Below are positions 1 to 64,000 of a stretch of 64,000 nt of DNA, in pieces. Made by a program: the position numbers and the translations under genes. Numbering within the stretch: position 1 is the first letter of the stretch; the number at the start of each line of letters is the position of its first letter. The notes beneath the pieces were generated by a model, which was not told the origin of the DNA, ran no database searches, and saw only the letters and a program-made list of their open reading frames with translations. The stretch covers positions 124,001 through 188,000 of the forward strand of contig JAHDVX010000002.1 of NCBI GenBank assembly GCA_023382455.1, written 5' to 3'. The stretch is from Flavobacteriales bacterium (lineage in GTDB: Bacteria; Bacteroidota; Bacteroidia; Flavobacteriales_F; PHOS-HE28).

Positions 1-1
1 C

Positions 2-1798
2 GCCGCCAGCAATTTCAGCACCGGCAGCACGGTGTACCAAGGCGACAACCGCTACCGCCTGAAGGACATCACCTTCTTCCAGCACCGGCTGGAGATCCGG
101 CAGGAAGGCAAATGGTTCGCCCGTGCCTACGTGACGCACGAGGATGCCGGCAACACCTACGACATCTACACCACCGCATTGCGCCTGCAGGAGGCGGCCG
201 GCCTGACAGGTGGAGCCAACGGCTGGAACTTCGAGTACAACAAGTTCTGGGGGGATTCCATCACCCCGCTGGTGCGCGCCTTGCCCGGGTACATCACCGT
301 GAGCCAAGCCGTGGCCATGGGCTGGACCCAGGCCCAGTGGATCGCCTGGCAGGACCAATACGTGCTCGACAACCTTTCCGTGTTCCAAGGCTTCCACCAG
401 CAGGCACTCGATTACACCAACAACCTCAACACCGCCTACCTCGACCCCTTCCTGGTGCCCGGCACCGACCGCTTCAATGAGGCGTTCGCCGAGATCACCG
501 GCAAGCGCTTCACCGAGGGCGGTTCGCTCTTCTACGACAAGAGCGTGCTGGCCCATGCCATGGGCGAATACAAGTTTGACCTGGGAACGAAGCATTGGAA
601 CCATACCGGAAGGCAGCGGTATGTCCGCAAAGACCTACAGCTTACCGTGGGCGGCAACTTCCGCCAGTACCTGCCCAACAGCGCGGGCACCATCTTCCGC
701 GACACCGGCGACGTGCGCATCCGCAACCGTGAATTCGGGCTGGTGGCCGGCCTGGAACGGAAGATGCTCGCCAAGCAGCTCACCGGCACGTTCACCTTGC
801 GCATGGACAAGAACGAGAATTTCAAGGCCCTCTTCTCCCCCGCCCTCTCCTTCGTCTACGCCAAGGCCCCGGCGCACGTGTTCCGCCTCAGCTTCAGCAG
901 CGCCATACGCAACCCCACGCTGGCCGACCAGTACCTCTACTACAACGTGGGCCGCGCCCTGCTGCTTGGCAACGTGGACGGCCAATTCGAGGCCGGCCGT
1001 GACTCGCTCTTCACCCTGGAGAGCTTCAACGATTACCGCAACCAATCCCAGCTAAGCACCACCAACCTCGACTACTTCAACGTGGACCGCGTGAAGCCCG
1101 AGCAGGTAAGGACCATCGAGGCGGGCTACCGCGGCACCCATTGGGAAAGCGTGTACATCGACCTCAGCGCGTATAACAGCTGGTACACCGACTTCATCGG
1201 CTACATCATCGGCCTGCACGCCGATTTCCAGACCCCCACCTCCGTGCCCCAGCGCCTGCAGGCCTACCGCGTGGCCGCCAATGCCAACGCCACCGTGGTG
1301 ACCCGCGGACTGAACGCCGGCCTGAACTGGTACCGCCCCAAACTCACCTACACCTTCAACTACGGCCTGAACGTGCTGACCACGGGAGAGGACGACCCGA
1401 TCATTCCCGCCTTCAACACCCCGCGGAACAAATTCAACCTCGGCCTCAATGCCCGCGACCGCAGGATCCCCTTCACCACGCTGAAGCGCCTGGGCTACGG
1501 CGTGAACTGGAAGTACGTGGAGGGCTACACCTTCGAGGGCTCGCCGCAATTCACCGGAGCGATCCCCAGCTACGACATGGTGGACGCCCAGGTGAACGTG
1601 AAATTCCCCAAGCAGGACCTCACCGTGAAACTGGGGGCCAGCAACATCTTCGGCCTGCTGCCGCTATGGGATGAACACGTGGCGGACGGCGACCGCCTGG
1701 ATCGCGCCTGGAACAATGACGTGTACCTGGTCTACGGCGGACCGCGCATCGGCCGGCTGGCCTACCTGCAGCTCACCTACGAATTCAGCACACGCTGA
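2..1798 (+). CDS. TonB-dependent outer-membrane receptor, 3' part (5' end outside window)
   Basis: This is the C-terminal part, about 598 residues, of a TonB-dependent receptor. The frame is open at the left edge, so signal peptide, any N-terminal carboxypeptidase-like domain and the plug are missing. What is visible is a series of alternating polar and aromatic strands like those of the 22-strand barrel, ending in LQLTYEFSTR, an amphipathic last strand of the kind recognised by the Bam machinery. Such receptors import siderophores, cobalamin, glycans or peptides with TonB-ExbBD energy; the substrate cannot be told here. A secreted esterase-like protein starts 43 bases downstream on the same strand and may belong to the same unit. 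Confidence 0.85.
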   Translation, partial: AASNFSTGSTVYQGDNRYRLKDITFFQHRLEIRQEGKWFARAYVTHEDAGNTYDIYTTALRLQEAAGLTGGANGWNFEYNKFWGDSITPLVRALPGYITVSQAVAMGWTQAQWIAWQDQYVLDNLSVFQGFHQQALDYTNNLNTAYLDPFLVPGTDRFNEAFAEITGKRFTEGGSLFYDKSVLAHAMGEYKFDLGTKHWNHTGRQRYVRKDLQLTVGGNFRQYLPNSAGTIFRDTGDVRIRNREFGLVAGLERKMLAKQLTGTFTLRMDKNENFKALFSPALSFVYAKAPAHVFRLSFSSAIRNPTLADQYLYYNVGRALLLGNVDGQFEAGRDSLFTLESFNDYRNQSQLSTTNLDYFNVDRVKPEQVRTIEAGYRGTHWESVYIDLSAYNSWYTDFIGYIIGLHADFQTPTSVPQRLQAYRVAANANATVVTRGLNAGLNWYRPKLTYTFNYGLNVLTTGEDDPIIPAFNTPRNKFNLGLNARDRRIPFTTLKRLGYGVNWKYVEGYTFEGSPQFTGAIPSYDMVDAQVNVKFPKQDLTVKLGASNIFGLLPLWDEHVADGDRLDRAWNNDVYLVYGGPRIGRLAYLQLTYEFSTR

Positions 1799-1841
1799 AA
1801 TTCGCTAACTTTCAAAACTTGAACACACCAATCCGGAACCA

Positions 1842-3533
1842 ATGAACAGAAAAGTACTCCTTGCCATACCGCTCGCGGCGGCCGCACTGACCGCATCGGC
1901 CCAGGACCGCTACCTCTCCGAGGTATTCACCGCCTCGCAGGTCACGGTCACCGACGGGATCACCTTCGGCACGAACATCGATTTCATGACCTCGGACTTC
2001 ACCAACCCCGCATTGTACGGGCCGGAGGTGATGCAGCTGCAGGGCTTGGTGAGCGGCGGGCAACCGATCCCCGCCCCCTTCTACGATCCATTCGATGCAA
2101 GCACCGTGGTGAAGGTGACCGACCTGAAGATGGACATCTACGAACCCGACCAGGGCGTGGACAGCGAGACCGCCCGACCGGTCTTCATCTTCGTGCACAC
2201 GGGCAATGCCCTGCCGCCGCCCCTGAACGGAAGCCCCAACGGCACCCGCAAGGACAGCAGCGCCGTGGAGGTGTGCAAGCAAATGGCCCGGCGCGGCTAT
2301 GTGGCCGTGAGCATGGACTACCGCAACGGATGGAACCCGCTGGGCAGCTCCCTGGAGATCCGCCGCGGCACCCTGCTGAACGCCATCTACCGCGCCATCC
2401 ATGACGTGAAACAGTGCGTGCGCTTCCTGAAGGCCGATGCCAACGGGGCCAACACCTATGCCATCGACGATGACAAGATCATCCTCTACGGCGAAGGCAC
2501 CGGTGGCTACATCACCCTCGCCACGGCCACGTTGGATGACCCCGATGAGCTCTTCATCGACAAGTTCCGTCCGGATCCCTTCGACCCAAACACGAGCTAT
2601 GTGGACACCACGGTGGTGGGCAACATCGAAGGCTTCGGCGGCAGCCTCGCCCTGTACCGCCCCAACGGACAGGACAGTGAAATCGACTTCTGCGTGAACG
2701 CGGGCGGCGCCTTGGCCGACACCAGCTGGCTGGAGGCCGGTGATGCCCCCATGGTGGCCTTCCACACCGTGTTCGACCCCTTCGCGCCGTTCGGCAATGG
2801 CATCGTGATCGTGCCCACCACCGGCGAACAGGTGGTGGACGTGAACGGCAGCAACGTGTTCATGGAGCATGTGAACGCCTATGGCAACAACAGCAGCTTC
2901 GCCACCCTCCCCAATGGAGACCCGTACACCGACCGCGCCCGCTCGCTCTACGGCACGGACCAGGTGCACGGCACCAACACGGTGCACATCAACCCCAACG
3001 TGGAGGGCCTGTTCCCGCTGGTGACGCCCAACTGGCCGGCCATCATCCCCGGCACCTTGGAAGAGGCCTCTCCCTGGCAATGGTGGGACCCGAACGGCCC
3101 CTTGGCCCAGACGGTGGTCTCTCCCGGCCCGCCGCCCATCACCGCCGGACAGGCCAGCCAAGCCAGCAACCCCAACTTCAGCGGCGACAAGGGCCGTACG
3201 TACATCGACACCATCATGGGCTACATGAACCCGCGCATCGTGTGCGCCCTGCAGCTGGGCCCGTGCAGCCTGGTGGGCCTCGATGAAGCGGACCCCATCG
3301 CCGTGGGTGTGGAGCTGTTCCCCAACCCGGCACATGAGTCCGTGCGCATCACCAGCGCCGCGGCCACCATCCGCATGGCCGAGGTGTACGACATCAACGG
3401 CCGCCGCGTGCATGCCGAGAACGTGGACAACACGGCGTTCACCCTGCAGCGCAACGGCCTGAAGGCCGGGGCCTACTTCGTCACCCTCACCTTCGACCAG
3501 GGCACGGTGACGCGGAAGCTGCTGCTCGATTGA
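1842..3533 (+). CDS. Secreted esterase-like alpha/beta-hydrolase with T9SS sorting domain; nucleophile serine apparently replaced
   Basis: 563 residues with a signal peptide cut after ALTASAQ. Residues about 90-270 follow the carboxylesterase/BD-FAE fold: FIFVHTGN stands where HGGG normally forms the oxyanion hole, and MDYRNGW follows. The expected elbow GxSxG reads GEGTGG (about residue 216), so the nucleophile serine is not at its normal place. Residues about 490-563 are a type A T9SS sorting domain: VELFPNPA, a YDINGR strand, and a GAYFVTL to KLLLD end. The protein should therefore cross the outer membrane by T9SS. It follows a TonB receptor and is closed by a hairpin terminator. It may be inactive, use another nucleophile, or act as a binding protein. 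Confidence 0.8.
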   Translation: MNRKVLLAIPLAAAALTASAQDRYLSEVFTASQVTVTDGITFGTNIDFMTSDFTNPALYGPEVMQLQGLVSGGQPIPAPFYDPFDASTVVKVTDLKMDIYEPDQGVDSETARPVFIFVHTGNALPPPLNGSPNGTRKDSSAVEVCKQMARRGYVAVSMDYRNGWNPLGSSLEIRRGTLLNAIYRAIHDVKQCVRFLKADANGANTYAIDDDKIILYGEGTGGYITLATATLDDPDELFIDKFRPDPFDPNTSYVDTTVVGNIEGFGGSLALYRPNGQDSEIDFCVNAGGALADTSWLEAGDAPMVAFHTVFDPFAPFGNGIVIVPTTGEQVVDVNGSNVFMEHVNAYGNNSSFATLPNGDPYTDRARSLYGTDQVHGTNTVHINPNVEGLFPLVTPNWPAIIPGTLEEASPWQWWDPNGPLAQTVVSPGPPPITAGQASQASNPNFSGDKGRTYIDTIMGYMNPRIVCALQLGPCSLVGLDEADPIAVGVELFPNPAHESVRITSAAATIRMAEVYDINGRRVHAENVDNTAFTLQRNGLKAGAYFVTLTFDQGTVTRKLLLD

Positions 3534-3557
3534 CCCCGGTTTCCCCTCGCATGGAGA

Positions 3558-3583
3558 AGGGCTGCCCACGGGCGGCCCTTTTT
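3558..3583 (+). terminator. Intrinsic terminator after the esterase-like gene
   Basis: A 9-bp stem with one G-T wobble (AGGGCTGCC against GGCGGCCCT) and a four-base loop is followed by five T residues, 25 bases after the stop codon. It should separate the receptor/esterase unit from the padR promoter. Confidence 0.75.
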
Positions 3584-3640
3584 CATACTGCGCCGTTCAT
3601 CCCCCCGGGCAAGCCGCTCGTCATAAAATACTACCTTGTC

Positions 3641-3672
3641 TTGCACAGTACCATCCAAGGCACATATATTTG
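3641..3672 (+). promoter_or_regulatory. Bacteroidota-type promoter of the padR-pspC operon
   Basis: TATATTTG at 3665-3672 matches the TAnnTTTG -7 element of Bacteroidota exactly, and TTG at 3641-3643 lies 21 bases upstream, within the usual 19-21 spacing of the -33 element. The padR start codon is about 50 bases further on. Confidence 0.7.
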
Positions 3673-3721
3673 CACCGTCAGCTACCGGGCAGTACCCGGA
3701 GGCCGCCAGGAACCAACAGCC

Positions 3722-4060
3722 ATGAAAGTGGAGAACACCAAGGCCCAGATGCGCAAAGGCGTGCTGGAGTACTGCATCCTCTCGCTGCTGAGCGCTGAGG
3801 AGATGTACCCCAGCGACGTGATCGCGAAGCTGAAGGAGGCCAAGCTCATAGTGGTGGAGGGCACCCTCTACCCCCTGCTCACGCGCCTGAAGGATGCCGG
3901 CTACCTGGCCTACCGCTGGGAGGAGAGCCGCTCCGGACCGCCGCGCAAATACTACAAGCTCACTCCCGTGGGCCTGAAATTCCTGAAAGAACTGGACGAT
4001 ACCTGGGACGAACTCGCGCAAGCCGTGAAAAAAGCCACCCGCAACAACCCCTCGAAATGA
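3722..4060 (+). CDS. PadR-family transcriptional regulator
   Basis: 112 residues from the ATG at 3722; the frame is open further upstream, but that part overlaps the promoter. It is a short PadR winged-helix protein: the sequence KGVLEYCILSLL opens helix 1, VVEGTLYPLLTRL is the recognition-helix signature, and RKYYKLTPVG forms the wing. A short C-terminal helix would serve for dimerisation. The stop overlaps the start of the PspC gene (ATGA), a translationally coupled pair common in Bacteroidota. The regulator probably represses its own operon in response to envelope stress or a ligand; the ligand is unknown. Confidence 0.9.
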   Translation: MKVENTKAQMRKGVLEYCILSLLSAEEMYPSDVIAKLKEAKLIVVEGTLYPLLTRLKDAGYLAYRWEESRSGPPRKYYKLTPVGLKFLKELDDTWDELAQAVKKATRNNPSK

Positions 4061-5841
4061 AAAAGACATTCACCGCAAACCTCAACGGCATCGTCTTCCA
4101 CATTGAGGAGGATGCCTACGACCAGCTGCAGCGCTACCTGGCCAACATCCGCGCCAAGTTCAGCGGCAGCGCCGAGGCCGAGGAGGTGATGGCCGACATC
4201 GAGGCCCGGATCGCCGAACTGTTCACCGAGCGCCTGCAGGGCCGCCAGGCCGTTTCCATGGCCGACGTGGACCATGTGAAGCAGGTGATGGGCCAGCCTG
4301 AGGACTACGTGGACAGCGAACCCTCCGGCGACGGTGCTTCCGGCACGGGCCACCCGGAGAGCGGCGCAGCCCAACGCCGGCACAAGCGGTTGTTCCGCGA
4401 CACGGACGACCGGTGGGTGGCCGGCGTGATCGGAGGCCTGGCCAACTACTTCGGCACCGAGGCGCTCTGGTTCCGCATCGCCTTCCTGGTGGTGGTAGTG
4501 GCCGGCTGGGGCTCGCCGGTACTGCTCTACATCCTGATGTGGATGCTGGTGCCCGAGGCCACCTCCGCCGCGGAAAAGCTGGAGATGCGCGGCGAACCCG
4601 TGACGGTGGACAACATCAAGCGGATGTTTGAGGAAGGCGCCGAGCGGGTGAAGACCGGCGCCGGGAAAGTGGCTGACGAGGCGCGTACCGTGGGCCGCAA
4701 ATACTGGAACGAAGGCCAACATCAGGGGCGTGAGGCCGGTCGCCGCGTGGAGGGCGCCGCACACCGGCTGTTCGACGCGCTGGGCAAGGTGCTCGGGGTC
4801 TTCCTCCTGATCCTCGCCATCGTGCTGGGCTTGTCGGTGGTGGCCTCCTTGGTGGGCAGCACCGCCGCGTGGAGCAATGGCTCGTTCATGGGCGGCAACG
4901 GGATCATGGGATGGGCCGGGCTGCTCTTTCCCTCCATGCCCGAGGCCGTGGGCTTCACCCTGTCCGCCGTACTGCTGTTCATGGTGCCCATACTGCTGCT
5001 GCTGCTCGCTTCCCTGTGGCTGCTCTTCCGTGTGCGCGTCCCCCGGTGGGCCGGTATCAGCCTCACAGTGGTCTTCATCGCCGCGCTGGCCGTGTGCGTA
5101 TGGACCGGCATCCGCCTGGGGATGGATTTCCGCAGCAAGGCCGAGCAGGTCACCGAACAGTCCATCACCGCACCTTACCACGGTACGCTGCATGTCCGCG
5201 TCCGCGACCCGCATTTGGCTGGCCGCACCATGGTGAGCCACGGGATCAGCTACTCGAACTGGATCGTGCGCTGGGATAACGACCTGGTGGAACTGGAGAA
5301 CGACACGGCGTTCATGCCCTTCTCCAACCTGCAGGTGGAACAGAGCCCCGACTCGGCCTGGCATCTTTCCATGCGCCGCATGGCCCGCGGAGGCAACGGG
5401 GCCGGTGCACGGGAGCGGACGGCCAACATCAGGGCCTACGCCCACTACGAGGCCGACACCGTCAGCCTGTCCAGCTGGTACAGCTTCCCTGCACACGACC
5501 TCCTACGGGCCCAGCGTGTGGTGCACGTGCTGCAGGTGCCGCTGGGCGGGCGGGTCCACTTCCTCCCGGGCAGCCAGGCGCTGATGTCGGACTGCGCTTA
5601 CAATGGCCGGGGGAGCGACCTGGACGACGATATGGTGGGCCGCACCTGGACCATGACCAAGGACGGCCTGAAGTCCTTGGAGAACGACACGCCCCCTGCC
5701 ATCCCGGAACCGGTCCCTACCCCGCCTGCACCCGCCCCTCCGGCCGGCGGCTCCACCATCGGCGTAGTTCCCATTCAGGCCACGCTGCAACCGGCCATGC
5801 CGAACCTGCTTCATCTGCTGGGCAACTTCATCCGGCCGTAG
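4057..5841 (+). CDS. PspC-domain envelope-stress membrane protein
   Basis: 594 residues, overlapping padR by four bases. Residues 1-100 form a cytoplasmic helical domain (IVFHIEEDAYDQLQRYL) found in front of PspC in Bacteroidota. Residues about 108-175 are the PspC domain, with RLFRDTDDRWVAGVIGGLA and the membrane helix that follows it. A charged, probably amphipathic stretch (about 175-245) leads to at least three more membrane helices (about 248-270, 290-325, 330-355). The last 240 residues look exported and end in a Pro-rich segment. PspC proteins sense or protect the inner membrane; the precise role of this long form is not known. The PadR partner is the likely regulator. Confidence 0.85.
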   Translation: MKKTFTANLNGIVFHIEEDAYDQLQRYLANIRAKFSGSAEAEEVMADIEARIAELFTERLQGRQAVSMADVDHVKQVMGQPEDYVDSEPSGDGASGTGHPESGAAQRRHKRLFRDTDDRWVAGVIGGLANYFGTEALWFRIAFLVVVVAGWGSPVLLYILMWMLVPEATSAAEKLEMRGEPVTVDNIKRMFEEGAERVKTGAGKVADEARTVGRKYWNEGQHQGREAGRRVEGAAHRLFDALGKVLGVFLLILAIVLGLSVVASLVGSTAAWSNGSFMGGNGIMGWAGLLFPSMPEAVGFTLSAVLLFMVPILLLLLASLWLLFRVRVPRWAGISLTVVFIAALAVCVWTGIRLGMDFRSKAEQVTEQSITAPYHGTLHVRVRDPHLAGRTMVSHGISYSNWIVRWDNDLVELENDTAFMPFSNLQVEQSPDSAWHLSMRRMARGGNGAGARERTANIRAYAHYEADTVSLSSWYSFPAHDLLRAQRVVHVLQVPLGGRVHFLPGSQALMSDCAYNGRGSDLDDDMVGRTWTMTKDGLKSLENDTPPAIPEPVPTPPAPAPPAGGSTIGVVPIQATLQPAMPNLLHLLGNFIRP

Positions 5842-5902
5842 GCGGCCATCTCTTCCAGGCACGAACGCGACGAGGGGTTGTCGGTTCATCGTTCGGCCAG
5901 CG

Positions 5903-5929
5903 GCGGCCCCGGACCTCGTCCGGGGCCGC
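5903..5929. terminator. Perfect 12-bp GC hairpin after pspC
   Basis: GCGGCCCCGGAC and GTCCGGGGCCGC are perfectly complementary around a three-base loop. There is no long T tract, only TCGCACTTTC after it. It lies between the pspC stop and the ureohydrolase start. Confidence 0.65.
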
Positions 5930-6004
5930 TCGCACTTTCACCACACGTTCCGAAGCAATGGCGACCTTCGCGCCGTGCAGACACCTCTTTGCACCCGCAG
6001 CACC

Positions 6005-7057
6005 ATGAGCAAAGCCTCCAAGATCAAGAACTTCGACCCCAATTCACCGGGCAACGCCAATGCCGGCATCTACGGACTGCCCTTCACACCGGCGGAAAGT
6101 GACATCGTACTGGTGCCTGTGCCTTGGGAGGTGACCACAAGCTACGGCGGCGGTACCGCCCATGGACCCTCGGCCATCCTGGAGGCTTCATTCCAGGTGG
6201 ACCTGCTCCACCCGGAATTCCCCGGCCTGTGGAAGCACGGCATCGCCATGGACGAGGTCCCGGATGCCCTGTTGGAGCAGAGCACCGCCCTGAAAAAGGA
6301 AGCCGCCACCGTGATCGACCTGCTGGTGAACGGGGGCAACAAGGCCAAACAGGCGCGCGCCGCCAAGGCCTTGAAACTGGTGAACGAGGAATGCGCCGTG
6401 ATGGAGCAATGGGTGGAGCAACGCACCGGCTACTGGCTGGACCAAGGCAAGCTGGTGGGCCTGGTGGGCGGCGACCACAGCACGCCGCTCGGCTATTTCC
6501 GCGCCCTGGCCGACCGTCACAAGCGCTTCGGCATCCTGCACCTCGATGCGCACCTGGACCTTCGCAACGCCTACGAGGGATTCACGTCCAGCCATGCGAG
6601 CATCATGTACAACGCCTTGGCCATCCCGCAGGTGGAACGCATCGTCTCGGTGGGCATCCGCGATTTCTGCGAGGAGGAGGCCGCCGTGGCCGCAAAGGTC
6701 GGCAAGCGCTCGGTGATCCACCGCAGCGCGGAGCTTCGTGGCGAGCAGTACGAAGGCGCCACCTGGCGGAAGCAATGCGACCGCATCATCGGCCAGCTGC
6801 CGCAATTCGTCCACATCAGCTTCGACATCGATGCGCTGGATCCGGCCCTGTGCCCCAACACCGGCACCCCCGTGCCCGGCGGCCTGGCCTTCGAGGAGGC
6901 CACCTACCTGCTTTCACGGCTCGTGGCCAGCGGCAGGACCGTCATCGGCTTCGACCTGGTGGAGGTGACACCGGGCGACCAGGGAGACTGGGACGCCAAC
7001 GTGGGTGCACGCATGCTGTGGCACCTGTGCGGCGTGCTGGCCAAGGCCCGTCCGTGA
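6005..7057 (+). CDS. Ureohydrolase (agmatinase/arginase/formimidoylglutamase family)
   Basis: 350 residues from the ATG at 6005; an earlier in-frame ATG at 5975 would add ten residues without family similarity. The binuclear manganese site is complete: VGGDHST, LHLDAHLDLR and FDIDALDP supply the usual His and Asp ligands. Members hydrolyse a guanidino or formimino group from agmatine, arginine or formiminoglutamate. The N-terminal start FDPNSPG and overall length resemble the Bacteroidota agmatinase-like group, but substrate-specific residues cannot be assigned by reading. No polyamine or histidine-degradation genes sit beside it. A DCC oxidoreductase follows 16 bases downstream. Confidence 0.88.
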   Translation: MSKASKIKNFDPNSPGNANAGIYGLPFTPAESDIVLVPVPWEVTTSYGGGTAHGPSAILEASFQVDLLHPEFPGLWKHGIAMDEVPDALLEQSTALKKEAATVIDLLVNGGNKAKQARAAKALKLVNEECAVMEQWVEQRTGYWLDQGKLVGLVGGDHSTPLGYFRALADRHKRFGILHLDAHLDLRNAYEGFTSSHASIMYNALAIPQVERIVSVGIRDFCEEEAAVAAKVGKRSVIHRSAELRGEQYEGATWRKQCDRIIGQLPQFVHISFDIDALDPALCPNTGTPVPGGLAFEEATYLLSRLVASGRTVIGFDLVEVTPGDQGDWDANVGARMLWHLCGVLAKARP

Positions 7058-7073
7058 CCGATCGCCGCAGAGC

Positions 7074-7499
7074 ATGGGAGTGCCCACGCACACGGCAACG
7101 GACGACGCGTTGCAGCACCTGCTGCTCTTCGACGGGGATTGCGCCATGTGCAGTAGCCTGGTGCGCTTCGTAGCCCGGCGGGACAAACATCGACGCATCG
7201 GGCTCGAACCGCTGCGCTCCGATGCGGCACGGGCCCAGCTTGCGCTCCACGGCATGGCCGCGCCGCCGGCGGACACGCTCGTCTACTTGCGCAAAGGCCA
7301 ACTGCTCACCCGCTCCACCGCAGCCCTGTACGTGGCCCGGGACCTCACCGGCCCCTGGCGCCTGGCCTTCATCCTCATCGTGGTGCCGCGCAGCCTGCGC
7401 AACGCCGTCTACCGCTTGGTAGCGAAGCACCGCCACCGATTCATGGGCCCGCAGGACTCCTGTGACTGGTCGCCGGGCGGCCCGGCCGAAAGGCACTGA
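7074..7499 (+). CDS. DCC-family thiol-disulfide oxidoreductase
   Basis: 141 residues from the ATG at 7074. The N-terminus carries the family signature LLFDGDCAMCS, a thioredoxin-like CxxC preceded by DGD, followed by VRFVARRD. The middle part has DTLVYLRKGQ and the end has a single hydrophobic helix (LAFILIVVPRSL) and the family tail YRLVAKHRHRFMG. DCC proteins are small putative redox proteins with no settled substrate. The gene lies 16 bases after the ureohydrolase and converges on the universal stress protein gene with only nine bases between the stops. Confidence 0.85.
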   Translation: MGVPTHTATDDALQHLLLFDGDCAMCSSLVRFVARRDKHRRIGLEPLRSDAARAQLALHGMAAPPADTLVYLRKGQLLTRSTAALYVARDLTGPWRLAFILIVVPRSLRNAVYRLVAKHRHRFMGPQDSCDWSPGGPAERH

Positions 7500-7508
7500 A
7501 GGTTCCGG

Positions 7509-8342
7509 TCAAGGCTGTTCCTCCGCCTCGTCGTCGAAGTCCTGCAGCACCAGCAACGGTGTATTGGTGTACAGGGCAAGGCGCTTGGCCGTGCTGGCAT
7601 GGAACAGCCCCTCCAGGAACCCGGCATGGCGGTGCACCACCGCGATCAGGCCCGCTCCTTCCTGCCCCGCCATCAGGTCCAATGCAGCCGCCACGTCCTC
7701 GCCCTCCGTGGAAATGTACCGGTGCGGGATGTCCTTCAGGAGTTCGTCATACATCCCCACCAAGTCCGGGTCCGGAACCTCCGCCCCGTCGCGGAGCACA
7801 TGGGCCAGCAGCACTTCAGCCTTCATGCGCGAGGCGATATGCACCAGCATGCGGCCGCCGGCAACGTCCATTCCTTGCTGGTCATCGGCGAGGAGGATCT
7901 TGCCCATGCTGCGCGAATCCGCCTTGGCGGGCACCACCAGCACGGGAAACTTGCTCCGCTTCACCATGGCGGCCGCGTTGCTGCCCAGTATCACGGAGCC
8001 GCCATGACCTTGCGTTCCCATGACCAACAGGTCGGCGCCCTGTTCCGCCCCGAAGCCGTTCAGCACGCCCACCAAAGGGCCGTATTGCACCTCCGCATGC
8101 AGCTCCGCCCCTGTGAACTCCGCGCTGCCCCGCAACCGCCGCTCCCAGTCCGCCATGCCTTCCCGGGCCGCCTCGAACATGCTTTCGGAAAGGCCCGACC
8201 AGGAGGCTGGCGAGGGGTCCGCGTCCAAATAGGCGTGCACCGTGGTATACTTCACCCCTTCCAGGCCCAACAGGCGTGCCGCGTAAAGCGCGGCCTGGAA
8301 AGACTGATCGCTGTAATCCGTGGAAAGAAGCACGTGAACCAT
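7509..8342 (-). CDS. Universal stress protein, tandem UspA domains
   Basis: 277 residues from the ATG at 8342 (two codons inside an upstream TTG). Two UspA domains follow each other. The first starts VHVLLSTDYSDQS and ends with the nucleotide-loop form LVMGTQGHGGSVILGSN; the second starts KILLADDQQGMD and is more divergent, ending LVLQDF. Two-domain UspA proteins are common in Bacteroidota and usually respond to starvation or low oxygen. A TAnnTTTG promoter lies 17 bases upstream and a 12-bp palindrome sits behind it, so the gene is probably controlled by a dedicated dimeric regulator. Confidence 0.88.
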   Translation of the reverse strand: MVHVLLSTDYSDQSFQAALYAARLLGLEGVKYTTVHAYLDADPSPASWSGLSESMFEAAREGMADWERRLRGSAEFTGAELHAEVQYGPLVGVLNGFGAEQGADLLVMGTQGHGGSVILGSNAAAMVKRSKFPVLVVPAKADSRSMGKILLADDQQGMDVAGGRMLVHIASRMKAEVLLAHVLRDGAEVPDPDLVGMYDELLKDIPHRYISTEGEDVAAALDLMAGQEGAGLIAVVHRHAGFLEGLFHASTAKRLALYTNTPLLVLQDFDDEAEEQP

Positions 8343-8358
8343 AGCCAAGAGCTTTCCA

Positions 8359-8366
8359 CAAACTTA
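8359..8366 (-). promoter_or_regulatory. -7 promoter element of the universal stress protein gene
   Basis: On the minus strand this reads TAAGTTTG, an exact TAnnTTTG match 17 bases before the start codon. Confidence 0.55.
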
Positions 8367-8374
8367 GGGCGTGC

Positions 8375-8386
8375 TTTCCATGGAAA
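8375..8386. promoter_or_regulatory. 12-bp palindrome upstream of the stress-protein promoter
   Basis: TTTCCATGGAAA is a perfect palindrome. It lies eight bases behind the -7 element of the stress-protein gene, in the place of the -33 region, so it is a candidate operator. I saw no second copy in the window. Confidence 0.4.
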
Positions 8387-8501
8387 ACAGGAATTTCTCC
8401 CATTGAATTCCGACGTACGGCCCTCCGCTGAGCGACTTACGTCAGGCTGCTTGCTGATGAAGATCATTCACCGCCCGGCCATAAGCCGGTAACCTTGGCG
8501 G

Positions 8502-9047
8502 ATGGTATTGCGGTTTGAGCTGGACCAGATGGCCAGCACCATCCATTCGTTGGAGGACTTGGTACGTGTGATCGACAATGATCCCCGGCCGGCCGGCTAT
8601 ACCGACGCACTGCTTCGCTTTTCCATCAATCCGAAGGCACTTGCCCCCTTCTGCCGCTGGAACACCCGCCACTACACGCGCCAGTGCATCCATCGCACCA
8701 AGGACCACGAATTGCTGCTGATCTGCTACGAGCCCGGCCAGCGTACCAGCATCCATGACTACGACAGCCAGATGGCCTGGATCAAGCCCCTGGTTGGCTC
8801 GGTACGGGAGGAACGCTTCAAGATCGGCACCAACGGATCGCTGAAACGGCATGGCGAACGCTTGCTGGGCCCGGGCAAGCTGGCATACATGGCCGCGAAG
8901 AACTGCATACACCGCCATTCGAACCCGGGCTCGGGCCGGGCCATCACCCTCAATCTGTATGCCCGTCCGCTGCGCAGTTGGCGGATGTACGACGAACGCA
9001 CCGGCCGGCCTTCCTTCACGGAAGCCCCCGAATCGGACCCGGCGTAA
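8502..9047 (+). CDS. Cysteine dioxygenase type I-like cupin
   Basis: 181 residues from the ATG at 8502; an ATG at 8529 is also possible. The cupin core reads LLICYEPGQRTSIHDYDSQ, then WIKPLVGSV, with the second cupin motif CIHRHSNPG and a family-like end TLNLYARPL. Cysteine dioxygenases oxidise cysteine to cysteine sulfinate with a three-histidine iron site. Here the first motif is H-D-Y rather than H-x-H, so one metal ligand appears exchanged for tyrosine. The final codons overlap the likely promoter of the kinase gene downstream. Function as a thiol dioxygenase is probable but substrate and activity are open. Confidence 0.75.
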   Translation: MVLRFELDQMASTIHSLEDLVRVIDNDPRPAGYTDALLRFSINPKALAPFCRWNTRHYTRQCIHRTKDHELLLICYEPGQRTSIHDYDSQMAWIKPLVGSVREERFKIGTNGSLKRHGERLLGPGKLAYMAAKNCIHRHSNPGSGRAITLNLYARPLRSWRMYDERTGRPSFTEAPESDPA

Positions 9048-9052
9048 ATTCG
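9045..9052 (+). promoter_or_regulatory. -7 promoter element of the kinase/regulator operon
   Basis: TAAATTCG fits TAnnTTYG; it overlaps the stop codon of the cysteine dioxygenase gene and lies eight bases before the kinase start, implying a very short leader. Confidence 0.45.
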
Positions 9053-9059
9053 CCGACCC

Positions 9060-10286
9060 ATGCCCGCAGGAGAATCCAACGTAGACCCGATCCACCTGGA
9101 GCGGGTGCGCGAAATGCTGTTCGATTCGGCGGCCGAGGGCCTGGTCCTCGTGGACCGCACTGGGGCCATCCGCATGCTGAACCCGCGGCTGCTGGAACTC
9201 TTCGGCTACGACAACGGCGAACTGCTTGGCCGACCCATTGAGGACCTGCTCCCGGGCACTTTCCGGAAGGCCCACACGGAACATCGAAAGTCCTTCAATG
9301 CCCATCCGGCCAAGCGCCACATGGGGCGGGGACGCGACCTGTTCGGGCTGCGCAAGGACGGCACCACCTTCCCCGTGGAAGTGGGCCTCAACCATTTCGA
9401 GGTGGGCAACGAGCTGTACGTGATGGGCCTGGTCACGGACATCACCGAGCGGCACAAGGCCCAAGAGGCCCTGCAACGCAATACCGCAGAGCTGGAGAAA
9501 CGTGTGGAGGAGCGCACCGCCGAGCTCGCCAAAGGGGCCCACGCCGTGGAAGCCGCCTACCAGCGCGAGAAGGAGCTGAACGCCCTGAAGTCGCGCTTCG
9601 TTTCCATGGCCTCACATGAGTTCCGTACGCCACTGAGCACCATCATGGGCTCCGCGGACCTGATCGCGCGCTACACCGAGGGGCCAGGGAACGAGAAGGT
9701 GCACAAGCATGTCCAGCGTATCCGCACGAAGGTGCGCGACCTCACCTCCATCCTGAACGACTTTCTCTCCTTCGAACGCATCAGCCAAGGAGACCTTCCC
9801 TCGGAACCCGAGGAATTGGACATCGTGCACCTGTGCATCGGCCTGATGGAGGAGATGCGCGGCATGGCCAAGGCCGGCCAGGCGTTGGAATACGACCATC
9901 GCAGCGATGACCGCACCATCATCATTGACCGGGGTATGCTCCTGAACTCCATCACCAACCTGGTGACCAATGCCATCAAATACTCCCCGGAGGGCAACCC
10001 CGTGCTGCTGAGTACCAGGCTGGAGCGCAATACCCTGCGGGTCCAGGTGGTGGACCACGGCATCGGCATACCGGAAGCCGACCAGGCCCACCTGTTCGAA
10101 CCTTTCTTCCGCGCACAGAATGCCCTCACCATCCAAGGCACCGGCCTGGGCCTGCACCTGGTGAAGCGCTACCTGGACCTGATGGGCGGAAGCTTGACCT
10201 ACACCAGTACACCCGGGCAGGGAAGCACCTTCACCATGCTCATTCCCGGAAAAACACGACCCCATGAAGACCCTTCTGCTCATTGA
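9060..10286 (+). CDS. PAS-domain sensor histidine kinase
   Basis: 408 residues, without membrane helices, so cytoplasmic. Residues about 12-130 are a PAS domain (SAAEGLVLVDRTGAI, then FGLRKDGTTFPVEVG and DITERHKAQE). A coiled coil (about 130-175) leads to the HisKA helix with phospho-acceptor His186 in MASHEFRTPL. The ATPase domain has N box NLVTNAIKYS, G1 DHGIGIP, F box FEPFFR and G2 GTGLGL. The stop lies 23 bases inside the response-regulator gene, so the two are a cognate pair. The PAS sequence does not show which signal is read; the neighbourhood (stress protein, thiol dioxygenase, OsmC) points to redox or oxygen. Confidence 0.92.
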   Translation: MPAGESNVDPIHLERVREMLFDSAAEGLVLVDRTGAIRMLNPRLLELFGYDNGELLGRPIEDLLPGTFRKAHTEHRKSFNAHPAKRHMGRGRDLFGLRKDGTTFPVEVGLNHFEVGNELYVMGLVTDITERHKAQEALQRNTAELEKRVEERTAELAKGAHAVEAAYQREKELNALKSRFVSMASHEFRTPLSTIMGSADLIARYTEGPGNEKVHKHVQRIRTKVRDLTSILNDFLSFERISQGDLPSEPEELDIVHLCIGLMEEMRGMAKAGQALEYDHRSDDRTIIIDRGMLLNSITNLVTNAIKYSPEGNPVLLSTRLERNTLRVQVVDHGIGIPEADQAHLFEPFFRAQNALTIQGTGLGLHLVKRYLDLMGGSLTYTSTPGQGSTFTMLIPGKTRPHEDPSAH

Positions 10287-11325
10287 GGATGATGCGGACG
10301 TCCGCGACAACACCGCGGAGATCCTGGAGCTGGCGAACTACCGCGTGCTCAAGGCCGAAAACGGGAAAAAAGGCGTGGACATCGCACGCCGTGAACTGCC
10401 CGACCTCGTGCTGTGCGATATCATGATGCCCGACCTGGACGGCTACGGCGTGCTCCACATGCTGGGGCGCAACCCCGAGACCGCCGAGATCCCCTTCATC
10501 TTCCTGTCGGCCAAGGCTGAGCGCAGCGATGTAAGGCGCGGCATGGACCTGGGGGCCGATGACTACCTCACCAAACCTTTCGAGGAGAGCGAACTGCTCA
10601 ATGCCATCGAGGGCCGCTTGAAGCGCAGCCAGCTATTCCGTAAGGGATTCGACCGCACGCTGAACGGCTTGAACGACTTCATGGACCAGGCCCGGGGCGT
10701 GGCCGCCCTGCAGGACCTGAGCAAGGACCGGAAGATCAGGGTGGTTGAGCGGAAAGGCATCCTATTCCACGAAGGCGACGAGCTGCGCAACGTGCCCTTC
10801 CTCGTTTCCGGCAAGATGCGCACCTTCAAGGTGAACAACGACGGCAAAGAGTTCGTCACCGGCCTGCACGTGCCCGGCGACTTCATCGGCTACCTCGGCA
10901 TGCTGGAAGGCGGCCATGCCATGGAAACGGCCGAGGCCATGGAGGAAAGCGAGGTGGCCCTGGTGCCGAAGGAGGACCTCATGCGACTGCTTTACCGGGA
11001 CCGCGACGTGAGCATGCGCTTCATCCGCATGCTGACCCAGGAGGTAGGCGAAAAACAGGAGCGCTTGCTGCAACTGGCCTACGCCAGCGTGCGCCAGCGT
11101 GTTGCCCAGGCCTTGCTGCAGTTACATGACCGTTTCAACGCGGACAAGAGCGACGACCTGGGCGTGCGGATCAGCCGCGATGACCTGGCCGCCATCGTGG
11201 GCACCGCCACGGAATCCCTCATCCGCTGCCTGACCGACCTGAAGGATGAAGGACTGATCGCCACCCAAGGACGCGATATCCGGATCGCCGACCACCGCGG
11301 GCTGGAACGCCTGGCCAACAGCTAA
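10264..11325 (+). CDS. Response regulator with receiver, cyclic-nucleotide-binding-like and Crp-type HTH domains
   Basis: 353 residues. Residues 1-120 are a receiver domain: acidic pair ED D near residue 9, phosphorylation site D52 in LVLCDIMMPD, and K104 in YLTKPF. Residues about 150-265 form a Crp/Fnr effector barrel (GILFHEGDELRNVPFLVSGK, GDFIGYLGMLEGG), and residues about 280-345 a Crp winged helix with recognition segment ISRDDLAAIVGTATESLIR. There are no Fnr-type N-terminal cysteines. It overlaps the kinase gene by 23 bases. The design lets a phosphorelay drive a Crp-type activator; it may control stress or anaerobic genes here, which is inference from context. Confidence 0.9.
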   Translation: MKTLLLIEDDADVRDNTAEILELANYRVLKAENGKKGVDIARRELPDLVLCDIMMPDLDGYGVLHMLGRNPETAEIPFIFLSAKAERSDVRRGMDLGADDYLTKPFEESELLNAIEGRLKRSQLFRKGFDRTLNGLNDFMDQARGVAALQDLSKDRKIRVVERKGILFHEGDELRNVPFLVSGKMRTFKVNNDGKEFVTGLHVPGDFIGYLGMLEGGHAMETAEAMEESEVALVPKEDLMRLLYRDRDVSMRFIRMLTQEVGEKQERLLQLAYASVRQRVAQALLQLHDRFNADKSDDLGVRISRDDLAAIVGTATESLIRCLTDLKDEGLIATQGRDIRIADHRGLERLANS

Positions 11326-11332
11326 AGGCGAC

Positions 11333-11791
11333 CTACACCGCGGTGCTCCCAACCACCGCGGTGTTGAACACGGTCACATCGTTGTACTGCACCTCCCACG
11401 TCACGGGCATGGCCTTCTTCATCATGGCACTCACGCCGCAGATCTCGTTCTGCGAGCGCTGCACCACGGCCAACGCATCCTCCTGGTCCGCCGGGTCGCC
11501 GTGCATGTCGTACAGGACGTGCACCCGCGTGTAGAGGATCGGCGGGGTCTTGCTGATCTCCCCGGACACCTTCACCTCGAAGCGTTCCAGCTGTTTGCCG
11601 GCCTTGCGCAGCAGCGCCACCACGTCCATGCCCGTGCAGCCTGAAAGCGCGGTAAGCATGAACGGCTTGGGGATCGGGCCCAGGTCCTCGCCCCCGGCGC
11701 GCTCCGGCGCATCCATGGTGACGGTGTGCCCGCCAACCAGGGCATTGAACTGCATCTTCCCCATCCAGGTGGTCTCCACTTCGTGTGTCAT
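11333..11791 (-). CDS. OsmC-family peroxide reductase-like protein
   Basis: 152 residues from the ATG at 11791; upstream in-frame codons look non-coding. The OsmC/Ohr fold is seen in ETTWMGKMQFNALVGGH and the two redox cysteines in ALSGCTGMDVV and NEICGVSAMM. Members reduce organic hydroperoxides or act as thiol proteins. The gene converges on the receiver-Crp regulator with seven bases between stops. Its 3' end contains the ten-base palindrome CACCGCGGTG twice, which could fold as a shared terminator inside coding sequence. It is transcribed away from the mbnP-like gene, whose start lies 130 bases off. Confidence 0.88.
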   Translation of the reverse strand: MTHEVETTWMGKMQFNALVGGHTVTMDAPERAGGEDLGPIPKPFMLTALSGCTGMDVVALLRKAGKQLERFEVKVSGEISKTPPILYTRVHVLYDMHGDPADQEDALAVVQRSQNEICGVSAMMKKAMPVTWEVQYNDVTVFNTAVVGSTAV

Positions 11792-11920
11792 GGTGTTCAG
11801 GTCTTCCGTGTTCCGGTGGTTGCAAAGGTTGCCCTTGGGCTTCTCGCCAAGAGTGATGAAAGTCACAACCTGTCCGGAGCGGCATGGGTAGGTTGCAGCA
11901 TGCTCCGACATCGCCCGCAC

Positions 11921-12691
11921 ATGTCTCCTGCCCCGACCTTCCTCCCCTCCCAGGCCTCCCGGGGTACATGGATAACAGCCGCATGGATCGCGGCACTCCT
12001 ATTGACCGGATGCCGGAAGGACGATCCTCTCCCACCCGCAGCTCAACCAACGGCGCAGGTCACGCTGGATGTGAAGCACATGGTGGATGGCATTCCACTA
12101 TTGCTTGATTCCATGATGTACATCAACGAAGCCGGTGAGTCCTTCGGGGTCAGCCTCGTGGAATACTACCTGAGCGAACTGGTGCTGATGGGTACCGGGG
12201 ACACGCCCAATGACACGATCCACGGGCCATGGTACATCAACGCCGCCAGCACCACCGGCATCCATATCGGGCACCTGTCTCCGGGCACGTACAGCGGCGC
12301 CAGCCTCCTGCTTGGCCTTCCACCTTCCTTGAACATCTCCGGTGCTTTGCCCAACACGCTGGAGAACATCAACATGGCATGGCCCGATCCCATGGGCGGC
12401 GGTTACCATTTCATGAAGTTTGAAGGCCATTTCATCTCCGGTGGCGATATCAACGGCTTTGCCATGCACATCGGCGGCAACGCCTTCCTGCCTGTTTGCA
12501 CTGCGGAACAAGACTTCACCATCACCGGAAGCAGCGGCACGCTCCAGCTCACCTTCAACCTCAACGAGGTGTTCCGCGGCTCACATGCGTACAGCCTGGC
12601 CGACGGCAATTACTCCATGGGTGACCCCGTGCTCATGGGCATGTTGAAAGAGAACATCGCGGACGCCTTCACCATCCAATTCCTGCCATGA
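11921..12691 (+). CDS. MbnP-family lipoprotein (copper-binding partner protein)
   Basis: 256 residues from the ATG at 11921; an ATG at 11900 is also in frame. The N-terminus has a membrane segment ending in the lipobox LLLTGC. The mature part begins with the family start VTLDVKHMVDG, has VSLVEYYLSELVLM, and carries the diagnostic run NINMAWPDPMGGGYHFMKFEG at about two thirds of the length, with conserved tryptophan and Gly-Gly-Tyr. MbnP proteins are periplasmic and bind copper after a di-heme partner converts a tryptophan to kynurenine. That partner follows with a four-base overlap. The exact role of the pair outside methanobactin clusters is not established. Confidence 0.82.
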   Translation: MSPAPTFLPSQASRGTWITAAWIAALLLTGCRKDDPLPPAAQPTAQVTLDVKHMVDGIPLLLDSMMYINEAGESFGVSLVEYYLSELVLMGTGDTPNDTIHGPWYINAASTTGIHIGHLSPGTYSGASLLLGLPPSLNISGALPNTLENINMAWPDPMGGGYHFMKFEGHFISGGDINGFAMHIGGNAFLPVCTAEQDFTITGSSGTLQLTFNLNEVFRGSHAYSLADGNYSMGDPVLMGMLKENIADAFTIQFLP

Positions 12692-13722
12692 ACCTCTCGA
12701 TCCGATCCGCTTTTGTGCTGCTGGCATTGCTGCTGGCGGTGATCGCGTGCCGCCGCGAGTTGCCCGAGGCCCCCGCCGAGGTTCCGGCCGGCCCCACACC
12801 ACACGCTTTCGACCTGCCCGGGTACTTCCCGCAAATGGTGATCCCTGCGGAAAACCCCACCACCGTGCAGGGCATCCAGCTGGGCAGGCGGTTGTACCAC
12901 GACACGTTGCTCTCCACCAACGGCCCGCGCGAAGGGCTTTCCTGCAGCAGTTGCCATAGCCAGGCCCTCGGCTTCACGGTACCCACCACGGGGAACAACG
13001 TGCTGCCCCATGTCAACCTGGGGTGGAGCACGAACTTCCTGTGGAAGGGGCAGGTGCAGGGTGCGTTGGAAGATATCATGCGATTCGAGGTGGAGGAGTT
13101 CTTCGAGGTGGATGCCGACGTGCTCCAGGCCCATCCGGAGTATCCGCAATTGTTCGCCCAGGCATTCGGCAGCACGACCATCACCCGGGATGCGGTGGCC
13201 AAGGCCCTGGCGCAATGGTTCCGCAGCATGATCTCCTCCAACAGCCACCTGGACCGGTATCTGCGCTATGAAGCGAGCCTCACCCCGAGCGAGCTGAATG
13301 GCATGATGCTCTACCTCACCGAGGCCGGAGATTGTTTCCACTGCCATGGATTCCCGCTACTCACCGACAACGGTTTCCACAACATCGGCCTCGACTCGGT
13401 GTTCTCCGGCAACAACCAAGGCCGCTTCCTCGTCACCGGAAACCCCGCCGACCTCGGTGCCTTCAAGACCCCATCCCTGCGCAACATCGCCTTGACCGCG
13501 CCTTACATGCACGACGGGCGCTTCGCCACCCTGGAGGAAGTGGTGGAGCACTACAACTCCGGCGTGCGGCACTCGGCCACCCTGGACCCCATCATGACCA
13601 AGCCCGGCAAGGAGACAGGACTGAACCTGTCCCCGCAGCAGAAGTCCGACCTGGTGGCCTTCCTGCACACCTTCACGGACCCGACATTCCTGTCCGATAC
13701 GGCCTTGGCCAGCCCATTCTGA
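12688..13722 (+). CDS. Di-heme cytochrome c peroxidase-like protein (MbnH type)
   Basis: 344 residues, lipoprotein signal ending LLAVIAC. Two c-type heme motifs are seen: CSSCH (about residue 90) and CFHCH (about residue 214), the normal spacing of the bacterial CcpA/MauG/MbnH superfamily. LGRRLYHDTLLS and LRNIALTAPYMHDGRF are family landmarks. The start overlaps the stop of the MbnP-family gene (ATGA), so the two are made together. By analogy with MbnH it should use a high-valent di-heme state to oxidise a tryptophan of its partner; ordinary peroxidase activity is an alternative. Confidence 0.87.
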   Translation: MNLSIRSAFVLLALLLAVIACRRELPEAPAEVPAGPTPHAFDLPGYFPQMVIPAENPTTVQGIQLGRRLYHDTLLSTNGPREGLSCSSCHSQALGFTVPTTGNNVLPHVNLGWSTNFLWKGQVQGALEDIMRFEVEEFFEVDADVLQAHPEYPQLFAQAFGSTTITRDAVAKALAQWFRSMISSNSHLDRYLRYEASLTPSELNGMMLYLTEAGDCFHCHGFPLLTDNGFHNIGLDSVFSGNNQGRFLVTGNPADLGAFKTPSLRNIALTAPYMHDGRFATLEEVVEHYNSGVRHSATLDPIMTKPGKETGLNLSPQQKSDLVAFLHTFTDPTFLSDTALASPF

Positions 13723-13737
13723 CAGCTTGAGACGCGA

Positions 13738-14196
13738 TCACTCGCGCACCCACTCCGCCCAGCTGGTGGCGGTTTCCTGCAAGCGCACGGCATGCAGCAC
13801 CTGTCCACCGGGCAACACTCGCTGCAGGCGCTGCACAATGTCAAGCAGCACATTCTCGCAGGAAGGTTGCCACGGCGTGAAGCGTGTGCGGGCGAACAGT
13901 CCACCTGCATCAGTCGGCCCCTCCGGCAGTTGGTGCCGGTCGCTTTCATGCAGGAGCAGTGCGTGATCCAGGTCCTGGATCACGGCCCGGTTCACCAGGG
14001 CTTTCAACTCCTGGAAATCAATCACCATGCCGTCCTTGGGATGGTCCGCCTCTTTGCGCGGAAGCCCGGCCAGGGTGACATCCAGGACGTAGGAATGCCC
14101 GTGGATCTGCGCACACAGCCCGTCATGGCACCGCAAGGCATGCGCCATCTCGAAATGGAAACGCTTGGTGACGCGTACGGAAACGGCAGGTTTCAT
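13738..14196 (-). CDS. queD: 6-carboxy-5,6,7,8-tetrahydropterin synthase family protein (QueD)
   Basis: 152 residues from the ATG at 14196; an upstream open stretch has no family similarity. The zinc histidines are in FEMAHAL and CAQIHGHSYVLDV, with catalytic Cys in the same segment. GMVIDFQELK, DLDHALLL and PSCENVLLDIVQRL complete the 6-pyruvoyltetrahydropterin synthase fold. QueD converts dihydroneopterin triphosphate to carboxytetrahydropterin in queuosine synthesis; other queuosine genes are not in the window. It converges on the di-heme gene with 15 bases between stops. Confidence 0.85.
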   Translation of the reverse strand: MKPAVSVRVTKRFHFEMAHALRCHDGLCAQIHGHSYVLDVTLAGLPRKEADHPKDGMVIDFQELKALVNRAVIQDLDHALLLHESDRHQLPEGPTDAGGLFARTRFTPWQPSCENVLLDIVQRLQRVLPGGQVLHAVRLQETATSWAEWVRE

Positions 14197-14236
14197 GTTG
14201 GTTGCACGAACATGGCGGCCGCCATGATCCCAGGGG

Positions 14237-14680
14237 TCAATGGAAGTAGTTGCCGTAAGTGCCCAGGTACTGCCGCAAGGAATCGAGCTCCGTCGCGGAG
14301 GGGTCCGCACCCAGCCCATCGAGCATCTTGTGCACGGGGATCAGGTAGTTGTGCAATTGTTCATGCGCCTCGCCCGTCATGGTGCACTTGGCGAAGATCT
14401 GATCGAACTCCGCCTTAAGCTCCTCCTTCAGGACGACGCCATCACCCGTGGCGGGGTCAAAGCCCTCCACCAAGGCCTTCATCGCTTGCACCCCCTCGGT
14501 GGTCTCGGTGTTGGCCGCCCAGGTCTTGCCGCTGTCCAGCTGCACCACGGGCGCTGCCCCGGCCTCGCTGTGTTCGGCATGTTCATGCCCTGTGTGGTCG
14601 GCATGATCATGCGACGTACCGGCCTGCGAGCAGGCCACCAGGACTGCGAAGGGCAGCAGGAAATACAGGTTCTTCTTCAT
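14237..14680 (-). CDS. His-rich lipoprotein of unknown function
   Basis: 147 residues with lipobox LLPFAVLVACS. Directly after the lipid anchor is a His/Asp/Glu run (HDHADHTGHEHAEHSEAG) that could hold copper, nickel or zinc. The rest is helical and contains one cysteine (FAKCTMTGEAHEQLHNYL) and a regular helix-turn pattern resembling small Bacteroidota periplasmic proteins seen near heavy-metal genes. The stop of the membrane-protein gene upstream overlaps its start by four bases, so they are one unit. I do not recognise a named family with certainty. Confidence 0.7.
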   Translation of the reverse strand: MKKNLYFLLPFAVLVACSQAGTSHDHADHTGHEHAEHSEAGAAPVVQLDSGKTWAANTETTEGVQAMKALVEGFDPATGDGVVLKEELKAEFDQIFAKCTMTGEAHEQLHNYLIPVHKMLDGLGADPSATELDSLRQYLGTYGNYFH

Positions 14681-15105
14681 GGCTTTCGATCAACGGCGCG
14701 CAGGGTTGCCGGTGACCGTACAAAGTAACGGGCTGCGGCATATAGGAACAAGGTGACCAGCAAGCGGAACGGCAGCGCGAACGCCGTGCGTTGCTCATAC
14801 GCCTCGCCGGAAGCCAAGTGCACCACGAACCCGATCACGGCGATGACCAGCAGGACCACCGCCACGAGCAGGACCCGCACCGTCCATGGCTTCAAGCCGA
14901 ACAGCCCGGCGGCCGCGACCAAGTAGAGGAACCCGGCGAGGAAGTTCATCCAAAGTACCACGGGAACAATGCTTCCGGCATCGGCACGGGCGTCACCGAC
15001 ATTGAAGAGCACGGCGCCCCCCGCGACCACGGTCAGCAGGCCAAAGAGGCCCATCACCGCCGCGGTCACCGCCGCTCCTCTCCTTGTACCGGTACCGCGC
15101 TTCAT
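14677..15105 (-). CDS. Small four-helix inner-membrane protein of unknown function
   Basis: 142 residues with four predicted membrane helices (about 10-33, 46-68, 72-97, 108-128) and a basic N-terminus (MKRGTGTRRG). No motif I can name. It is coupled by ATGA to the His-rich lipoprotein downstream, so the two probably act together, perhaps in metal handling; that is inference from the histidine run only. Confidence 0.65.
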   Translation of the reverse strand: MKRGTGTRRGAAVTAAVMGLFGLLTVVAGGAVLFNVGDARADAGSIVPVVLWMNFLAGFLYLVAAAGLFGLKPWTVRVLLVAVVLLVIAVIGFVVHLASGEAYEQRTAFALPFRLLVTLFLYAAARYFVRSPATLRAVDRKP

Positions 15106-15214
15106 CGGTGCGAAATCACGCCTTCGTCAACCCTCGGACTGAAGGCCTTGCCACAAGGAAGGAACACCCGGCCCACCGACTGGTTCATCGGCACGCCGGC
15201 CGGTGCACCGCACC

Positions 15215-16591
15215 TCAGTGGAGCCATTCAAAATGTGCGGTGAAGTGGCGCAGGAAGTGCGGCTCCTCGGTGATCCGCATGCCCTTCACCCGGTCCCGCT
15301 CGGCCATGATGCCCTCGAAGGTCTCCGCCACGTACTCGATGTGGCTCTGCGTGTACACCCGGCGCGGGATGGCCAACCGGACCAGCTCCATGCGCGAGGG
15401 CTTGAGGGAGCCGTCCTCGGCGTAGGTGCCGAACATCACGGAACCGATCTCCACGCTGCGGATGCCGCCCAGGCGGAACAACTCGCACACCAGGGCCTGC
15501 CCCGGATAGTGGGCTGGAGGAATGTGCGGATACAGCTTCTTGGCATCCACGTACACGGCATGCCCGCCGATGGGCATCATCAGCGGCACGCCGATCTTGT
15601 TCAACTGCTCACCGAGGAAGGTAGTACTGCGAATGCGATAGTCCAGGTAGTGCGGGTCGAACACTTCTTCCAGGCCGATGGCGATGGCCTCCATGTCACG
15701 CCCGGACAGGCCGCCGTAGGTGGAGAAGCCCTCGGTGATGATCAGCAACTGCGTGCAGGCCTTGGCCAACTCCGCATCCCGGAACGCAATGAATCCACCG
15801 ATGTTGGCGAAGGCATCCTTCTTGGCGCTCATCACCGCACCATCAGCCAGGGCGAACATGCGCTGCGCGATGCTGCGGTAGGTCATGTCCCCCATGCCTT
15901 GCTCCCGGTTCTTCACGAACCAGCTGTTCTCCGCCACGCGGCAGCAGTCCAGCATCATGGGCACGCCGTGGCGCTTGCAGGTGGCGGACACTTCCTCGGC
16001 ATTGGCCAGGCTCACCGGCTGGCCGCCGCCGCTGTTGTTGGTCACCGTGAGGATCACCGCGCCCACATGGCCCTTGTGTTCGTTGAGCAGCCGCTCCAGC
16101 TCCTGCACATCCATGTTCCCCTTGAAGGGATGTTCCAACGCGGTATCCTGGCCCTCGGGGATCGGGATGTCGATGGCCGTGGCCCCGGTGAATTCGATGT
16201 TGGCCCGTGTGGTGTCGAAGTGGGTGTTGCTGATGAACACCTTGCCCTTGCCGCCCAAATGTCCGTAGAGGATGCGTTCACCCGCGCGCCCTTGGTGCGT
16301 GGGCAGCACGTGCGGCATACCCGTGAGGTCCCTCACCGCATGCTCCATACGCTCCCAGGAGCGCGATCCGGCGTAGGCTTCATCGCCCTCCATCACGCCT
16401 GCCCACTGGTGTGCGCTCATGGCGCTGGTGCCGCTGTCGGTCATCAGGTCGATGATCACGTCGCGTGAGCGGAGCAGGAAGGGGTTGTAGTGGGCCGCCT
16501 TTAATTGCTCCACGCGCTCTGCCTCCGTGCTGAGGCCGATGGGTTCCACGCTCTTGATGCGGAAGGGCTCGATGATGGTGCGGTGTTTCAT
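15215..16591 (-). CDS. tnaA: Tryptophanase (PLP-dependent beta-eliminating lyase)
   Basis: 458 residues from the ATG at 16591. It follows TnaA/TPL throughout: [33 protein letters not shown] lysine in VMSAKKDAFANIGGF. The residue that separates the two enzymes is readable: the segment is GIRSVEIGS, the tryptophanase form (EIGS), rather than MERG of tyrosine phenol-lyase. It should cleave tryptophan to indole, pyruvate and ammonia. A paralogue of the tyrosine phenol-lyase type lies immediately upstream on the same strand, 105 bases away. Confidence 0.88.
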   Translation of the reverse strand: MKHRTIIEPFRIKSVEPIGLSTEAERVEQLKAAHYNPFLLRSRDVIIDLMTDSGTSAMSAHQWAGVMEGDEAYAGSRSWERMEHAVRDLTGMPHVLPTHQGRAGERILYGHLGGKGKVFISNTHFDTTRANIEFTGATAIDIPIPEGQDTALEHPFKGNMDVQELERLLNEHKGHVGAVILTVTNNSGGGQPVSLANAEEVSATCKRHGVPMMLDCCRVAENSWFVKNREQGMGDMTYRSIAQRMFALADGAVMSAKKDAFANIGGFIAFRDAELAKACTQLLIITEGFSTYGGLSGRDMEAIAIGLEEVFDPHYLDYRIRSTTFLGEQLNKIGVPLMMPIGGHAVYVDAKKLYPHIPPAHYPGQALVCELFRLGGIRSVEIGSVMFGTYAEDGSLKPSRMELVRLAIPRRVYTQSHIEYVAETFEGIMAERDRVKGMRITEEPHFLRHFTAHFEWLH

Positions 16592-16696
16592 GGGGTGTAC
16601 GTGGATACGGTAGGATGCCTTTCTGATGAATGCCGGTGGGCGAATGGTGATCCGTGACGGAGGTTCACCTTTCACCCTCCCTTATCGCTGCGATGC

Positions 16697-18154
<1,458 letters not shown>

Positions 18155-18275
18155 TCACGTTCCGCAATGGCCGGGCAAAATTGACCGCACCGGACCGATC
18201 GGGGACTGACGTTCATCAGCCGCGGCAGCGTGCAATAGGCCGCGCGCGCTTTCACGAACTACTTGGGAATGCACG

Positions 18276-19861
18276 TTAGGCAGTGGCCCCGTCAACAAGC
18301 GTGGCCACCCGGGGCTTCACCCCGCGGCGCTCGTTGTCCACGTTGAAATGCGCCCCGGTGTTGGCCGGTTCCTGCATGGCCTGTTGGCAGATGGCGCGGG
18401 CCACCAGCACCATGTCGCGTAGCTCCATCAGCGCGAGGGAACGTTCACCAGCCTGCCATTGCACGTCGGCCGTGTTCCGCACTTCCTCCAGTTCCCGCGC
18501 CGCAGTGCGCAGGCCCTCATTCTCCCGGACGATGCCGACGTTCGCCGTCATGCAATCGCGCATCCTGGACGTGGCGGCGGTCGTGGCCGCCTCCGCATCC
18601 ATCAACATGATCCGGCCCGTCACCGCATCGGAGGGCAATGGATCCCCATGCCGGTCCCCGGCCACGGCCGCGGCGGCATAGCGCGGGATCACCAAGGCCT
18701 CCAGCAGGGAGTTGCTCGCCAGCCGGTCGGCGCCGTGCAGCCCGCTCCCTGCGCATTCGCCCAGGGCAATAAGACCATCCAGGCCGGTGCGGCCGTCGGC
18801 ATCGGTGGCGATGCCACCGCAGAGGTAGTGGGCAGCAGGCATCACGGGGATCGGTTCCTTCATCGGATCCAGCCCGATGGACCAGCAGTGGTCCAGGATC
18901 ATGGGGAACTCCCGGGCGAAGCGGGCCTCCCCGATCCGGGTGGCGTCCAGCCGGACATGGTCCACCCCGGTCTCGCGCATCACCGCATGGATGGCCCGCG
19001 CCACGATGTTGCGCGGTGCCAGGTCGGCCATGGGGTGCCGCCCATCCATCAAGCGGCTGCCGTCCGGCATCAACAACACGGCACCGGCGCCGCGCACGGC
19101 CTCGCTGATCAGGAAGGTGTCCGCCTTGCCCGGCTCGTACAGGGCCGTGGGATGGAATTGCACGAATGCCATGTCCCGCAAGGGTACCCCGGCCCGGATG
19201 GCCATGGCCACCCCCGCGCCCGTGGCACCGGCCGGATTGGTGGTGTGGCGGTAAATGCGGCCGGAACCACCGGTGGCCAGCACGGTGACGTGGGCATGGT
19301 GCTCGGTGATGGCCCCTGTGCGTACGTCCATGGTGCGGATGCCCGTACACCGCCGGCCCTGCGGCCCTTCCTCCGTGAGCAGGTCCAGGGCCATCAGGGT
19401 TTCCTCCACCTTGATCCGTGGATCGCGCTTCACCTGCTCGTACAGCACGCGGACGAGCTCCGCACCGGTTCGATCGCCGCGATGCACCACGCGCGCCGCA
19501 CTGTGTCCGCCCTCGCGGGCCGCGTTCAAGCGCCCATCACCATCCAGGTCGAAGCGCGCGCCCTTGGCCAACAGCTCCTCGATGCTGGCGGCGCCTTCCT
19601 TCACCACGCGCTCCACCACGGCGGGGTCGCAGCGGCCGTCGCCTACGCGCAACGTGTCGTCGCGGTGCTTCTCCCAGGAATCCGCCGGGTGGATCACTGC
19701 GGCCACGCCCCCCTGGGCCGCATTGGAGTTGCTGGCCTGCGGGCCGGCCTTGCTCAGCAATTGGATCTCCACCTGCTGCCCGCGCGTCAACGCCGACAAA
19801 CGGTGCGCGAAGGCCATGCCGGCCACGCCGCTGCCCACCACGATCACTTTCCGTTGCACGC

Positions 19862-19865
<4 letters not shown>
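18276..19865 (-). CDS. nadB: L-aspartate oxidase
   Basis: 529 residues from the ATG at 19865. The FAD-binding start is KVIVVGSGVAGMAFAHRLS, followed by SNSNAAQGGVAA, the succinate-dehydrogenase/NadB family motif. HSAARVVHRGDRTG and GARFDLDGDGRLN are NadB landmarks, and GECAGSGLHGADRLASNSLLE binds FAD near the end. The enzyme oxidises aspartate to iminoaspartate for quinolinate synthase. Its start overlaps the nadA stop by four bases. No nadC is visible next to the pair. Confidence 0.93.
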
Positions 19866-20845
<980 letters not shown>

Positions 20846-20912
20846 AATGTACAAAGGTCCGGGGAGCTCCCCCCAGCGGAACTGACAAAACTCACTTCCC
20901 TCCAGGGCAGGG

Positions 20913-20920
20913 TAATTTTG
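20913..20920 (+). promoter_or_regulatory. -7 promoter element of the NRDE gene
   Basis: TAATTTTG matches TAnnTTTG, five bases before the start codon; transcription would begin at or very near the ATG. Confidence 0.5.
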
Positions 20921-20924
20921 GGCC

Positions 20925-21662
20925 ATGTGCCTGATCGCCTTGGCCTACAAGGCCCACCCGCGGTTTCCGCTGATCGTGGCGGCCAACCGTGATGAGTTCC
21001 TGGACCGGCCGGCCGAAGCGGCCCATTTCTGGCCGGATGCGCCGCAACTCCTCGCCGGCCGCGACCTGCGCGCCGGCGGCACTTGGCTGGGGATCACGCG
21101 AGGCGGATGCTTCGCGGCCATCACCAACTATCGGGAGATGCGTATGATCTTCCCCCAGGGTCCCTCGCGGGGAGGTCTGGTGCGCCAAGCGCTGGAGGGC
21201 AGCATCGACACCCGGACCAGCAGTGCCTATTCGGGCTTCAACCTGCTATACGGCCCCGTCAACGCGTTACGCTACCACAATAACATCGACGGCCGCGATG
21301 ATGAACTCGTGCCCGGCGTACACGGCCTAAGCAACCACCTGCTGGACACCCCTTGGCCGAAAGTGGTGAACGCCAAGGCCGCGATGACCGGGCTGCTGGG
21401 CGAAACCCACGAAGCGATCATCCACGTTCTGTTCAACCTGCTAGCGGATGGCGGTACCGCTCCCGACGAGCAGTTGCCGGACACCGGGCTTCCGTTGGAA
21501 ATGGAACGAGCGGCTTCGGCCGCCTTCATCCGCACGCCCAACTACGGCACGCGGTGCAGCACGGTGCTGGTGGTGGATGCCCATGGTAAGGTGTACTTCG
21601 AGGAGCGTACGTGGCCGGGAGGCGGGAAGGTTGTGGAGGAATTGCAACTGGCAACACATTGA
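20925..21662 (+). CDS. NRDE/TANGO2-family protein
   Basis: 245 residues. The N-terminal Cys (MCLIALAYK) and the name-giving NRDE motif in LIVAANRDEFLDRP mark the family, as do GGTWLGITRGG and ITNYRE. The end has the conserved CSTVLVVDAHGKVYFEERTW. TANGO2 homologues have been linked to heme transport and to lipid homeostasis in eukaryotes; the Ntn-hydrolase-like fold suggests an N-terminal cysteine nucleophile. Function in bacteria is not settled. A hairpin terminator follows. Confidence 0.88.
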   Translation: MCLIALAYKAHPRFPLIVAANRDEFLDRPAEAAHFWPDAPQLLAGRDLRAGGTWLGITRGGCFAAITNYREMRMIFPQGPSRGGLVRQALEGSIDTRTSSAYSGFNLLYGPVNALRYHNNIDGRDDELVPGVHGLSNHLLDTPWPKVVNAKAAMTGLLGETHEAIIHVLFNLLADGGTAPDEQLPDTGLPLEMERAASAAFIRTPNYGTRCSTVLVVDAHGKVYFEERTWPGGGKVVEELQLATH

Positions 21663-21720
21663 ACGGGCGCCGCAATGCCCAGGGGCGGGGCGTCCACTTT
21701 CCACACCGCTACCACGCAAA

Positions 21721-21746
21721 GCGGCCGGAACCCTCGTCCCGGCCGC
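21721..21746. terminator. Bidirectional hairpin between NRDE gene and pseudogene
   Basis: GCGGCCGG and CCGGCCGC pair perfectly around a ten-base loop between two convergent genes. There is no strong T tract. Confidence 0.5.
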
Positions 21747-21773
21747 CCCTGATCGTTCTGAGCAACGGTATGC

Positions 21774-22427
21774 CTACCCGCACTTGCTGCTTCCGCAGCT
21801 GCGGCACTTCAGGCAGCCTTCCTCGTAGTTAACGCCTCCGCTGTCGCCGCAGTCGTTGCACTTGCGGCCGCTGGCGCTGGTCATCTTCACCACGTTCGTG
21901 AAGGTCCCTGCCGGCAGGATGATGGTGCCGGAGCCGGAATAGGTCCGCTGGATCGTATTGGGGCCGTTGTTGTCCGAGTAATAGTCCGTGAAGACGTCCC
22001 CGTATGAGAAGGGGAATTGCAGGATCTGGGCCGGTGGGGAGTAGATGTTGGGGTCACTGGGAATGTGCAGGACCAAGGTGTTCACTTCCGTGGTGTCCAC
22101 CGTGAAATAGCCGTAGTCCGTTCCGAGCAAGGCACTGCTCAACGACCACACGCAATTGGCCTCCGGAAAGAAGTCCGCAAAGGGTGAACCTTGCGCCGGG
22201 GCTACGGACATGATCCCGGCTGGCAACAAGGTGGTGGATGCAAGGTCCCAGGTTTGGTCCGCGCCGTCGGTGATCAGGTCCAGGTCATCGGCATTGACCA
22301 AGATGGACACGGCCGTGGTGACGCCTTCCGGGTTGTATTGGTCGTACTACAGGATCACTTGGGCATTCAAGGCGGCCCAAGGACATGCGGTGAGCATCAT
22401 GGGACTGAAGCGCATGGGGCGGGTCAT
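21774..22427 (-). pseudogene. Broken secreted-protein gene whose 3' end is a copy of the NrdJ zinc-finger tail
   Basis: Reading from the ATG at 22427 gives a signal-like start (MTRPMRFSPMMLTACPWAAL, then NAQVIL), an in-frame TAG at 22347-22349, and then about 155 codons of a beta-rich exported protein (YDQYNPEGVTTAVSILVNAD; NVVKM at the end). A CAG-to-TAG change would explain the stop. From 21881 down, the frame continues into TSASGRKCNDCGDSGG and EEGCLKCRSCGSSKCG, the C-terminus of NrdJ. The last 104 bases match the nrdJ 3' end at 98 of 104 positions. A GTG at 22310 could restart translation but without the export signal. No T9SS domain remains. A functional fusion is possible but less likely. 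Confidence 0.75.
21778..21881 (-). repeat. 104-bp direct repeat, copy A (NrdJ tail)
   Basis: By direct alignment, 98 of 104 bases equal those at 23524-23627 in the same orientation, 1746 bases apart. Most differences are at third codon positions, so the copy was made some time ago and kept its reading frame. Confidence 0.9.
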
Positions 22428-22477
22428 GTTCTGCAAGACACGGCCGAAGGAAGGTCCTTGGCGGAATGGCCAAGGGC

Positions 22478-23071
22478 TCAACGGCGCGGAGGGTGGTCGG
22501 CAACGGCCGCATGGTCCGGACAATCGGTTCGCAGTTCGGCCACGGTCATGTCGGCCCGCATGAGCAGGCAGCGATGCTTGCTGCGCTTGTCGCCCTGGTA
22601 GTGTTTGCAGGTGAAGCAGAGGCGCTGCACGCGCAGATCACCCGAATGCACCAGGGCTTCCAGCACGCGCATCAAGGCGATCAGGGTTCCCTCCTTGTCA
22701 GCCTGGGGCAGCAATCCCAAGGCATCCCGGAGCGGGGTGGCCCTGGCATGTGCAGCGGCTTTCCGCCCGATGGCCGTAAGGCGCAAGGCGTGGCTGCGGC
22801 CATCCGCGGGGTCGGGCCTGCGCAAAAGGAAGCCTCGTTCCACCAACACGCGCACGCTGTCGCTGGCCGTGGGGCGTGAGATCTGGAGGGCATCCGCCAG
22901 CAAGGCCACGCCCACAGGCTCCGTGCCGCGGTCGGCCACGAAGCCCAACACGCGCAACTGCAGCGCGCTCAGGTCCTGGGCCATGCCCGTGCCCCGGCGC
23001 AAGGCCAAGGCCACCTCGCCGATGCGTTCCAGCACCTTGGCGATGTGGGCATCGGTGGGGGTGGTGGGCAT
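22478..23071 (-). CDS. MarR-type winged-helix regulator with Cys-rich C-terminal extension
   Basis: 197 residues. Residues about 1-140 are a MarR domain: LSALQLRVLGFVADRG, recognition helix SRPTASDSVRVLVERGFLLR and wing DPADGRSHALRLT. After the dimer helix, residues about 150-187 form an added Cys cluster: CFTCKHYQGDK, HRCLLM and RTDCPDH, four cysteines with nearby histidines that could bind zinc or an iron-sulfur cluster. The gene lies downstream of, and on the same strand as, a CxxC thiol protein, whose promoter carries a perfect inverted repeat. The two probably form a self-regulated redox operon. Confidence 0.85.
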   Translation of the reverse strand: MPTTPTDAHIAKVLERIGEVALALRRGTGMAQDLSALQLRVLGFVADRGTEPVGVALLADALQISRPTASDSVRVLVERGFLLRRPDPADGRSHALRLTAIGRKAAAHARATPLRDALGLLPQADKEGTLIALMRVLEALVHSGDLRVQRLCFTCKHYQGDKRSKHRCLLMRADMTVAELRTDCPDHAAVADHPPRR

Positions 23072-23108
23072 GCGGTCGGTAATGGGCGGAAAAGATAGGC
23101 CATGGAAA

Positions 23109-23130
23109 GGCCCGGCACCGAGGCCGGGCC
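23109..23130 (-). terminator. Hairpin after the CxxC thiol protein gene
   Basis: GGCCCGGC and GCCGGGCC pair perfectly around six bases; on the minus strand it is followed by TTTCC. It stands between the thiol-protein stop and the MarR start, so it may attenuate rather than stop transcription into the regulator gene. Confidence 0.5.
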
Positions 23131-23153
23131 CTTCCTCAGCGTGCGGACTCTCC

Positions 23154-23390
23154 TCAGCCCTTTACCTCGGCCATGGTGGCCCCGTGGTTGATGTGCAGCA
23201 CGTCGTGGCCGAGCACCAAGGCCGGTACACTCTTTACTCCGGCGGCCTCGGCCTCGGCAATGCGCCCCCGGGCCTGACCCAAATGAACGATCTCCACATC
23301 GTACCTGTTCCGGTCGATCAGTTCGGTGAGGCGCTCTTCGGCATTCACACAAACAGGACACCCGGCATGATAGAAAACGGCTTTTTCCAT
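23154..23390 (-). CDS. Thioredoxin/glutaredoxin-like protein with CPVC motif
   Basis: 78 residues from the ATG at 23390 (a TTG two codons upstream is less likely). KAVFYHAGCPVCVNAEERL is a thioredoxin-fold active site and SVPALVL gives the cis-proline. It is a small thiol-redox protein of the NrdH/glutaredoxin size; partner unknown. It precedes the Cys-rich MarR gene by 82 bases and has its own promoter with an operator-like inverted repeat. It also follows the ribonucleotide reductase gene on the same strand, so a role as electron donor to NrdJ can be considered, but that is inference from position. Confidence 0.85.
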   Translation of the reverse strand: MEKAVFYHAGCPVCVNAEERLTELIDRNRYDVEIVHLGQARGRIAEAEAAGVKSVPALVLGHDVLHINHGATMAEVKG

Positions 23391-23416
23391 GTTCAATGGT
23401 TTTTGAAGGTTAGGCG

Positions 23417-23438
23417 CAAATATAGTTAGGTTTCCTAA
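23417..23438 (-). promoter_or_regulatory. Promoter with overlapping MarR-type operator
   Basis: On the minus strand TATATTTG (23424-23417) is an exact TAnnTTTG element, 26 bases before the thiol-protein start. One base behind it lies TTAGG-AAA-CCTAA (23438-23426), a perfect 13-base inverted repeat in the -7/-33 spacer. A dimeric winged-helix protein bound there would block the polymerase. Confidence 0.65.
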
Positions 23439-23464
23439 TTACACGCCCCGGGACCATCCAGAAC

Positions 23465-23497
23465 GTGCAAGGCCCGGGGATGTCCCGGGCCTTGCAC
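23465..23497 (-). terminator. Perfect 14-bp terminator hairpin after nrdJ
   Basis: GTGCAAGGCCCGGG and CCCGGGCCTTGCAC pair without mismatch around GATGT, 22 bases after the nrdJ stop. T residues after the stem are few on either strand. Confidence 0.7.
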
Positions 23498-23519
23498 TTT
23501 CCCCATGAGGGAGGTAGGA

Positions 23520-26135
23520 TCAGCCGCACTTGCTGCTGCCGCAGCTGCGGCACTTCAGGCAGCCCTCCTCGTAGTACACGCCTTCGCTGTCGCCGCAGTC
23601 GTTGCACTTGCGGCCGCTGGCACTGGTGCCATCAGGGATGTAGCGGCTGAGTGCGCGTGCCACGCCGTTCTTCCACGTGTTGAGCGTCTCATCATAGAGG
23701 TTGAGGTTCACCACGGTGTCCACCACGTGAGGCACCGAGACGCCTTGGCGCAACATGCCGCTGATGAGGATGGCGTAGTTCCAGTACTCCTTGTTGAAGC
23801 TGCGGCTCAAGCCTTGGATGGTCACTTGGTAGCCTTCGTTGTCCTCGTACTGCAGGTCGTAGATGTTCTTCTTGGTCTTGGCGTCCTTGCGCTTGATCAC
23901 CCAGCCCTTTTCCACCCACTTGGGCAACTGGAACACGCCCTTGGCCTGCCCGGTGAAGATCTCGTAGGGTTTGCCGTCCAGCTTGCCCACCACGGCCAGC
24001 CAAGGCTCGGTCTCGTTGTTGAACCGGATCACGTCCGCTTCCAGCACATCCGGGCGCTTCACGTTCACCGGGGCTTCGTCCTTCTTCTTGTCTTCCTTGG
24101 CCACCAGCACACCGCTGCGCGATCCATCGCGGTAAACGGTCACCCCCTTGAGGTTGAGGTGCCAGGCCGCGCGGTAGATGTCGCCCACGAGTTCCGGGGT
24201 GACGGTGCTGGGCAGGTTGATGGTGCTGCTGATGCTGTGGGTGGTGAATTTCTGCACGGCGGCCTGAAGGCGGATGCGGTGGTGCCAATCGATGTCCGGA
24301 GCGGTGCTCTTGAAGTAGGGGCTTTCCTCCACGTTGGTCTTGCCGGTGACGTTCATCCAATCGGTGATGCGCGGATGGTGCACGGTGAACTCCTCCCACT
24401 GGTCGCCCATGGCATCGGTGAAGGAGACCTTCTCCTTCGGGGTGTTGGGCACCAGTTTGCGGCGGCGGGTATAGCCCAGCATGTACACGGGCTCGATGCC
24501 GCTGCTGGTGCGGGTGAGCAAGCTGAGCGTGCCGGTGGGTGCCACGGTGCTGATGCTGATGTTGCGGCGGCCGTGCTTCATCATGCGCGCATGGAGCTCA
24601 GGCAGCTCATTCTCCAGCATGGCGGTGAACTCACTGGTCTTCTCGATGGCGGGATCGAAGCCGGTGAAGGCCCCGCGCTCGATGGCCAGGTCGATGCTGC
24701 TGTTGAACTCGGCCTCGCACTTGGTGCGCATGATGTGGGAAACGGCCTCCACGGCCGCCTCGCTGTCGTAGGCCAGGTTCATGGCGGCCAGCGCATCGGC
24801 CAGGCCGGTGAAGCCCAGGCCCGTGCGGCGACCCTTGCGACCGGTGTCGCCCAGCAGCTGCCAGGTCTCGCGCTCCACGCGCTTCACATCCTCGGGCTCG
24901 GGGTCGTTGTCGATCTTCTGGAGGATGCGCTCCACGGCCTCCAGTTCCAGGTCCACCAGGTCGTCCATCAGGCGCTGGGCCTCGTAGGTGACCTCAGCCA
25001 GGCGCTTGTGGTCGAAGCGGGCCTTGGGGGTGAAGGGATCGGTGACGAAGGAGTAGAAGTTGATGGCGATCAAGCGGCAGCTGTCGCCACCCTGCATGGC
25101 GATCTCACCGCAGGGGTTGGTGCTTTCGTTCTGGAAGCCCGGGTAGATGGAGGACGTGGAATACTTGTGCTGGCGGTCCCAGAAGATGATACCGGGTTCG
25201 GCCGTGTTGTGCGCGCACTTGATCAGCTTGTCCCACAGCTCGCGTGCACGCACGGTCTTGGTCACCATGGGCTTGTCGCTGTCGATGGGCCATTTGTGGG
25301 TGTACTCGCCGTCCTCCTCCACGGCCTTCAGGAAGGCGTCGCCCACGCGCACGCTCACGTTCGCGCCGGTCACCTTGGTGAGGTCCTGCTTGATGGTGAT
25401 GAAGTGCTCCACATCGGGGTGGGCGATATCCATGGTGAGCATCAGGGCGCCGCGGCGGCCTTTCTGGGCCACCTCGCGGGTGGTGTTGCTGAAGCGCTCC
25501 ATGAACGATACCGCGCCCGTGCTGGTGCGTGCGGCATTGCTCACGGCGGCCCCTTCGGGGCGCAGGCTGCTGAGGTCGAAGCCCACACCGCAGCGGCGCT
25601 TGAAGAGCTGGGCCAATTGCTGGTCGTTGCGGAAGATGCCGCCGTAGCTGTCCACCGGGGCGGGGATCACCACGCAGTTGGAGAGGGAGGCCAGGCGGGT
25701 ATGGTCGCCCAAGGAGGCCATCACGCTGCCCTGCGGCACGATGTCGCGGAAGCCGTCGAAGAGCTTGAAGATGCGTTCCTCATCCAGCACCTCGCGTTTC
25801 TGGCCATAGGTGGAGAGCATGGCACGTTTGGCGGCGGGTACAGCCTTGTAGTTGCGCTCAATCCGCGCGAACTCGCGGGCCATGCGCCAGTGGGTGCCTT
25901 CAGGCGTGAGTTCCAGCAACTCACCTTTATGGTTGCGCAAGGCGTACTTGTTGATCCAAGTGGTGGCCGCCAGCTCATCCTGGTTGAAGTAGGCCAAAGA
26001 GGCGGCCAAGGCCTCTTCCTGGGTGAACACCTGGGTGGGGAGCACCGGTTCGTGGGAAATGGGGGCGGCAGACATCTTCTCGGTCTCGGCGGCTTCGAAA
26101 AGCATGGCTTGTGGGATCGTGTTATCGTGTGGCAT
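23520..26135 (-). CDS. nrdJ: Adenosylcobalamin-dependent ribonucleotide reductase (class II)
   Basis: 871 residues from the ATG at 26135; an ATG at 26105 would drop ten. The class II catalytic barrel is complete: LSNCVVIPAP with the first redox cysteine, RRCGVGFDLSSLRP, MERFSNTTREVAQKG, the NPCGEIAMQGG motif with the radical cysteine, and PTGTLSLLTRTSSGIEP. The last 34 residues are a Cys cluster, KCNDCGDSEG then EGCLKCRSCGSSKCG, which reloads the active site in NrdJ enzymes and may bind zinc. It makes dNTPs without oxygen but needs vitamin B12. I see no cobalamin riboswitch upstream. A 104-bp copy of its 3' end sits 1.7 kb downstream in a pseudogene. Confidence 0.95.
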   Translation of the reverse strand: MPHDNTIPQAMLFEAAETEKMSAAPISHEPVLPTQVFTQEEALAASLAYFNQDELAATTWINKYALRNHKGELLELTPEGTHWRMAREFARIERNYKAVPAAKRAMLSTYGQKREVLDEERIFKLFDGFRDIVPQGSVMASLGDHTRLASLSNCVVIPAPVDSYGGIFRNDQQLAQLFKRRCGVGFDLSSLRPEGAAVSNAARTSTGAVSFMERFSNTTREVAQKGRRGALMLTMDIAHPDVEHFITIKQDLTKVTGANVSVRVGDAFLKAVEEDGEYTHKWPIDSDKPMVTKTVRARELWDKLIKCAHNTAEPGIIFWDRQHKYSTSSIYPGFQNESTNPCGEIAMQGGDSCRLIAINFYSFVTDPFTPKARFDHKRLAEVTYEAQRLMDDLVDLELEAVERILQKIDNDPEPEDVKRVERETWQLLGDTGRKGRRTGLGFTGLADALAAMNLAYDSEAAVEAVSHIMRTKCEAEFNSSIDLAIERGAFTGFDPAIEKTSEFTAMLENELPELHARMMKHGRRNISISTVAPTGTLSLLTRTSSGIEPVYMLGYTRRRKLVPNTPKEKVSFTDAMGDQWEEFTVHHPRITDWMNVTGKTNVEESPYFKSTAPDIDWHHRIRLQAAVQKFTTHSISSTINLPSTVTPELVGDIYRAAWHLNLKGVTVYRDGSRSGVLVAKEDKKKDEAPVNVKRPDVLEADVIRFNNETEPWLAVVGKLDGKPYEIFTGQAKGVFQLPKWVEKGWVIKRKDAKTKKNIYDLQYEDNEGYQVTIQGLSRSFNKEYWNYAILISGMLRQGVSVPHVVDTVVNLNLYDETLNTWKNGVARALSRYIPDGTSASGRKCNDCGDSEGVYYEEGCLKCRSCGSSKCG
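23524..23627 (-). repeat. 104-bp direct repeat, copy B (nrdJ 3' end)
   Basis: This is the parental copy inside intact nrdJ, encoding the C-terminal Cys cluster. It matches 21778-21881 at 98 of 104 positions, in the same orientation; the thiol-protein and MarR genes lie between the copies. Confidence 0.9.
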
Positions 26136-26305
26136 GGAAATGGACCAAATCGGGAAGGCCAAAGCTCCACCAACACATCCAAGAAACCACCCCTTCCGCC
26201 GATCGATCATCCACAGCGTTATGAACGATCATTGTCAACCGGGCACCGGCATGAAGTTACCACCAAAACAGCTGTTGATAACGCTCGCCGTCCGACCGGA
26301 AAACA

Positions 26306-26333
26306 GCAAGGGCGCCCTTGCGGACGCCCTTGC
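26306..26333 (-). terminator. Terminator of the fasciclin lipoprotein gene
   Basis: GCAAGGGCG and CGCCCTTGC pair around ten bases; the inner part can also fold as the palindrome GCAAGGGCGCCCTTGC. On the minus strand it is followed by TGTTTTCC. The rest of the gap between this and the nrdJ start holds nothing I can name. Confidence 0.65.
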
Positions 26334-26377
26334 CGACTTTCACCACGCCCCAAGGAAGAAGGGCTATGGCATTGCGG

Positions 26378-26953
26378 TCACTTGGCCGGAAGGATCACTT
26401 TGTCGATCACGCAGACCAACCCATTGGCCGCAGTGACGGTGCCGATGATCTTGGCATCATTGATCATCACCTGCCCATCCTTTACATGGAAGGTGACGTT
26501 GCCGCCGTTCACCATGCCCAGCACCTGGCCGTCCTTCATGTTCTCGGGCTTGTACACGCCTACGGCCACGTGGTACTGAAGGATATCGGTGAGGTCATCC
26601 TTCTTCTCCGGCTTCAACAGCCCTTCCACCGTGCCGGCGGGCAGGGCACTGAACGCCGCGTTGGTGGGTGCGTACACCGTGAACGGGCCCGCGTTGGACA
26701 AAGCGTTCACCAGGTCAGCGGCCTTCACGGCCGTCACCAAGGTGCTGTGGTCGGCGGAAGCCACGGCCACCTGCACCACGTTGCGCTGGGATTCATCATC
26801 CACAACATTGGATTGACCCACCGCCGTGTTGGCGGCGGCACTGGCCGGGGCTTGGCCTTCGGCGGCCGTTTCCGGGTTCTGGCCGCATGCGGCCAACAGG
26901 GCGACCAGGGCGAGAGGCACCAGCTGCTTCAGTTTCTTGGCGGACTTTTTCAT
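26378..26953 (-). CDS. Fasciclin (FAS1)-domain lipoprotein
   Basis: 191 residues. Lipobox LVALLAACG is followed by an Ala/Thr-rich linker to about residue 55. Residues about 62-190 are one FAS1 domain with H1 box FTVYAPTNAAFSALPAGTV, the YH dipeptide in LQYHVAVGVY, and the end GLVCVIDKVILPAK. FAS1 domains mediate adhesion or bind ligands at the cell surface. A 238-base gap upstream, before nosY, holds no gene; it has a six-base inverted repeat at 27134-27150 that could end the nos operon. Confidence 0.9.
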   Translation of the reverse strand: MKKSAKKLKQLVPLALVALLAACGQNPETAAEGQAPASAAANTAVGQSNVVDDESQRNVVQVAVASADHSTLVTAVKAADLVNALSNAGPFTVYAPTNAAFSALPAGTVEGLLKPEKKDDLTDILQYHVAVGVYKPENMKDGQVLGMVNGGNVTFHVKDGQVMINDAKIIGTVTAANGLVCVIDKVILPAK

Positions 26954-27191
26954 CGATTGATGGCGTTTGTGCCGTCAAAAGTCGATTGCCCCCCACTGCC
27001 CGTTCCTGCTCGACGGCAGCCTTTATGATGATTCTTGTCAGCGGGGTGTAAAAAGCAAATCCAATCCAGCCAAGATCCGTTCACGCTTGCAACCCTTTTC
27101 GGATATTTTCATCCGCTTTCCGGAAGCCGCAGTGCGTACGGCCGGTACGCAGCCATGCTGCCATTGACCGCGATCCCTGATAAGCCAAGGC

Positions 27192-27959
27192 TCAGAAGTC
27201 CTTGCGGCGAAAGGCCTTGAATGCCCAGGCCGATGGCGCGGCCACCCAGGCGAAGAGCGCGGCAAGGGCCACCAGGATGCCCGTGGCGTTGCCGAAGAAC
27301 TTCTCGTACACCGCACCGCTGTAACCCATCATGGCGGACAGGTCCACCTTGAGAAGCACCATGATGCGGCCCAGGTCGATGGGGTCCAAGGCCGCCAAGG
27401 GCACGATCCACGGCTCAATGGGGTAATCGCTGAACGCGAACATCACCCACAGCAGCACGGCATCGTACACCAACACGAACAGGAACCACACCACCAGCCC
27501 CAGGCCCACGCCGCGGGCCTTCTCGCGGTTGCGGATGGCGATCAATGCACCGATGGCCACGAACACCAAGGTGAGCATCAAGGCCGACAGCAGCAATGTG
27601 AGCGAGGCCCCATCGGGCAGGAAGGCCAGCAGCGGAATGCCTGCACCGGCCAACACACCGATCACCAAGGCCGTGCCCAGGGCCAGCATTTGCCCGCCCA
27701 GGATCTTCGACCGGCGCAGTGGTTGCACGGCCAGCAACTCGGTGAACTCCATCGCATCGTACAGGTAGACGATGGAGAAGACCGATGCCACCAGCGGCAC
27801 CAAGGCCAGCAGCACCTGCGAAAGGCTGAGCATGGCCTTCACCGGTTGGTCCTCCAACTGGAACAGGCCGAAGCTGATGCCGAGCAGCAGCAGCATCCAC
27901 CCGCCCACGAACTTGTTGCGGGCCAGGTCGATCAGGGTGTACTTATAGACTTTCCACAT
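27192..27959 (-). CDS. nosY: NosY-type ABC transporter permease
   Basis: 255 residues from the ATG at 27959, overlapping nosF by 17 bases. Six membrane helices are visible, beginning KYTLIDLARNKFVGGWMLLLL and including FSIVYLYDAMEFTELLAVQPL, the coupling helix characteristic of NosY. With NosF and NosD it forms the ABC complex that supplies sulfur and/or copper for assembly of the CuZ centre of NosZ. It is the last gene of the nos operon. Confidence 0.9.
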   Translation of the reverse strand: MWKVYKYTLIDLARNKFVGGWMLLLLGISFGLFQLEDQPVKAMLSLSQVLLALVPLVASVFSIVYLYDAMEFTELLAVQPLRRSKILGGQMLALGTALVIGVLAGAGIPLLAFLPDGASLTLLLSALMLTLVFVAIGALIAIRNREKARGVGLGLVVWFLFVLVYDAVLLWVMFAFSDYPIEPWIVPLAALDPIDLGRIMVLLKVDLSAMMGYSGAVYEKFFGNATGILVALAALFAWVAAPSAWAFKAFRRKDF

Positions 27960-28680
27960 GGCTCTTGGCCGTATTGGTGAGCATGGCGGGAATGGCCTTG
28001 CTGAGGCGCGCATGGCCGGTGGCGGCCTGGATCTCCTCCGGCGGAAGCAGGAAGCGCAGGGTTCCATCCTGCAGATAGGCGATGCGGTCGGCCAAGGCCT
28101 CCACTTCCTCCATCAGGTGGCTGGTGATCAACACCGTGCAACCGTCCCGTTTGATGTTGCGCACGGCGTCCAGCACGATCTCCGCGCTGATGGGGTCCAA
28201 CCCAGCGGTGGGCTCGTCCAGCACCAGCACCGAAGGCGAATAGCGGAAGGCGAGCACGGCGCTCACCTTTTGGCGCTGCCCGCCCGAAAGCGTGCCCAAA
28301 CGCTTGTCCAGCATGGCATCCACGCCCAAGGCGTTCACCAACGGCCCTCCGGTGCGGTTTCGTTCGTGGCCGCGCAGGTCGTCCATCAGGTCGATCAGCT
28401 GGCCGATCTTCAGCTCATTGGGGAAACGGGAGATCTGCGGCATGTAGCCCACCTGGTGGCGGTAGGCCGGGTCGGGGCCCACAGGTTGGCCGTTCACCCT
28501 TATGGCGCCCGTGGTGGCGTGCACCAGGCCCAGCAGGCACTTAATCATGGTGGTCTTGCCCGATCCGTTGGGGCCGATCACCGATACGGTCTCACCCGGC
28601 ACGAAGCGCGCGTTGAACTCGCGCAGTGCCCACATGCGGCCGTACCTCTTCCCTACGCCTTCAAAGATCACGCGTTCCAT
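27943..28680 (-). CDS. nosF: NosF-type ABC transporter ATPase
   Basis: 245 residues. Walker A GPNGSGKTTM, Q-loop GYMPQI, signature LSGGQRQKVS, Walker B VLVLDEPTAGLDP and switch TSHLMEEV are all intact. It overlaps nosD upstream by 20 bases and nosY downstream by 17, so the three are translationally linked. It powers the NosDFY maturation complex at the inner face of the membrane. Confidence 0.93.
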   Translation of the reverse strand: MERVIFEGVGKRYGRMWALREFNARFVPGETVSVIGPNGSGKTTMIKCLLGLVHATTGAIRVNGQPVGPDPAYRHQVGYMPQISRFPNELKIGQLIDLMDDLRGHERNRTGGPLVNALGVDAMLDKRLGTLSGGQRQKVSAVLAFRYSPSVLVLDEPTAGLDPISAEIVLDAVRNIKRDGCTVLITSHLMEEVEALADRIAYLQDGTLRFLLPPEEIQAATGHARLSKAIPAMLTNTAKSHVESL

Positions 28681-29926
28681 GCGGTGGTTTCATCAGGGGT
28701 TCTGCATCCTCCAGGCCTTCAGGCGTCATGGAGGGGATCAGTCGTTCGGCTTGGTCCATCAAGCCGGTGAGCAGGCTTCGCGAGAGCACCACCGCATAGG
28801 GCATGCGCTCGTTCACCATGGCAAAGAGGCTGAGCGGGCGGAAGGGTACGTCACCGGTGCCATTGCGGTCCAGGTCGTAGCCCTTGTACCGGTCCCAGTA
28901 GTTGCCCTTGAAGGTGTTGTACACCGGATTGCCGTTGGTGCTCATGTCGAAGGTGTTGCCCACGAACGTGTTTGCCTCGAAATGGCAGTACATGGCATTG
29001 GCAAAAAGGCGCAAGGCCCATCCGTTGCCCTGGAATGTGTTTCCCTTCACCTCGGCGCGGTTGCAGCCATCAACCATCATGGCCGTGGTGTTGTCGATGA
29101 AGATGTTGCTGTCGATGGTCACATCATTGATCTCCTTCAACAGCACACCGTAGGCACTGGCGCCGCGGTTGCGCAGGAAGCGGTTGTGCCGCATGTCCAC
29201 CTCCTTGCTGTACATCACGGCCACCCCGGCGCCGTTGTTCTGGAACAGGTTGCCGGAATACGTATCGCGGTGGCTGAACATGAAGTGGAGGCCGTAGCGC
29301 GAATTGTGCAGGCTCTTATTGCGTCGGATATGGCTGTCGGTGACGAACTCGAAATAGATGCCGTCCCGGTGGTGCTGCACCACGTTGTCGGTGATCTCCG
29401 CCCCCGAACAGCGCCACAGATGGATGCCATTGGCCTGCCGGGTTTCGGGTGCCGATGGATCCCCCAGGACGCGGTTGCCTGTGATCACCGTACGCCGGGA
29501 GTTGGCGGCGTGGATGGCGAAGAAGCAGTGCTCCACCACATTGTCCTGGATCCGCGCATCATCCGCCTCCTTCACCTTGATGCCCGCATTGTCGTTCACG
29601 TTGCTCACCAAGGTACCCCGGATCGTGAAGCCACGGACCGTGACCCGGGGTGCGGTGATCAACAGCACATCACCCTTCTGCTGGCCATCGATCACCGGGC
29701 CACCCACGCCGATCAAGGTAAGGGGCTTGTCCACCGTGAGCGTGCCTTCCGGGTAGGTACCGGCCAGCACCCGGATGGTATCGCCCGGCTGGGCGGAGCC
29801 GATTGCGATCCGCAGCTGTTTCAGGGGACCGTCCGGGCTTACGGTCCAGGTTCCCGCCACCGAAGGTCCGGATACCGATGCCGCAAGGGCCAGGGCGGCA
29901 ACTCGGGCCAAGGTGGTGATCCGCAT
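28661..29926 (-). CDS. nosD: NosD, periplasmic maturation protein of nitrous oxide reductase
   Basis: 421 residues from the ATG at 29926, with a Sec signal ending SVAGTW. The body is a right-handed beta-helix of repeated 22-24 residue coils (ITGNRVLG, ISDNVVQHHRDGIYFEF, DNTTAMMVDGCNRAEVKGN), the CASH/NosD fold. It docks on NosFY and hands sulfur or copper species to NosZ. Its start shares one base with the nosL stop (TGATG) and its end overlaps nosF. Confidence 0.93.
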   Translation of the reverse strand: MRITTLARVAALALAASVSGPSVAGTWTVSPDGPLKQLRIAIGSAQPGDTIRVLAGTYPEGTLTVDKPLTLIGVGGPVIDGQQKGDVLLITAPRVTVRGFTIRGTLVSNVNDNAGIKVKEADDARIQDNVVEHCFFAIHAANSRRTVITGNRVLGDPSAPETRQANGIHLWRCSGAEITDNVVQHHRDGIYFEFVTDSHIRRNKSLHNSRYGLHFMFSHRDTYSGNLFQNNGAGVAVMYSKEVDMRHNRFLRNRGASAYGVLLKEINDVTIDSNIFIDNTTAMMVDGCNRAEVKGNTFQGNGWALRLFANAMYCHFEANTFVGNTFDMSTNGNPVYNTFKGNYWDRYKGYDLDRNGTGDVPFRPLSLFAMVNERMPYAVVLSRSLLTGLMDQAERLIPSMTPEGLEDAEPLMKPPHGTRDL

Positions 29927-30369
29927 CACTCGTCGGTGAACAGTTTCTTCACGGCCGGCCAATCCATGGTCTCGCCGGGGAACAGCGCCATGGCCGCCTT
30001 GCGGTCGGCCTCGGTGGCAAAGGCGGCCACGTTGCCGCGCATGGGGCTCTTGAGCTTGGGAGCGCGCAGGTAGTAGGCCTTGGTGGCGTCGATCAAGATG
30101 CCGGGATGGGCAAAATCGGAAACGTACCAGGCCTTCACCTCCTCCTCCACCAGATGGCCGCCCGGCGAGGTGAACGGCACCATGCACTCCGGGGCATCGA
30201 ACACGTAGGTGCGTCCTTTCACGGTCTGAAGGGCCGCACCGAACTTGGCGTCCACCACGTTCATGCGGCAATGGGCACACTCGTCGGCGCCGTACTTGAT
30301 CTCCGGCTGCCCCACGGAGCAACTGGTGGCCAGCACGGCCAGCCCGGCTGCGATCAGCAGGTTTTTCAT
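29926..30369 (-). CDS. nosL: NosL copper chaperone lipoprotein
   Basis: 147 residues from the ATG at 30369. Lipobox VLATSCS anchors it in the membrane. The copper motif is ECAHCRMNVVD, followed by APECMVPF and the KAYYLRAP region. NosL delivers Cu(I) for the CuZ centre. It is followed directly by nosD (one-base overlap) and preceded by a small membrane-protein gene with a one-base gap. Confidence 0.93.
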   Translation of the reverse strand: MKNLLIAAGLAVLATSCSVGQPEIKYGADECAHCRMNVVDAKFGAALQTVKGRTYVFDAPECMVPFTSPGGHLVEEEVKAWYVSDFAHPGILIDATKAYYLRAPKLKSPMRGNVAAFATEADRKAAMALFPGETMDWPAVKKLFTDE

Positions 30370-30370
30370 T

Positions 30371-30952
30371 TCACTTCGAGGAATTTGCCAACCGGGGCTT
30401 GCGCCATTCATACAGGAAGACCAAGGAGGCGATCACGATCGAGCCGAAAAGCACGTAACCTCCGACATCGGGGAAGGACCACGCCTCAAAGTTAAGCAGG
30501 GTCTTGTGCCCGAACAGCGGCGGTTGGTAGGCCATGCCCTCGATCTTGATGGCGGCATGGGGGTCCAGGTCATGCCCGTATTTGTAGCCCCAGGAGTACA
30601 TGTCCCACATGGACCAGATGATGAAGGCGAAGAGGCCCATCAGCCAGCTGCCCAACGCCCAGCGGCGCCCGATCAAGGCCGCAGCAACGCCCCAAACGAT
30701 GAGCAGGCCGATGGCGTAGCGCATGATCTCGAACTCGGGGAACATGTCGTTTTGGATTACCGCCATGCCGATGTAATGGTTCAGGCCATTGATCTGGTCC
30801 ACGTTGCCCGTGAAGCTGTCATGGTAGATCTGCAACACCAGCCCTTCCGGGTACTGGGGAGCCCAAAGGTCGATGCGCCAAATGGGCTGCCAAAGCATGA
30901 TGCCCATGGCCAGGGCCGCAAAAGCGATGAGGATCCGGGAGGAAGGCCGCAT
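30371..30952 (-). CDS. Small polytopic membrane protein of Bacteroidota nos clusters
   Basis: 193 residues from the ATG at 30952. Four to five hydrophobic helices and the pattern LWQPIWRIDLWAPQYPEGLV, then INGLNHYIGM with a conserved-looking His-Tyr. Proteins of this look are usual between nosZ and nosL in Bacteroidota nos clusters and may form part of the electron path or maturation system; no biochemical function is known to me. It lies one base from nosL. The 239-base gap upstream to nosZ contains a long hairpin. Confidence 0.75.
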   Translation of the reverse strand: MRPSSRILIAFAALAMGIMLWQPIWRIDLWAPQYPEGLVLQIYHDSFTGNVDQINGLNHYIGMAVIQNDMFPEFEIMRYAIGLLIVWGVAAALIGRRWALGSWLMGLFAFIIWSMWDMYSWGYKYGHDLDPHAAIKIEGMAYQPPLFGHKTLLNFEAWSFPDVGGYVLFGSIVIASLVFLYEWRKPRLANSSK

Positions 30953-31121
30953 GATGGGTTGTTTAAGGATCCGGGAGATGGATCCGGTAAATTGACTATT
31001 GGGGCGAAGCGGGGCGTTTGCAGGTTTTGTCTTCGGTTCGACCGGAATGGAGATGGCTCCCATTGTTTTCAAAGTTCTTGTTTTCGTTTGCAGGGCTGCC
31101 AGGCTGCGGGTGAGGAAAGTG

Positions 31122-31170
31122 GAACACCCGGCCCCTTACACCGGAAACCGATGCGGAGGGCCGGGTGTTC
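31122..31170 (-). terminator. 13-bp hairpin just after nosZ
   Basis: GAACACCCGGCCC and GGGCCGGGTGTTC pair perfectly around a 23-base loop, 22 bases after the nosZ stop. In the middle of the nos operon it may protect the nosZ message or reduce read-through into the maturation genes. Confidence 0.6.
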
Positions 31171-31191
31171 ACCGTTCATTCCGCGTCAGGG

Positions 31192-33180
31192 TCAAAGACC
31201 CGCGTCGGCAGATTTCGTGTTGGCCGTCAAGGGGATGTTGCTTCCTGCGGGGGATACGCGGACGTAGCCTTGCATCTCCTGGTGGAGCGCCGAGCAGAAG
31301 TCCGTGCAGTAGAAGGGCTTCACGCCCACGCTTTGCGGCACCCACTTCAGGGTCTGGGTCTCACCGGGCATGATCAGCAGTTCGGCATTGGGAGCGCCTT
31401 TCACCGCGAAGCCGTGCGGCACGTCCCAGTCCTGCTCCAGGTTGGTCACGTGGAAGTACACCTCATCACCCACCTTCACGCCCTCAATGTTGTCCGGTGC
31501 GAAGTGCGAGCGGATGCAGGTCATGTACACGTGCACCTTGTTGCCCTCGCGCACCACCTTGGCTTCCTTTTCACCCTTGGTCGCGTATGGGTGCTTGTTC
31601 TCCTCGATCTTGAAGAACTTCACCGACTTGTCCTTGATCAGGCTGGCCGGGATGGATTGCGCATAGTGCGGCTCCCCGAAGGTGGGGAAGTCCAGCAGCA
31701 GTTCCATCTTGGGCCCGTCGATGCTGTACAGCTGGGCGGATTGGGTCAGCTCCGGGCCGGTGGGCAGGTAGCGGTCCTTGGTGATCTTGTTGTAGGCCAC
31801 CACGTACTTGCCCCAAGGCTGCTTGCTGTCCCCCCCGGGCACGCTCAGGTGGCCGATGGAGTAGTAGGTGGGCACGCGGTCCACCACTTCCAGGGTCTTC
31901 ACGTTCCACTTCACGATCTCGCTGCTCACGAACATCGAGCTGTAGGCGAAGCCGTTGTTGTCGAACTCGGTGTGCAGGGGCCCCAGGCCGGGCTTCTTCA
32001 CCTCGCCTTGCAGCACGCTCTCGTACTTCAGCACGGGGATACCGGCGAAGTCGGCCTCATAGTCCTTATTGGCGATCGCCTGCTGCATCTTGGAGAAGGA
32101 GAACACCGGCAGGGAGGCGGCCAGTTTGCCGCTGCCCACGATGAACTCGCCGGTGGGATCCACGTCACAGCCGTGCGGGCTCTTCGGGCAAGGCATGAAG
32201 TAGATCAGGTCGGTCAGTTCGGCGGGGTCCAGCTGCAACACGTCCTCGAACACCTTGCTCGTGGCGCTGTGCGTCTCGTCGCTGTAGGTGTTCATGTAGT
32301 GCTTGCCGGGCACGCGCTTGCCCTTGCCTTCCTTGGCGTACTGCTCGGCCTTCTTCCAGTTCACCGCCATGATGAAGTCCTTGTCGTTCTGGCTGGCGTT
32401 CACCTCCAGCAGGTCATGTGCCCGCTCGGTGTTGTAGGTGCTGAAGAAGAACCATCCCTCGCTGGGGCCCTTCCCGGCGTGGGCCAGGTCGAAGTCCACC
32501 GGCGGGGTCTTGATCTGGAAGGCGATGGACATGGTGGCGTCCGCGCTATCCGGCTTGATGAAGCTGATGGTGCTCTTGAAGTTCTCCTTGTAGGTCTCGA
32601 TGGGCACATCGCGCTCGGCATCGGTTCCCATGGGAATGCTGAAGCGCGTGCCGGCCACCACGTATTCGCTGTTCGGGGTGATGAACGGCGAACTGTGGTT
32701 GCCCGCGCTGTTGGGGACCTCGATGATCGTCTTGGTCCGGAAGGTGGCCAGGTCGATCAGGGCGACGCGCGGGGTGTTGTTCCCGTTGATGAACATCCAG
32801 CGGCCGTCGGGCACGCCATTGGTCATCGAGGGCTCCACGTGGTGTGAATCGTCCCAGGGAATGAACCCGTGGGTGGTCATGAGCATGGGCTTGGTCTCCT
32901 CACTGAATCCCCAGCCATTCTCGGGGTTCACCGAGAACACGGGGATGTTGCGGAGCATGCGGCCCGAAGGCAGGCCATAGACGGACATCTGCCCGTTGAA
33001 GCCGCCACTGACGAAGTTGTAGAATTCGTCATACTGCCCGGGTGGAACAAAGACCTTCGAGGCCGCATCGCCGGTAACGGCGCTCTTCGTGTTGGCCGGC
33101 TTGCAGCCTTGGGCCAACGGAATCGCGATCCCGGCGGCCAAAAGCAGCGGGAACGCGGTGGTCATTGGGGTCTTTCTCAT
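31192..33180 (-). CDS. nosZ: Nitrous oxide reductase, clade II (Sec-type)
   Basis: 662 residues. The signal is Sec-like, not Tat, and ends AQGCKPA, a possible lipobox. The propeller supplies the seven CuZ histidines: DDSHHVEP, SAGNHSSPF, SPHGCDVDP, GPLHTEFD, SIGHLSVPG and GEPHYAQ. The C-terminal cupredoxin has the CuA ligands VPHGF and FYCTDFCSALHQEM. It reduces N2O to N2 in the periplasm. It follows a lipoprotein cytochrome c gene by 60 bases, a likely electron donor, and precedes the maturation genes. Confidence 0.96.
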   Translation of the reverse strand: MRKTPMTTAFPLLLAAGIAIPLAQGCKPANTKSAVTGDAASKVFVPPGQYDEFYNFVSGGFNGQMSVYGLPSGRMLRNIPVFSVNPENGWGFSEETKPMLMTTHGFIPWDDSHHVEPSMTNGVPDGRWMFINGNNTPRVALIDLATFRTKTIIEVPNSAGNHSSPFITPNSEYVVAGTRFSIPMGTDAERDVPIETYKENFKSTISFIKPDSADATMSIAFQIKTPPVDFDLAHAGKGPSEGWFFFSTYNTERAHDLLEVNASQNDKDFIMAVNWKKAEQYAKEGKGKRVPGKHYMNTYSDETHSATSKVFEDVLQLDPAELTDLIYFMPCPKSPHGCDVDPTGEFIVGSGKLAASLPVFSFSKMQQAIANKDYEADFAGIPVLKYESVLQGEVKKPGLGPLHTEFDNNGFAYSSMFVSSEIVKWNVKTLEVVDRVPTYYSIGHLSVPGGDSKQPWGKYVVAYNKITKDRYLPTGPELTQSAQLYSIDGPKMELLLDFPTFGEPHYAQSIPASLIKDKSVKFFKIEENKHPYATKGEKEAKVVREGNKVHVYMTCIRSHFAPDNIEGVKVGDEVYFHVTNLEQDWDVPHGFAVKGAPNAELLIMPGETQTLKWVPQSVGVKPFYCTDFCSALHQEMQGYVRVSPAGSNIPLTANTKSADAGL

Positions 33181-33240
33181 GGAACGATGGTTTGATTTTC
33201 TTTGGTTTACCCCTTGTCGGCGGGGAGGCCGTTTGGTTTC

Positions 33241-33735
33241 TTAAAGCGTACGCATGAATTCGAGCACGTTCCGGGCCTCCTCATTGCTGAGGTTCTGGTT
33301 GGGCATGCGCACGAGGCACTCCTCCAACATGGCCTGCGCCTCAGGGTCCGTTTCGAGCATGGCGTCCGTGTGCAGGATCATGTTCATGATCCATTCCGGC
33401 TTGCGCTGCTCCAGGATGCCCTTCCAGCCCGGTCCGACCACGCGATTGGTGCCCAGGCTGTGGCAAGCCAGGCACTTCACTTCGTAGATCTCCTTTCCCT
33501 TGGCCACCATGGCCTGGTCGATGTCGCCCAAGGTGATGTCCGCCGCGGTGATCATGCCCGGGACGGCCGCTGCCGGCTCTTCCGCCTGGGTGGTGGTTTC
33601 AGTGGTGGCACCGGTGGCAGGGGTCTCCGCCGGGGTTTCGCCCCCGCCGCAGGCCACGGCCAAGGCCAAAACGGCCATCAGACCAAGACCGGTAATAGTG
33701 TTCGGGGTGCGGAAAAGGGTTCTCGTCGACGTCAT
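33241..33735 (-). CDS. Lipoprotein c-type cytochrome, first gene of the nos operon
   Basis: 164 residues from the ATG at 33735. Lipobox ALAVACGGG, a Thr/Glu/Ala/Pro linker to about residue 65, then one heme motif CLACH and an axial-ligand region VRMPNQNLSNEEA. It should shuttle electrons to NosZ. A close paralogue with the same design lies at 35131-35640 beside nirK. A TATCTTCG promoter element lies 39 bases upstream. Confidence 0.88.
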   Translation of the reverse strand: MTSTRTLFRTPNTITGLGLMAVLALAVACGGGETPAETPATGATTETTTQAEEPAAAVPGMITAADITLGDIDQAMVAKGKEIYEVKCLACHSLGTNRVVGPGWKGILEQRKPEWIMNMILHTDAMLETDPEAQAMLEECLVRMPNQNLSNEEARNVLEFMRTL

Positions 33736-33773
33736 TTTGCTTCGTTTTTCGGGTTCAAAAGTCGTTACCGCCG

Positions 33774-33781
33774 CGAAGATA
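33774..33781 (-). promoter_or_regulatory. -7 promoter element of the cytochrome c-nos operon
   Basis: Minus-strand TATCTTCG fits TAnnTTYG, 38 bases before the cytochrome start. I saw no convincing Fnr/Crp-type inverted repeat beside it. Confidence 0.45.
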
Positions 33782-33858
33782 GGCCTGACCCTTATCACCC
33801 CCCGGCATGAGAATGATCAGTGAGGCCCGCTTCCACTTTTTACGGACCTTCGCACCCC

Positions 33859-35097
33859 ATGCACCGGTGGTTCAATATCGCCTTGCTCAACTTCGCCATC
33901 GCCGCCTTGCTCGGTTGCGTGCTGCGCGCCATCTACATCTGGGAGATCCCCTTCGTCCGGTTCAAGGCCTTGCTCAATGCCCACTCGCACGTGGCCATGC
34001 TGGGCTGGGCCTTCATCGCCCTGGTGGTGTTCCTGCTGCGTGAGGAGACCGCCAAAGGCCCGTCAAGAGCGAGTTTCTGGTTGCTGATGCTGGCCCAAGT
34101 GGCCGTCACCGGCATGCTCCTGGGTTTCCCGGTGGAGAGCTACGGCACCTTCACCATCACCGTTTCCGTGCTGCATATGCTGGTGAGCTATGCCTTGAGC
34201 GTCCTGGTCTGGAAGGGCACCCGCTCCTGGCAGCCCAACGGCAGCAGGGCCTTGGTGCGCATCGCCGTGGTGCTCATGTTCATTTCCACGATCGGCGTGT
34301 GGGCCTTGGGCCCCATCATCTCGGGCGGTGGTTTTGGCACGGAGCTTTACTACTGGTCCATCCAGTTCTACCTCCATTTCCAGCTCAACGGCTGGTTCTG
34401 GTTCGGCGCGTTGGCGCTGTGGAGCCGATGGGCGGAAAAACATGGCGCCGAACATGTACTGGACCGGTTCACCATACGCCTCTGGCTTGCCTCCGTGGTG
34501 CTCACCTTCGCCTTGGCCATCGCCTGGAGCGAGCACCATTGGACCGTTTACCTGACCAACTCCATCGGCGTGGTGCTGCAGCTTTGGGCAGGCTGGCGCA
34601 CCGCAAAGGCCATTCTGCACGCACAGAAAGCCATGTTCGACAAGGCGCCGCTCTGGGCTTGGCGCTGTGTCACCTACTCCTTGGTCGGCATGGGCCTGAA
34701 AGTATTGATGCAGGCCGCGGTGGCCATTCCGGAGCTCGCCGTGATGGCCTTTACCGTACGCAACCTCGTGGTGGGCTTCATCCACCTGAACACCTTGGGC
34801 GCCATCAGCATGATGCTCTTCGCCATGGCCCTGCTGGAGGGCTGGTTCAACAGCCGGGCCGCCATTGCCCGGATCGGGCTCTCCCTGTTCACGTCGGGGT
34901 TCCTGCTCAGCGAAGGCATCCTCTTCCTGCAAGGCCTGCTGTTCTGGCTGGGCTGGGGCATGATCCCCGGGTACTACTGGATCATCTTCGGCGTCTCCCT
35001 GTTGCTGCCTGTGGGTATCGGTATCCTCTTCAGCCATTCCAGCTACCGCCGCCGAAGGCTGGCCCGCGTGGAGGAGAAAGCAAAAGGCCGACCCTGA
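33859..35097 (+). CDS. Polytopic membrane protein with HSHVAxxGW motif, heme-copper-oxidase-like or NnrS-like
   Basis: 412 residues from the ATG at 33859, with about twelve membrane helices. Histidine motifs lie inside helices: LLNAHSHVAMLGWAF, YLHFQLNGWFWFG and FIHLNTLGAISM. These recall the low-spin heme helices of CcoN/NorB-type oxidases and NnrS, but the full catalytic His set of a heme-copper oxidase is not evident. It lies divergently from the nos operon and converges on a cytochrome c gene. A heme membrane protein tied to NO or N2O metabolism is likely; it should not be called an NO reductase on this evidence. Confidence 0.6.
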   Translation: MHRWFNIALLNFAIAALLGCVLRAIYIWEIPFVRFKALLNAHSHVAMLGWAFIALVVFLLREETAKGPSRASFWLLMLAQVAVTGMLLGFPVESYGTFTITVSVLHMLVSYALSVLVWKGTRSWQPNGSRALVRIAVVLMFISTIGVWALGPIISGGGFGTELYYWSIQFYLHFQLNGWFWFGALALWSRWAEKHGAEHVLDRFTIRLWLASVVLTFALAIAWSEHHWTVYLTNSIGVVLQLWAGWRTAKAILHAQKAMFDKAPLWAWRCVTYSLVGMGLKVLMQAAVAIPELAVMAFTVRNLVVGFIHLNTLGAISMMLFAMALLEGWFNSRAAIARIGLSLFTSGFLLSEGILFLQGLLFWLGWGMIPGYYWIIFGVSLLLPVGIGILFSHSSYRRRRLARVEEKAKGRP

Positions 35098-35111
35098 TCG
35101 GGCCGGCCTTT
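35083..35111. terminator. Bidirectional terminator between the HSHVA protein and cytochrome c
   Basis: AAAGGCCG and CGGCCTTT pair around a 13-base loop that can extend the stem; A and T runs lie on either side, so it can work on both strands. It includes the last codons and stop of the membrane-protein gene. Confidence 0.7.
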
Positions 35112-35130
35112 GCCTTGTACGGTGCACTCC

Positions 35131-35640
35131 TTACTTCAGGGAACGGATCAGTTCGAGCATGGCCCGGGCTTGCTCCTTGGTGAGCTGCTGGTCCGGCATC
35201 ACGGTCTTGGTCTCCTCCACCAGCGCCTGGGCGTCCGGGTCGTTCTCCACCATCCACTGCGTGTGGAGCATCATGTTCATGATCCATTCGGGCTTGCGCT
35301 CGTTGATCACGCCCTTCCAGCCGGGGCCCACCACCTTCTGGTCGGTCATGCTGTGGCAAACGTGGCACTTGGCGTCGAAGATCTTCTTCGCCTCGGTGAT
35401 CATGCCCTCATCCAATTTGTCTCCCAAGGTGATGTCCGCCGAGGTGATGAAACCGGCCGGGTAGGACGGGGTGGCAGCCGCCGCTGCCTCGGGCGCGGCA
35501 GCTTCCGGGGCCGCCGGGGCGGCGGGTGTGGCCGGGGTGGCCGGGGTGGTGCTCTCGGGGGTGCCGCCGCCGCATGCCACCGCTACCAGGGCGACGCCCA
35601 GCGGGAGGATGAATCGGAAGGAACGATTGCTTGCTTTCAT
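35131..35640 (-). CDS. Lipoprotein c-type cytochrome next to nirK
   Basis: 169 residues. Lipobox LVAVACGGG, then a long Ala/Pro/Thr/Glu tether to about residue 60, heme motif CHVCH, and the shared segments VVGPGWKGVI and KPEWIMNMMLHT that make it a paralogue of the nosZ-linked cytochrome. It likely feeds NirK or carries electrons from the quinol side. It converges on the HSHVA protein gene and precedes nothing else on its strand but the shared terminator. Confidence 0.87.
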   Translation of the reverse strand: MKASNRSFRFILPLGVALVAVACGGGTPESTTPATPATPAAPAAPEAAAPEAAAAATPSYPAGFITSADITLGDKLDEGMITEAKKIFDAKCHVCHSMTDQKVVGPGWKGVINERKPEWIMNMMLHTQWMVENDPDAQALVEETKTVMPDQQLTKEQARAMLELIRSLK

Positions 35641-35774
35641 GGTCGATCCAGTTATTGATTGTTAGTTCGGGTTGATCCCGGCCGGCAAAGTTCCTCTTTT
35701 TCCTTTGACCCGGGAAGGGAACACCCCGCTCCGCCTTTGGTTCGCCCGCGCACCGTGTGCTGTATTCAATGCAC

Positions 35775-36872
35775 TCATGGGATCGGGTGCGGTGGCGACA
35801 CCTGCTTCATCAGGTCCTCGTTCGCCGGGCCACCCACCTTCACTTGGCCAACGGCATTGAACACGAACGCCTTGATCAGGTCGTGGTCCACGAAGGCATA
35901 GGTGCCCGGCTGGCGGAACCGGTACAGCGCGGCCACCGCAGATCCGCCCGGAACGCCCCAGGTCTCCTGGTTGGTGGCCGGCCGATCATGGAAGGAGCCG
36001 CCGTTCCATACCAGGTCCGCGTGGCCCCCGATGAGGTGGAAGCGGGCATCGATGTTGCACGAGGCTGTGATGAACAGCACCTTCTCCCCCACGTCGGCGA
36101 TCATGGCCTGTTCATGCATCAGCGCCCCGGCCTTGCCGTTCAGCATGATGTGCGTGGGTGTCAGCGTGCGCATCACCTGGATCATGTCCGCAAAACCTTC
36201 CGCCGGTGTGTCGTATTCCTTGTAGTTCCCCTGATCGTCCTTCGGCACATAGTAGTCCTGCTCCACCACATAGTAAGCCCGGTCGTAGTGCAGGCGTTTG
36301 CCATGCTCGTCCCTCAGCCCTCCGCGCGGAAGCACCATGATCACACCGTTCATGCCCGAGGTGACGTGGATCGGCACCATCGCCCCGCCCGGGGCACAGT
36401 GGTAAACGAACACGCCCGGCTTGGTGACCCGGAACCGGATGGTGGCCTCCTGGCCAGGCGCCACCTCGGTAAGGTCCCCACCACCCATGTAGCCCGTGGC
36501 CGCGTGGAAGTCCAGGTTGTGCATCATGCGGTTGGTCTTGGGGTTCACCAGCGTCACCTGCACGTAGTCGCCTTCATGCGCCACGATGATGGGCGCCGGC
36601 ACCGAACCGTTGAAGGTGAGCGTCCAGAACGTGGTGTTCGGGTCGATCTTCATCTTCTTCTCCTCCACCTTCAGCGTCACTTCCACCACCACGGGGCCGT
36701 CCTTGGCCACTTGGTCGTGTTCCGGCAGTGCCGGCGGCGGCACCATGGCCTGCTGCACATGCGGCAGCTTGTCGGGGTCCAATGGATCGGGGTCCTCGAA
36801 AACCGAGTACTGCTGGTTGCACGAGAGGATCGATGCCGTCGCCAGCAAAAACGGGATGATGCGTACCTTCAT
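35775..36872 (-). CDS. nirK: Copper nitrite reductase
   Basis: 365 residues from the ATG at 36872; lipobox-like end ASILSCN. Two cupredoxin domains. Type 1 copper ligands: first His of HNLDFH, then HCAPGGAMVPIHVTSGM (Cys, His, Met). Type 2 ligands: second His of HNLDFH, His of YHC and His in RFHLIGGHADLVW; the catalytic Asp is in NLDFH. It reduces nitrite to NO. The gene is transcribed alone, upstream of the cytochrome on the same strand with a 134-base gap, and divergently from the E1 gene. Confidence 0.95.
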   Translation of the reverse strand: MKVRIIPFLLATASILSCNQQYSVFEDPDPLDPDKLPHVQQAMVPPPALPEHDQVAKDGPVVVEVTLKVEEKKMKIDPNTTFWTLTFNGSVPAPIIVAHEGDYVQVTLVNPKTNRMMHNLDFHAATGYMGGGDLTEVAPGQEATIRFRVTKPGVFVYHCAPGGAMVPIHVTSGMNGVIMVLPRGGLRDEHGKRLHYDRAYYVVEQDYYVPKDDQGNYKEYDTPAEGFADMIQVMRTLTPTHIMLNGKAGALMHEQAMIADVGEKVLFITASCNIDARFHLIGGHADLVWNGGSFHDRPATNQETWGVPGGSAVAALYRFRQPGTYAFVDHDLIKAFVFNAVGQVKVGGPANEDLMKQVSPPHPIP

Positions 36873-37053
36873 GGAACGGTGGTTGGTTGATAGGAAACAA
36901 CGGGGCGCTGGCATGGTTCACGCCGCACCCGGTCATCAAACTCGGAAAATCCCGATGGCCTGCCCCATGCGCCCCCCTGGCAAGCTCAACTCCATGCCCT
37001 ACCGGCGGGAACACGCCCCTTCGGCCTACCAAGCGGCAATACGGCCACAACCG

Positions 37054-37061
37054 TAACTTCG
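37054..37061 (+). promoter_or_regulatory. -7 promoter element of the E1 gene
   Basis: TAACTTCG fits TAnnTTYG and lies 24 bases before the start codon, in the 213-base gap shared with divergent nirK. Nothing else in that gap was recognisable. Confidence 0.4.
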
Positions 37062-37085
37062 CCACGCACGTTCCCAATTCCGCAC

Positions 37086-39470
37086 ATGCCATCCACACAC
37101 ACCGCCACAGTTGACGGAACCCTGACCTTGGAGGAACTGAGGGAGGAGATCCTTTCGGACTACACCTTGGCCTGCCTCAGCCGCGAGGCCAGCCTGCTCG
37201 GCCGCAAGGAAGTACTCTCGGGCAAAGCCAAGTTCGGCATCTTCGGCGACGGCAAGGAGCTGGCCCAGATCTGCATGGCCAAGCAGTTCCGCCCGGGTGA
37301 TTGGCGCAGCGGATACTACCGCGACATGACGTTCATGTTCGCCATCGGCGAGCTCACCGTGCAGCAATGGTTCGCCCAGCTGTACGCCCATGCCGACCTG
37401 CAGGCCGAGCCGGCCAGCGGCGGCCGCCAGATGAACGGCCACTACGCCACCCGCAGCCTTGACGAGCGCGGCCTGTGGACCGACCTCGCCGGGCAATGCA
37501 ACTCCAGCCCGGACATCAGCCCCACCGCCGGCCAGATGCCCCGCCTGCTGGGGCTGGCCCAGGCCAGCAAGGTCTTCCGCCAGAATCGCGATTTGCACGG
37601 CCATACCCAATTCAGCAACCAAGGCAACGAGGTGGCCTTCGGCACCATCGGAGACGCCAGCACCAGCGAGGGCCTTTTCTGGGAAACGATGAATGCCGCC
37701 GGGATCCTGCAGGTGCCCATGGCCATGAGCGTTTGGGACGACGGCTGGGGCATCAGCGTGGGCAAGGCCTACCAGACCACCAAGGGCAGCATCAGCACGC
37801 TGCTCAAAGGGTTTGAGAAGCAGGACGGCACCAACGGCATCCGCATCCACCGCGTGAAAGGGTGGGACTATGCTGCCCTTAACAGGACCTATGAGCGGGC
37901 CATCGCCGAATGCCGCGCGGAGCACGTACCCTGCCTGGTGCACGTGGAGGAGGTGACGCAGCCGCAGGGGCACAGCACCAGCGGCAGCCACGAGCGTTAC
38001 AAAAGCAAGGAGGAACTGGAATGGTACAAAAGCGTGGATTGCATCACGCGCTTCCGGGAGTTCATCCTGGCCTTCAAGCCGGGTGGCCAGCCCTTGGCAT
38101 CGGCCGAGGAGCTGGACGCCATCCAAGCCCAGGCCAAGGCGGATGCCCGCACCGCGCAGAAGGCTGCATGGGCCGCCTTCATCGCGCCGATCGAGCAGGA
38201 GCGGTCCGAGGTGCTCGAGCTGTTGCAGGCACTGCCCTTGGACGAGGCCGCCCAACAGGCCAACGCCTTGCGCGATGCGCTGAACCCCGGCCGCCGCGAA
38301 GTGGTCGGGGCCGCGCGCCGCGTCCTGCTCGCCGCGCAGGCCGCCGGTGTGCCGGCCGATGAGCTGCAAGCCTGGACCGACCAGGCCATGGCCGACAATG
38401 CGGGGCGCTACGGCAGCCACCTGTACAGCGAAAGCGCCTTGAGCTGCCTGAACGTGCCCGAGGTGCCCGTGGAATATGCCTCCGGGGAAGAAGTGGACGG
38501 GCGCATCATCATCCGCGACAACTTCGCCGCGCTCTTCGAAAAAGAGCCGCTGCTGCTCACCTTCGGCGAGGACACCGGCAAGATCGGCGACGTGAACCAG
38601 GGCATGGAAGGCATGCAGGCGCGTTTCGGCGAACTGCGCGTCAGCGATGCCGGCATCCGCGAGGCCACCATCCTGGGCCAAGGCATCGGCATGGCCCTGC
38701 GCGGCCTGCGCCCCGTGGCCGAGATCCAATACCTGGACTACCTGATGTACTGCCTCCAGGGCATGAGCGACGACCTGGCCACCATCCAGTGGCGCACCAA
38801 GGGCGGCCAGAAGGCCCCGCTGATCGTGCGCACCCGGGGCCACCGGCTCGAAGGCGTTTGGCACAGCGGCAGCCCCATGGGCACCATCATCAACAGCGTG
38901 CGCGGCATGGTGGTTTGCGTACCGCGCAACATGCAGCAGGCTGCCGGCATGTACAACACGCTCATCCAAAGTGACGACCCCGCCCTGGTGATCGAGTGCC
39001 TCAACGGCTACCGCCTGAAGGAACGCCTGCCGTCCAACCTCGGCGAGTTCACCGTGCCCATCGGCATCCCCGAGGTGGTGCGCGAGGGCAGCGACCTCAC
39101 CCTGGTGAGCTATGGCAGCACCTTCCGTGTATGCGAGGAAGCCGCCGACCGCCTGGAAGCCCTCGGCATCAGCGTGGAGCTGGTGGATGCCCGCACCCTC
39201 CTCCCCTTCGACCGCGGCCACCGCATCGTGGAAAGCCTGCAAAAGACCAACCGCCTCTTGGTGGTGGACGAGGACGTGCCCGGCGGCGCCAGCGCCTTCA
39301 TCCTCCAACAGATCCTGGAAGTGCAGGGCGGCTACCGCTTCCTCGATGCCGCCCCAGCCACGCTCACCGCCAAGGCCCACCGCCCCGCCTACGGCAGCGA
39401 CGGCGACTACTTCAGCAAGCCCAGCGTGGAGGATGTGGTGGAGAAGGTGCTGGGGATGGTGAAGGAGTGA
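37086..39470 (+). CDS. Fused alpha-beta E1 of a 2-oxo acid dehydrogenase complex
   Basis: 794 residues. The first half is the E1 alpha part: GQCNSSPDIS, GDASTSEGLFWETMNAAG for thiamine diphosphate and Mg, and VHVEEVTQPQGHSTSGSHERY, a phosphorylation-loop-like segment. The second half (from about residue 460) is E1 beta: LLTFGEDTGKIGDVNQGMEG, EIQYLDYLMYCLQ, and LVDARTLLPFDRG. Fused forms are typical of Bacteroidota and are usually annotated as branched-chain 2-oxoisovalerate or related dehydrogenase. E2 and E3 are not nearby. The next gene starts three bases after the stop. Confidence 0.88.
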   Translation: MPSTHTATVDGTLTLEELREEILSDYTLACLSREASLLGRKEVLSGKAKFGIFGDGKELAQICMAKQFRPGDWRSGYYRDMTFMFAIGELTVQQWFAQLYAHADLQAEPASGGRQMNGHYATRSLDERGLWTDLAGQCNSSPDISPTAGQMPRLLGLAQASKVFRQNRDLHGHTQFSNQGNEVAFGTIGDASTSEGLFWETMNAAGILQVPMAMSVWDDGWGISVGKAYQTTKGSISTLLKGFEKQDGTNGIRIHRVKGWDYAALNRTYERAIAECRAEHVPCLVHVEEVTQPQGHSTSGSHERYKSKEELEWYKSVDCITRFREFILAFKPGGQPLASAEELDAIQAQAKADARTAQKAAWAAFIAPIEQERSEVLELLQALPLDEAAQQANALRDALNPGRREVVGAARRVLLAAQAAGVPADELQAWTDQAMADNAGRYGSHLYSESALSCLNVPEVPVEYASGEEVDGRIIIRDNFAALFEKEPLLLTFGEDTGKIGDVNQGMEGMQARFGELRVSDAGIREATILGQGIGMALRGLRPVAEIQYLDYLMYCLQGMSDDLATIQWRTKGGQKAPLIVRTRGHRLEGVWHSGSPMGTIINSVRGMVVCVPRNMQQAAGMYNTLIQSDDPALVIECLNGYRLKERLPSNLGEFTVPIGIPEVVREGSDLTLVSYGSTFRVCEEAADRLEALGISVELVDARTLLPFDRGHRIVESLQKTNRLLVVDEDVPGGASAFILQQILEVQGGYRFLDAAPATLTAKAHRPAYGSDGDYFSKPSVEDVVEKVLGMVKE

Positions 39471-39473
39471 GGA

Positions 39474-40310
39474 ATGAATTACATCCAGTACATGAATGCA
39501 ATCGGCGCAAAAGCCGATGAAGGCAGTCGATTTGAGCACTTTCGAAATCTCGTCGTAGACGTTATTGCGGAAGAATTGAGCTCATACATCCTCGAGACCC
39601 ATCACAAGAAGGGAAATGAATACCTACGACTGATTGGGAAGGGTGCGCATACGATGGATATGCGAAGCTTCTTTGACGGTTGCCGCACATCGTTGGATAA
39701 CTTCAGAAGCTCACCAATTTTTAGGTTGCTACGCGGTGAAGGTGAATCGAGCAAATTCTTATTCTATGTTCAATGCGTTTTCAGTCTTTCTCGATTGAAA
39801 TCAACTGACAAGGAAAAGGTAGCTTGTCGAATTGAGGAGGCTGCAATGGAATCATCATTCCCTATGGCAATCCTTAGGGACCGTCTTGACTATTTTATAG
39901 TTCCAAGTGCAACGCCTGAAATCGAAAGAATTGCATTTGAACCGACTCTGGCATGGCTGAACGCTTATCCGGAAGCAAAGATCCCGTTGTTGCGGGTGCT
40001 TCGCGACAGAGTCGACGCAAGTAAGGAACGACACGTCCTTGATGATTTGCGCTTATCCTTGGAATTGTTATTGAAGTATATATTGAAGAATCACAAATCA
40101 CTCGAAAAACAAAATGACCCACTCGGATCATATTTGAAGCAACAAGGATGCTCGACCGAGATCAACAACATGTTTCGTGAATTGCTCAATTATTTCGGCA
40201 AGTACCAGAACGAACACGTCAAGCATAACGAGGACATCAACTCAAGCGAAGTTGATTTCCTAGTGATTCTCTGCATCTCTTTTATGAGACTTCTTGCTCA
40301 ATACGCATAG
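39474..40310 (+). CDS. AT-rich orphan gene, helical protein of unknown function
   Basis: 278 residues, three bases after the E1 stop, with a strong ribosome site (AAGGAGTGAGGA) that overlaps that stop. Base composition is clearly lower in GC than both neighbours and codon choice differs (many TTG, AAA, GAA), a sign of transfer. The protein is all-helical by appearance. Its end, YQNEHVKHNEDINSSEVDFL followed by a hydrophobic helix, resembles the C-terminal part of abortive-infection/HEPN-like proteins with a polar HxxHN patch, but I cannot assign a family. No mobile-element ends were found. Confidence 0.7.
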   Translation: MNYIQYMNAIGAKADEGSRFEHFRNLVVDVIAEELSSYILETHHKKGNEYLRLIGKGAHTMDMRSFFDGCRTSLDNFRSSPIFRLLRGEGESSKFLFYVQCVFSLSRLKSTDKEKVACRIEEAAMESSFPMAILRDRLDYFIVPSATPEIERIAFEPTLAWLNAYPEAKIPLLRVLRDRVDASKERHVLDDLRLSLELLLKYILKNHKSLEKQNDPLGSYLKQQGCSTEINNMFRELLNYFGKYQNEHVKHNEDINSSEVDFLVILCISFMRLLAQYA

Positions 40311-40385
40311 TGTCGTTCTCCCGCAGTACATGGGTCGGCCCACCGATATGGTAAACGAAGGCTGAACCTATGGAACCTATTCCTC

Positions 40386-40919
40386 ATGTTCACCTTGCCC
40401 ATCCCCTCCCTCGCAGGCCTCACCACCGATCGCCTCGTATTCCGCCGTCCGGTGATGGCCGACCACGCGTGGTGGATGCCGTACATGAACAACGCCGAGG
40501 CCATCCGCTTCATGCCGTTCACCTTGGGCAGCGAGGCGGATTGCCGCGGGTTCATCCAGCGCTCGTTGGATCGCATCGAGCGCGATGGATCCTGCCTGAA
40601 CGTGGTGAGCGAACGCGCCACCGGCAAGCCCGTGGGCATGATTGGCCTGTTGACGCAGGATGTGGACGGCACTCCCGAGCTGGAGATCGGCTATCACTTG
40701 CTGCCTTCCGAGTGGGGGAAAGGCTATGCCACTGAAGCCGCTATGGCCTGCAAGGAATTTGCCCGGCAGCATGAACTGGCCCCGTCGGTGATCTCGCTGA
40801 TCGACCATGCCAACCACAAGAGCCAGGCCGTGGCCAAGCGCAACGGCATGGCCTTCGAGAAGGACACGGTACACCGGGGCACGCCCGCCATGGTGTTCCG
40901 CGTGATGCTGCAACCCTGA
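40386..40919 (+). CDS. GNAT-family acetyltransferase (RimJ/RimL type)
   Basis: 177 residues. Start LTTDRLVFRRPVMADH is typical of the RimJ/RimL group. LEIGYHLLPSEWGKGYATEA is the acetyl-CoA loop (Q/RxxGxG/A form: WGKGYA), and SQAVAKRNGMAFEK the following strand-helix. Such enzymes acetylate an N-terminal or small amine; substrate unknown. It follows the AT-rich gene by 75 bases. Confidence 0.9.
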   Translation: MFTLPIPSLAGLTTDRLVFRRPVMADHAWWMPYMNNAEAIRFMPFTLGSEADCRGFIQRSLDRIERDGSCLNVVSERATGKPVGMIGLLTQDVDGTPELEIGYHLLPSEWGKGYATEAAMACKEFARQHELAPSVISLIDHANHKSQAVAKRNGMAFEKDTVHRGTPAMVFRVMLQP

Positions 40920-40946
40920 CCTTTGCGGGGATCAATCATTGGAAAC

Positions 40947-41309
40947 ATGGGCCGCATACGGACGATGGACATTGCACATGCCTGGTTCGACGCCTTCAAC
41001 CGGCACGACCTGGAAGCGTTGCTGGCCTTGTACAGCGATGATGCCCGGCACTTCAGCCCCAAACTCCTGGCCCGGCGCCCGGAAACGAAAGGATGGGTCC
41101 AGGGCAGGGCGGCCCTGCGCGATTGGTGGCGCGATTCCTTTGACCGCCTGCCTTCGCTGTGCTACGAACCGACGAACCTGATCGCCGATGAACGCAGCGT
41201 CTTCATGGAGTACGTGCGGCACGTGGACGGCGAGCCCGACCTGCGCGTGGGTGAGGTGCTGGAGGTAAGCGATGGCAGGATCGAGGCTTCACGGGTTTAC
41301 CACGGGTAA
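40947..41309 (+). CDS. NTF2-like (SnoaL/DUF4440-type) small protein
   Basis: 120 residues from the ATG at 40947; the ATG at 40965 is equally possible. The fold is the cone-shaped NTF2-like barrel: DIAHAWFDAFNRHDLEALLA, then DDARHFSPKL and VFMEYVRHVDG. Proteins of this size serve as isomerases, lyases or binding proteins and cannot be assigned from sequence. It lies 27 bases after the acetyltransferase stop on the same strand. Confidence 0.78.
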   Translation: MGRIRTMDIAHAWFDAFNRHDLEALLALYSDDARHFSPKLLARRPETKGWVQGRAALRDWWRDSFDRLPSLCYEPTNLIADERSVFMEYVRHVDGEPDLRVGEVLEVSDGRIEASRVYHG

Positions 41310-41428
41310 AGGGCGGTGCGCCCAACAGCCACCCGGCAAAGCGGCATGATTTTCGATCACCGCCGCCATTGATGGCCCGCGGTTATTTTTCCGCCTCTGC
41401 TTCGAATCAATCCCAGGTACCTCACCCG

Positions 41429-42529
41429 ATGAAACTCCGGTCACAGCTTTTCCTTTCCGCCTTGTTCACCGCCCTGGTGGTGGCATCTCCGGGCTGCTCG
41501 CAACTGATGCATGCCGGCGGCGGCGGAAAACGCCCGGGCGGCCATGGGGGTGGCGGGCATTCCACGGGCGGTACCGGTCAAACCGGCACGCCGAACCCGG
41601 GCACCACCGTGCCCGGCTCGGATTACTTCCTGGACTTGAAGCTGAACTATGCCGCCGCTCCCATCGCCACGCAGAACAAATTCGCCGCCAACGTGGCCTA
41701 TGGCAGCAACCCCAATTGCACCTTCGACATCCTGTTGCCCAAAGGGCCGGCACCGGCGCCGTTGCTGATCTTCATCCATGGCGGAGGTTTCACCCAAGGG
41801 GACAAGGCTGCTTTCTTCAAGAAATCCGGGCCGCAGGTGGCCCAGCTCCTCGATGCCGGGTTCGCCGTGGCCTCCGTGAACTACCGCTTCCTGCAGAACG
41901 GGCCCCACGGGGTGATGAACTCCTTGGCCGACTCGCGCCGCTGCCTGCAATTCATCCGCTACCATGCGCAGGAGCTCGGTGTCGACAAGAACCGCATCGG
42001 GCTGATGGGCGCCAGTGCAGGCGCCGGCACCTCGCTTTGGCTGGCCATGCACGATGACATGGCCGACCCTGCATCCGCCGACCCCATTGCACGGCAGAGC
42101 ACCCGGGTACAGGCCGTTATTGCCATGAACACCCAAGGCACCTACGACCTGCCCGCCTGGGACAACATCTTCGGGCCGGTGTACGGCATCCGCCCCAGCG
42201 AGGACCCGCGATTCCGGGATAAGATCACCGAGTTCTATGGGATCAGTTCCTACAATCAAGTGAACGACCCCCAGGTGCTCGCCTTGCGTGCCGAACTCGA
42301 CCTTCCGCAACTGATCGACAAGGGAGACCCGCCCCTGTGGCTGGATTCCGAGCACCCGAATGCCCGGCCGGAAAAGCAGGGGCTGCTGCTCCATCATCCG
42401 CTGCACGCCAAATTGATCGCCGATGCCGCCATCAAGGCCGGTGTGGAAGTGGAGGCCACGCCCGCCTGCATCAATGCAGTGGGCAAGCAGGAATCCTGGG
42501 TGGCCTTCCTGATGCGCAACCTGAACTGA
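41429..42529 (+). CDS. Alpha/beta-hydrolase (esterase) lipoprotein
   Basis: 366 residues from the ATG at 41429. The signal ends VVASPGC, a lipobox. A Gly/His-rich tether (about residues 28-55) precedes the catalytic domain. The oxyanion loop FIHGGGFTQGD and nucleophile elbow GLMGASAGAG (Ser in GxSxG) are intact, with SVNYRFLQ between. A catalytic acid and histidine should lie near the end (LLHHPLHAKLI). It is an outer-membrane or periplasmic esterase of the BD-FAE/carboxylesterase group, and contrasts with the serine-less relative at 1842-3533. Confidence 0.88.
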   Translation: MKLRSQLFLSALFTALVVASPGCSQLMHAGGGGKRPGGHGGGGHSTGGTGQTGTPNPGTTVPGSDYFLDLKLNYAAAPIATQNKFAANVAYGSNPNCTFDILLPKGPAPAPLLIFIHGGGFTQGDKAAFFKKSGPQVAQLLDAGFAVASVNYRFLQNGPHGVMNSLADSRRCLQFIRYHAQELGVDKNRIGLMGASAGAGTSLWLAMHDDMADPASADPIARQSTRVQAVIAMNTQGTYDLPAWDNIFGPVYGIRPSEDPRFRDKITEFYGISSYNQVNDPQVLALRAELDLPQLIDKGDPPLWLDSEHPNARPEKQGLLLHHPLHAKLIADAAIKAGVEVEATPACINAVGKQESWVAFLMRNLN

Positions 42530-42566
42530 GATCGGGAGCGGGCCGGTGGGATCCGGCCGGAAATGG

Positions 42567-43691
42567 CTACCAGGATTTCCGGCGCAACTGCACGTAGTTC
42601 AATTTCAACTGGTCGTTCCCCGGCAGGGCATCCACCAACCGCAGGAAACCGGCCCGCTTGGCGCCCACTTTCGCTTCGCCCAGCTCCATCTCGCTCGGCG
42701 ACCCGCTGATGCTGATCCGCGGTGCGCTGACCCTTGAGCCGATCCAGAAGTTCGGGCTCCACCAACCGAGGTTCGAAAGGTTCACCTGACCCAACGTGTA
42801 GAGGATCACCGGAGCTTTCTGCGCGCCGTTCCAATACACATTGTCCAAGTTCACCGTGGCCTTGGAGGGCATGTTCACATAGATCGAGGCCTTGCGGGTC
42901 GTGTGCTCCACATGGAAGTTGGAAAGCGTGAACGACTTCACCACCGGGTTGGATGCCGGCCTGCTTTCATCGCCGTCCAACGTGGCGCTGAGGAAGATGT
43001 CGTAGTCGCTCGGCGAGCCTTCGGACACGCAGTCGGTCATGCGCACGCCACCGCTGTTGAGCACGGTGAAGGCTGCCGTGGTGGTCTCCATGCAGTACAC
43101 GCGGCATTGTTCCAGCACGGAACTGTTGCACTGGCTGTTGGTGCCCCCGGCCCCCGGCCAGTCGCCCTGGCGAAGCACGATGCCCTTGTCGCGCGGGTTG
43201 GTGACGCGGATGTTGCTGAGCCGGGCCAATAGGCAGAAACGCAGGTCGATGGCCGCCTCGGCCTGGGATGCCAGCTCGCAGTTCTCCACGATGCTGCCCA
43301 GGGTAGCCTTCAGGTCCACGGCCTTCCTTCCCCCGGAGATCAATGCAAAATCCTTGATCACATACCGGCAGTTGGTCCGTTCCATGGCCTCCTTCATGTT
43401 CGCGACCGGGTAGGTAAAGCCGTTGGACCCCGCGCCGAGGGTGAGGGTGCAGCCCCGGCCATCGATCACCAGCAGGCGCCGCATGGGCAGCACGATGTCG
43501 CCCTTGCTGTGATACTGGGCGGCACCGGAAAACACCACCGAGGTGGCATCCTCCGGCAACTGGGCGAACCAGGCGCCCACATCGCCCTTGGCCGGCACCA
43601 CATACTCCGTGGCGCATGCAGGCAACTGCGGGAAAAGAGACAACCCGATCAGAAGGCGGCAACCAAGCGCGGTGAAGACATGGCGGTTCAT
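42567..43691 (-). CDS. Secreted right-handed beta-helix protein
   Basis: 374 residues from the ATG at 43691. Signal peptide ends about LPACATE. The body is a parallel beta-helix: IDGRGCTLTLGAG, CRYVIKDFALISGG, VENCELASQAEAAIDLRFC, FTVLNSGGVRMTDCVSEG. Such proteins are pectate-lyase-like polysaccharide lyases, tailspike-type hydrolases or structural proteins. No catalytic residues can be fixed, and no sorting domain or lipobox is seen. It is convergent with the esterase lipoprotein, 37 bases apart. Confidence 0.75.
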   Translation of the reverse strand: MNRHVFTALGCRLLIGLSLFPQLPACATEYVVPAKGDVGAWFAQLPEDATSVVFSGAAQYHSKGDIVLPMRRLLVIDGRGCTLTLGAGSNGFTYPVANMKEAMERTNCRYVIKDFALISGGRKAVDLKATLGSIVENCELASQAEAAIDLRFCLLARLSNIRVTNPRDKGIVLRQGDWPGAGGTNSQCNSSVLEQCRVYCMETTTAAFTVLNSGGVRMTDCVSEGSPSDYDIFLSATLDGDESRPASNPVVKSFTLSNFHVEHTTRKASIYVNMPSKATVNLDNVYWNGAQKAPVILYTLGQVNLSNLGWWSPNFWIGSRVSAPRISISGSPSEMELGEAKVGAKRAGFLRLVDALPGNDQLKLNYVQLRRKSW

Positions 43692-43749
43692 CGCCGCCAA
43701 ACTACATCAACCACACCGGGCACCCCGGCGGCCAAGCTACCTTGCAGCC

Positions 43750-44304
43750 ATGTTGTGGCCGGACTTCTCGCGCATTCCGCAACTGGACACACGCCGCTTG
43801 GTGCTACGTGCCCTGCGGGAAAGCGATGCCCAAGCCATCTTCCTGCTACGGTCCTCACCCACCGTGATGCGCTACATCCCCAAGCCGCTGGACACACGCA
43901 CCGGCGACAGCCTGCGCATGGTGCGGGAGTTCGACCAGGCCGCGGCCGCAGGCGACGCCATCCTCTGGGCCATCACCGTGAAGGGCGCAGACCGGCTGGT
44001 GGGCTACATCGGATTCTGGCGGATCATGAAGGAGCATCACCGCGCCGAGATCGGCTACGCACTGCACCCCGACCTCTGGGGGCAGGGCCTGGCCTCCGAG
44101 GCGGTGGCCGCCGTGCTCGACCACGGATTCCGCATGATCGGCCTGCACAGCGTGGAGGCCTCCGTGGCCCCGGACAACACCGCATCCATCCGCGTCCTGG
44201 AACGGAACCAATTCGTGAAGGAAGGCCATTTCCGCCAGAACTTCCTGGCCCACGGCGTCTTCGTGGATTCCGTCGTCTACTCCCGCATCACGCCCTTCCG
44301 GTAG
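43750..44304 (+). CDS. GNAT-family acetyltransferase
   Basis: 184 residues from the ATG at 43750; the frame is open upstream but that part overlaps the divergent gene. LDTRRLVLRALRESDAQAIF and AEIGYALHPDLWGQGLASEA (acetyl-CoA loop WGQGLA) with NTASIRVLERNQFVKEG define the RimJ/RimL group. It is a second member of the family, distinct from that at 40386. It starts 58 bases from the divergent beta-helix gene. Confidence 0.9.
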   Translation: MLWPDFSRIPQLDTRRLVLRALRESDAQAIFLLRSSPTVMRYIPKPLDTRTGDSLRMVREFDQAAAAGDAILWAITVKGADRLVGYIGFWRIMKEHHRAEIGYALHPDLWGQGLASEAVAAVLDHGFRMIGLHSVEASVAPDNTASIRVLERNQFVKEGHFRQNFLAHGVFVDSVVYSRITPFR

Positions 44305-44325
44305 GCCACCAGCGGGCCGTTGCGG

Positions 44326-44333
44326 TATTTTCG
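44326..44333 (+). promoter_or_regulatory. -7 promoter element before the hypothetical-meaB pair
   Basis: TATTTTCG fits TAnnTTYG, seven bases before the next start codon. Confidence 0.45.
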
Positions 44334-44340
44334 TCCGCCC

Positions 44341-44898
44341 ATGCGTGTGCCCGCCTTGATCATCGCCAGCCTGCTCGCGCTCATGGCCCTTGCCGGCGGA
44401 CCGGCGAAATATGCCTTCGCCCTCAGCCTGTCCCCTTCCACGGACGGCCGCCTGTTCTGCCTCTTCCTGGTGGGCCTGCGCGACAGTGCCGTGGTGGAAA
44501 GCCGCCCGCTCACGCGCGAGAGCTTCATCCGCCAGGTGCAGGGCCGCACCTTCAGCCATGCCAACCCCGACGCGGAGGACCTCTTCCGCAAGTACGACGT
44601 GAAGGCCTGCACCCTGCCGCCCGACAGCGCCGCCATGGGTTTCCTCACCGACTGCACCACCTTGGACGACCTGTGGAAACTGCGTTACTGGGAATACCCC
44701 GTGAAAACGGCGGACAGCCAGCATATGGCGAAGGGTTGGAGCGAGAAACCATTGGTGCCCAGCCCGCGCCAGATGCAGATCCTTGCCGGGTACGGGCTGC
44801 GCTACCCCAATGGGCTGATCATCGGTGAACAGCTCTTCCGGCTGCTGCGCGACATGGGCGACCCAGCCTGGGTGAACAACTACCGCAACGGAGGATGA
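44341..44898 (+). CDS. Exported protein of unknown function, coupled to meaB
   Basis: 185 residues from the ATG at 44341; a GC-rich signal peptide ends about LALAGGPA. The mature part has a Cys pair (LFCLFLVG, KACTLPPD, TDCTTLDD) and ends LLRDMGDPAWVNNYRNGG. I do not recognise a family. Its stop overlaps the meaB start (ATGA), so both are expressed together, though no functional link is clear. Confidence 0.7.
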   Translation: MRVPALIIASLLALMALAGGPAKYAFALSLSPSTDGRLFCLFLVGLRDSAVVESRPLTRESFIRQVQGRTFSHANPDAEDLFRKYDVKACTLPPDSAAMGFLTDCTTLDDLWKLRYWEYPVKTADSQHMAKGWSEKPLVPSPRQMQILAGYGLRYPNGLIIGEQLFRLLRDMGDPAWVNNYRNGG

Positions 44899-45887
44899 AC
44901 ACGCCTTCCCCCGGAACCGACCCGCTCCTGGAGGCCTTGCGCCAGGGTGACCGTGCCGCCCTGGGCCGCGCCATCACCCTGGTGGAGAGCACCCGCCCGG
45001 CCGACCGCGCCCGGGCAAAAGCCTTGATCAAGGCCGCGCTGAACGCAGGCAACACCTCCGTACGCGTGGGCATCACCGGTATCCCCGGCGTGGGGAAAAG
45101 CACCCTGATCGACGCCTTGGGCATGCACTACATCGGCGCCGGGCGCAGGGTGGCCGTGCTCGCCGTGGACCCCAGCAGCGTGCGCAGCGGCGGCAGCATC
45201 CTGGGCGACAAGACGCGCATGCAGCGGCTTTCGGGCGAGGCCCACGCCTTCATCAGGCCCAGCCCCAGCGGGGGCGCCTTGGGCGGGGTGGCCCGCCGCA
45301 CGCGCGAAGCCATCCTGCTGTGTGAGGCCGCCGGCTATGACCGCATCCTGATCGAGACCGTGGGCGTGGGCCAGAGCGAGACCACCGTGGATCGCCTGGC
45401 CGACCTGAACCTGCTGCTGGCCATTGGCGGCACCGGCGACAGCCTGCAAGGCATCAAGCGCGGCATCATGGAATCCGCCGACCTGATCGCCCTCACCAAG
45501 ACCGACGGTGGCAATGAGCAGCGCAATGAACGGGCCGCCATGGACCTCAAGCAGGCCATTGCCCTGCTGCCCCCGCGCGACCACGGCGAACGCCCGGCCG
45601 TGATGCTCTGCTCGGCCACCACGGGCAAGGGCATCGCCGAGCTGGCCGCGGCCATGGAAAACCTCGCCGCCCGATGCACCGCAAGCGGGTACCGCAAGCA
45701 GCGGCGCGGCGCCCAGGAACAATGGTGGATGCGGGAGGCCATCGAGGAAGCGCTCCTGGACGAATTCCACCGGCATCCCGGCGTGGCGGCCCTGCTGCCC
45801 GGCCTGCAGGAGCAGGTGCGGCAAGGCGAAATGGACCCGTTTGATGCGGCGGAGGAGCTGTTGCGGAGGTTCCGCACAGGCCAGTAG
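44895..45887 (+). CDS. meaB: Methylmalonyl-CoA mutase-associated GTPase MeaB
   Basis: 330 residues. P-loop GITGIPGVGKST, switch segments AVDPSSVRSGGSILGD and RPSPSGGALGGVAR, Walker B ILIETVGVGQSE and base motif LTKTDGG are intact. MeaB loads and protects adenosylcobalamin in methylmalonyl-CoA mutase. The mutase genes are not in the window. Together with NrdJ this shows a cell that depends on B12. Confidence 0.95.
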   Translation: MNTPSPGTDPLLEALRQGDRAALGRAITLVESTRPADRARAKALIKAALNAGNTSVRVGITGIPGVGKSTLIDALGMHYIGAGRRVAVLAVDPSSVRSGGSILGDKTRMQRLSGEAHAFIRPSPSGGALGGVARRTREAILLCEAAGYDRILIETVGVGQSETTVDRLADLNLLLAIGGTGDSLQGIKRGIMESADLIALTKTDGGNEQRNERAAMDLKQAIALLPPRDHGERPAVMLCSATTGKGIAELAAAMENLAARCTASGYRKQRRGAQEQWWMREAIEEALLDEFHRHPGVAALLPGLQEQVRQGEMDPFDAAEELLRRFRTGQ

Positions 45888-45892
45888 CCCGG

Positions 45893-46996
45893 TCAGGGGT
45901 TGATGGTGAGGAAGACGTAGGCCACCAGGTTCACCAGCAGCACCACGCCATACACTGCGTTGCTTCGGCCTCCGATCAAGGAGATCATCACTGTGTAGAT
46001 GGAGATAACCAGCAAGATGATGGAAAGGATGTCCAGGCCCAGCACCAAGGGAAAATCGTAGATGTAGCTGGCGATGGACACCGCAGGGATGGTGAGGCCG
46101 ATGCTGGCCAGTGCCGACCCCAGGGCCAGGTTCAGGCTCGTCTGGATCTTGTTCTTGCGGGCCGCGTTCACCGAAGCAATCCCTTCGGGCAGCAGGATGA
46201 TGGCCGCAATGATGATCCCCACCAAGGTCTTGGGCAGGCCATAGTGCACCACCAACTGCTCCAAGGGCAGGGAAAGCACCTTGGCCAACAACACCACGAT
46301 CATCAGGCTGATCAACAGGAAGACCAGGCTGATCACCAGGGCCTTGTTGGATACGGGTCGAGCAGCGCCATGCTCCGCATCGCCCTGATCGGTGATGAAG
46401 TATTCCCGGTGACGGGTGGTTTGCGCGGAGATGAACCCGATATAGATGGCCAGGCAAGCGAATACCTCGAACAGGAGCTGTGCCTCCGTGTAGTATGGCC
46501 CCGCATGGCTCCGTGTGAAGGTCGGCAGGATCATGGTGAAGGCCACGATGGAGACCAGCGACACCAAGGCGATCTTCACCGAATGCGGCGAGAAGGTCTG
46601 GGTATGGTATTTCCGGCCGCCGATGAACAGGCTGAGGCCGACAATCCCGTTCAGGAGGAGCATCACGGCCGCATAGACCGTGTCCCGCGCAAAGGACGCA
46701 TACCGTTCCCCGCCCGTCACCATCAGCGATATGATGATGGCCACTTCAATGATGGTGATCGAAACGGCCAGGATGATGGTCCCGTACGGTTCCCCCACCC
46801 GGTGCGCGACGATCTCCGAATGGTGCACCGCCGACATGACGCAGAAAACCAACAACACGCCCGCAACTCCCTGGAAAAGCAGATTATTGTCCAAGAGGCC
46901 GGAGAAATAAAGGAGGCACGCAAACAGGGGAATGGAGGTGGTCCACTCGTAGAGCTTCCTGATGCTGGCGGTCGGCTTGGTTCCGGATTCAACCAT
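45893..46996 (-). CDS. chaA: ChaA-type Ca2+(Na+)/H+ antiporter
   Basis: 367 residues with eleven membrane helices. The two inverted repeats carry the acidic motifs of the CaCA superfamily: AHRVGEPYGTIILAVSITI then EVAIIISLM, and IIIAAIILLPEGIASVNAA. Length and spacing fit ChaA. It exports calcium, sodium or potassium against protons. It converges on meaB, five bases apart, and is followed on the same strand upstream by a small membrane-anchored protein. Confidence 0.9.
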   Translation of the reverse strand: MVESGTKPTASIRKLYEWTTSIPLFACLLYFSGLLDNNLLFQGVAGVLLVFCVMSAVHHSEIVAHRVGEPYGTIILAVSITIIEVAIIISLMVTGGERYASFARDTVYAAVMLLLNGIVGLSLFIGGRKYHTQTFSPHSVKIALVSLVSIVAFTMILPTFTRSHAGPYYTEAQLLFEVFACLAIYIGFISAQTTRHREYFITDQGDAEHGAARPVSNKALVISLVFLLISLMIVVLLAKVLSLPLEQLVVHYGLPKTLVGIIIAAIILLPEGIASVNAARKNKIQTSLNLALGSALASIGLTIPAVSIASYIYDFPLVLGLDILSIILLVISIYTVMISLIGGRSNAVYGVVLLVNLVAYVFLTINP

Positions 46997-47014
46997 GGTA
47001 GACCATACGATTCC

Positions 47015-47539
47015 TCAGAACAACTTCCGCACCTCCTCCTTGAGCGAGAGGATGGCTTGCTGGGTAGGCAGGTGCGTGAGCTTGGAGGCCACCTCGAACA
47101 CGTGCTGGCTCAGCGCCGTGCCGCTGGCTTCCGCCGGGGTCTGTTCCGCAGCGATGTTGATGATCCGCAAGGTCTCCTCCTTGGCCATCTTCACCTGTTG
47201 CCAGGCCCGGTCGCTCACATAGATCTGCTGGGTGACGTTGTGCTCGAACTCCTCGCGCACGGTGGCCAGCAGCTCCGTGTGCAGCATCCGCGCCGTCATG
47301 TTGGCCTTGTGCACGCGGAACACCAGGGTCCCCGGCGCGATGCGCTCCAGGAAAAGGGTGAGCCGCTCGTAGGCCTGGAGCCGCAACGGCAGCGTGTGTT
47401 TGCGGTCCTCCCGGCGCGCGTCCGCATAGAGCTTGTCGTTGTGCTCCCGGGACTGTGCGCCCAGGAACTGCCGCAACAGGTAAAAGGCCGTAAGGAACAC
47501 CACCACCGAAGGCAGCAGGGCCAACAGTATGTCGTACAT
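47015..47539 (-). CDS. Membrane-anchored coiled-coil protein of unknown function (Bacteroidota family)
   Basis: 174 residues from the ATG at 47539, preceded by GGGGACC; an ATG at 47560 is also in frame. One N-terminal helix (YDILLALLPSVVVFLTAFYLL), then a long charged helix (LPLRLQAYERLTLFLERI) and a compact helical end. The family occurs widely in Bacteroidota without known function. It lies 18 bases upstream of chaA on the same strand and may be co-transcribed. Confidence 0.75.
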   Translation of the reverse strand: MYDILLALLPSVVVFLTAFYLLRQFLGAQSREHNDKLYADARREDRKHTLPLRLQAYERLTLFLERIAPGTLVFRVHKANMTARMLHTELLATVREEFEHNVTQQIYVSDRAWQQVKMAKEETLRIINIAAEQTPAEASGTALSQHVFEVASKLTHLPTQQAILSLKEEVRKLF

Positions 47540-47622
47540 CCGGTCCCCGGTCATCATCATCAGGTTTGGGTGCGAAGATCGCGATCGGACGTTGAACGGA
47601 CGTGCCATCGCCCGGAAGGGTC

Positions 47623-47630
47623 TAATTTCG
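47623..47630 (+). promoter_or_regulatory. -7 promoter element of the aminotransferase-menG-porT run
   Basis: TAATTTCG fits TAnnTTYG, 24 bases before the aminotransferase start. Confidence 0.45.
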
Positions 47631-47654
47631 CGGCGCTTTCCGCCACAAGCCATC

Positions 47655-48863
47655 ATGATCACCGATCAAGCCTCCGCCCTGCACCTCTCCCCCGTGGTCA
47701 GCGCCATGACCGAATCAGCCACGTTGAAAATGGCCCAGCGCTGCCGCGAAATGCGCGCCGCCGGGCACGACATCGTGGACCTCAGCCTGGGCGAGCCCGA
47801 CCAGGACCCGCCGGCCTTCGCCATCGAGGCCGCGCAGGCCGCCATCGCGGCCGGCAAGTGGAACAAGTACCCGCCCGTGATGGGCTTCCCCGATGTGCGC
47901 GCCGCCATCGCCGCCAAATTCAAGCGCGACAATGGCCTGGACTACACGCCCGAGCAGGTGATGGTGAGCACCGGCGCCAAGCAGGCCATCATGAACGTGA
48001 TCCTCGCCCTGGTGGGCCCGGGCGATGAGGTGGTGATCCCCGCCCCCTTCTGGGTGAGCTACGCCGAGCAGGTGCGCTTCACCGGTGCCTCCCCCGTGCT
48101 GGTGCACAGCACGCTGGAGGAGGACTACAAGCCGCCGGTGGCGCGCATCGCCGCAGCCATCACGCCACGGACGCGCCTGCTCATCTTCAGCTCGCCGGCC
48201 AACCCCAGCGGCTCCGTGCTCTCCCAAGCCGAGCTGGAGGAACTGGCCGCGGTGGTGCTCCGCCACCCCGGCCTGATGGTGATCAGTGACGAGATCTACG
48301 AGCACATCGTGTTCCAAGGGGCGCACCGCTCCATCGGCGCCATCCCCGGCATGCTGGACCGTACCGTCACCGTCAACGGCATTTCCAAGGCCTTCGCGCT
48401 CACCGGCTGGCGCATCGGGTACATCGGCGGGCCCAAGTGGGTGGTGCAGGCCGCCAACAAGGTGCAGGGCCAGTTCACCAGCGGTGCCAATGGCATCGCC
48501 CAACGCGTGGCCAAGGCCTGCGTGGAGGCCGACCCGGCCCTGATGCAGGGCCTGGCCCACGTGTACCGGCGCCGCCGCGACCTGGTGCTGGAAGGCCTGA
48601 AGGCCGTGCCCGGTTGGCGCTGCAACAAGCCGGAGGGCGCGTTCTACGTCCTGCCCGATGTGGCCGCCTCCTTCACCGACCGGATCCGCAACAGCGCCAA
48701 CCTTTCCATGTACCTGCTGGAACAGGCGGGCGTCAGCCTGGTGGAAGGCGACTCCTTCGGCGCCCCGCACACCGTGCGCATCAGCTACGCCACCAGCGAT
48801 GCCCTGCTCTCCGAGGCCGTGCAGCGGATCGCCAAGGCCATCACCGCCCTGCACGCCAACTGA
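47655..48863 (+). CDS. Class I/II aminotransferase, aspartate aminotransferase-like
   Basis: 402 residues from the ATG at 47655. Subgroup I-gamma aspartate aminotransferase signature: SLGEPDQDPP, STGAKQAIMNVILAL, FSSPANPSGSVLS, PLP lysine in VNGISKAFALTGWRIGYIGG and the carboxylate-binding HTVRISYATS. It transfers amino groups between aspartate or another amino acid and 2-oxoglutarate; exact donor uncertain. It heads a tight row of four genes. Confidence 0.93.
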   Translation: MITDQASALHLSPVVSAMTESATLKMAQRCREMRAAGHDIVDLSLGEPDQDPPAFAIEAAQAAIAAGKWNKYPPVMGFPDVRAAIAAKFKRDNGLDYTPEQVMVSTGAKQAIMNVILALVGPGDEVVIPAPFWVSYAEQVRFTGASPVLVHSTLEEDYKPPVARIAAAITPRTRLLIFSSPANPSGSVLSQAELEELAAVVLRHPGLMVISDEIYEHIVFQGAHRSIGAIPGMLDRTVTVNGISKAFALTGWRIGYIGGPKWVVQAANKVQGQFTSGANGIAQRVAKACVEADPALMQGLAHVYRRRRDLVLEGLKAVPGWRCNKPEGAFYVLPDVAASFTDRIRNSANLSMYLLEQAGVSLVEGDSFGAPHTVRISYATSDALLSEAVQRIAKAITALHAN

Positions 48864-48871
48864 CCACCCGC

Positions 48872-49870
48872 ATGGCCGCCCGGAAAACCATCGACGCCTT
48901 CCGCGACATCACCGCCATGGTGGTGGGCGACGTGATGCTCGATGCCTACCTCTGGGGGCGCGTGGACCGCATCAGCCCCGAGGCACCGGTGCCCGTGGTG
49001 CAGGTGACCCGCCGAAGCGCCCGCCTCGGCGGGGCCGCCAACGTGGCCCTCAACCTGCGCGCCCTCGGCGCCAAGGCCGTGGTGGTGAGCGTAATGGGCA
49101 ACGACCCCCACGCCGACCGGATGGAGGAGCTCTTCCGTGAACAAGGACTGGACGGCAAGGGCCTCCTGCGCATGGGCGACCGCCTGACCACCGTGAAAAC
49201 CCGCGTGATCAGCGGCAGCCAGCACGTGGTAAGGGTTGATGAGGAGATGGAGCAGGACCTGCGGCCCGGCGAGGAAAACGCATTCCTGCATTTCGCCATC
49301 GGCCAAATGCGCGACCATAAACCGGACGTGCTCATCTTCGAGGATTACGACAAGGGCGTGCTCAGCCCCGGCGTGATCGCCGGACTCATCGCCGAGGCGC
49401 AGCAGCTGCGCATCCCCGTGGCGGTGGACCCCAAGCGCCGCCATTTCTTCGACTATCGCGGCGTGGACCTCTTCAAGCCCAACCTCAAGGAACTGCGCGA
49501 CGGCCTGAAGTTGGACATCCCCGCCGGCAACCTGGAACTGCTGCGCGGCGCCGTGCGCATGCTGGAGGAGCGCCTGGGGAACAAGGCCTCGCTGATCACC
49601 CTCAGCGAGCACGGCATCTACGCCCACCAAAGCGGCAACGAGACCGTGATCCCGGCGCATCACCGCAACATCACCGATGTCAGCGGTGCCGGCGATACCG
49701 TGATCGCCACGGCCTCGCTGTGCCTGGCCCTGGGCATGCCCCTGCCCCAGGTGGCCGCATGGGCCAACCTCGCCGGAGGCCTCGTCTGCGAGCACGTGGG
49801 GGTGGTGCCCATCCACCCTGAGGCCCTGATGGCCGAGGCCCGACGCATCGGACTGGACCCCGAACCCTGA
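48872..49870 (+). CDS. D-glycero-beta-D-manno-heptose 7-phosphate kinase (RfaE1/HldE kinase domain)
   Basis: 332 residues from the ATG at 48872. Ribokinase-family fold: MVVGDVMLDAYLWGRVDRIS, EAPVPVVQVTRR, LGGAANVALNLRALGA, and the catalytic TDVSGAGDTVIATA. This is the kinase half only; the adenylyltransferase half found in bifunctional HldE is absent. It acts in ADP-heptose synthesis for LPS core. It starts eight bases after the aminotransferase and shares one base with menG (TGATG). Confidence 0.9.
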   Translation: MAARKTIDAFRDITAMVVGDVMLDAYLWGRVDRISPEAPVPVVQVTRRSARLGGAANVALNLRALGAKAVVVSVMGNDPHADRMEELFREQGLDGKGLLRMGDRLTTVKTRVISGSQHVVRVDEEMEQDLRPGEENAFLHFAIGQMRDHKPDVLIFEDYDKGVLSPGVIAGLIAEAQQLRIPVAVDPKRRHFFDYRGVDLFKPNLKELRDGLKLDIPAGNLELLRGAVRMLEERLGNKASLITLSEHGIYAHQSGNETVIPAHHRNITDVSGAGDTVIATASLCLALGMPLPQVAAWANLAGGLVCEHVGVVPIHPEALMAEARRIGLDPEP

Positions 49871-50592
49871 TGGCGACCCACGTGAAGCCCTACGACGCGG
49901 AGGGATCCAAGCGCGAGCAGGTGGAGCTCATGTTCGACCGCATATCGCCCAAGTACGACCTGCTGAACCGCCTCTGCTCCCTGGGCACCGACCAAAGCTG
50001 GCGCCGCAAGGTGATCCGCCTGCTGGGCCGGGAACCCGTGGGGCACCTGCTCGATGTGGCCACCGGCACCGCCGACCTCGCCATCATGGCCTGCAACGTG
50101 GCCACACACATCACCGGGGCGGACATCTCCGCAGGCATGCTCGAGCACGGCCGCACCAAGGTGGAAAGGGCCGGGCTGAAGGACCGCATCACCTTGGTGC
50201 AGGCCGATGCCGCCAACCTGCCCTTCGCAGATGGCTCCTTCGATGCCATCACCGTGGCCTTCGGCGTGCGCAACTTCGAGGACCTGCCCCAAGGCCTCCG
50301 CGGCATGGCCCGCGTGCTACGCCCCGGCGGAAGGCTCCTCGTGCTGGAGTTCAGCACCCCGCGGCAAACACCCTTCAAACAGCTCTTCCGGTTCTACTTC
50401 CACCGCGTGATGCCCCTGATCGGGCGCCTGGTGAGCAAGGACAATGCCGCCTATTCCTACCTGCCCGCCAGCGTGGATGCCTTCCCGCAAGGCCAGGAGT
50501 TCGAATCCATCCTGCGCTCATGCGGCTTCCGCGAAGTACGTTCGCGGCTGCTCACTTTCGGAGTGGCCACCTTGTATGAGGCGAGGAAGTGA
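49870..50592 (+). CDS. menG: Demethylmenaquinone methyltransferase
   Basis: 240 residues. UbiE/MenG family: VELMFDRISPKYDLLNRLCS, AdoMet motif LLDVATGTADLAIM, VAFGVRNFEDLPQGL and VLEFSTPR. It methylates demethylmenaquinone in the last step of menaquinone synthesis. In Bacteroidota the gene is often next to porT, as here. Confidence 0.95.
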   Translation: MATHVKPYDAEGSKREQVELMFDRISPKYDLLNRLCSLGTDQSWRRKVIRLLGREPVGHLLDVATGTADLAIMACNVATHITGADISAGMLEHGRTKVERAGLKDRITLVQADAANLPFADGSFDAITVAFGVRNFEDLPQGLRGMARVLRPGGRLLVLEFSTPRQTPFKQLFRFYFHRVMPLIGRLVSKDNAAYSYLPASVDAFPQGQEFESILRSCGFREVRSRLLTFGVATLYEARK

Positions 50593-50701
50593 TCGGAGAA
50601 TGGGTGCTTTGGCAAATTGAACAAGGGTTGATCCCCAACGATGCTACCTGACCACCTGCACGGGAAAAGCCTTCGGGCCGCAGCGTGCACGATTTCGCGG
50701 C

Positions 50702-50709
50702 TATTTTCG
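50702..50709 (+). promoter_or_regulatory. -7 promoter element of porT
   Basis: TATTTTCG fits TAnnTTYG, six bases before the first porT ATG. Confidence 0.45.
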
Positions 50710-50715
50710 TTGGTG

Positions 50716-51447
50716 ATGTCCATGCGCCTGCCCGCCCGTTCGCTCCCCTTGGTGACGGCCTTGTTCCTGCTTTCCACGGCTCAGGCCCAGCGCCCCGGCG
50801 TCAAGGTGGAGAACCTGCCGAACTTCGACCTGCGCACCTTCCACTTCGGCTTCCTGCTCAGCTACAACACCAGCGACTTCTTCATGACCCTGAAGCCGTC
50901 GGCACCGTTCGCCGACTCCGTGCTGGTGATCGACCACGTGAAACAGCCCGGATTCAACCTCGGCATCGTGGCCTCGCTGAACATGACCAACAACCTCAGT
51001 CTGCGATTCCTCCCCACGCTCGCCTTCGAGGACCGCATCCTGAAGTATTCCTTCCGGAAGGCGGACGGCAAGACCGCCAACTTCCAGAAACCCATTGAGA
51101 GCACCTACCTGGAGTTCCCGCTGCTGCTGAAATTCCGAAGCGACCGCATCAACAACTTCGCCGTGTACCTCATCGGCGGCGGCAAGTTCGGTATCGACAT
51201 GGCCAGCAAGAAGGACGTGGACAACGCGCTGGACGAGGATGTGGTGGTGAAGCTGGACAAGTACGACTACAGCGCCGAGGTGGGCGGCGGCATCGACATG
51301 TTCCTGCCCTACTTCAAGTTCGGCATCGAGCTGAAAACCGGCATCGGCATCCCCAATGTGCTGGTGGATGATGGTTCCCGCTTCAGTACCCCCATCAGGA
51401 GCCTGCGCACCAAGACGTATGTACTGACATTCACCTTTGAAGGTTAG
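50716..51447 (+). CDS. porT: PorT-family protein of the type IX secretion system
   Basis: 243 residues from the ATG at 50716 (or 50722). The signal peptide ends STAQAQ. The mature protein is an eight-strand outer-membrane barrel starting VENLPNFDLRTFHFGFLLSY, with STYLEFPLLLKFRSDR and the end TKTYVLTFTFEG. PorT is needed for T9SS and gliding in Bacteroidota. Three T9SS cargo genes lie in this window, so the system is in use. Confidence 0.88.
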   Translation: MSMRLPARSLPLVTALFLLSTAQAQRPGVKVENLPNFDLRTFHFGFLLSYNTSDFFMTLKPSAPFADSVLVIDHVKQPGFNLGIVASLNMTNNLSLRFLPTLAFEDRILKYSFRKADGKTANFQKPIESTYLEFPLLLKFRSDRINNFAVYLIGGGKFGIDMASKKDVDNALDEDVVVKLDKYDYSAEVGGGIDMFLPYFKFGIELKTGIGIPNVLVDDGSRFSTPIRSLRTKTYVLTFTFEG

Positions 51448-51734
51448 TGATCATTTGTTGGTCGGCGCTCGTGGTGTATAGCTCGGCCGTACCAACCGAC
51501 AGCGAACAACTGTGCCTTCAAAAAAAAGGCAAGCGAGTGTTAATTCGGGGGTGCTGCCGTTACGAACAAATGAAGGACCGACGATGCGTTGGGGCCATGT
51601 GCATGGTGGACTGTCGTACAATTCGACCAATGGGTCAAGCGTGCTGGAGGAGGTTGATGCGTTTGCCCTGCCTTTGCACAAGCAGCTCACGGAAATCGAA
51701 CTACCTTTGGTCCTTCACTAAAAACCAATTTATC
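51448..51734. other. Low-GC gap with an eight-A tract; no recognisable gene
   Basis: Between porT and the next plausible start, composition falls visibly. Several frames are open for 60-95 codons, but none has family similarity or a clear ribosome site. One frame (51512-51721) looks protein-like in part (PTMRWGHVHGGLSYN) and may be the remnant of a gene. A run of eight A residues lies at 51520-51527. I see no tRNA, small RNA or terminator I can support. Confidence 0.4.
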
Positions 51735-52010
51735 ATGCACAGCACAGCACAGCACAGCAATCCGGTGAGCGGTGATGGGGTCCATGATTACCTCACTTAT
51801 GCTGGTGATGAAGGTGGTTGCCTCGCTCCCACGGACATGCAGTTCTATACCCAGGGCACATATGACCTGGCAATGATCGTTCGGAACACTTATGTGCCAA
51901 CGAAGGATTTGGCCAGCTGTACCGTTATTGGTGATCTGCCCCTTGGAAGCGGCAACCAATTCCACTGGGTCACATATCGCTACGGTAAGCTCGCTAAGAC
52001 GCAGCATTGA
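51735..52010 (+). CDS. Doubtful small gene with pentanucleotide repeat at its start
   Basis: 91 residues. The ATG at 51735 is followed at once by (CACAG)4, so the protein starts MHSTAQHSN. The remainder (GVHDYLTYAGDEGGCLAP, TYRYGKLAKTQH) has no recognisable family and no signal peptide. The stop overlaps the start of the T9SS protein by one base (TGATG), the arrangement of a coupled pair, which argues that it is translated. Loss or gain of a repeat unit would shift its frame. It may also be a degenerate remnant. Confidence 0.4.
   Translation: MHSTAQHSNPVSGDGVHDYLTYAGDEGGCLAPTDMQFYTQGTYDLAMIVRNTYVPTKDLASCTVIGDLPLGSGNQFHWVTYRYGKLAKTQH
51738..51757 (+). repeat. Pentanucleotide repeat (CACAG)4
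   Basis: Four exact copies of CACAG immediately after an ATG. Because five is not a multiple of three, slippage changes the reading frame. Confidence 0.85.
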
Positions 52011-53518
52011 TGTTGCGCATTGCATGCTTGTTGCTCCCCTTGGCCACGTTGGTGGCCAAGGGGCAGCAGCCATGGGCGTTCTCCCATGGTGTACCTGGTC
52101 AGGATGTCCGCGCCACTGATCTGGTGTGGACTCCCAACGGAATGGTGTTGACCTGCGATTATGCAGACCCACCCTTTCACGCTCCATACACTGCTGTATT
52201 GATCCGTTTGACCACAGCGGGAACGCTGATCGACGAACGGGTCTTGGCCTCCGCATTTAGTTCGGTATCGCCCAAAGCAATTCTTACCGGCCCCGACCAA
52301 AGCGTACATGTGATCGGGAACTATTCTGAGCATCCCGATTCCGTGTGCGGCTTCTTCCATTACCGGTGTACGCCGGAGGGAACTGTCCAAGACTCCACCT
52401 TTATCCCCGCACCTTCTGCGCTGAACTCGTATGTGGAAAATGCCACATTCCTCGAGGACGGAACGATCATCATCGGCGGCACACTGGGCTATACCTCGGA
52501 AAACGCTGTCGAGTATTTCCAGTTGATCAAGATAACCGAACTAGGCGAAGTGATTACCCGCTATTCCGTTGGGATGAGTGGATTCAACATCCAGATCACG
52601 CGGGATGTCATGCCGTACAGGGATGGACTGCTGGTCAGCACCGAAAATTTCCCCGAGATCCCCGGCCAATACCACCGGTTCTCCTCAGACCTGGACCTGC
52701 TGGGCGAATGGGACGGCCAGGCCCCACACCCGGATCCCCTGAATCCATTGGACAGCATTCTCAAAGCAGCAATGACGCTGATTCCGACAGGTGCAAATGG
52801 CTATCTTGTTGGGGGAGCATTTCTGGTCCCCAATGACCAGTATAGCTCAGCGGTCTACTTGGCGGATTCAGCCGGAACAACTTTGAAGGCCTTTGTCCCC
52901 CACAGTGCATACTACCATGACCATTCCGCCCTGTTTGAGACCATCGCTGCCATAGATTCAGCCACGTTCTGGTTTCTCTCTTGGGAAAATATCCACCTTG
53001 TGGGCACCTCGATTCCTTATGAACCTGAGGAACCCGATGTTCTGCACGTGTACAAGCTGGACCATGAATTGAACGTACTGTGTGAATTCCGTTTAGATGG
53101 CTTTTCAGACAGCACCCATTACTTCCCAACGCGGATCAAAACCAGTCCGGACGGGGGATTCGTCATTCTGGGGGCTAAAAAGGACATGACAGACGCAAAT
53201 GCAACCATGCAAGCTTGGGCACAAAAATTTGATGCCTCCGATTGTATTGTTGGCATCGAAGATCACAAATCACCAATGCCCGCTGTAATTTATCCAAACC
53301 CTGGAAGTACGGGCTTTGAGGTGGTGCTTTCCGGCCAGATGCCTTCCGTAGGTCAACTCACCCTGCATGATGCACGCGGGGTACTGGTGATCGAGGCCAT
53401 GTTCAGCGGCTCCATGGGCCGCGTGGATTGCACCGACTTGCCCAATGGACTTTACCTGTACCGGATCACGGACCGATTCGGACAATTGGTTGCGACCGGA
53501 CGTTGGGTGAAACAATAA
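52010..53518 (+). CDS. T9SS-secreted protein of unknown function
   Basis: 502 residues from the ATG at 52010; signal peptide ends LVAKGQQ. The long N-terminal part (about 25-415) repeats strand-rich units such as DGTIIIGGTLGY, NGYLVGGAFLV and DGGFVILGAKKD, like a beta-propeller of the SBBP/delta-60 type. Residues about 425-502 are a type A sorting domain: AVIYPNPGSTGFEV, LTLHDARGVLV, LPNGLYLYRITD and GRWVKQ. GC is lower than in the core genes. Its start overlaps the stop of a small gene by one base. A strong hairpin follows. Confidence 0.85.
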   Translation: MLRIACLLLPLATLVAKGQQPWAFSHGVPGQDVRATDLVWTPNGMVLTCDYADPPFHAPYTAVLIRLTTAGTLIDERVLASAFSSVSPKAILTGPDQSVHVIGNYSEHPDSVCGFFHYRCTPEGTVQDSTFIPAPSALNSYVENATFLEDGTIIIGGTLGYTSENAVEYFQLIKITELGEVITRYSVGMSGFNIQITRDVMPYRDGLLVSTENFPEIPGQYHRFSSDLDLLGEWDGQAPHPDPLNPLDSILKAAMTLIPTGANGYLVGGAFLVPNDQYSSAVYLADSAGTTLKAFVPHSAYYHDHSALFETIAAIDSATFWFLSWENIHLVGTSIPYEPEEPDVLHVYKLDHELNVLCEFRLDGFSDSTHYFPTRIKTSPDGGFVILGAKKDMTDANATMQAWAQKFDASDCIVGIEDHKSPMPAVIYPNPGSTGFEVVLSGQMPSVGQLTLHDARGVLVIEAMFSGSMGRVDCTDLPNGLYLYRITDRFGQLVATGRWVKQ

Positions 53519-53541
53519 TTACTATCCATCTGGCAGTAGAT

Positions 53542-53571
53542 AACGGCCCGGACTGCGCGGTCCGGGCCGTT
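53542..53571. terminator. Perfect 12-bp hairpin after the T9SS gene
   Basis: AACGGCCCGGAC and GTCCGGGCCGTT pair fully around six bases, 24 bases after the stop, followed by TGCATTGTTG. Confidence 0.7.
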
Positions 53572-53623
53572 GCATTGTTGCTTCCATTTTCCGAAGCGCC
53601 ATGGTTCGCACCAACTTCGCCCC

Positions 53624-55159
53624 ATGAGCCGCACCGTTGATCTCGCCCTGCCGCCTGCCGACGCGGCCGACCCCGTGCTGGTACGCGAGGCGGCAGCTGA
53701 GGCGGCTGCATTGCCTTTGGAGGCCGTGCGCGGCTGCCGGACGGTGAAGCGCTCCATTGATGCACGCAGCAAGCACCCGCTGATGCGCCTGCGCGTGGAG
53801 CTTTCCACGGAAGTCGATTTCCCGGAGCCCCGGCAAACGCCGCCCGACCTGCCGGATGTGCGCCAAGGCAAGCCGGTGATCATCGTGGGCTGCGGGCCCG
53901 CCGGGCTGTTCGCCGCGCTGGCCTGCATCCGCCATGGCCTGCGGCCCATCATCCTGGAGCGCGGCAAGGACGTGCGCGCCCGCCGCCGCGACCTGGCAGC
54001 GATCAACCGCGAGCATACCGTGGACCCCGACAGCAACTATTGCTTCGGCGAGGGCGGCGCGGGCACGTACAGCGACGGCAAGCTCTACACCCGAAGCCAC
54101 AAGCGCGGCGACGTGGAGGGCATCCTGGAGACCTTCGTGGCCTTCGGCGCCTCGCCGGACATCTTGATCGATGCCCATCCGCACATTGGCACCAACAAGC
54201 TGCCGCGCATCATCACCGCCATGCGCGAGGCGATCATCGCGGCGGGCGGCGAAGTGCGTTTCGGTACACGTGTCACCGACCTCATCATTACCGATGGCGC
54301 CATCCAAGGGGTGCGTACCGCGCAAGGGGGCGAGGTGCTGGCCGATCGCGTGATCCTGGCCACCGGCCACTCGGCACGCGACATCTTCGAGCTGCTGCAC
54401 GGCAAAGGCATCCTGATCGAGGCCAAGCCCTTCGCACTGGGCGTGCGCATCGAACACCCGCAGGCGGTGATCGACCGCATCCGCTACCACAGCGCGGTGC
54501 GCCACCCGGCCCTGCCGCCCGCCAGCTACAGCGTGGTGCAGCAGGTGGATGGCTGCGGCGTGTACAGCTTCTGCATGTGCCCCGGCGGCATCATCGCGCC
54601 CTGCGCCACCGCGCCCGGCGAGGTGGTGACCAACGGCTGGAGCCCCAGCAAGCGCAACAATCCCTTCGCCAACAGCGGCATCGTGGTGGCCGTGGACCCG
54701 CGCACGGGCAACGATCCGCTGAGCGCCCTGCGCTGGCAGCAGCAGGTGGAGCAAACCGCCTGGCGCGCCGGTGGCCAACGGCAAACGGCGCCCGCCCAGC
54801 GCATGGAGGATTTCATCCGCCGCAAGGCCAGCAACGACCTGCCCGCATGCAGCTATCCGCCCGGCATCGTGCCCGCCCTACTGGACGAGGTGCTGCCGCC
54901 CGAGGTGGCCACCCGCCTGCGCGGCGGCCTCAAGGCCTTCGGCGACAAGATGCGCGGCTACCGCACCAACGAGGCGGTGTTGGTGGCCGTGGAGAGCCGC
55001 ACCAGCTCCCCGGTGCGCATTCCCCGCGACCCTGAAACGCTGCAACACCCGCAGGTGAAGGGCCTGTATCCCTGCGCCGAGGGCGCGGGCTACGCGGGCG
55101 GCATTGTGAGCGCCGCGATGGACGGGGAGCGCGTGGTGCGGGCAGTGGCCTTGGCCTAA
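53624..55159 (+). CDS. FAD-dependent dehydrogenase of the COG2509 type
   Basis: 511 residues from the ATG at 53624. Residues about 1-75 are the small N-terminal domain of this family (VKRSIDARSKHPLMRLRVE). The FAD fold begins VIIVGCGPAGLFAALACI, and FGEGGAGTYSDGKLYTR, VILATGHSARDIFELL, SFCMCPGGII and GYRTNEAVLVAVESRTSSPV are family landmarks. The end GLYPCAEGAGYAGGIVSAA binds FAD. The substrate of this broadly conserved flavoprotein is unknown. Confidence 0.9.
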   Translation: MSRTVDLALPPADAADPVLVREAAAEAAALPLEAVRGCRTVKRSIDARSKHPLMRLRVELSTEVDFPEPRQTPPDLPDVRQGKPVIIVGCGPAGLFAALACIRHGLRPIILERGKDVRARRRDLAAINREHTVDPDSNYCFGEGGAGTYSDGKLYTRSHKRGDVEGILETFVAFGASPDILIDAHPHIGTNKLPRIITAMREAIIAAGGEVRFGTRVTDLIITDGAIQGVRTAQGGEVLADRVILATGHSARDIFELLHGKGILIEAKPFALGVRIEHPQAVIDRIRYHSAVRHPALPPASYSVVQQVDGCGVYSFCMCPGGIIAPCATAPGEVVTNGWSPSKRNNPFANSGIVVAVDPRTGNDPLSALRWQQQVEQTAWRAGGQRQTAPAQRMEDFIRRKASNDLPACSYPPGIVPALLDEVLPPEVATRLRGGLKAFGDKMRGYRTNEAVLVAVESRTSSPVRIPRDPETLQHPQVKGLYPCAEGAGYAGGIVSAAMDGERVVRAVALA

Positions 55160-55251
55160 AGGCCCAACACAGGCAGCGGTTTCAACCTATCTTGTGTCTT
55201 ACTTGTACATCCGCCATTGCCGCTGCTTGCAAGGCCCAACACCTTGGATCC

Positions 55252-57432
55252 ATGAAAAATTGCTACCCGGCCCTATTCCTCTCCCTATTCTCCGCACTGG
55301 CCCTGCATGGCCAGGATACCTGCACGGTGGATGCCATCCAGATCCCCGACGCCTTGGATACGTGGCAGCTGGTATCCGGTAGCTACCCGCCAGGCGGCTC
55401 GGTATCCTTCGAGCTCCCCTTGGCCGTAAGCAATTCCATAAGCTATGAATTCAAGACCGGGTGCGGGAACGGTGCCACGGCGGACCATGCCACGGTGATC
55501 GAATACCGCACGCCGCCGCCGTGCATTCTGGTGAATTCCGAATCCAGCAATTGCGCGGACGGGGGAACGATACTTCCGATCGACTTCGTGGTCTACGAGG
55601 GTCCTTCCCGGATCCGCGTGCGCGGGGCGAACGGGGCGGGCGGCAGCTTCACCATGGCCTACCGCTCCATCGGCGGAACACCGGGTATTTGCAACGAATG
55701 CCCTTCCCATGACGAGACCCTGGCACCGGGCAGCTATTGGCAGACCACGGATTGGAGCTACGGCGAAAACGGCTGCCGCGTCTATTATTTCCAGGCCCAC
55801 ATAGGCCTGACATACGAGTTCAAGACCGGATGCGGCGATGTGGCCACAGCGGACCATGACACGCGGATCTCCTTGTCCAACTACACGTGCATGGAATCCG
55901 CAGCGGATGACAACGGTTGCGGATCCGGCAGGTCGCATCTCACCTGGACGGCCACCTGGAACGGAGGAACGTTTGTGCGCGTCAGTGGTGCAAACAATGA
56001 GGCCGGATCCTTCACCATGGCCTACCGGCGATCGGGCGGCAACGGGAGTGTCTGCGGCACCTGCACCCAGTACGACGCAACCCTGCCCGCTGGCTGGCTT
56101 TGGAGCAGCGTTCAGGGGAGCTACCTGCCCGGCGGTTGCCAGGTCTATCGGTTCTACCCCGATTCCGGTTACGTGTATACCGTAAAAACCGGATGCGGCA
56201 ACGGCGCCGCTGCCGACCACGATGCCCGGCTCGAGGTGTTCGACCCCTCGTGCAACCTCGTGATGACGGGCAGTGATGCCTGCGGCGACAGCTCCAGCAC
56301 CGTCCAAGTCCTTGGTACGGGCCAAGGCTGGCTGTACCTGCGCGTCTCCGGAAATGATGGAAGCGGAGGCAGCTATACGCTCGCCACCCGGAAGGGCGGC
56401 ACCTGCCCCACTTGCCCCGGATACGACCAGGCCATCACGCCGACGGAGCCATGGCAAAGCGCCGATGGGCATTTCCTGGAGAATGGCTGCATGGTCTACA
56501 AGATGGAAGTGGAGGAAGGCCGCAGCTATTTCCTTCAGCTGGAGTGTGCCGATTGTGAAATGTGGAGTGACGCCCATGTCACCATGGAGGTGATGGACAC
56601 GGCTTGTGCGCCGGTGAACACCAGCCCGAACTGGCCCTCTTGGGATCCCGACCTCCGGACTTTCCTCGCGACGTACACCGGCACCGTTTATGTGCGGGTA
56701 CACGGATCTTCCTGGCAGGGCCAGGAGTTCAGCCTTTCGTACATGGTGGCCGGAAACGCGGCCGACCAATGCGCCGACGCCCCGTTGATCCCCATTCCCT
56801 TGGAAGGATCGGTGATGCTGCACGGGGATCTCTCCGGCACCACGGCAGCCGGGGATTTCCTTCCGGGCTCCCCGTGGGAGGGTGACTCCGTGGCCTGGTA
56901 TGCCGTGGAACTTTCGGACTACTGCTACAACTTCCTGGTGCGCTATTGCGGCCAGGATCCGGCCTGGGACAGCACGATGAACTTCTTGACCACCGATTGC
57001 TTGGGCGATTCGATCATCCAAGCTTGGCCATCGATCTATTTTCCTTGTGATGATGGCAACGCAAGCCATGAATTCTACCTGCAGCCCGGTACGTACTACT
57101 TGCCCATCCTGTACCAACAAGGGAATTCAGGCGGTGGGGCCTATACCATCGAATTGGCCTGCTCGAACGTGATCATTGACCATGTAGCCCAGCTTCCACC
57201 AACCCCTGCCTGGCAATTAAGGCCCAACCCCGGCATTGATGGAGCCTGGCTGAGCGGAGGTACCGGACCTGCCACCGTGTCCTTGATGGATGCCATGGGC
57301 CGCGAGGTGTACCGGGCATCTGCCAAGGCCGCGCCGTTTTGGATCGATGCGAAGGGCTTTCCCTCCGGCTTGTACCTTATCCGCATGGCGGGCCCTTCCG
57401 GGGTAAGTACACAGCGCTGGGTGAAGGAATAG
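55252..57432 (+). CDS. T9SS-secreted protein with four tandem Cys-rich domains
   Basis: 726 residues from the ATG at 55252; signal peptide ends LALHGQD. Residues about 25-510 hold four repeats of about 120 residues. Each has SYxPGG, then YxFKTGCGxxAxADHD in repeats 1-3 (FKTGCGNGATADHA, FKTGCGDVATADHD, VKTGCGNGAAADHD; repeat 4 is degenerate, LQLECADCEMWSDAH), and a closing RVSGxNxxxGSFTMAYR strand, separated by CxxC linkers. This resembles PPC-type beta-sandwiches. A non-repeated beta domain (about 515-640) and a type A sorting domain (LRPNPGIDG, MDAMGREVY, GLYLIRMAG, RWVKE) follow. Confidence 0.85.
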   Translation: MKNCYPALFLSLFSALALHGQDTCTVDAIQIPDALDTWQLVSGSYPPGGSVSFELPLAVSNSISYEFKTGCGNGATADHATVIEYRTPPPCILVNSESSNCADGGTILPIDFVVYEGPSRIRVRGANGAGGSFTMAYRSIGGTPGICNECPSHDETLAPGSYWQTTDWSYGENGCRVYYFQAHIGLTYEFKTGCGDVATADHDTRISLSNYTCMESAADDNGCGSGRSHLTWTATWNGGTFVRVSGANNEAGSFTMAYRRSGGNGSVCGTCTQYDATLPAGWLWSSVQGSYLPGGCQVYRFYPDSGYVYTVKTGCGNGAAADHDARLEVFDPSCNLVMTGSDACGDSSSTVQVLGTGQGWLYLRVSGNDGSGGSYTLATRKGGTCPTCPGYDQAITPTEPWQSADGHFLENGCMVYKMEVEEGRSYFLQLECADCEMWSDAHVTMEVMDTACAPVNTSPNWPSWDPDLRTFLATYTGTVYVRVHGSSWQGQEFSLSYMVAGNAADQCADAPLIPIPLEGSVMLHGDLSGTTAAGDFLPGSPWEGDSVAWYAVELSDYCYNFLVRYCGQDPAWDSTMNFLTTDCLGDSIIQAWPSIYFPCDDGNASHEFYLQPGTYYLPILYQQGNSGGGAYTIELACSNVIIDHVAQLPPTPAWQLRPNPGIDGAWLSGGTGPATVSLMDAMGREVYRASAKAAPFWIDAKGFPSGLYLIRMAGPSGVSTQRWVKE

Positions 57433-57520
57433 CGGCTTGGAGGAAATGGAGACGGCCTCCCCGCTCCGTACTTCCGGGTGCCAAATTCCGGAAAAAATGA
57501 TCGGATGACCCCCAAATTGC

Positions 57521-57582
57521 CTGATCATCCAATCTTCTGATCTTCCAATTGTCTGATCGTCTGATCTTCTGATCGTCTGATC
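57521..57582. repeat. Tandem 8-nt repeat CTGATCNT
   Basis: CTGATC begins at 57521, 57537, 57553, 57561, 57569 and 57577, always on an 8-base register; the two missing positions hold the diverged units CCAATCTT and CCAATTGT. The block fills the gap between the convergent T9SS and methyltransferase genes. Confidence 0.85.
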
Positions 57583-57584
57583 CC

Positions 57585-58325
57585 TCATCTCCCCTGCCGT
57601 GCCAGCTCCATGCACAGTGCGGCGGCAGCGGCCGCCACGTTGAGTGATTCCGCGCCGCCGAAGGCCGGAATGGCGATGGAGGTGCCCGGCCCTTCGATCA
57701 CGGCCTTGGAAAGCCCATGCGATTCGCTGCCCATCACCAGTACGCACGGCCGGGACAGTGTGGTGGTGAACACGTCGGCACCGCCAGCCTCCGCCTTGTA
57801 GACCGACACGGCATCGGCCTGTGCCTGCGCCAGTGCCGTCGGCAGGTCCGTGCAGGCCACCGGTATGCGGAAGATGGAGCCCATGCTGGCCTGCACGCAT
57901 TTCGGGTTCCACACTTCCACGCTTTCCCGTGTGCACCATACCTGTGCCGCGCCGAACCAGTCCGCGATGCGCAGCAACGTGCCCAGGTTGCCGGGATCGG
58001 CCACGTGGTCCAAGGCAAGCACGAAACGTCCGGGACCCGGCGATTGCAATACCGGCGGCGCAGGCTTCCGTACCACGGCCACCACTTCATTGCCGTGCTC
58101 GAAGGTGCCCATGCGCTCCAGGTCGTGTGCCGGGAGGACGTGGGCTTGTTCCAGCGCCATGTCCCGCGCTGCTTCCTCGGTGGCGAATACCTCCACCACA
58201 TCGAACGGGGAGGCCAGCACCTCGGCCACCACCTTCCGCCCTTGGACCAGAAAGAGGCCCTCGGCCTCGCGCACCTTGCGCTGATGCAACGCCCGGACGC
58301 GCTTCACGTGGGCCGCCCCGCTCAT
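57585..58325 (-). CDS. TrmH/SpoU-family RNA methyltransferase
   Basis: 246 residues from the ATG at 58325. The N-terminal RNA-binding part is KRVRALHQRKVREAEGLFLV. The SPOUT knot has motif 1 LALDHVADPGNLGTLLRIAD, motif 2 VLVMGSESHGLS and motif 3 IPAFGGAESLNVAAAAA. It should 2'-O-methylate a ribose of rRNA or tRNA; the target is not predictable. It is divergent from tamL with 76 bases between starts. Confidence 0.92.
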   Translation of the reverse strand: MSGAAHVKRVRALHQRKVREAEGLFLVQGRKVVAEVLASPFDVVEVFATEEAARDMALEQAHVLPAHDLERMGTFEHGNEVVAVVRKPAPPVLQSPGPGRFVLALDHVADPGNLGTLLRIADWFGAAQVWCTRESVEVWNPKCVQASMGSIFRIPVACTDLPTALAQAQADAVSVYKAEAGGADVFTTTLSRPCVLVMGSESHGLSKAVIEGPGTSIAIPAFGGAESLNVAAAAAALCMELARQGR

Positions 58326-58401
58326 TTGCCAAATATCTTCGCCCGCCGTGGCATGGTTCTTTCCTCCATCGCCGCGAAAATTAGCTTTCCGCCTGCTTCC
58401 C

Positions 58402-60948
58402 GTGCACCGCATCAAGCTCCATATCCCGCTGCTGGTGGCCGTGTCCGCGCTGCTCGCGGCCTGCAACCCCACCAAGCGGGTGCCGCAGGGGGAATACCTG
58501 CTGGTGAAGAACATCGTGAAGTCCGATGCCAAGGACCTCACCGAGGAGGAGCTGCGGGCCATCATCAAGCAGAAGCCGAACAACAAGGTGCTGGGGCAGC
58601 GGCTCTACCTGCACTTCTACAACCTGAGCGATCCGGAAAAGACGGTGCGGCGCAAGGCGGAATCGGATTCGTTGTGCGCCTTGGAGAAGGCCGAGCGGAT
58701 CGCGGAGACCGAGGCGCGGAATGAGCGGCGGGCCGCCCGGGGCAAGCCGCCGGTGAAGCCCCGCGAGAAGGAATGCCCGCGCACCATCCGCGTCTGGCTA
58801 CGCGAGGACGTGGGCGAGGCGCCGGTGGTGATGGACAGCGCGCTGAACGCCCGGAGCGCCGACCAGCTGGAGCTCTACCTCGACAAGGAAGGCTACTTCA
58901 ATGCGCAGGTGAGCGACACCGTCTACTTCAACCGCAGCCGGATGTTCACCGCCAAGCGCGGCCGCCCCTACCGCCAGCCCAAGGCCGAGGTGGAGTACCG
59001 GATCAAAGCAGGCAGGCCCTACACGCTCTGCACGGTGAACTGGATCGTGGACGACCCGGCGATCGACAGCCTGTTGCGCAGCACGTGGAGCCAATCGCTG
59101 CTGGCGCCGGGCATGCGCTTCGATGCCGATGTACTGGACAAGGAGCGCACCCGGATCACCGAGATGCTGCGCCAGAACGGCTACCTCTTCTTCACCCGCG
59201 ACCTGCTGCAATACACCGCCGACACCAGCGCCGGGCAGCACGAAGTGGACCTGCAGCTGCACATGGAGCGCCCCTTGGCCCGCGGCCACCGCGGCCTGGC
59301 GGGTTCCCCGGAGGGCACCGTCTACCACGTGGAGGACATCACCGTGGACATGGCCGGGCGGCCGGCATACGGCCAACCTTCCACCACACCGGACACCGTG
59401 GCGTACCAGGGCAACCTTTTCCTCTTCACCGGCAAGCGCCCGCTGTACCGCCCCAGGGCGCTCAACAGCAACATCCTGCTCAAGCGGGGTGCGAAATTCA
59501 GCGAGAACACCAACAACTGGACCTACCGCCGGTTGACGAACCTGCGCGTGTTCGACCGCGTGGAGATCACCTTCGACACCGCCCGGACCCGGACGCCCAA
59601 CGCCGCCGATTGCCGCATCACCCTGCTGCCGGCCAGCCGCCAGAATATGTCCGTGGAGGGCTTCGGCACCAACCGGGGCGGCTTCCTGGGCACTTCCCTG
59701 AGCCTGAACTACCGCCACCGCAACCTGTTCCGGAGCATGGGCAGCATCGAGGGCCGCATGTCCCTCGGCCTGGAGGCCCAGCAAAGCCTGGGCGGCGGGG
59801 ATGGCGCCGAGGATGCGGCCACCAACCTGGGCAAGGAGGTGCTGTTCAACACCATGGAACTGGGGCCGGAGGTCACCATCCGGTTCCCCCGCTTCATGAT
59901 CCCCTTCCTGGCCACCGATGAACGGTGGCCCAGGACCTGGGGCCGGCGCACGGCCATCAACCTGCTGTACAACTACCAGCGGCGGCCGGACTACACGCGC
60001 ACCCTGGCCAAGCTGGGGTTCGGCTACGAGTGGAGCAAGGGCCGCAACACCTCCGTGGCGCTCTATTGGGCCGACGTGAACATCATCCGGATCCCTTACA
60101 TCAGCGAAGGATTCCAGGAATTCATCCGCACCTCGCGCGATGCCATCCTTCGGGACAGCTACACGGACCACGTGGTGGCCGGCCTGCGTGCCGTGGTGAC
60201 GCTCAACTCCCAGGGCGCCGCCAGCCACAAGCGCAGCGTGTTCTTGTGGCGGCCCAGCATACAGACCTCCGGCAACCTGCTGAACCTGGCCAACCAGGCC
60301 ATCGGCATGGACCAGCTGGCCGATACCGCCGGCAACCGCTTCTACACCTTGGCCGGCGTGCGCTTCGCCCAGTTCGTCAAGCTGGAAAGCGACCTCCGCT
60401 TCTACCACAAGATCCACGACAAGAGCAGCCTGGCCTTCCGCGTGGACGCCGGCGTGGGCGTGCCCTACGGCAACCTGGAGGTGCTTCCCTTCGAAAGCAG
60501 CTTCTTCAGCGGCGGCGCCAACGGCCTGCGCGCCTGGCGGGCCCGCTCCCTGGGCCCGGGGTCGTACCGCGCACCGCTGGACGCCTATGACCGCGTGGGC
60601 GAGGTGCGCCTGGAAGGCAACGCGGAATACCGCTTCAAACTGATCGGCTACCTGGAAGGCGCCCTGTTCGCGGACATCGGCAACATCTGGCTGCTGAAGG
60701 AGGATGCCGCCAAGCCCGGCAGCGGGTTCGACCCCATGAAGGTGCCCGGCGAACTGGCCGTTGGCACCGGCCTGGGCGCACGGCTCAACTTCGACTTCTT
60801 CCTGGTGCGCTTCGACCTCGGCCTGCAGACCAAGGACCCCGGGCTTCCCCCCGGCCAGCGCTGGATCTTCCAACCCCAGGACCCCGCCCTGGCCACTACC
60901 CTGGGCCGGAAACTCAACTTCAACCTGGGCATCGGCTACCCCTTCTGA
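58402..60948 (+). CDS. tamL: TamL-type Omp85 lipoprotein (BamA/TamA family)
   Basis: 848 residues from the GTG at 58402; a GTG at 58348 is the longer option. VSALLAACNPTKRVPQGEYLL is the lipobox and start characteristic of Bacteroidota TamL. POTRA-like domains fill about residues 30-360, including a charged Arg/Lys/Glu insert near residues 75-125. The Omp85 barrel follows, with GGANGLRAWRARSLGPGSY as the conserved VRGF-like loop and a last strand ending FNLGIGYPF. It works with TamB in outer-membrane assembly or lipid transport. TAGCTTTC at 58382-58389 may be its promoter. Confidence 0.88.
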   Translation: MHRIKLHIPLLVAVSALLAACNPTKRVPQGEYLLVKNIVKSDAKDLTEEELRAIIKQKPNNKVLGQRLYLHFYNLSDPEKTVRRKAESDSLCALEKAERIAETEARNERRAARGKPPVKPREKECPRTIRVWLREDVGEAPVVMDSALNARSADQLELYLDKEGYFNAQVSDTVYFNRSRMFTAKRGRPYRQPKAEVEYRIKAGRPYTLCTVNWIVDDPAIDSLLRSTWSQSLLAPGMRFDADVLDKERTRITEMLRQNGYLFFTRDLLQYTADTSAGQHEVDLQLHMERPLARGHRGLAGSPEGTVYHVEDITVDMAGRPAYGQPSTTPDTVAYQGNLFLFTGKRPLYRPRALNSNILLKRGAKFSENTNNWTYRRLTNLRVFDRVEITFDTARTRTPNAADCRITLLPASRQNMSVEGFGTNRGGFLGTSLSLNYRHRNLFRSMGSIEGRMSLGLEAQQSLGGGDGAEDAATNLGKEVLFNTMELGPEVTIRFPRFMIPFLATDERWPRTWGRRTAINLLYNYQRRPDYTRTLAKLGFGYEWSKGRNTSVALYWADVNIIRIPYISEGFQEFIRTSRDAILRDSYTDHVVAGLRAVVTLNSQGAASHKRSVFLWRPSIQTSGNLLNLANQAIGMDQLADTAGNRFYTLAGVRFAQFVKLESDLRFYHKIHDKSSLAFRVDAGVGVPYGNLEVLPFESSFFSGGANGLRAWRARSLGPGSYRAPLDAYDRVGEVRLEGNAEYRFKLIGYLEGALFADIGNIWLLKEDAAKPGSGFDPMKVPGELAVGTGLGARLNFDFFLVRFDLGLQTKDPGLPPGQRWIFQPQDPALATTLGRKLNFNLGIGYPF

Positions 60949-60969
60949 TCCCCGCCGCACACCGGTGGC

Positions 60970-60987
60970 CGGGGGCCCTTTCCCCCG
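60970..60987. terminator. Short hairpin after tamL
   Basis: CGGGGG and CCCCCG pair around six bases, 22 bases after the stop; no T tract follows. Confidence 0.35.
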
Positions 60988-61001
60988 CTGCGGCCTTGGC
61001 C

Positions 61002-61009
61002 TACATTTG
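61002..61009 (+). promoter_or_regulatory. -7 promoter element of the aldolase gene
   Basis: TACATTTG matches TAnnTTTG, 26 bases before the start codon. Confidence 0.55.
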
Positions 61010-61035
61010 CCGCCCCGATCACAATCGCAAGATCC

Positions 61036-62106
61036 ATGAGCAAACTGAACACGGCGAAATTGACCGAACTGCTTGGCGCGGATGCCGACAGCCTGCTGGG
61101 CCACACCTGCTCCACCATCAAGAAGGGCGACCTGAACCTGCCCGGCCCCGACTTCACCGACCGCGCCTTCGGCCTGAGCAACCGCTCGCCGCAGGTGATG
61201 CGCAGCATCCAGGCCCTCTACGGCAACGGCCGCCTGGCCAACACCGGCTACATGAGCATCCTGCCCGTGGACCAAGGCATTGAACACAGCGGCGGCGCCA
61301 GCTTCGCGCCCAACCCCATCTACTTCGACGGCGACAAGATCGTGGAACTGGCCATCGAGGGCGGCTGCAACGCCGTGGCCTCTACCTACGGCGTGCTGGG
61401 CAGCGTGGCCCGCAAGTACGCGCACAAGATCCCCTTCATCGTGAAGATCAACCACAACGAGCTGATGACCCTGCCGAACAAGTTCGACCAGGTGATGTTC
61501 GGCACCGTGGAAAGTGCCTGGGACATGGGCGCCGTGGCCGTGGGAGCCACCATCTACTTCGGCAGCGACGAAAGCTCGCGCCAGATCACCGAGGTGGCCG
61601 AGGCCTTCCAATACGCACATGAGCTGGGCATGGCCACCGTGCTCTGGTGCTACCTGCGCAACCCGGGCTTCAAGGTGGAGGGCAAGGACTACCACACCGC
61701 CGCCGACCTCACCGGCCAGGCCAACCACCTGGGCGTCACCATCCAGGCCGACATCATCAAGCAGAAGCTGCCCGAGTGCAACGGCGGCTACAATGCCCTG
61801 AAAGGCTACGGCAAGACCCATAAAAAGGTGTACAGCGACCTGACCACGGACCACCCGATCGACCTGTGCCGCTACCAGGTGGCCAACTGCTACATGGGCC
61901 GCATCGGCCTGATCAACAGCGGCGGCGCCAGCAGCGGCGAAAGCGACATGGCCGAGGCTGTACGCACGGCCGTGATCAACAAGCGCGCCGGCGGCCAGGG
62001 CCTGATCAGCGGCCGCAAGGCCTTCCAGCGCCCCATGAAGGAGGGCGTGCAGCTGTTGAACGCCATCCAGGACGTGTACCTGGACCCCAAGGTGACCATC
62101 GCCTGA
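61036..62106 (+). CDS. fbaB: Fructose-bisphosphate aldolase class I (FbaB/DhnA type)
   Basis: 356 residues. [31 protein letters not shown] and [12 protein letters not shown] are landmarks of the archaeal-type class I aldolase; the Schiff-base lysine is expected in the later strand [24 protein letters not shown] binds phosphate. It splits or forms fructose 1,6-bisphosphate in glycolysis and gluconeogenesis. It has its own promoter and terminator. Confidence 0.93.
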
Positions 62107-62123
62107 GAACGCCAGCCGGAACA

Positions 62124-62151
62124 CGCCCCGCTTGCCGGAACGGCCGGGGCG
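62124..62151 (+). terminator. Two-part hairpin after fbaB
   Basis: CGCCCCG pairs with CGGGGCG, and inside it GCCG pairs with CGGC around GAA, with a three-base bulge on one side, 17 bases after the stop. Confidence 0.5.
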
Positions 62152-62162
62152 CACCGATGAGT

Positions 62163-62170
62163 TATTTTCG
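62163..62170 (+). promoter_or_regulatory. -7 promoter element of accD
   Basis: TATTTTCG fits TAnnTTYG, 18 bases before the start codon. Confidence 0.45.
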
Positions 62171-62188
62171 CTTGTACAAACATCGCTG

Positions 62189-63034
62189 ATGGGTTGGTTC
62201 ACACGTGTCAAGCAGGGCATCACCACCTCCACGGAGGAAAAGAAGGAAACGCCCGAGGGGCTCTGGTACAAATGCCCCGAGTGCGCGGAGATCATGACCT
62301 CCGACGACCATGCCAAGAACCTGTGGGTCTGCGCCAAGTGCCAGTACCACGAGCGGGTGGGCAGCGCCGAGTACTTCCAGTTCCTCTTCGATGATGGGAA
62401 GTTCAAGGAGATCGGTGCCGACCTCATCGCCGGCGACCCGCTGAACTTCGAGGACACCCGCAAATACACCGACCGCCTGGCCAAGACGCGCCAGGCCACC
62501 GGCCTGAACGATGCCCTGCGGGCCGCCTACGGCAAGATCGACAAGCAGCAGGCGGTGATCGCCTGCATGGATTTCCGCTTCATCGGCGGAAGCATGGGCA
62601 GCGTGGTGGGCGAAAAGATCGCCATGGCCGCGGACCATGCCGTGCGCAACAAATGCCCCTTGATCATCATCAGCAAGAGCGGCGGCGCCCGCATGATGGA
62701 GGCCGGATTCAGCCTGATGCAGATGGCCAAGACCAGCGCCAAGCTGAGCCTGTTGGCCAAGAAGGGGATCCCCTTCATCAGCGTGCTCACCGACCCCACC
62801 ACGGGCGGTGTCACCGCCAGCTTCGCCATGCTGGGCGACATCAACATCGCCGAGCCCAAGGCCCTGGTGGCCTTCGCCGGGCCGCGCGTGGTGCGCGAGA
62901 CCATCGGGCACGACCTGCCCCCCGGCTTCCAAACCAGTGAATTCGTGCTGGAGCACGGTTTCCTGGACCTGATCGTGGAGCGTAAGGACCTGAAAACCAA
63001 GCTATCCCAGTTCATCCTGATGTTCCGGTCCTGA
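62189..63034 (+). CDS. accD: Acetyl-CoA carboxylase carboxyltransferase subunit beta
   Basis: 281 residues from the ATG at 62189. The N-terminal zinc ribbon is KCPECAEIM with VCAKCQYHER. The crotonase fold follows: VIACMDFRFIGGSMGSVVGE, SKSGGARMMEAGFSLMQMAK and TDPTTGGVTASFAMLGD. It moves the carboxyl group from biotin to acetyl-CoA with AccA, making malonyl-CoA. accA is not nearby. Confidence 0.96.
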   Translation: MGWFTRVKQGITTSTEEKKETPEGLWYKCPECAEIMTSDDHAKNLWVCAKCQYHERVGSAEYFQFLFDDGKFKEIGADLIAGDPLNFEDTRKYTDRLAKTRQATGLNDALRAAYGKIDKQQAVIACMDFRFIGGSMGSVVGEKIAMAADHAVRNKCPLIIISKSGGARMMEAGFSLMQMAKTSAKLSLLAKKGIPFISVLTDPTTGGVTASFAMLGDINIAEPKALVAFAGPRVVRETIGHDLPPGFQTSEFVLEHGFLDLIVERKDLKTKLSQFILMFRS

Positions 63035-63035
63035 G

Positions 63036-63074
63036 CCGGGGCCTACGCCAGTGGCTGCATGGAACCGGCCCCGG
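63036..63074 (+). terminator. Hairpin after accD
   Basis: CCGGGGCC and GGCCCCGG pair perfectly around 23 bases, directly after the stop, followed by GGCCTTCCCTTT. The wide loop makes it less certain. Confidence 0.4.
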
Positions 63075-63117
63075 GGCCTTCCCTTTCACCCCCGGAGGCG
63101 CGAAATGAAAAAAGCCG

Positions 63118-63125
63118 TACATTCG
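63118..63125 (+). promoter_or_regulatory. -7 promoter element of rpsO
   Basis: TACATTCG fits TAnnTTYG, 44 bases before the start codon. Confidence 0.4.
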
Positions 63126-63169
63126 CGCCCTCAACCGCCAAAGGGGCGGCCAGGCAGACACCTACGAAC

Positions 63170-63439
63170 ATGATCGCAACGAAAGAGGCCAAGAAGGAGA
63201 TCTTCAAGCTCCACGGCGGCAGTGAGACCAACACGGGCAGTGCCGAAGGGCAGATCGCGCTCTTCACCCAGCGGATCGAGCACCTTACCGGGCACCTGAA
63301 GACCAACAAGAAGGACCACCGCACCGAGGCGGCCCTGCTGGACCTGGTGGGCAAGCGCAAGCAGTTGCTGAGCTACCTGAAGAACCACGAGATCGAGCGC
63401 TACCGCGCGATCATCGCGAAACTGGGCCTGCGCAAGTGA
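63170..63439 (+). CDS. rpsO: Ribosomal protein S15
   Basis: 89 residues, the family's usual length. FKLHGGSETNTGSAEGQIAL, RIEHLTGHLKTNKKDHRTE and LLSYLKNHEIERYRAII are the S15 signature helices. It binds 16S rRNA early in small-subunit assembly. The frame is open upstream, but this start gives the exact family N-terminus. pnp follows, the usual gene order. Confidence 0.97.
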   Translation: MIATKEAKKEIFKLHGGSETNTGSAEGQIALFTQRIEHLTGHLKTNKKDHRTEAALLDLVGKRKQLLSYLKNHEIERYRAIIAKLGLRK

Positions 63440-63491
63440 TCCACTTGCAGGCCCCCTTGGCCGGGACACGGGCAAAAGCTTGACCAGCGAT

Positions 63492-63520
63492 AAGGGCGAT
63501 CGTCAGGAACGGTCGCCCTT
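63492..63520 (+). terminator. rpsO terminator/attenuator before pnp
   Basis: AAGGGCGATCGT and ACGGTCGCCCTT form a 12-bp stem with one T-G wobble and a five-base loop, followed by TTGC, 52 bases after the rpsO stop. Confidence 0.65.
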
Positions 63521-63571
63521 TTGCTTAACCGCCCCCAGGCCGCACACCATCTGAAAACCAACCAATAAAAA

Positions 63572-63588
63572 GGCACGAAAGGCGTGCC
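63572..63588 (+). promoter_or_regulatory. Small hairpin in the pnp leader
   Basis: GGCACG and CGTGCC pair around AAAGG, ending seven bases before the pnp start and abutting its ribosome site (AGAAG). It may affect translation or processing of the pnp message. Confidence 0.4.
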
Positions 63589-63595
63589 ATAGAAG

Positions 63596-64000
63596 ATGAA
63601 ACCGACAGGCATACAAAAGACCATCACCCTGGGCGATGGCAGGACCATCACCCTGGAGACCGGCATCCTGGCCAAGCAAGCCGACGGCAGCGTGACCGTA
63701 CGCTGCGGCGGCACCATCCTGCTGGGCACCGTGGTGGCCACCAAGGAAGCCCGCGAAGGCATCGACTTCCTTCCCCTCCAAGTGGAATACCGCGAGAAGT
63801 TCAGCGCTTCCGGAAGGTTCCCCGGGGGCTTCTTCAAGCGCGAGAACAGGCCCCATGACGGGGAGATCCTGGTGAGCCGCCTGGTGGACCGCGCCCTGCG
63901 CCCCCTGTTCAACGACGACTTCCACGGCGACACCCAGGTACAGGTGTCCATGATCAGCACCGACAAGAAGAACCCCGCGGACTCCCTGGCCTGCTTGGCC
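63596..64000 (+). CDS. pnp: Polynucleotide phosphorylase, 5' part (continues beyond window)
   Basis: 135 residues are visible from the ATG at 63596 to the right edge. [20 protein letters not shown] and the first RNase PH-like segment [20 protein letters not shown], then [20 protein letters not shown], match the family start closely. The enzyme degrades RNA from the 3' end with phosphate. The rest, including the second PH core and KH-S1 domains, lies outside the window. Confidence 0.95.

Follow-up and report, generated by a model that had tools for sequence, protein, structure and literature searches.

A stranded 3′ end of nrdJ as the probable source of a zinc-cluster fusion in a Flavobacteriales genome, with comparable gene-end scars elsewhere in its genus

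In homology-facilitated illegitimate recombination (HFIR) of transforming DNA, reviewed for Acinetobacter, S. pneumoniae, and P. stutzeri, one end of the incoming DNA joins within homologous sequence and the other at a short homology (junction microhomology is typically 3 to 10 bp), giving foreign insertions of about 1 kb (PMC3240628). HFIR has also been proposed as the mechanism of 3′-end displacement in Vibrio T6SS and Rhs loci, where a module enters behind a conserved anchor and the old 3′ end is pushed downstream, as in the T6SS clusters of Vibrio cholerae, with their displaced 3′ ends of effector genes and their arrays of orphan immunity genes, and in the orphaned 3′ regions at Rhs loci (PMC5361080). 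Small variable segments that differ between strains, attributed to illegitimate recombination, likewise place gene-sized pieces of DNA within a conserved backbone (PMC2884548). The locus described here, at which the 3′ end of a ribonucleotide reductase gene (nrdJ) recurs at the end of a nearby secreted-protein gene, is like these systems in the respects just given and departs from each of them. HFIR has been described with deletions (PMC3240628), whereas here recipient DNA appears to have been kept, hence the stranded gene end, and the cases are natural scars rather than the products of an assay. The Vibrio T6SS and Rhs cases (PMC5361080) concern toxin/immunity loci under diversifying selection, whereas those reported here concern housekeeping genes (nrdJ, fabD, uvrD, and an acyl-CoA dehydrogenase gene) and unrelated cassettes. 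The repeats at the variable segments (PMC2884548) are mostly under 30 bp, whereas here they are gene ends of 66 to 295 bp.

The window, by which we mean the whole 64-kb stretch of DNA that was analyzed, is part of a 3.43-Mb genome in 51 contigs (G000) and was compared with 45 genomes of the genus, a search at family and order rank having given no further genomes. Sister to G000, with 100% support in the NrdJ tree, is G017, and the NrdJ proteins of the two are 93% identical. In the window, an intact nrdJ encodes an adenosylcobalamin-dependent (class II) ribonucleotide reductase (positions 23520..26210, minus strand; NCBIfam TIGR02504, E = 5e-143, above the cut-off; Pfam PF02867), and its own 3′ end, here called tail A, occupies 23523-23627 on the minus strand, followed by a TGA stop at 23520-23522. 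A second such end, tail B (21774..21881, minus strand), comprises the last 35 codons of nrdJ plus a TAG stop and closes a different frame (21774-22427, minus strand), which opens with a signal-like stretch of 26 codons, is interrupted in frame by a TAG, and continues with 155 further secreted-protein codons, TSASGRKCNDCGDSGGVNYEEGCLKCRSCGSSKCG, and the stop. Self-BLASTN of the window aligned 21778-21881 to 23524-23627 at 94.2% identity over 104 bp (98 of 104 positions), reproducing the in-frame match that the first-pass annotation had reported; this pair is the top non-self match of the window and was separately listed as repeat D2. The same annotation was right that the Cys cluster is conserved, that the tail is the NrdJ C terminus, and that the join is sharp: every cysteine of the NrdJ tail is retained in tail B, the reading frame is that of nrdJ, and the change from one gene to the other falls at 21881/21882. 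Searched genome-wide, the 35-aa tail matches only nrdJ and tail B well (the next match has E = 0.46), and at the level of sequence a chance resemblance of tail B to the nrdJ tail is excluded. Among the window's 52 gene ends, no other has a near-identical stray copy. Just past tail B lies a terminator-like hairpin (21719..21748, minus strand; RNA fold z = -4.65); the hairpins after nrdJ score -4.01 in the window and -5.10 in G017.

The body of the fused frame is the 5′ part of a secreted-protein gene (21882..22427, minus strand), with a signal-like start and a beta-rich domain, but truncated and carrying a nonsense codon. Searched separately from the tail, which leads only to nrdJ and to itself genome-wide, the body finds full-length relatives at 36 to 45% identity. 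These belong to a family of secreted proteins spread throughout the genus; over their ~290 to 360 aa, a signal-like start leads into a beta-rich domain, and a T9SS type A sorting domain forms the C terminus. The sorting domain (TIGR04183) was found in the two full-length relatives that were scanned, in line with the original description of the frame as a secreted-protein gene, whereas the window copy has the nrdJ tail instead: its family sequence ends at NVVKM, and the end of the domain and the T9SS sorting domain are missing. In addition, the in-frame TAG (22347..22349, minus strand) stands at an alignment column filled by Q or some other amino acid in relatives. Because of this stop after 26 codons and the loss of the sorting domain, no exported protein is expected from the frame, and, as judged from its sequence, the gene cannot be an exported protein in its present form. 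The retained cysteines and the open frame from 22346 to the stop might be taken to indicate a functional, chimeric, zinc-binding exported protein, and a new chimeric protein was among the outcomes that the first-pass annotation entertained. With the nonsense codon after residue 26, the lost sorting domain, and changes private to tail B that run at two replacements to one silent (detailed below), such a function seems to us exceedingly improbable. An orthologue with the same junction, which a conserved chimera might be expected to have, was found neither in the 45 genus genomes nor in GTDB contigs, the latter containing only paralogues of the host frame (40 to 44% identity), none with the tail.

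The surroundings of tail B are those of nrdJ in other genomes. In G017, 127 bp separate nrdJ from a convergent TANGO2-family gene, behind which lie nadA and nadB; the nrdJ-TANGO2 order is the same in G003 and G005, and likewise in G032, with 997 bp between the two genes. The TANGO2-family gene of the window (20925..21662, plus strand; PF05742), identified by synteny with the convergent flank of nrdJ in G017, G003, and G005, has tail B beside it instead of nrdJ, at a distance of 118 bp. At the sequence level, tail B ends in GGAAGCAGCAAGTGCGGGTAGG, with which the nrdJ ends of G017, G028, and G003 agree at 32 of 32 positions, 4 of them beyond the stop, and the TAG stop of tail B is shared with most relatives, whereas the nrdJ of the window ends in GGCTGATCC with TGA, where relatives' nrdJ ends matched over only 27 nt at 96%. 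Further downstream of tail B, the intergenic sequence gave no BLAST match beyond the 4 bases after the stop and is too diverged to align with G017. Since tail B stands in nrdJ's place beside TANGO2 and carries the 3′ end found in relatives, it reads as a stranded nrdJ 3′ end. The first-pass annotation had instead proposed fusion by short-range duplication and recombination, in which the secreted-protein gene, 1.7 kb downstream, would have acquired a copy of the neighboring nrdJ end. The recombination part of this proposal stands, and two near-identical tails on the same strand, 1.7 kb apart, are what local copying would leave; however, the stop and the four following bases of tail B are those of other species' nrdJ and not the neighbor's, and only by chance would the copy have come to lie as far from TANGO2 as nrdJ usually does. 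Copying of the adjacent tail is thus improbable in view of the TAG, the 32-base identity, and the place beside TANGO2.

Tails A and B differ at seven positions within 35 codons. The bases of tail B at tail sites 6, 63, 90, and 105, all silent, are variants common in relatives and were therefore inherited rather than accumulated after copying. Private to tail B among close relatives are the replacements E15G and Y18N and a silent GTG>GTT at codon 17, that is, two replacements to one silent change over very few sites. Selection on the graft had been suggested from the mostly silent character of its differences; with those silent differences common in relatives and the private changes looking neutral, at least over these few sites, that argument is removed.

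Between nrdJ and tail B, the window contains a thioredoxin-like gene (first of the block; 23154..23396, minus strand; PF13192), a marR-type regulator gene (second; 22478..23071, minus strand; PF12802), and, as the third gene, the first part of the T9SS-secreted-protein gene. The thioredoxin-like gene is absent from G017 and present in 17 of the 45 genus genomes, and marR lies downstream of it in all 17. The trees of both genes lack resolution, that of marR does not place G000, and no donor was found. A palindrome-like sequence, AATTAGGAAACCTAACTATATTTG (23415-23440), lies 5′ of the thioredoxin-like gene and is conserved there in G012, G022, and G034; it is possibly a MarR operator.

The order nrdJ-thioredoxin-marR also occurs in G012, G022, and G034, so these genes may long have been neighbors, with the block possibly lost from G017. 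On this alternative history, nrdJ-thioredoxin-marR would be ancestral, an nrdJ end with TANGO2 from a relative would have been joined into the secreted-protein gene, and G017 would have lost the block by recombination between tails. It gains further from a mosaic pattern in the tail of G017, in which the first five differing sites have the bases of tail A and the last five those of tail B, so that one crossover inside the tail could relate the two arrangements, in either direction; the silent variants that tail B carries at sites 6 and 63 are those of most relatives and not those of G017. Sliding identity along nrdJ gave no clear switch of ancestry. The TANGO2-side flank (18276-20926) is mosaic as well, since the window's NadB is 67 to 68% identical to that of G003 and G005 versus 54% to that of the sister G017. 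What tells against an ancestral block is that, at two other loci of G000, the uninserted order is common to the sister and to all the more distantly related genomes compared. This favors insertion, and we therefore hold the ancestral-block history to be rather unlikely. Both histories, insertion and ancestral block, make tail B the TANGO2-side nrdJ end rather than a duplicate of tail A. On the same side of the window, at 15215-18085, two adjacent paralogous lyase-like genes (44% identical) are putatively, by sequence similarity, of the tyrosine phenol-lyase/tryptophanase type.

The join lies at ACCAGCGCCAGCGGC (21867..21881, minus strand), which reads TSASG and at which the closest members of the secreted-protein family read [TA]S[ST]SG. 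Compared with ACCAGCGCCAGCGGC, these closest relatives, among which the window's parental secreted-protein gene is not represented, are alike at 11 to 13 of 15 nt at the join. Matches of at least 12 of 15 to this sequence occur at 0.05% of positions in the family's genes, which we take as background, yet are found in 4 of 20 relatives at exactly the join column. That the secreted family resembles the TSASG of NrdJ exactly at this point would account for a sharp, in-frame junction, and a join at this short homology would produce an in-frame fusion without selection.

The reading that we prefer, and consider probable, is that tail B is the 3′ end of nrdJ, stranded by DNA that joined in behind nrdJ in an HFIR-like manner, that the fusion is decaying, and that the same process has acted behind other genes. 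DNA with the thioredoxin-like, marR, and T9SS-type secreted-protein genes would have joined in behind nrdJ, on one side by homologous recombination within nrdJ and on the other by illegitimate recombination at the short homology between TSASG (nrdJ) and [TA]S[ST]SG (the secreted-protein gene). Either by keeping or by receiving it, nrdJ would have ended up with a complete 3′ end (tail A), and tail B, the end that had lain beside TANGO2, would have ended up beyond the block, continuing the frame of the broken secreted-protein gene. The fusion would give no exported protein and would be decaying, and several other genes of the genus would have undergone the same process. The donor, the order of the steps, and the homologous anchoring of one side belong to this reconstruction, as does the view that G017 has kept the original state of nrdJ and did not reach it by a later loss through recombination between the two tails. 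Among known mechanisms, HFIR fits best. Loss of recipient DNA is not evident, the neighboring genes and the old gene end being retained, and, because classical HFIR deletes recipient DNA, we call the process HFIR-like only and do not claim membership.

The arrangement recurs at nrdJ in other members of the genus. In G066 (nine contigs), nrdJ is followed by a 1.9-kb cassette (a secreted-protein gene and a J-domain protein gene) and then by a 295-bp nrdJ remnant at 91% identity; secreted-protein and MBL-rhodanese genes that stand directly after nrdJ in G018 follow the remnant, not nrdJ, in G066. The present nrdJ end of G066 scores best with G024, and the remnant scores best with G007 and G062, as would be expected if the present end had been imported, although the similarity of native versus imported copies to relatives conflicts between cases. 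In G015, a decayed nrdJ tail lies 0.3 to 0.4 kb behind nrdJ, and ~110-bp tandem repeats (L080 3440-3850) are present between the two.

A control sampling of G000 and G066, 400 kb of each, turned up stray 3′ ends of further genes instead of a clean background. Those in G000 belong to an acyl-CoA dehydrogenase gene (C2:94157-94236 and 96464-96543; 80 bp, 86%; with a T9SS-secreted-protein gene between, and absent from the sister G017), an LptD-like gene (C2:35604-35733 and 39625-39754; 130 bp, 96%; with 3.9 kb and two secreted-protein genes between), and a gene for a 551-aa protein (66 bp, 85%). Those in G066 belong to fabD (158 bp, 91%; a secreted beta-propeller-like gene between), a TonB receptor gene (116 bp, 88%; a T9SS gene between), and uvrD (84 bp, 95%). 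Three cassettes were confirmed to encode T9SS sorting domains. More strays were encountered for the acyl-CoA dehydrogenase gene in G009 with G058, G025, and G032 and for the LptD-like gene in G019 and G021. For nearly all strays of the G000 and G066 samples, the end of the repeat is at most about 12 nt from the stop codon, and the stray copy, on the strand of its gene, is found downstream; the intact gene is always the upstream one. The genome of G066 also contains, near C1:425000-446000, a cluster of large, related genes with numerous repeated 3′ ends.

Synteny at these genes parallels that at nrdJ. The acyl-CoA dehydrogenase stray of G000 is followed after 130 bp by a 392-aa ORF, and in G017 the dehydrogenase gene itself is followed after 94 bp by the same gene (84% identity), an uninserted order that is also found in G005, G029, G060, G007, and G010. 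The transporter gene after the fabD stray of G066 sits 35 to 74 bp behind fabD in G058, G062, G009, and G015, and the TonB receptor gene after the LptD-like stray of G000 is directly behind the LptD-like gene in G017, G031, and G020. All five strays tested (two of nrdJ and three others) adjoin the gene that stands immediately behind the intact copy in relatives, which is a further point against copying of an adjacent tail. An insertion relative to an uninserted relative is seen at the acyl-CoA dehydrogenase gene, the LptD-like gene, fabD, the nrdJ of G066, and, with its direction less certain, the nrdJ of the window. A mis-assembly specific to the nrdJ-TANGO2 locus is unlikely, since the same architecture occurs at different genes and in other assemblies.

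The constant upstream position of the intact gene and, in nearly all cases, the closeness of the repeat's end to a stop codon (about 12 nt or less) recall elements that integrate at 3′ ends. Such scars would be produced by a site-specific integrase directed at the 3′ ends of genes, its element supplying a replacement 3′ end. However, no PF00589 domain occurs near nrdJ in G000 or G066 and none is apparent in the cassettes read, the repeat starts have no motif in common (the nrdJ cases themselves start differently, at 35 versus about 96 codons), and at least six different genes are targets, which makes an integrase quite improbable. Additional samples from G024 and G009 (200 kb each) and from the outgroups G054 (200 kb) and G047 (126 kb) contained no strays, those of the outgroups being small, so that their zero count is weak evidence. 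A rough count in the G000 and G066 samples gave ~2 repeats at gene 5′ ends versus 8 at 3′ ends; as the 5′-end counterpart was only roughly counted, a bias toward 3′ ends is not established. A further reading, which we hold to be distinctly doubtful, is that the genus has an active, recurrent route that adds cassettes, often of T9SS-secreted-protein genes, directly behind housekeeping genes and at the same time replaces their 3′ ends; the mechanism might be a dedicated one with a preference for gene 3′ ends and not chance repair of incoming DNA.

The fusion in the window is best regarded as a dead relic, and its worth is that of a marker: a stranded end beside its ancestral neighbor shows the place and manner of an insertion. 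For annotators, it is a warning against taking a short frame that terminates in an NrdJ-like zinc cluster for a new zinc protein. Scars of this kind, direct repeats of 66 to 295 bp that end at a stop codon, are easy to find by sequence and hence usable for counting; they could serve to count and date additive insertions and to identify donors in uncultured Flavobacteriales, and they could test whether the secreted-protein genes of these bacteria turn over mainly by such insertions.
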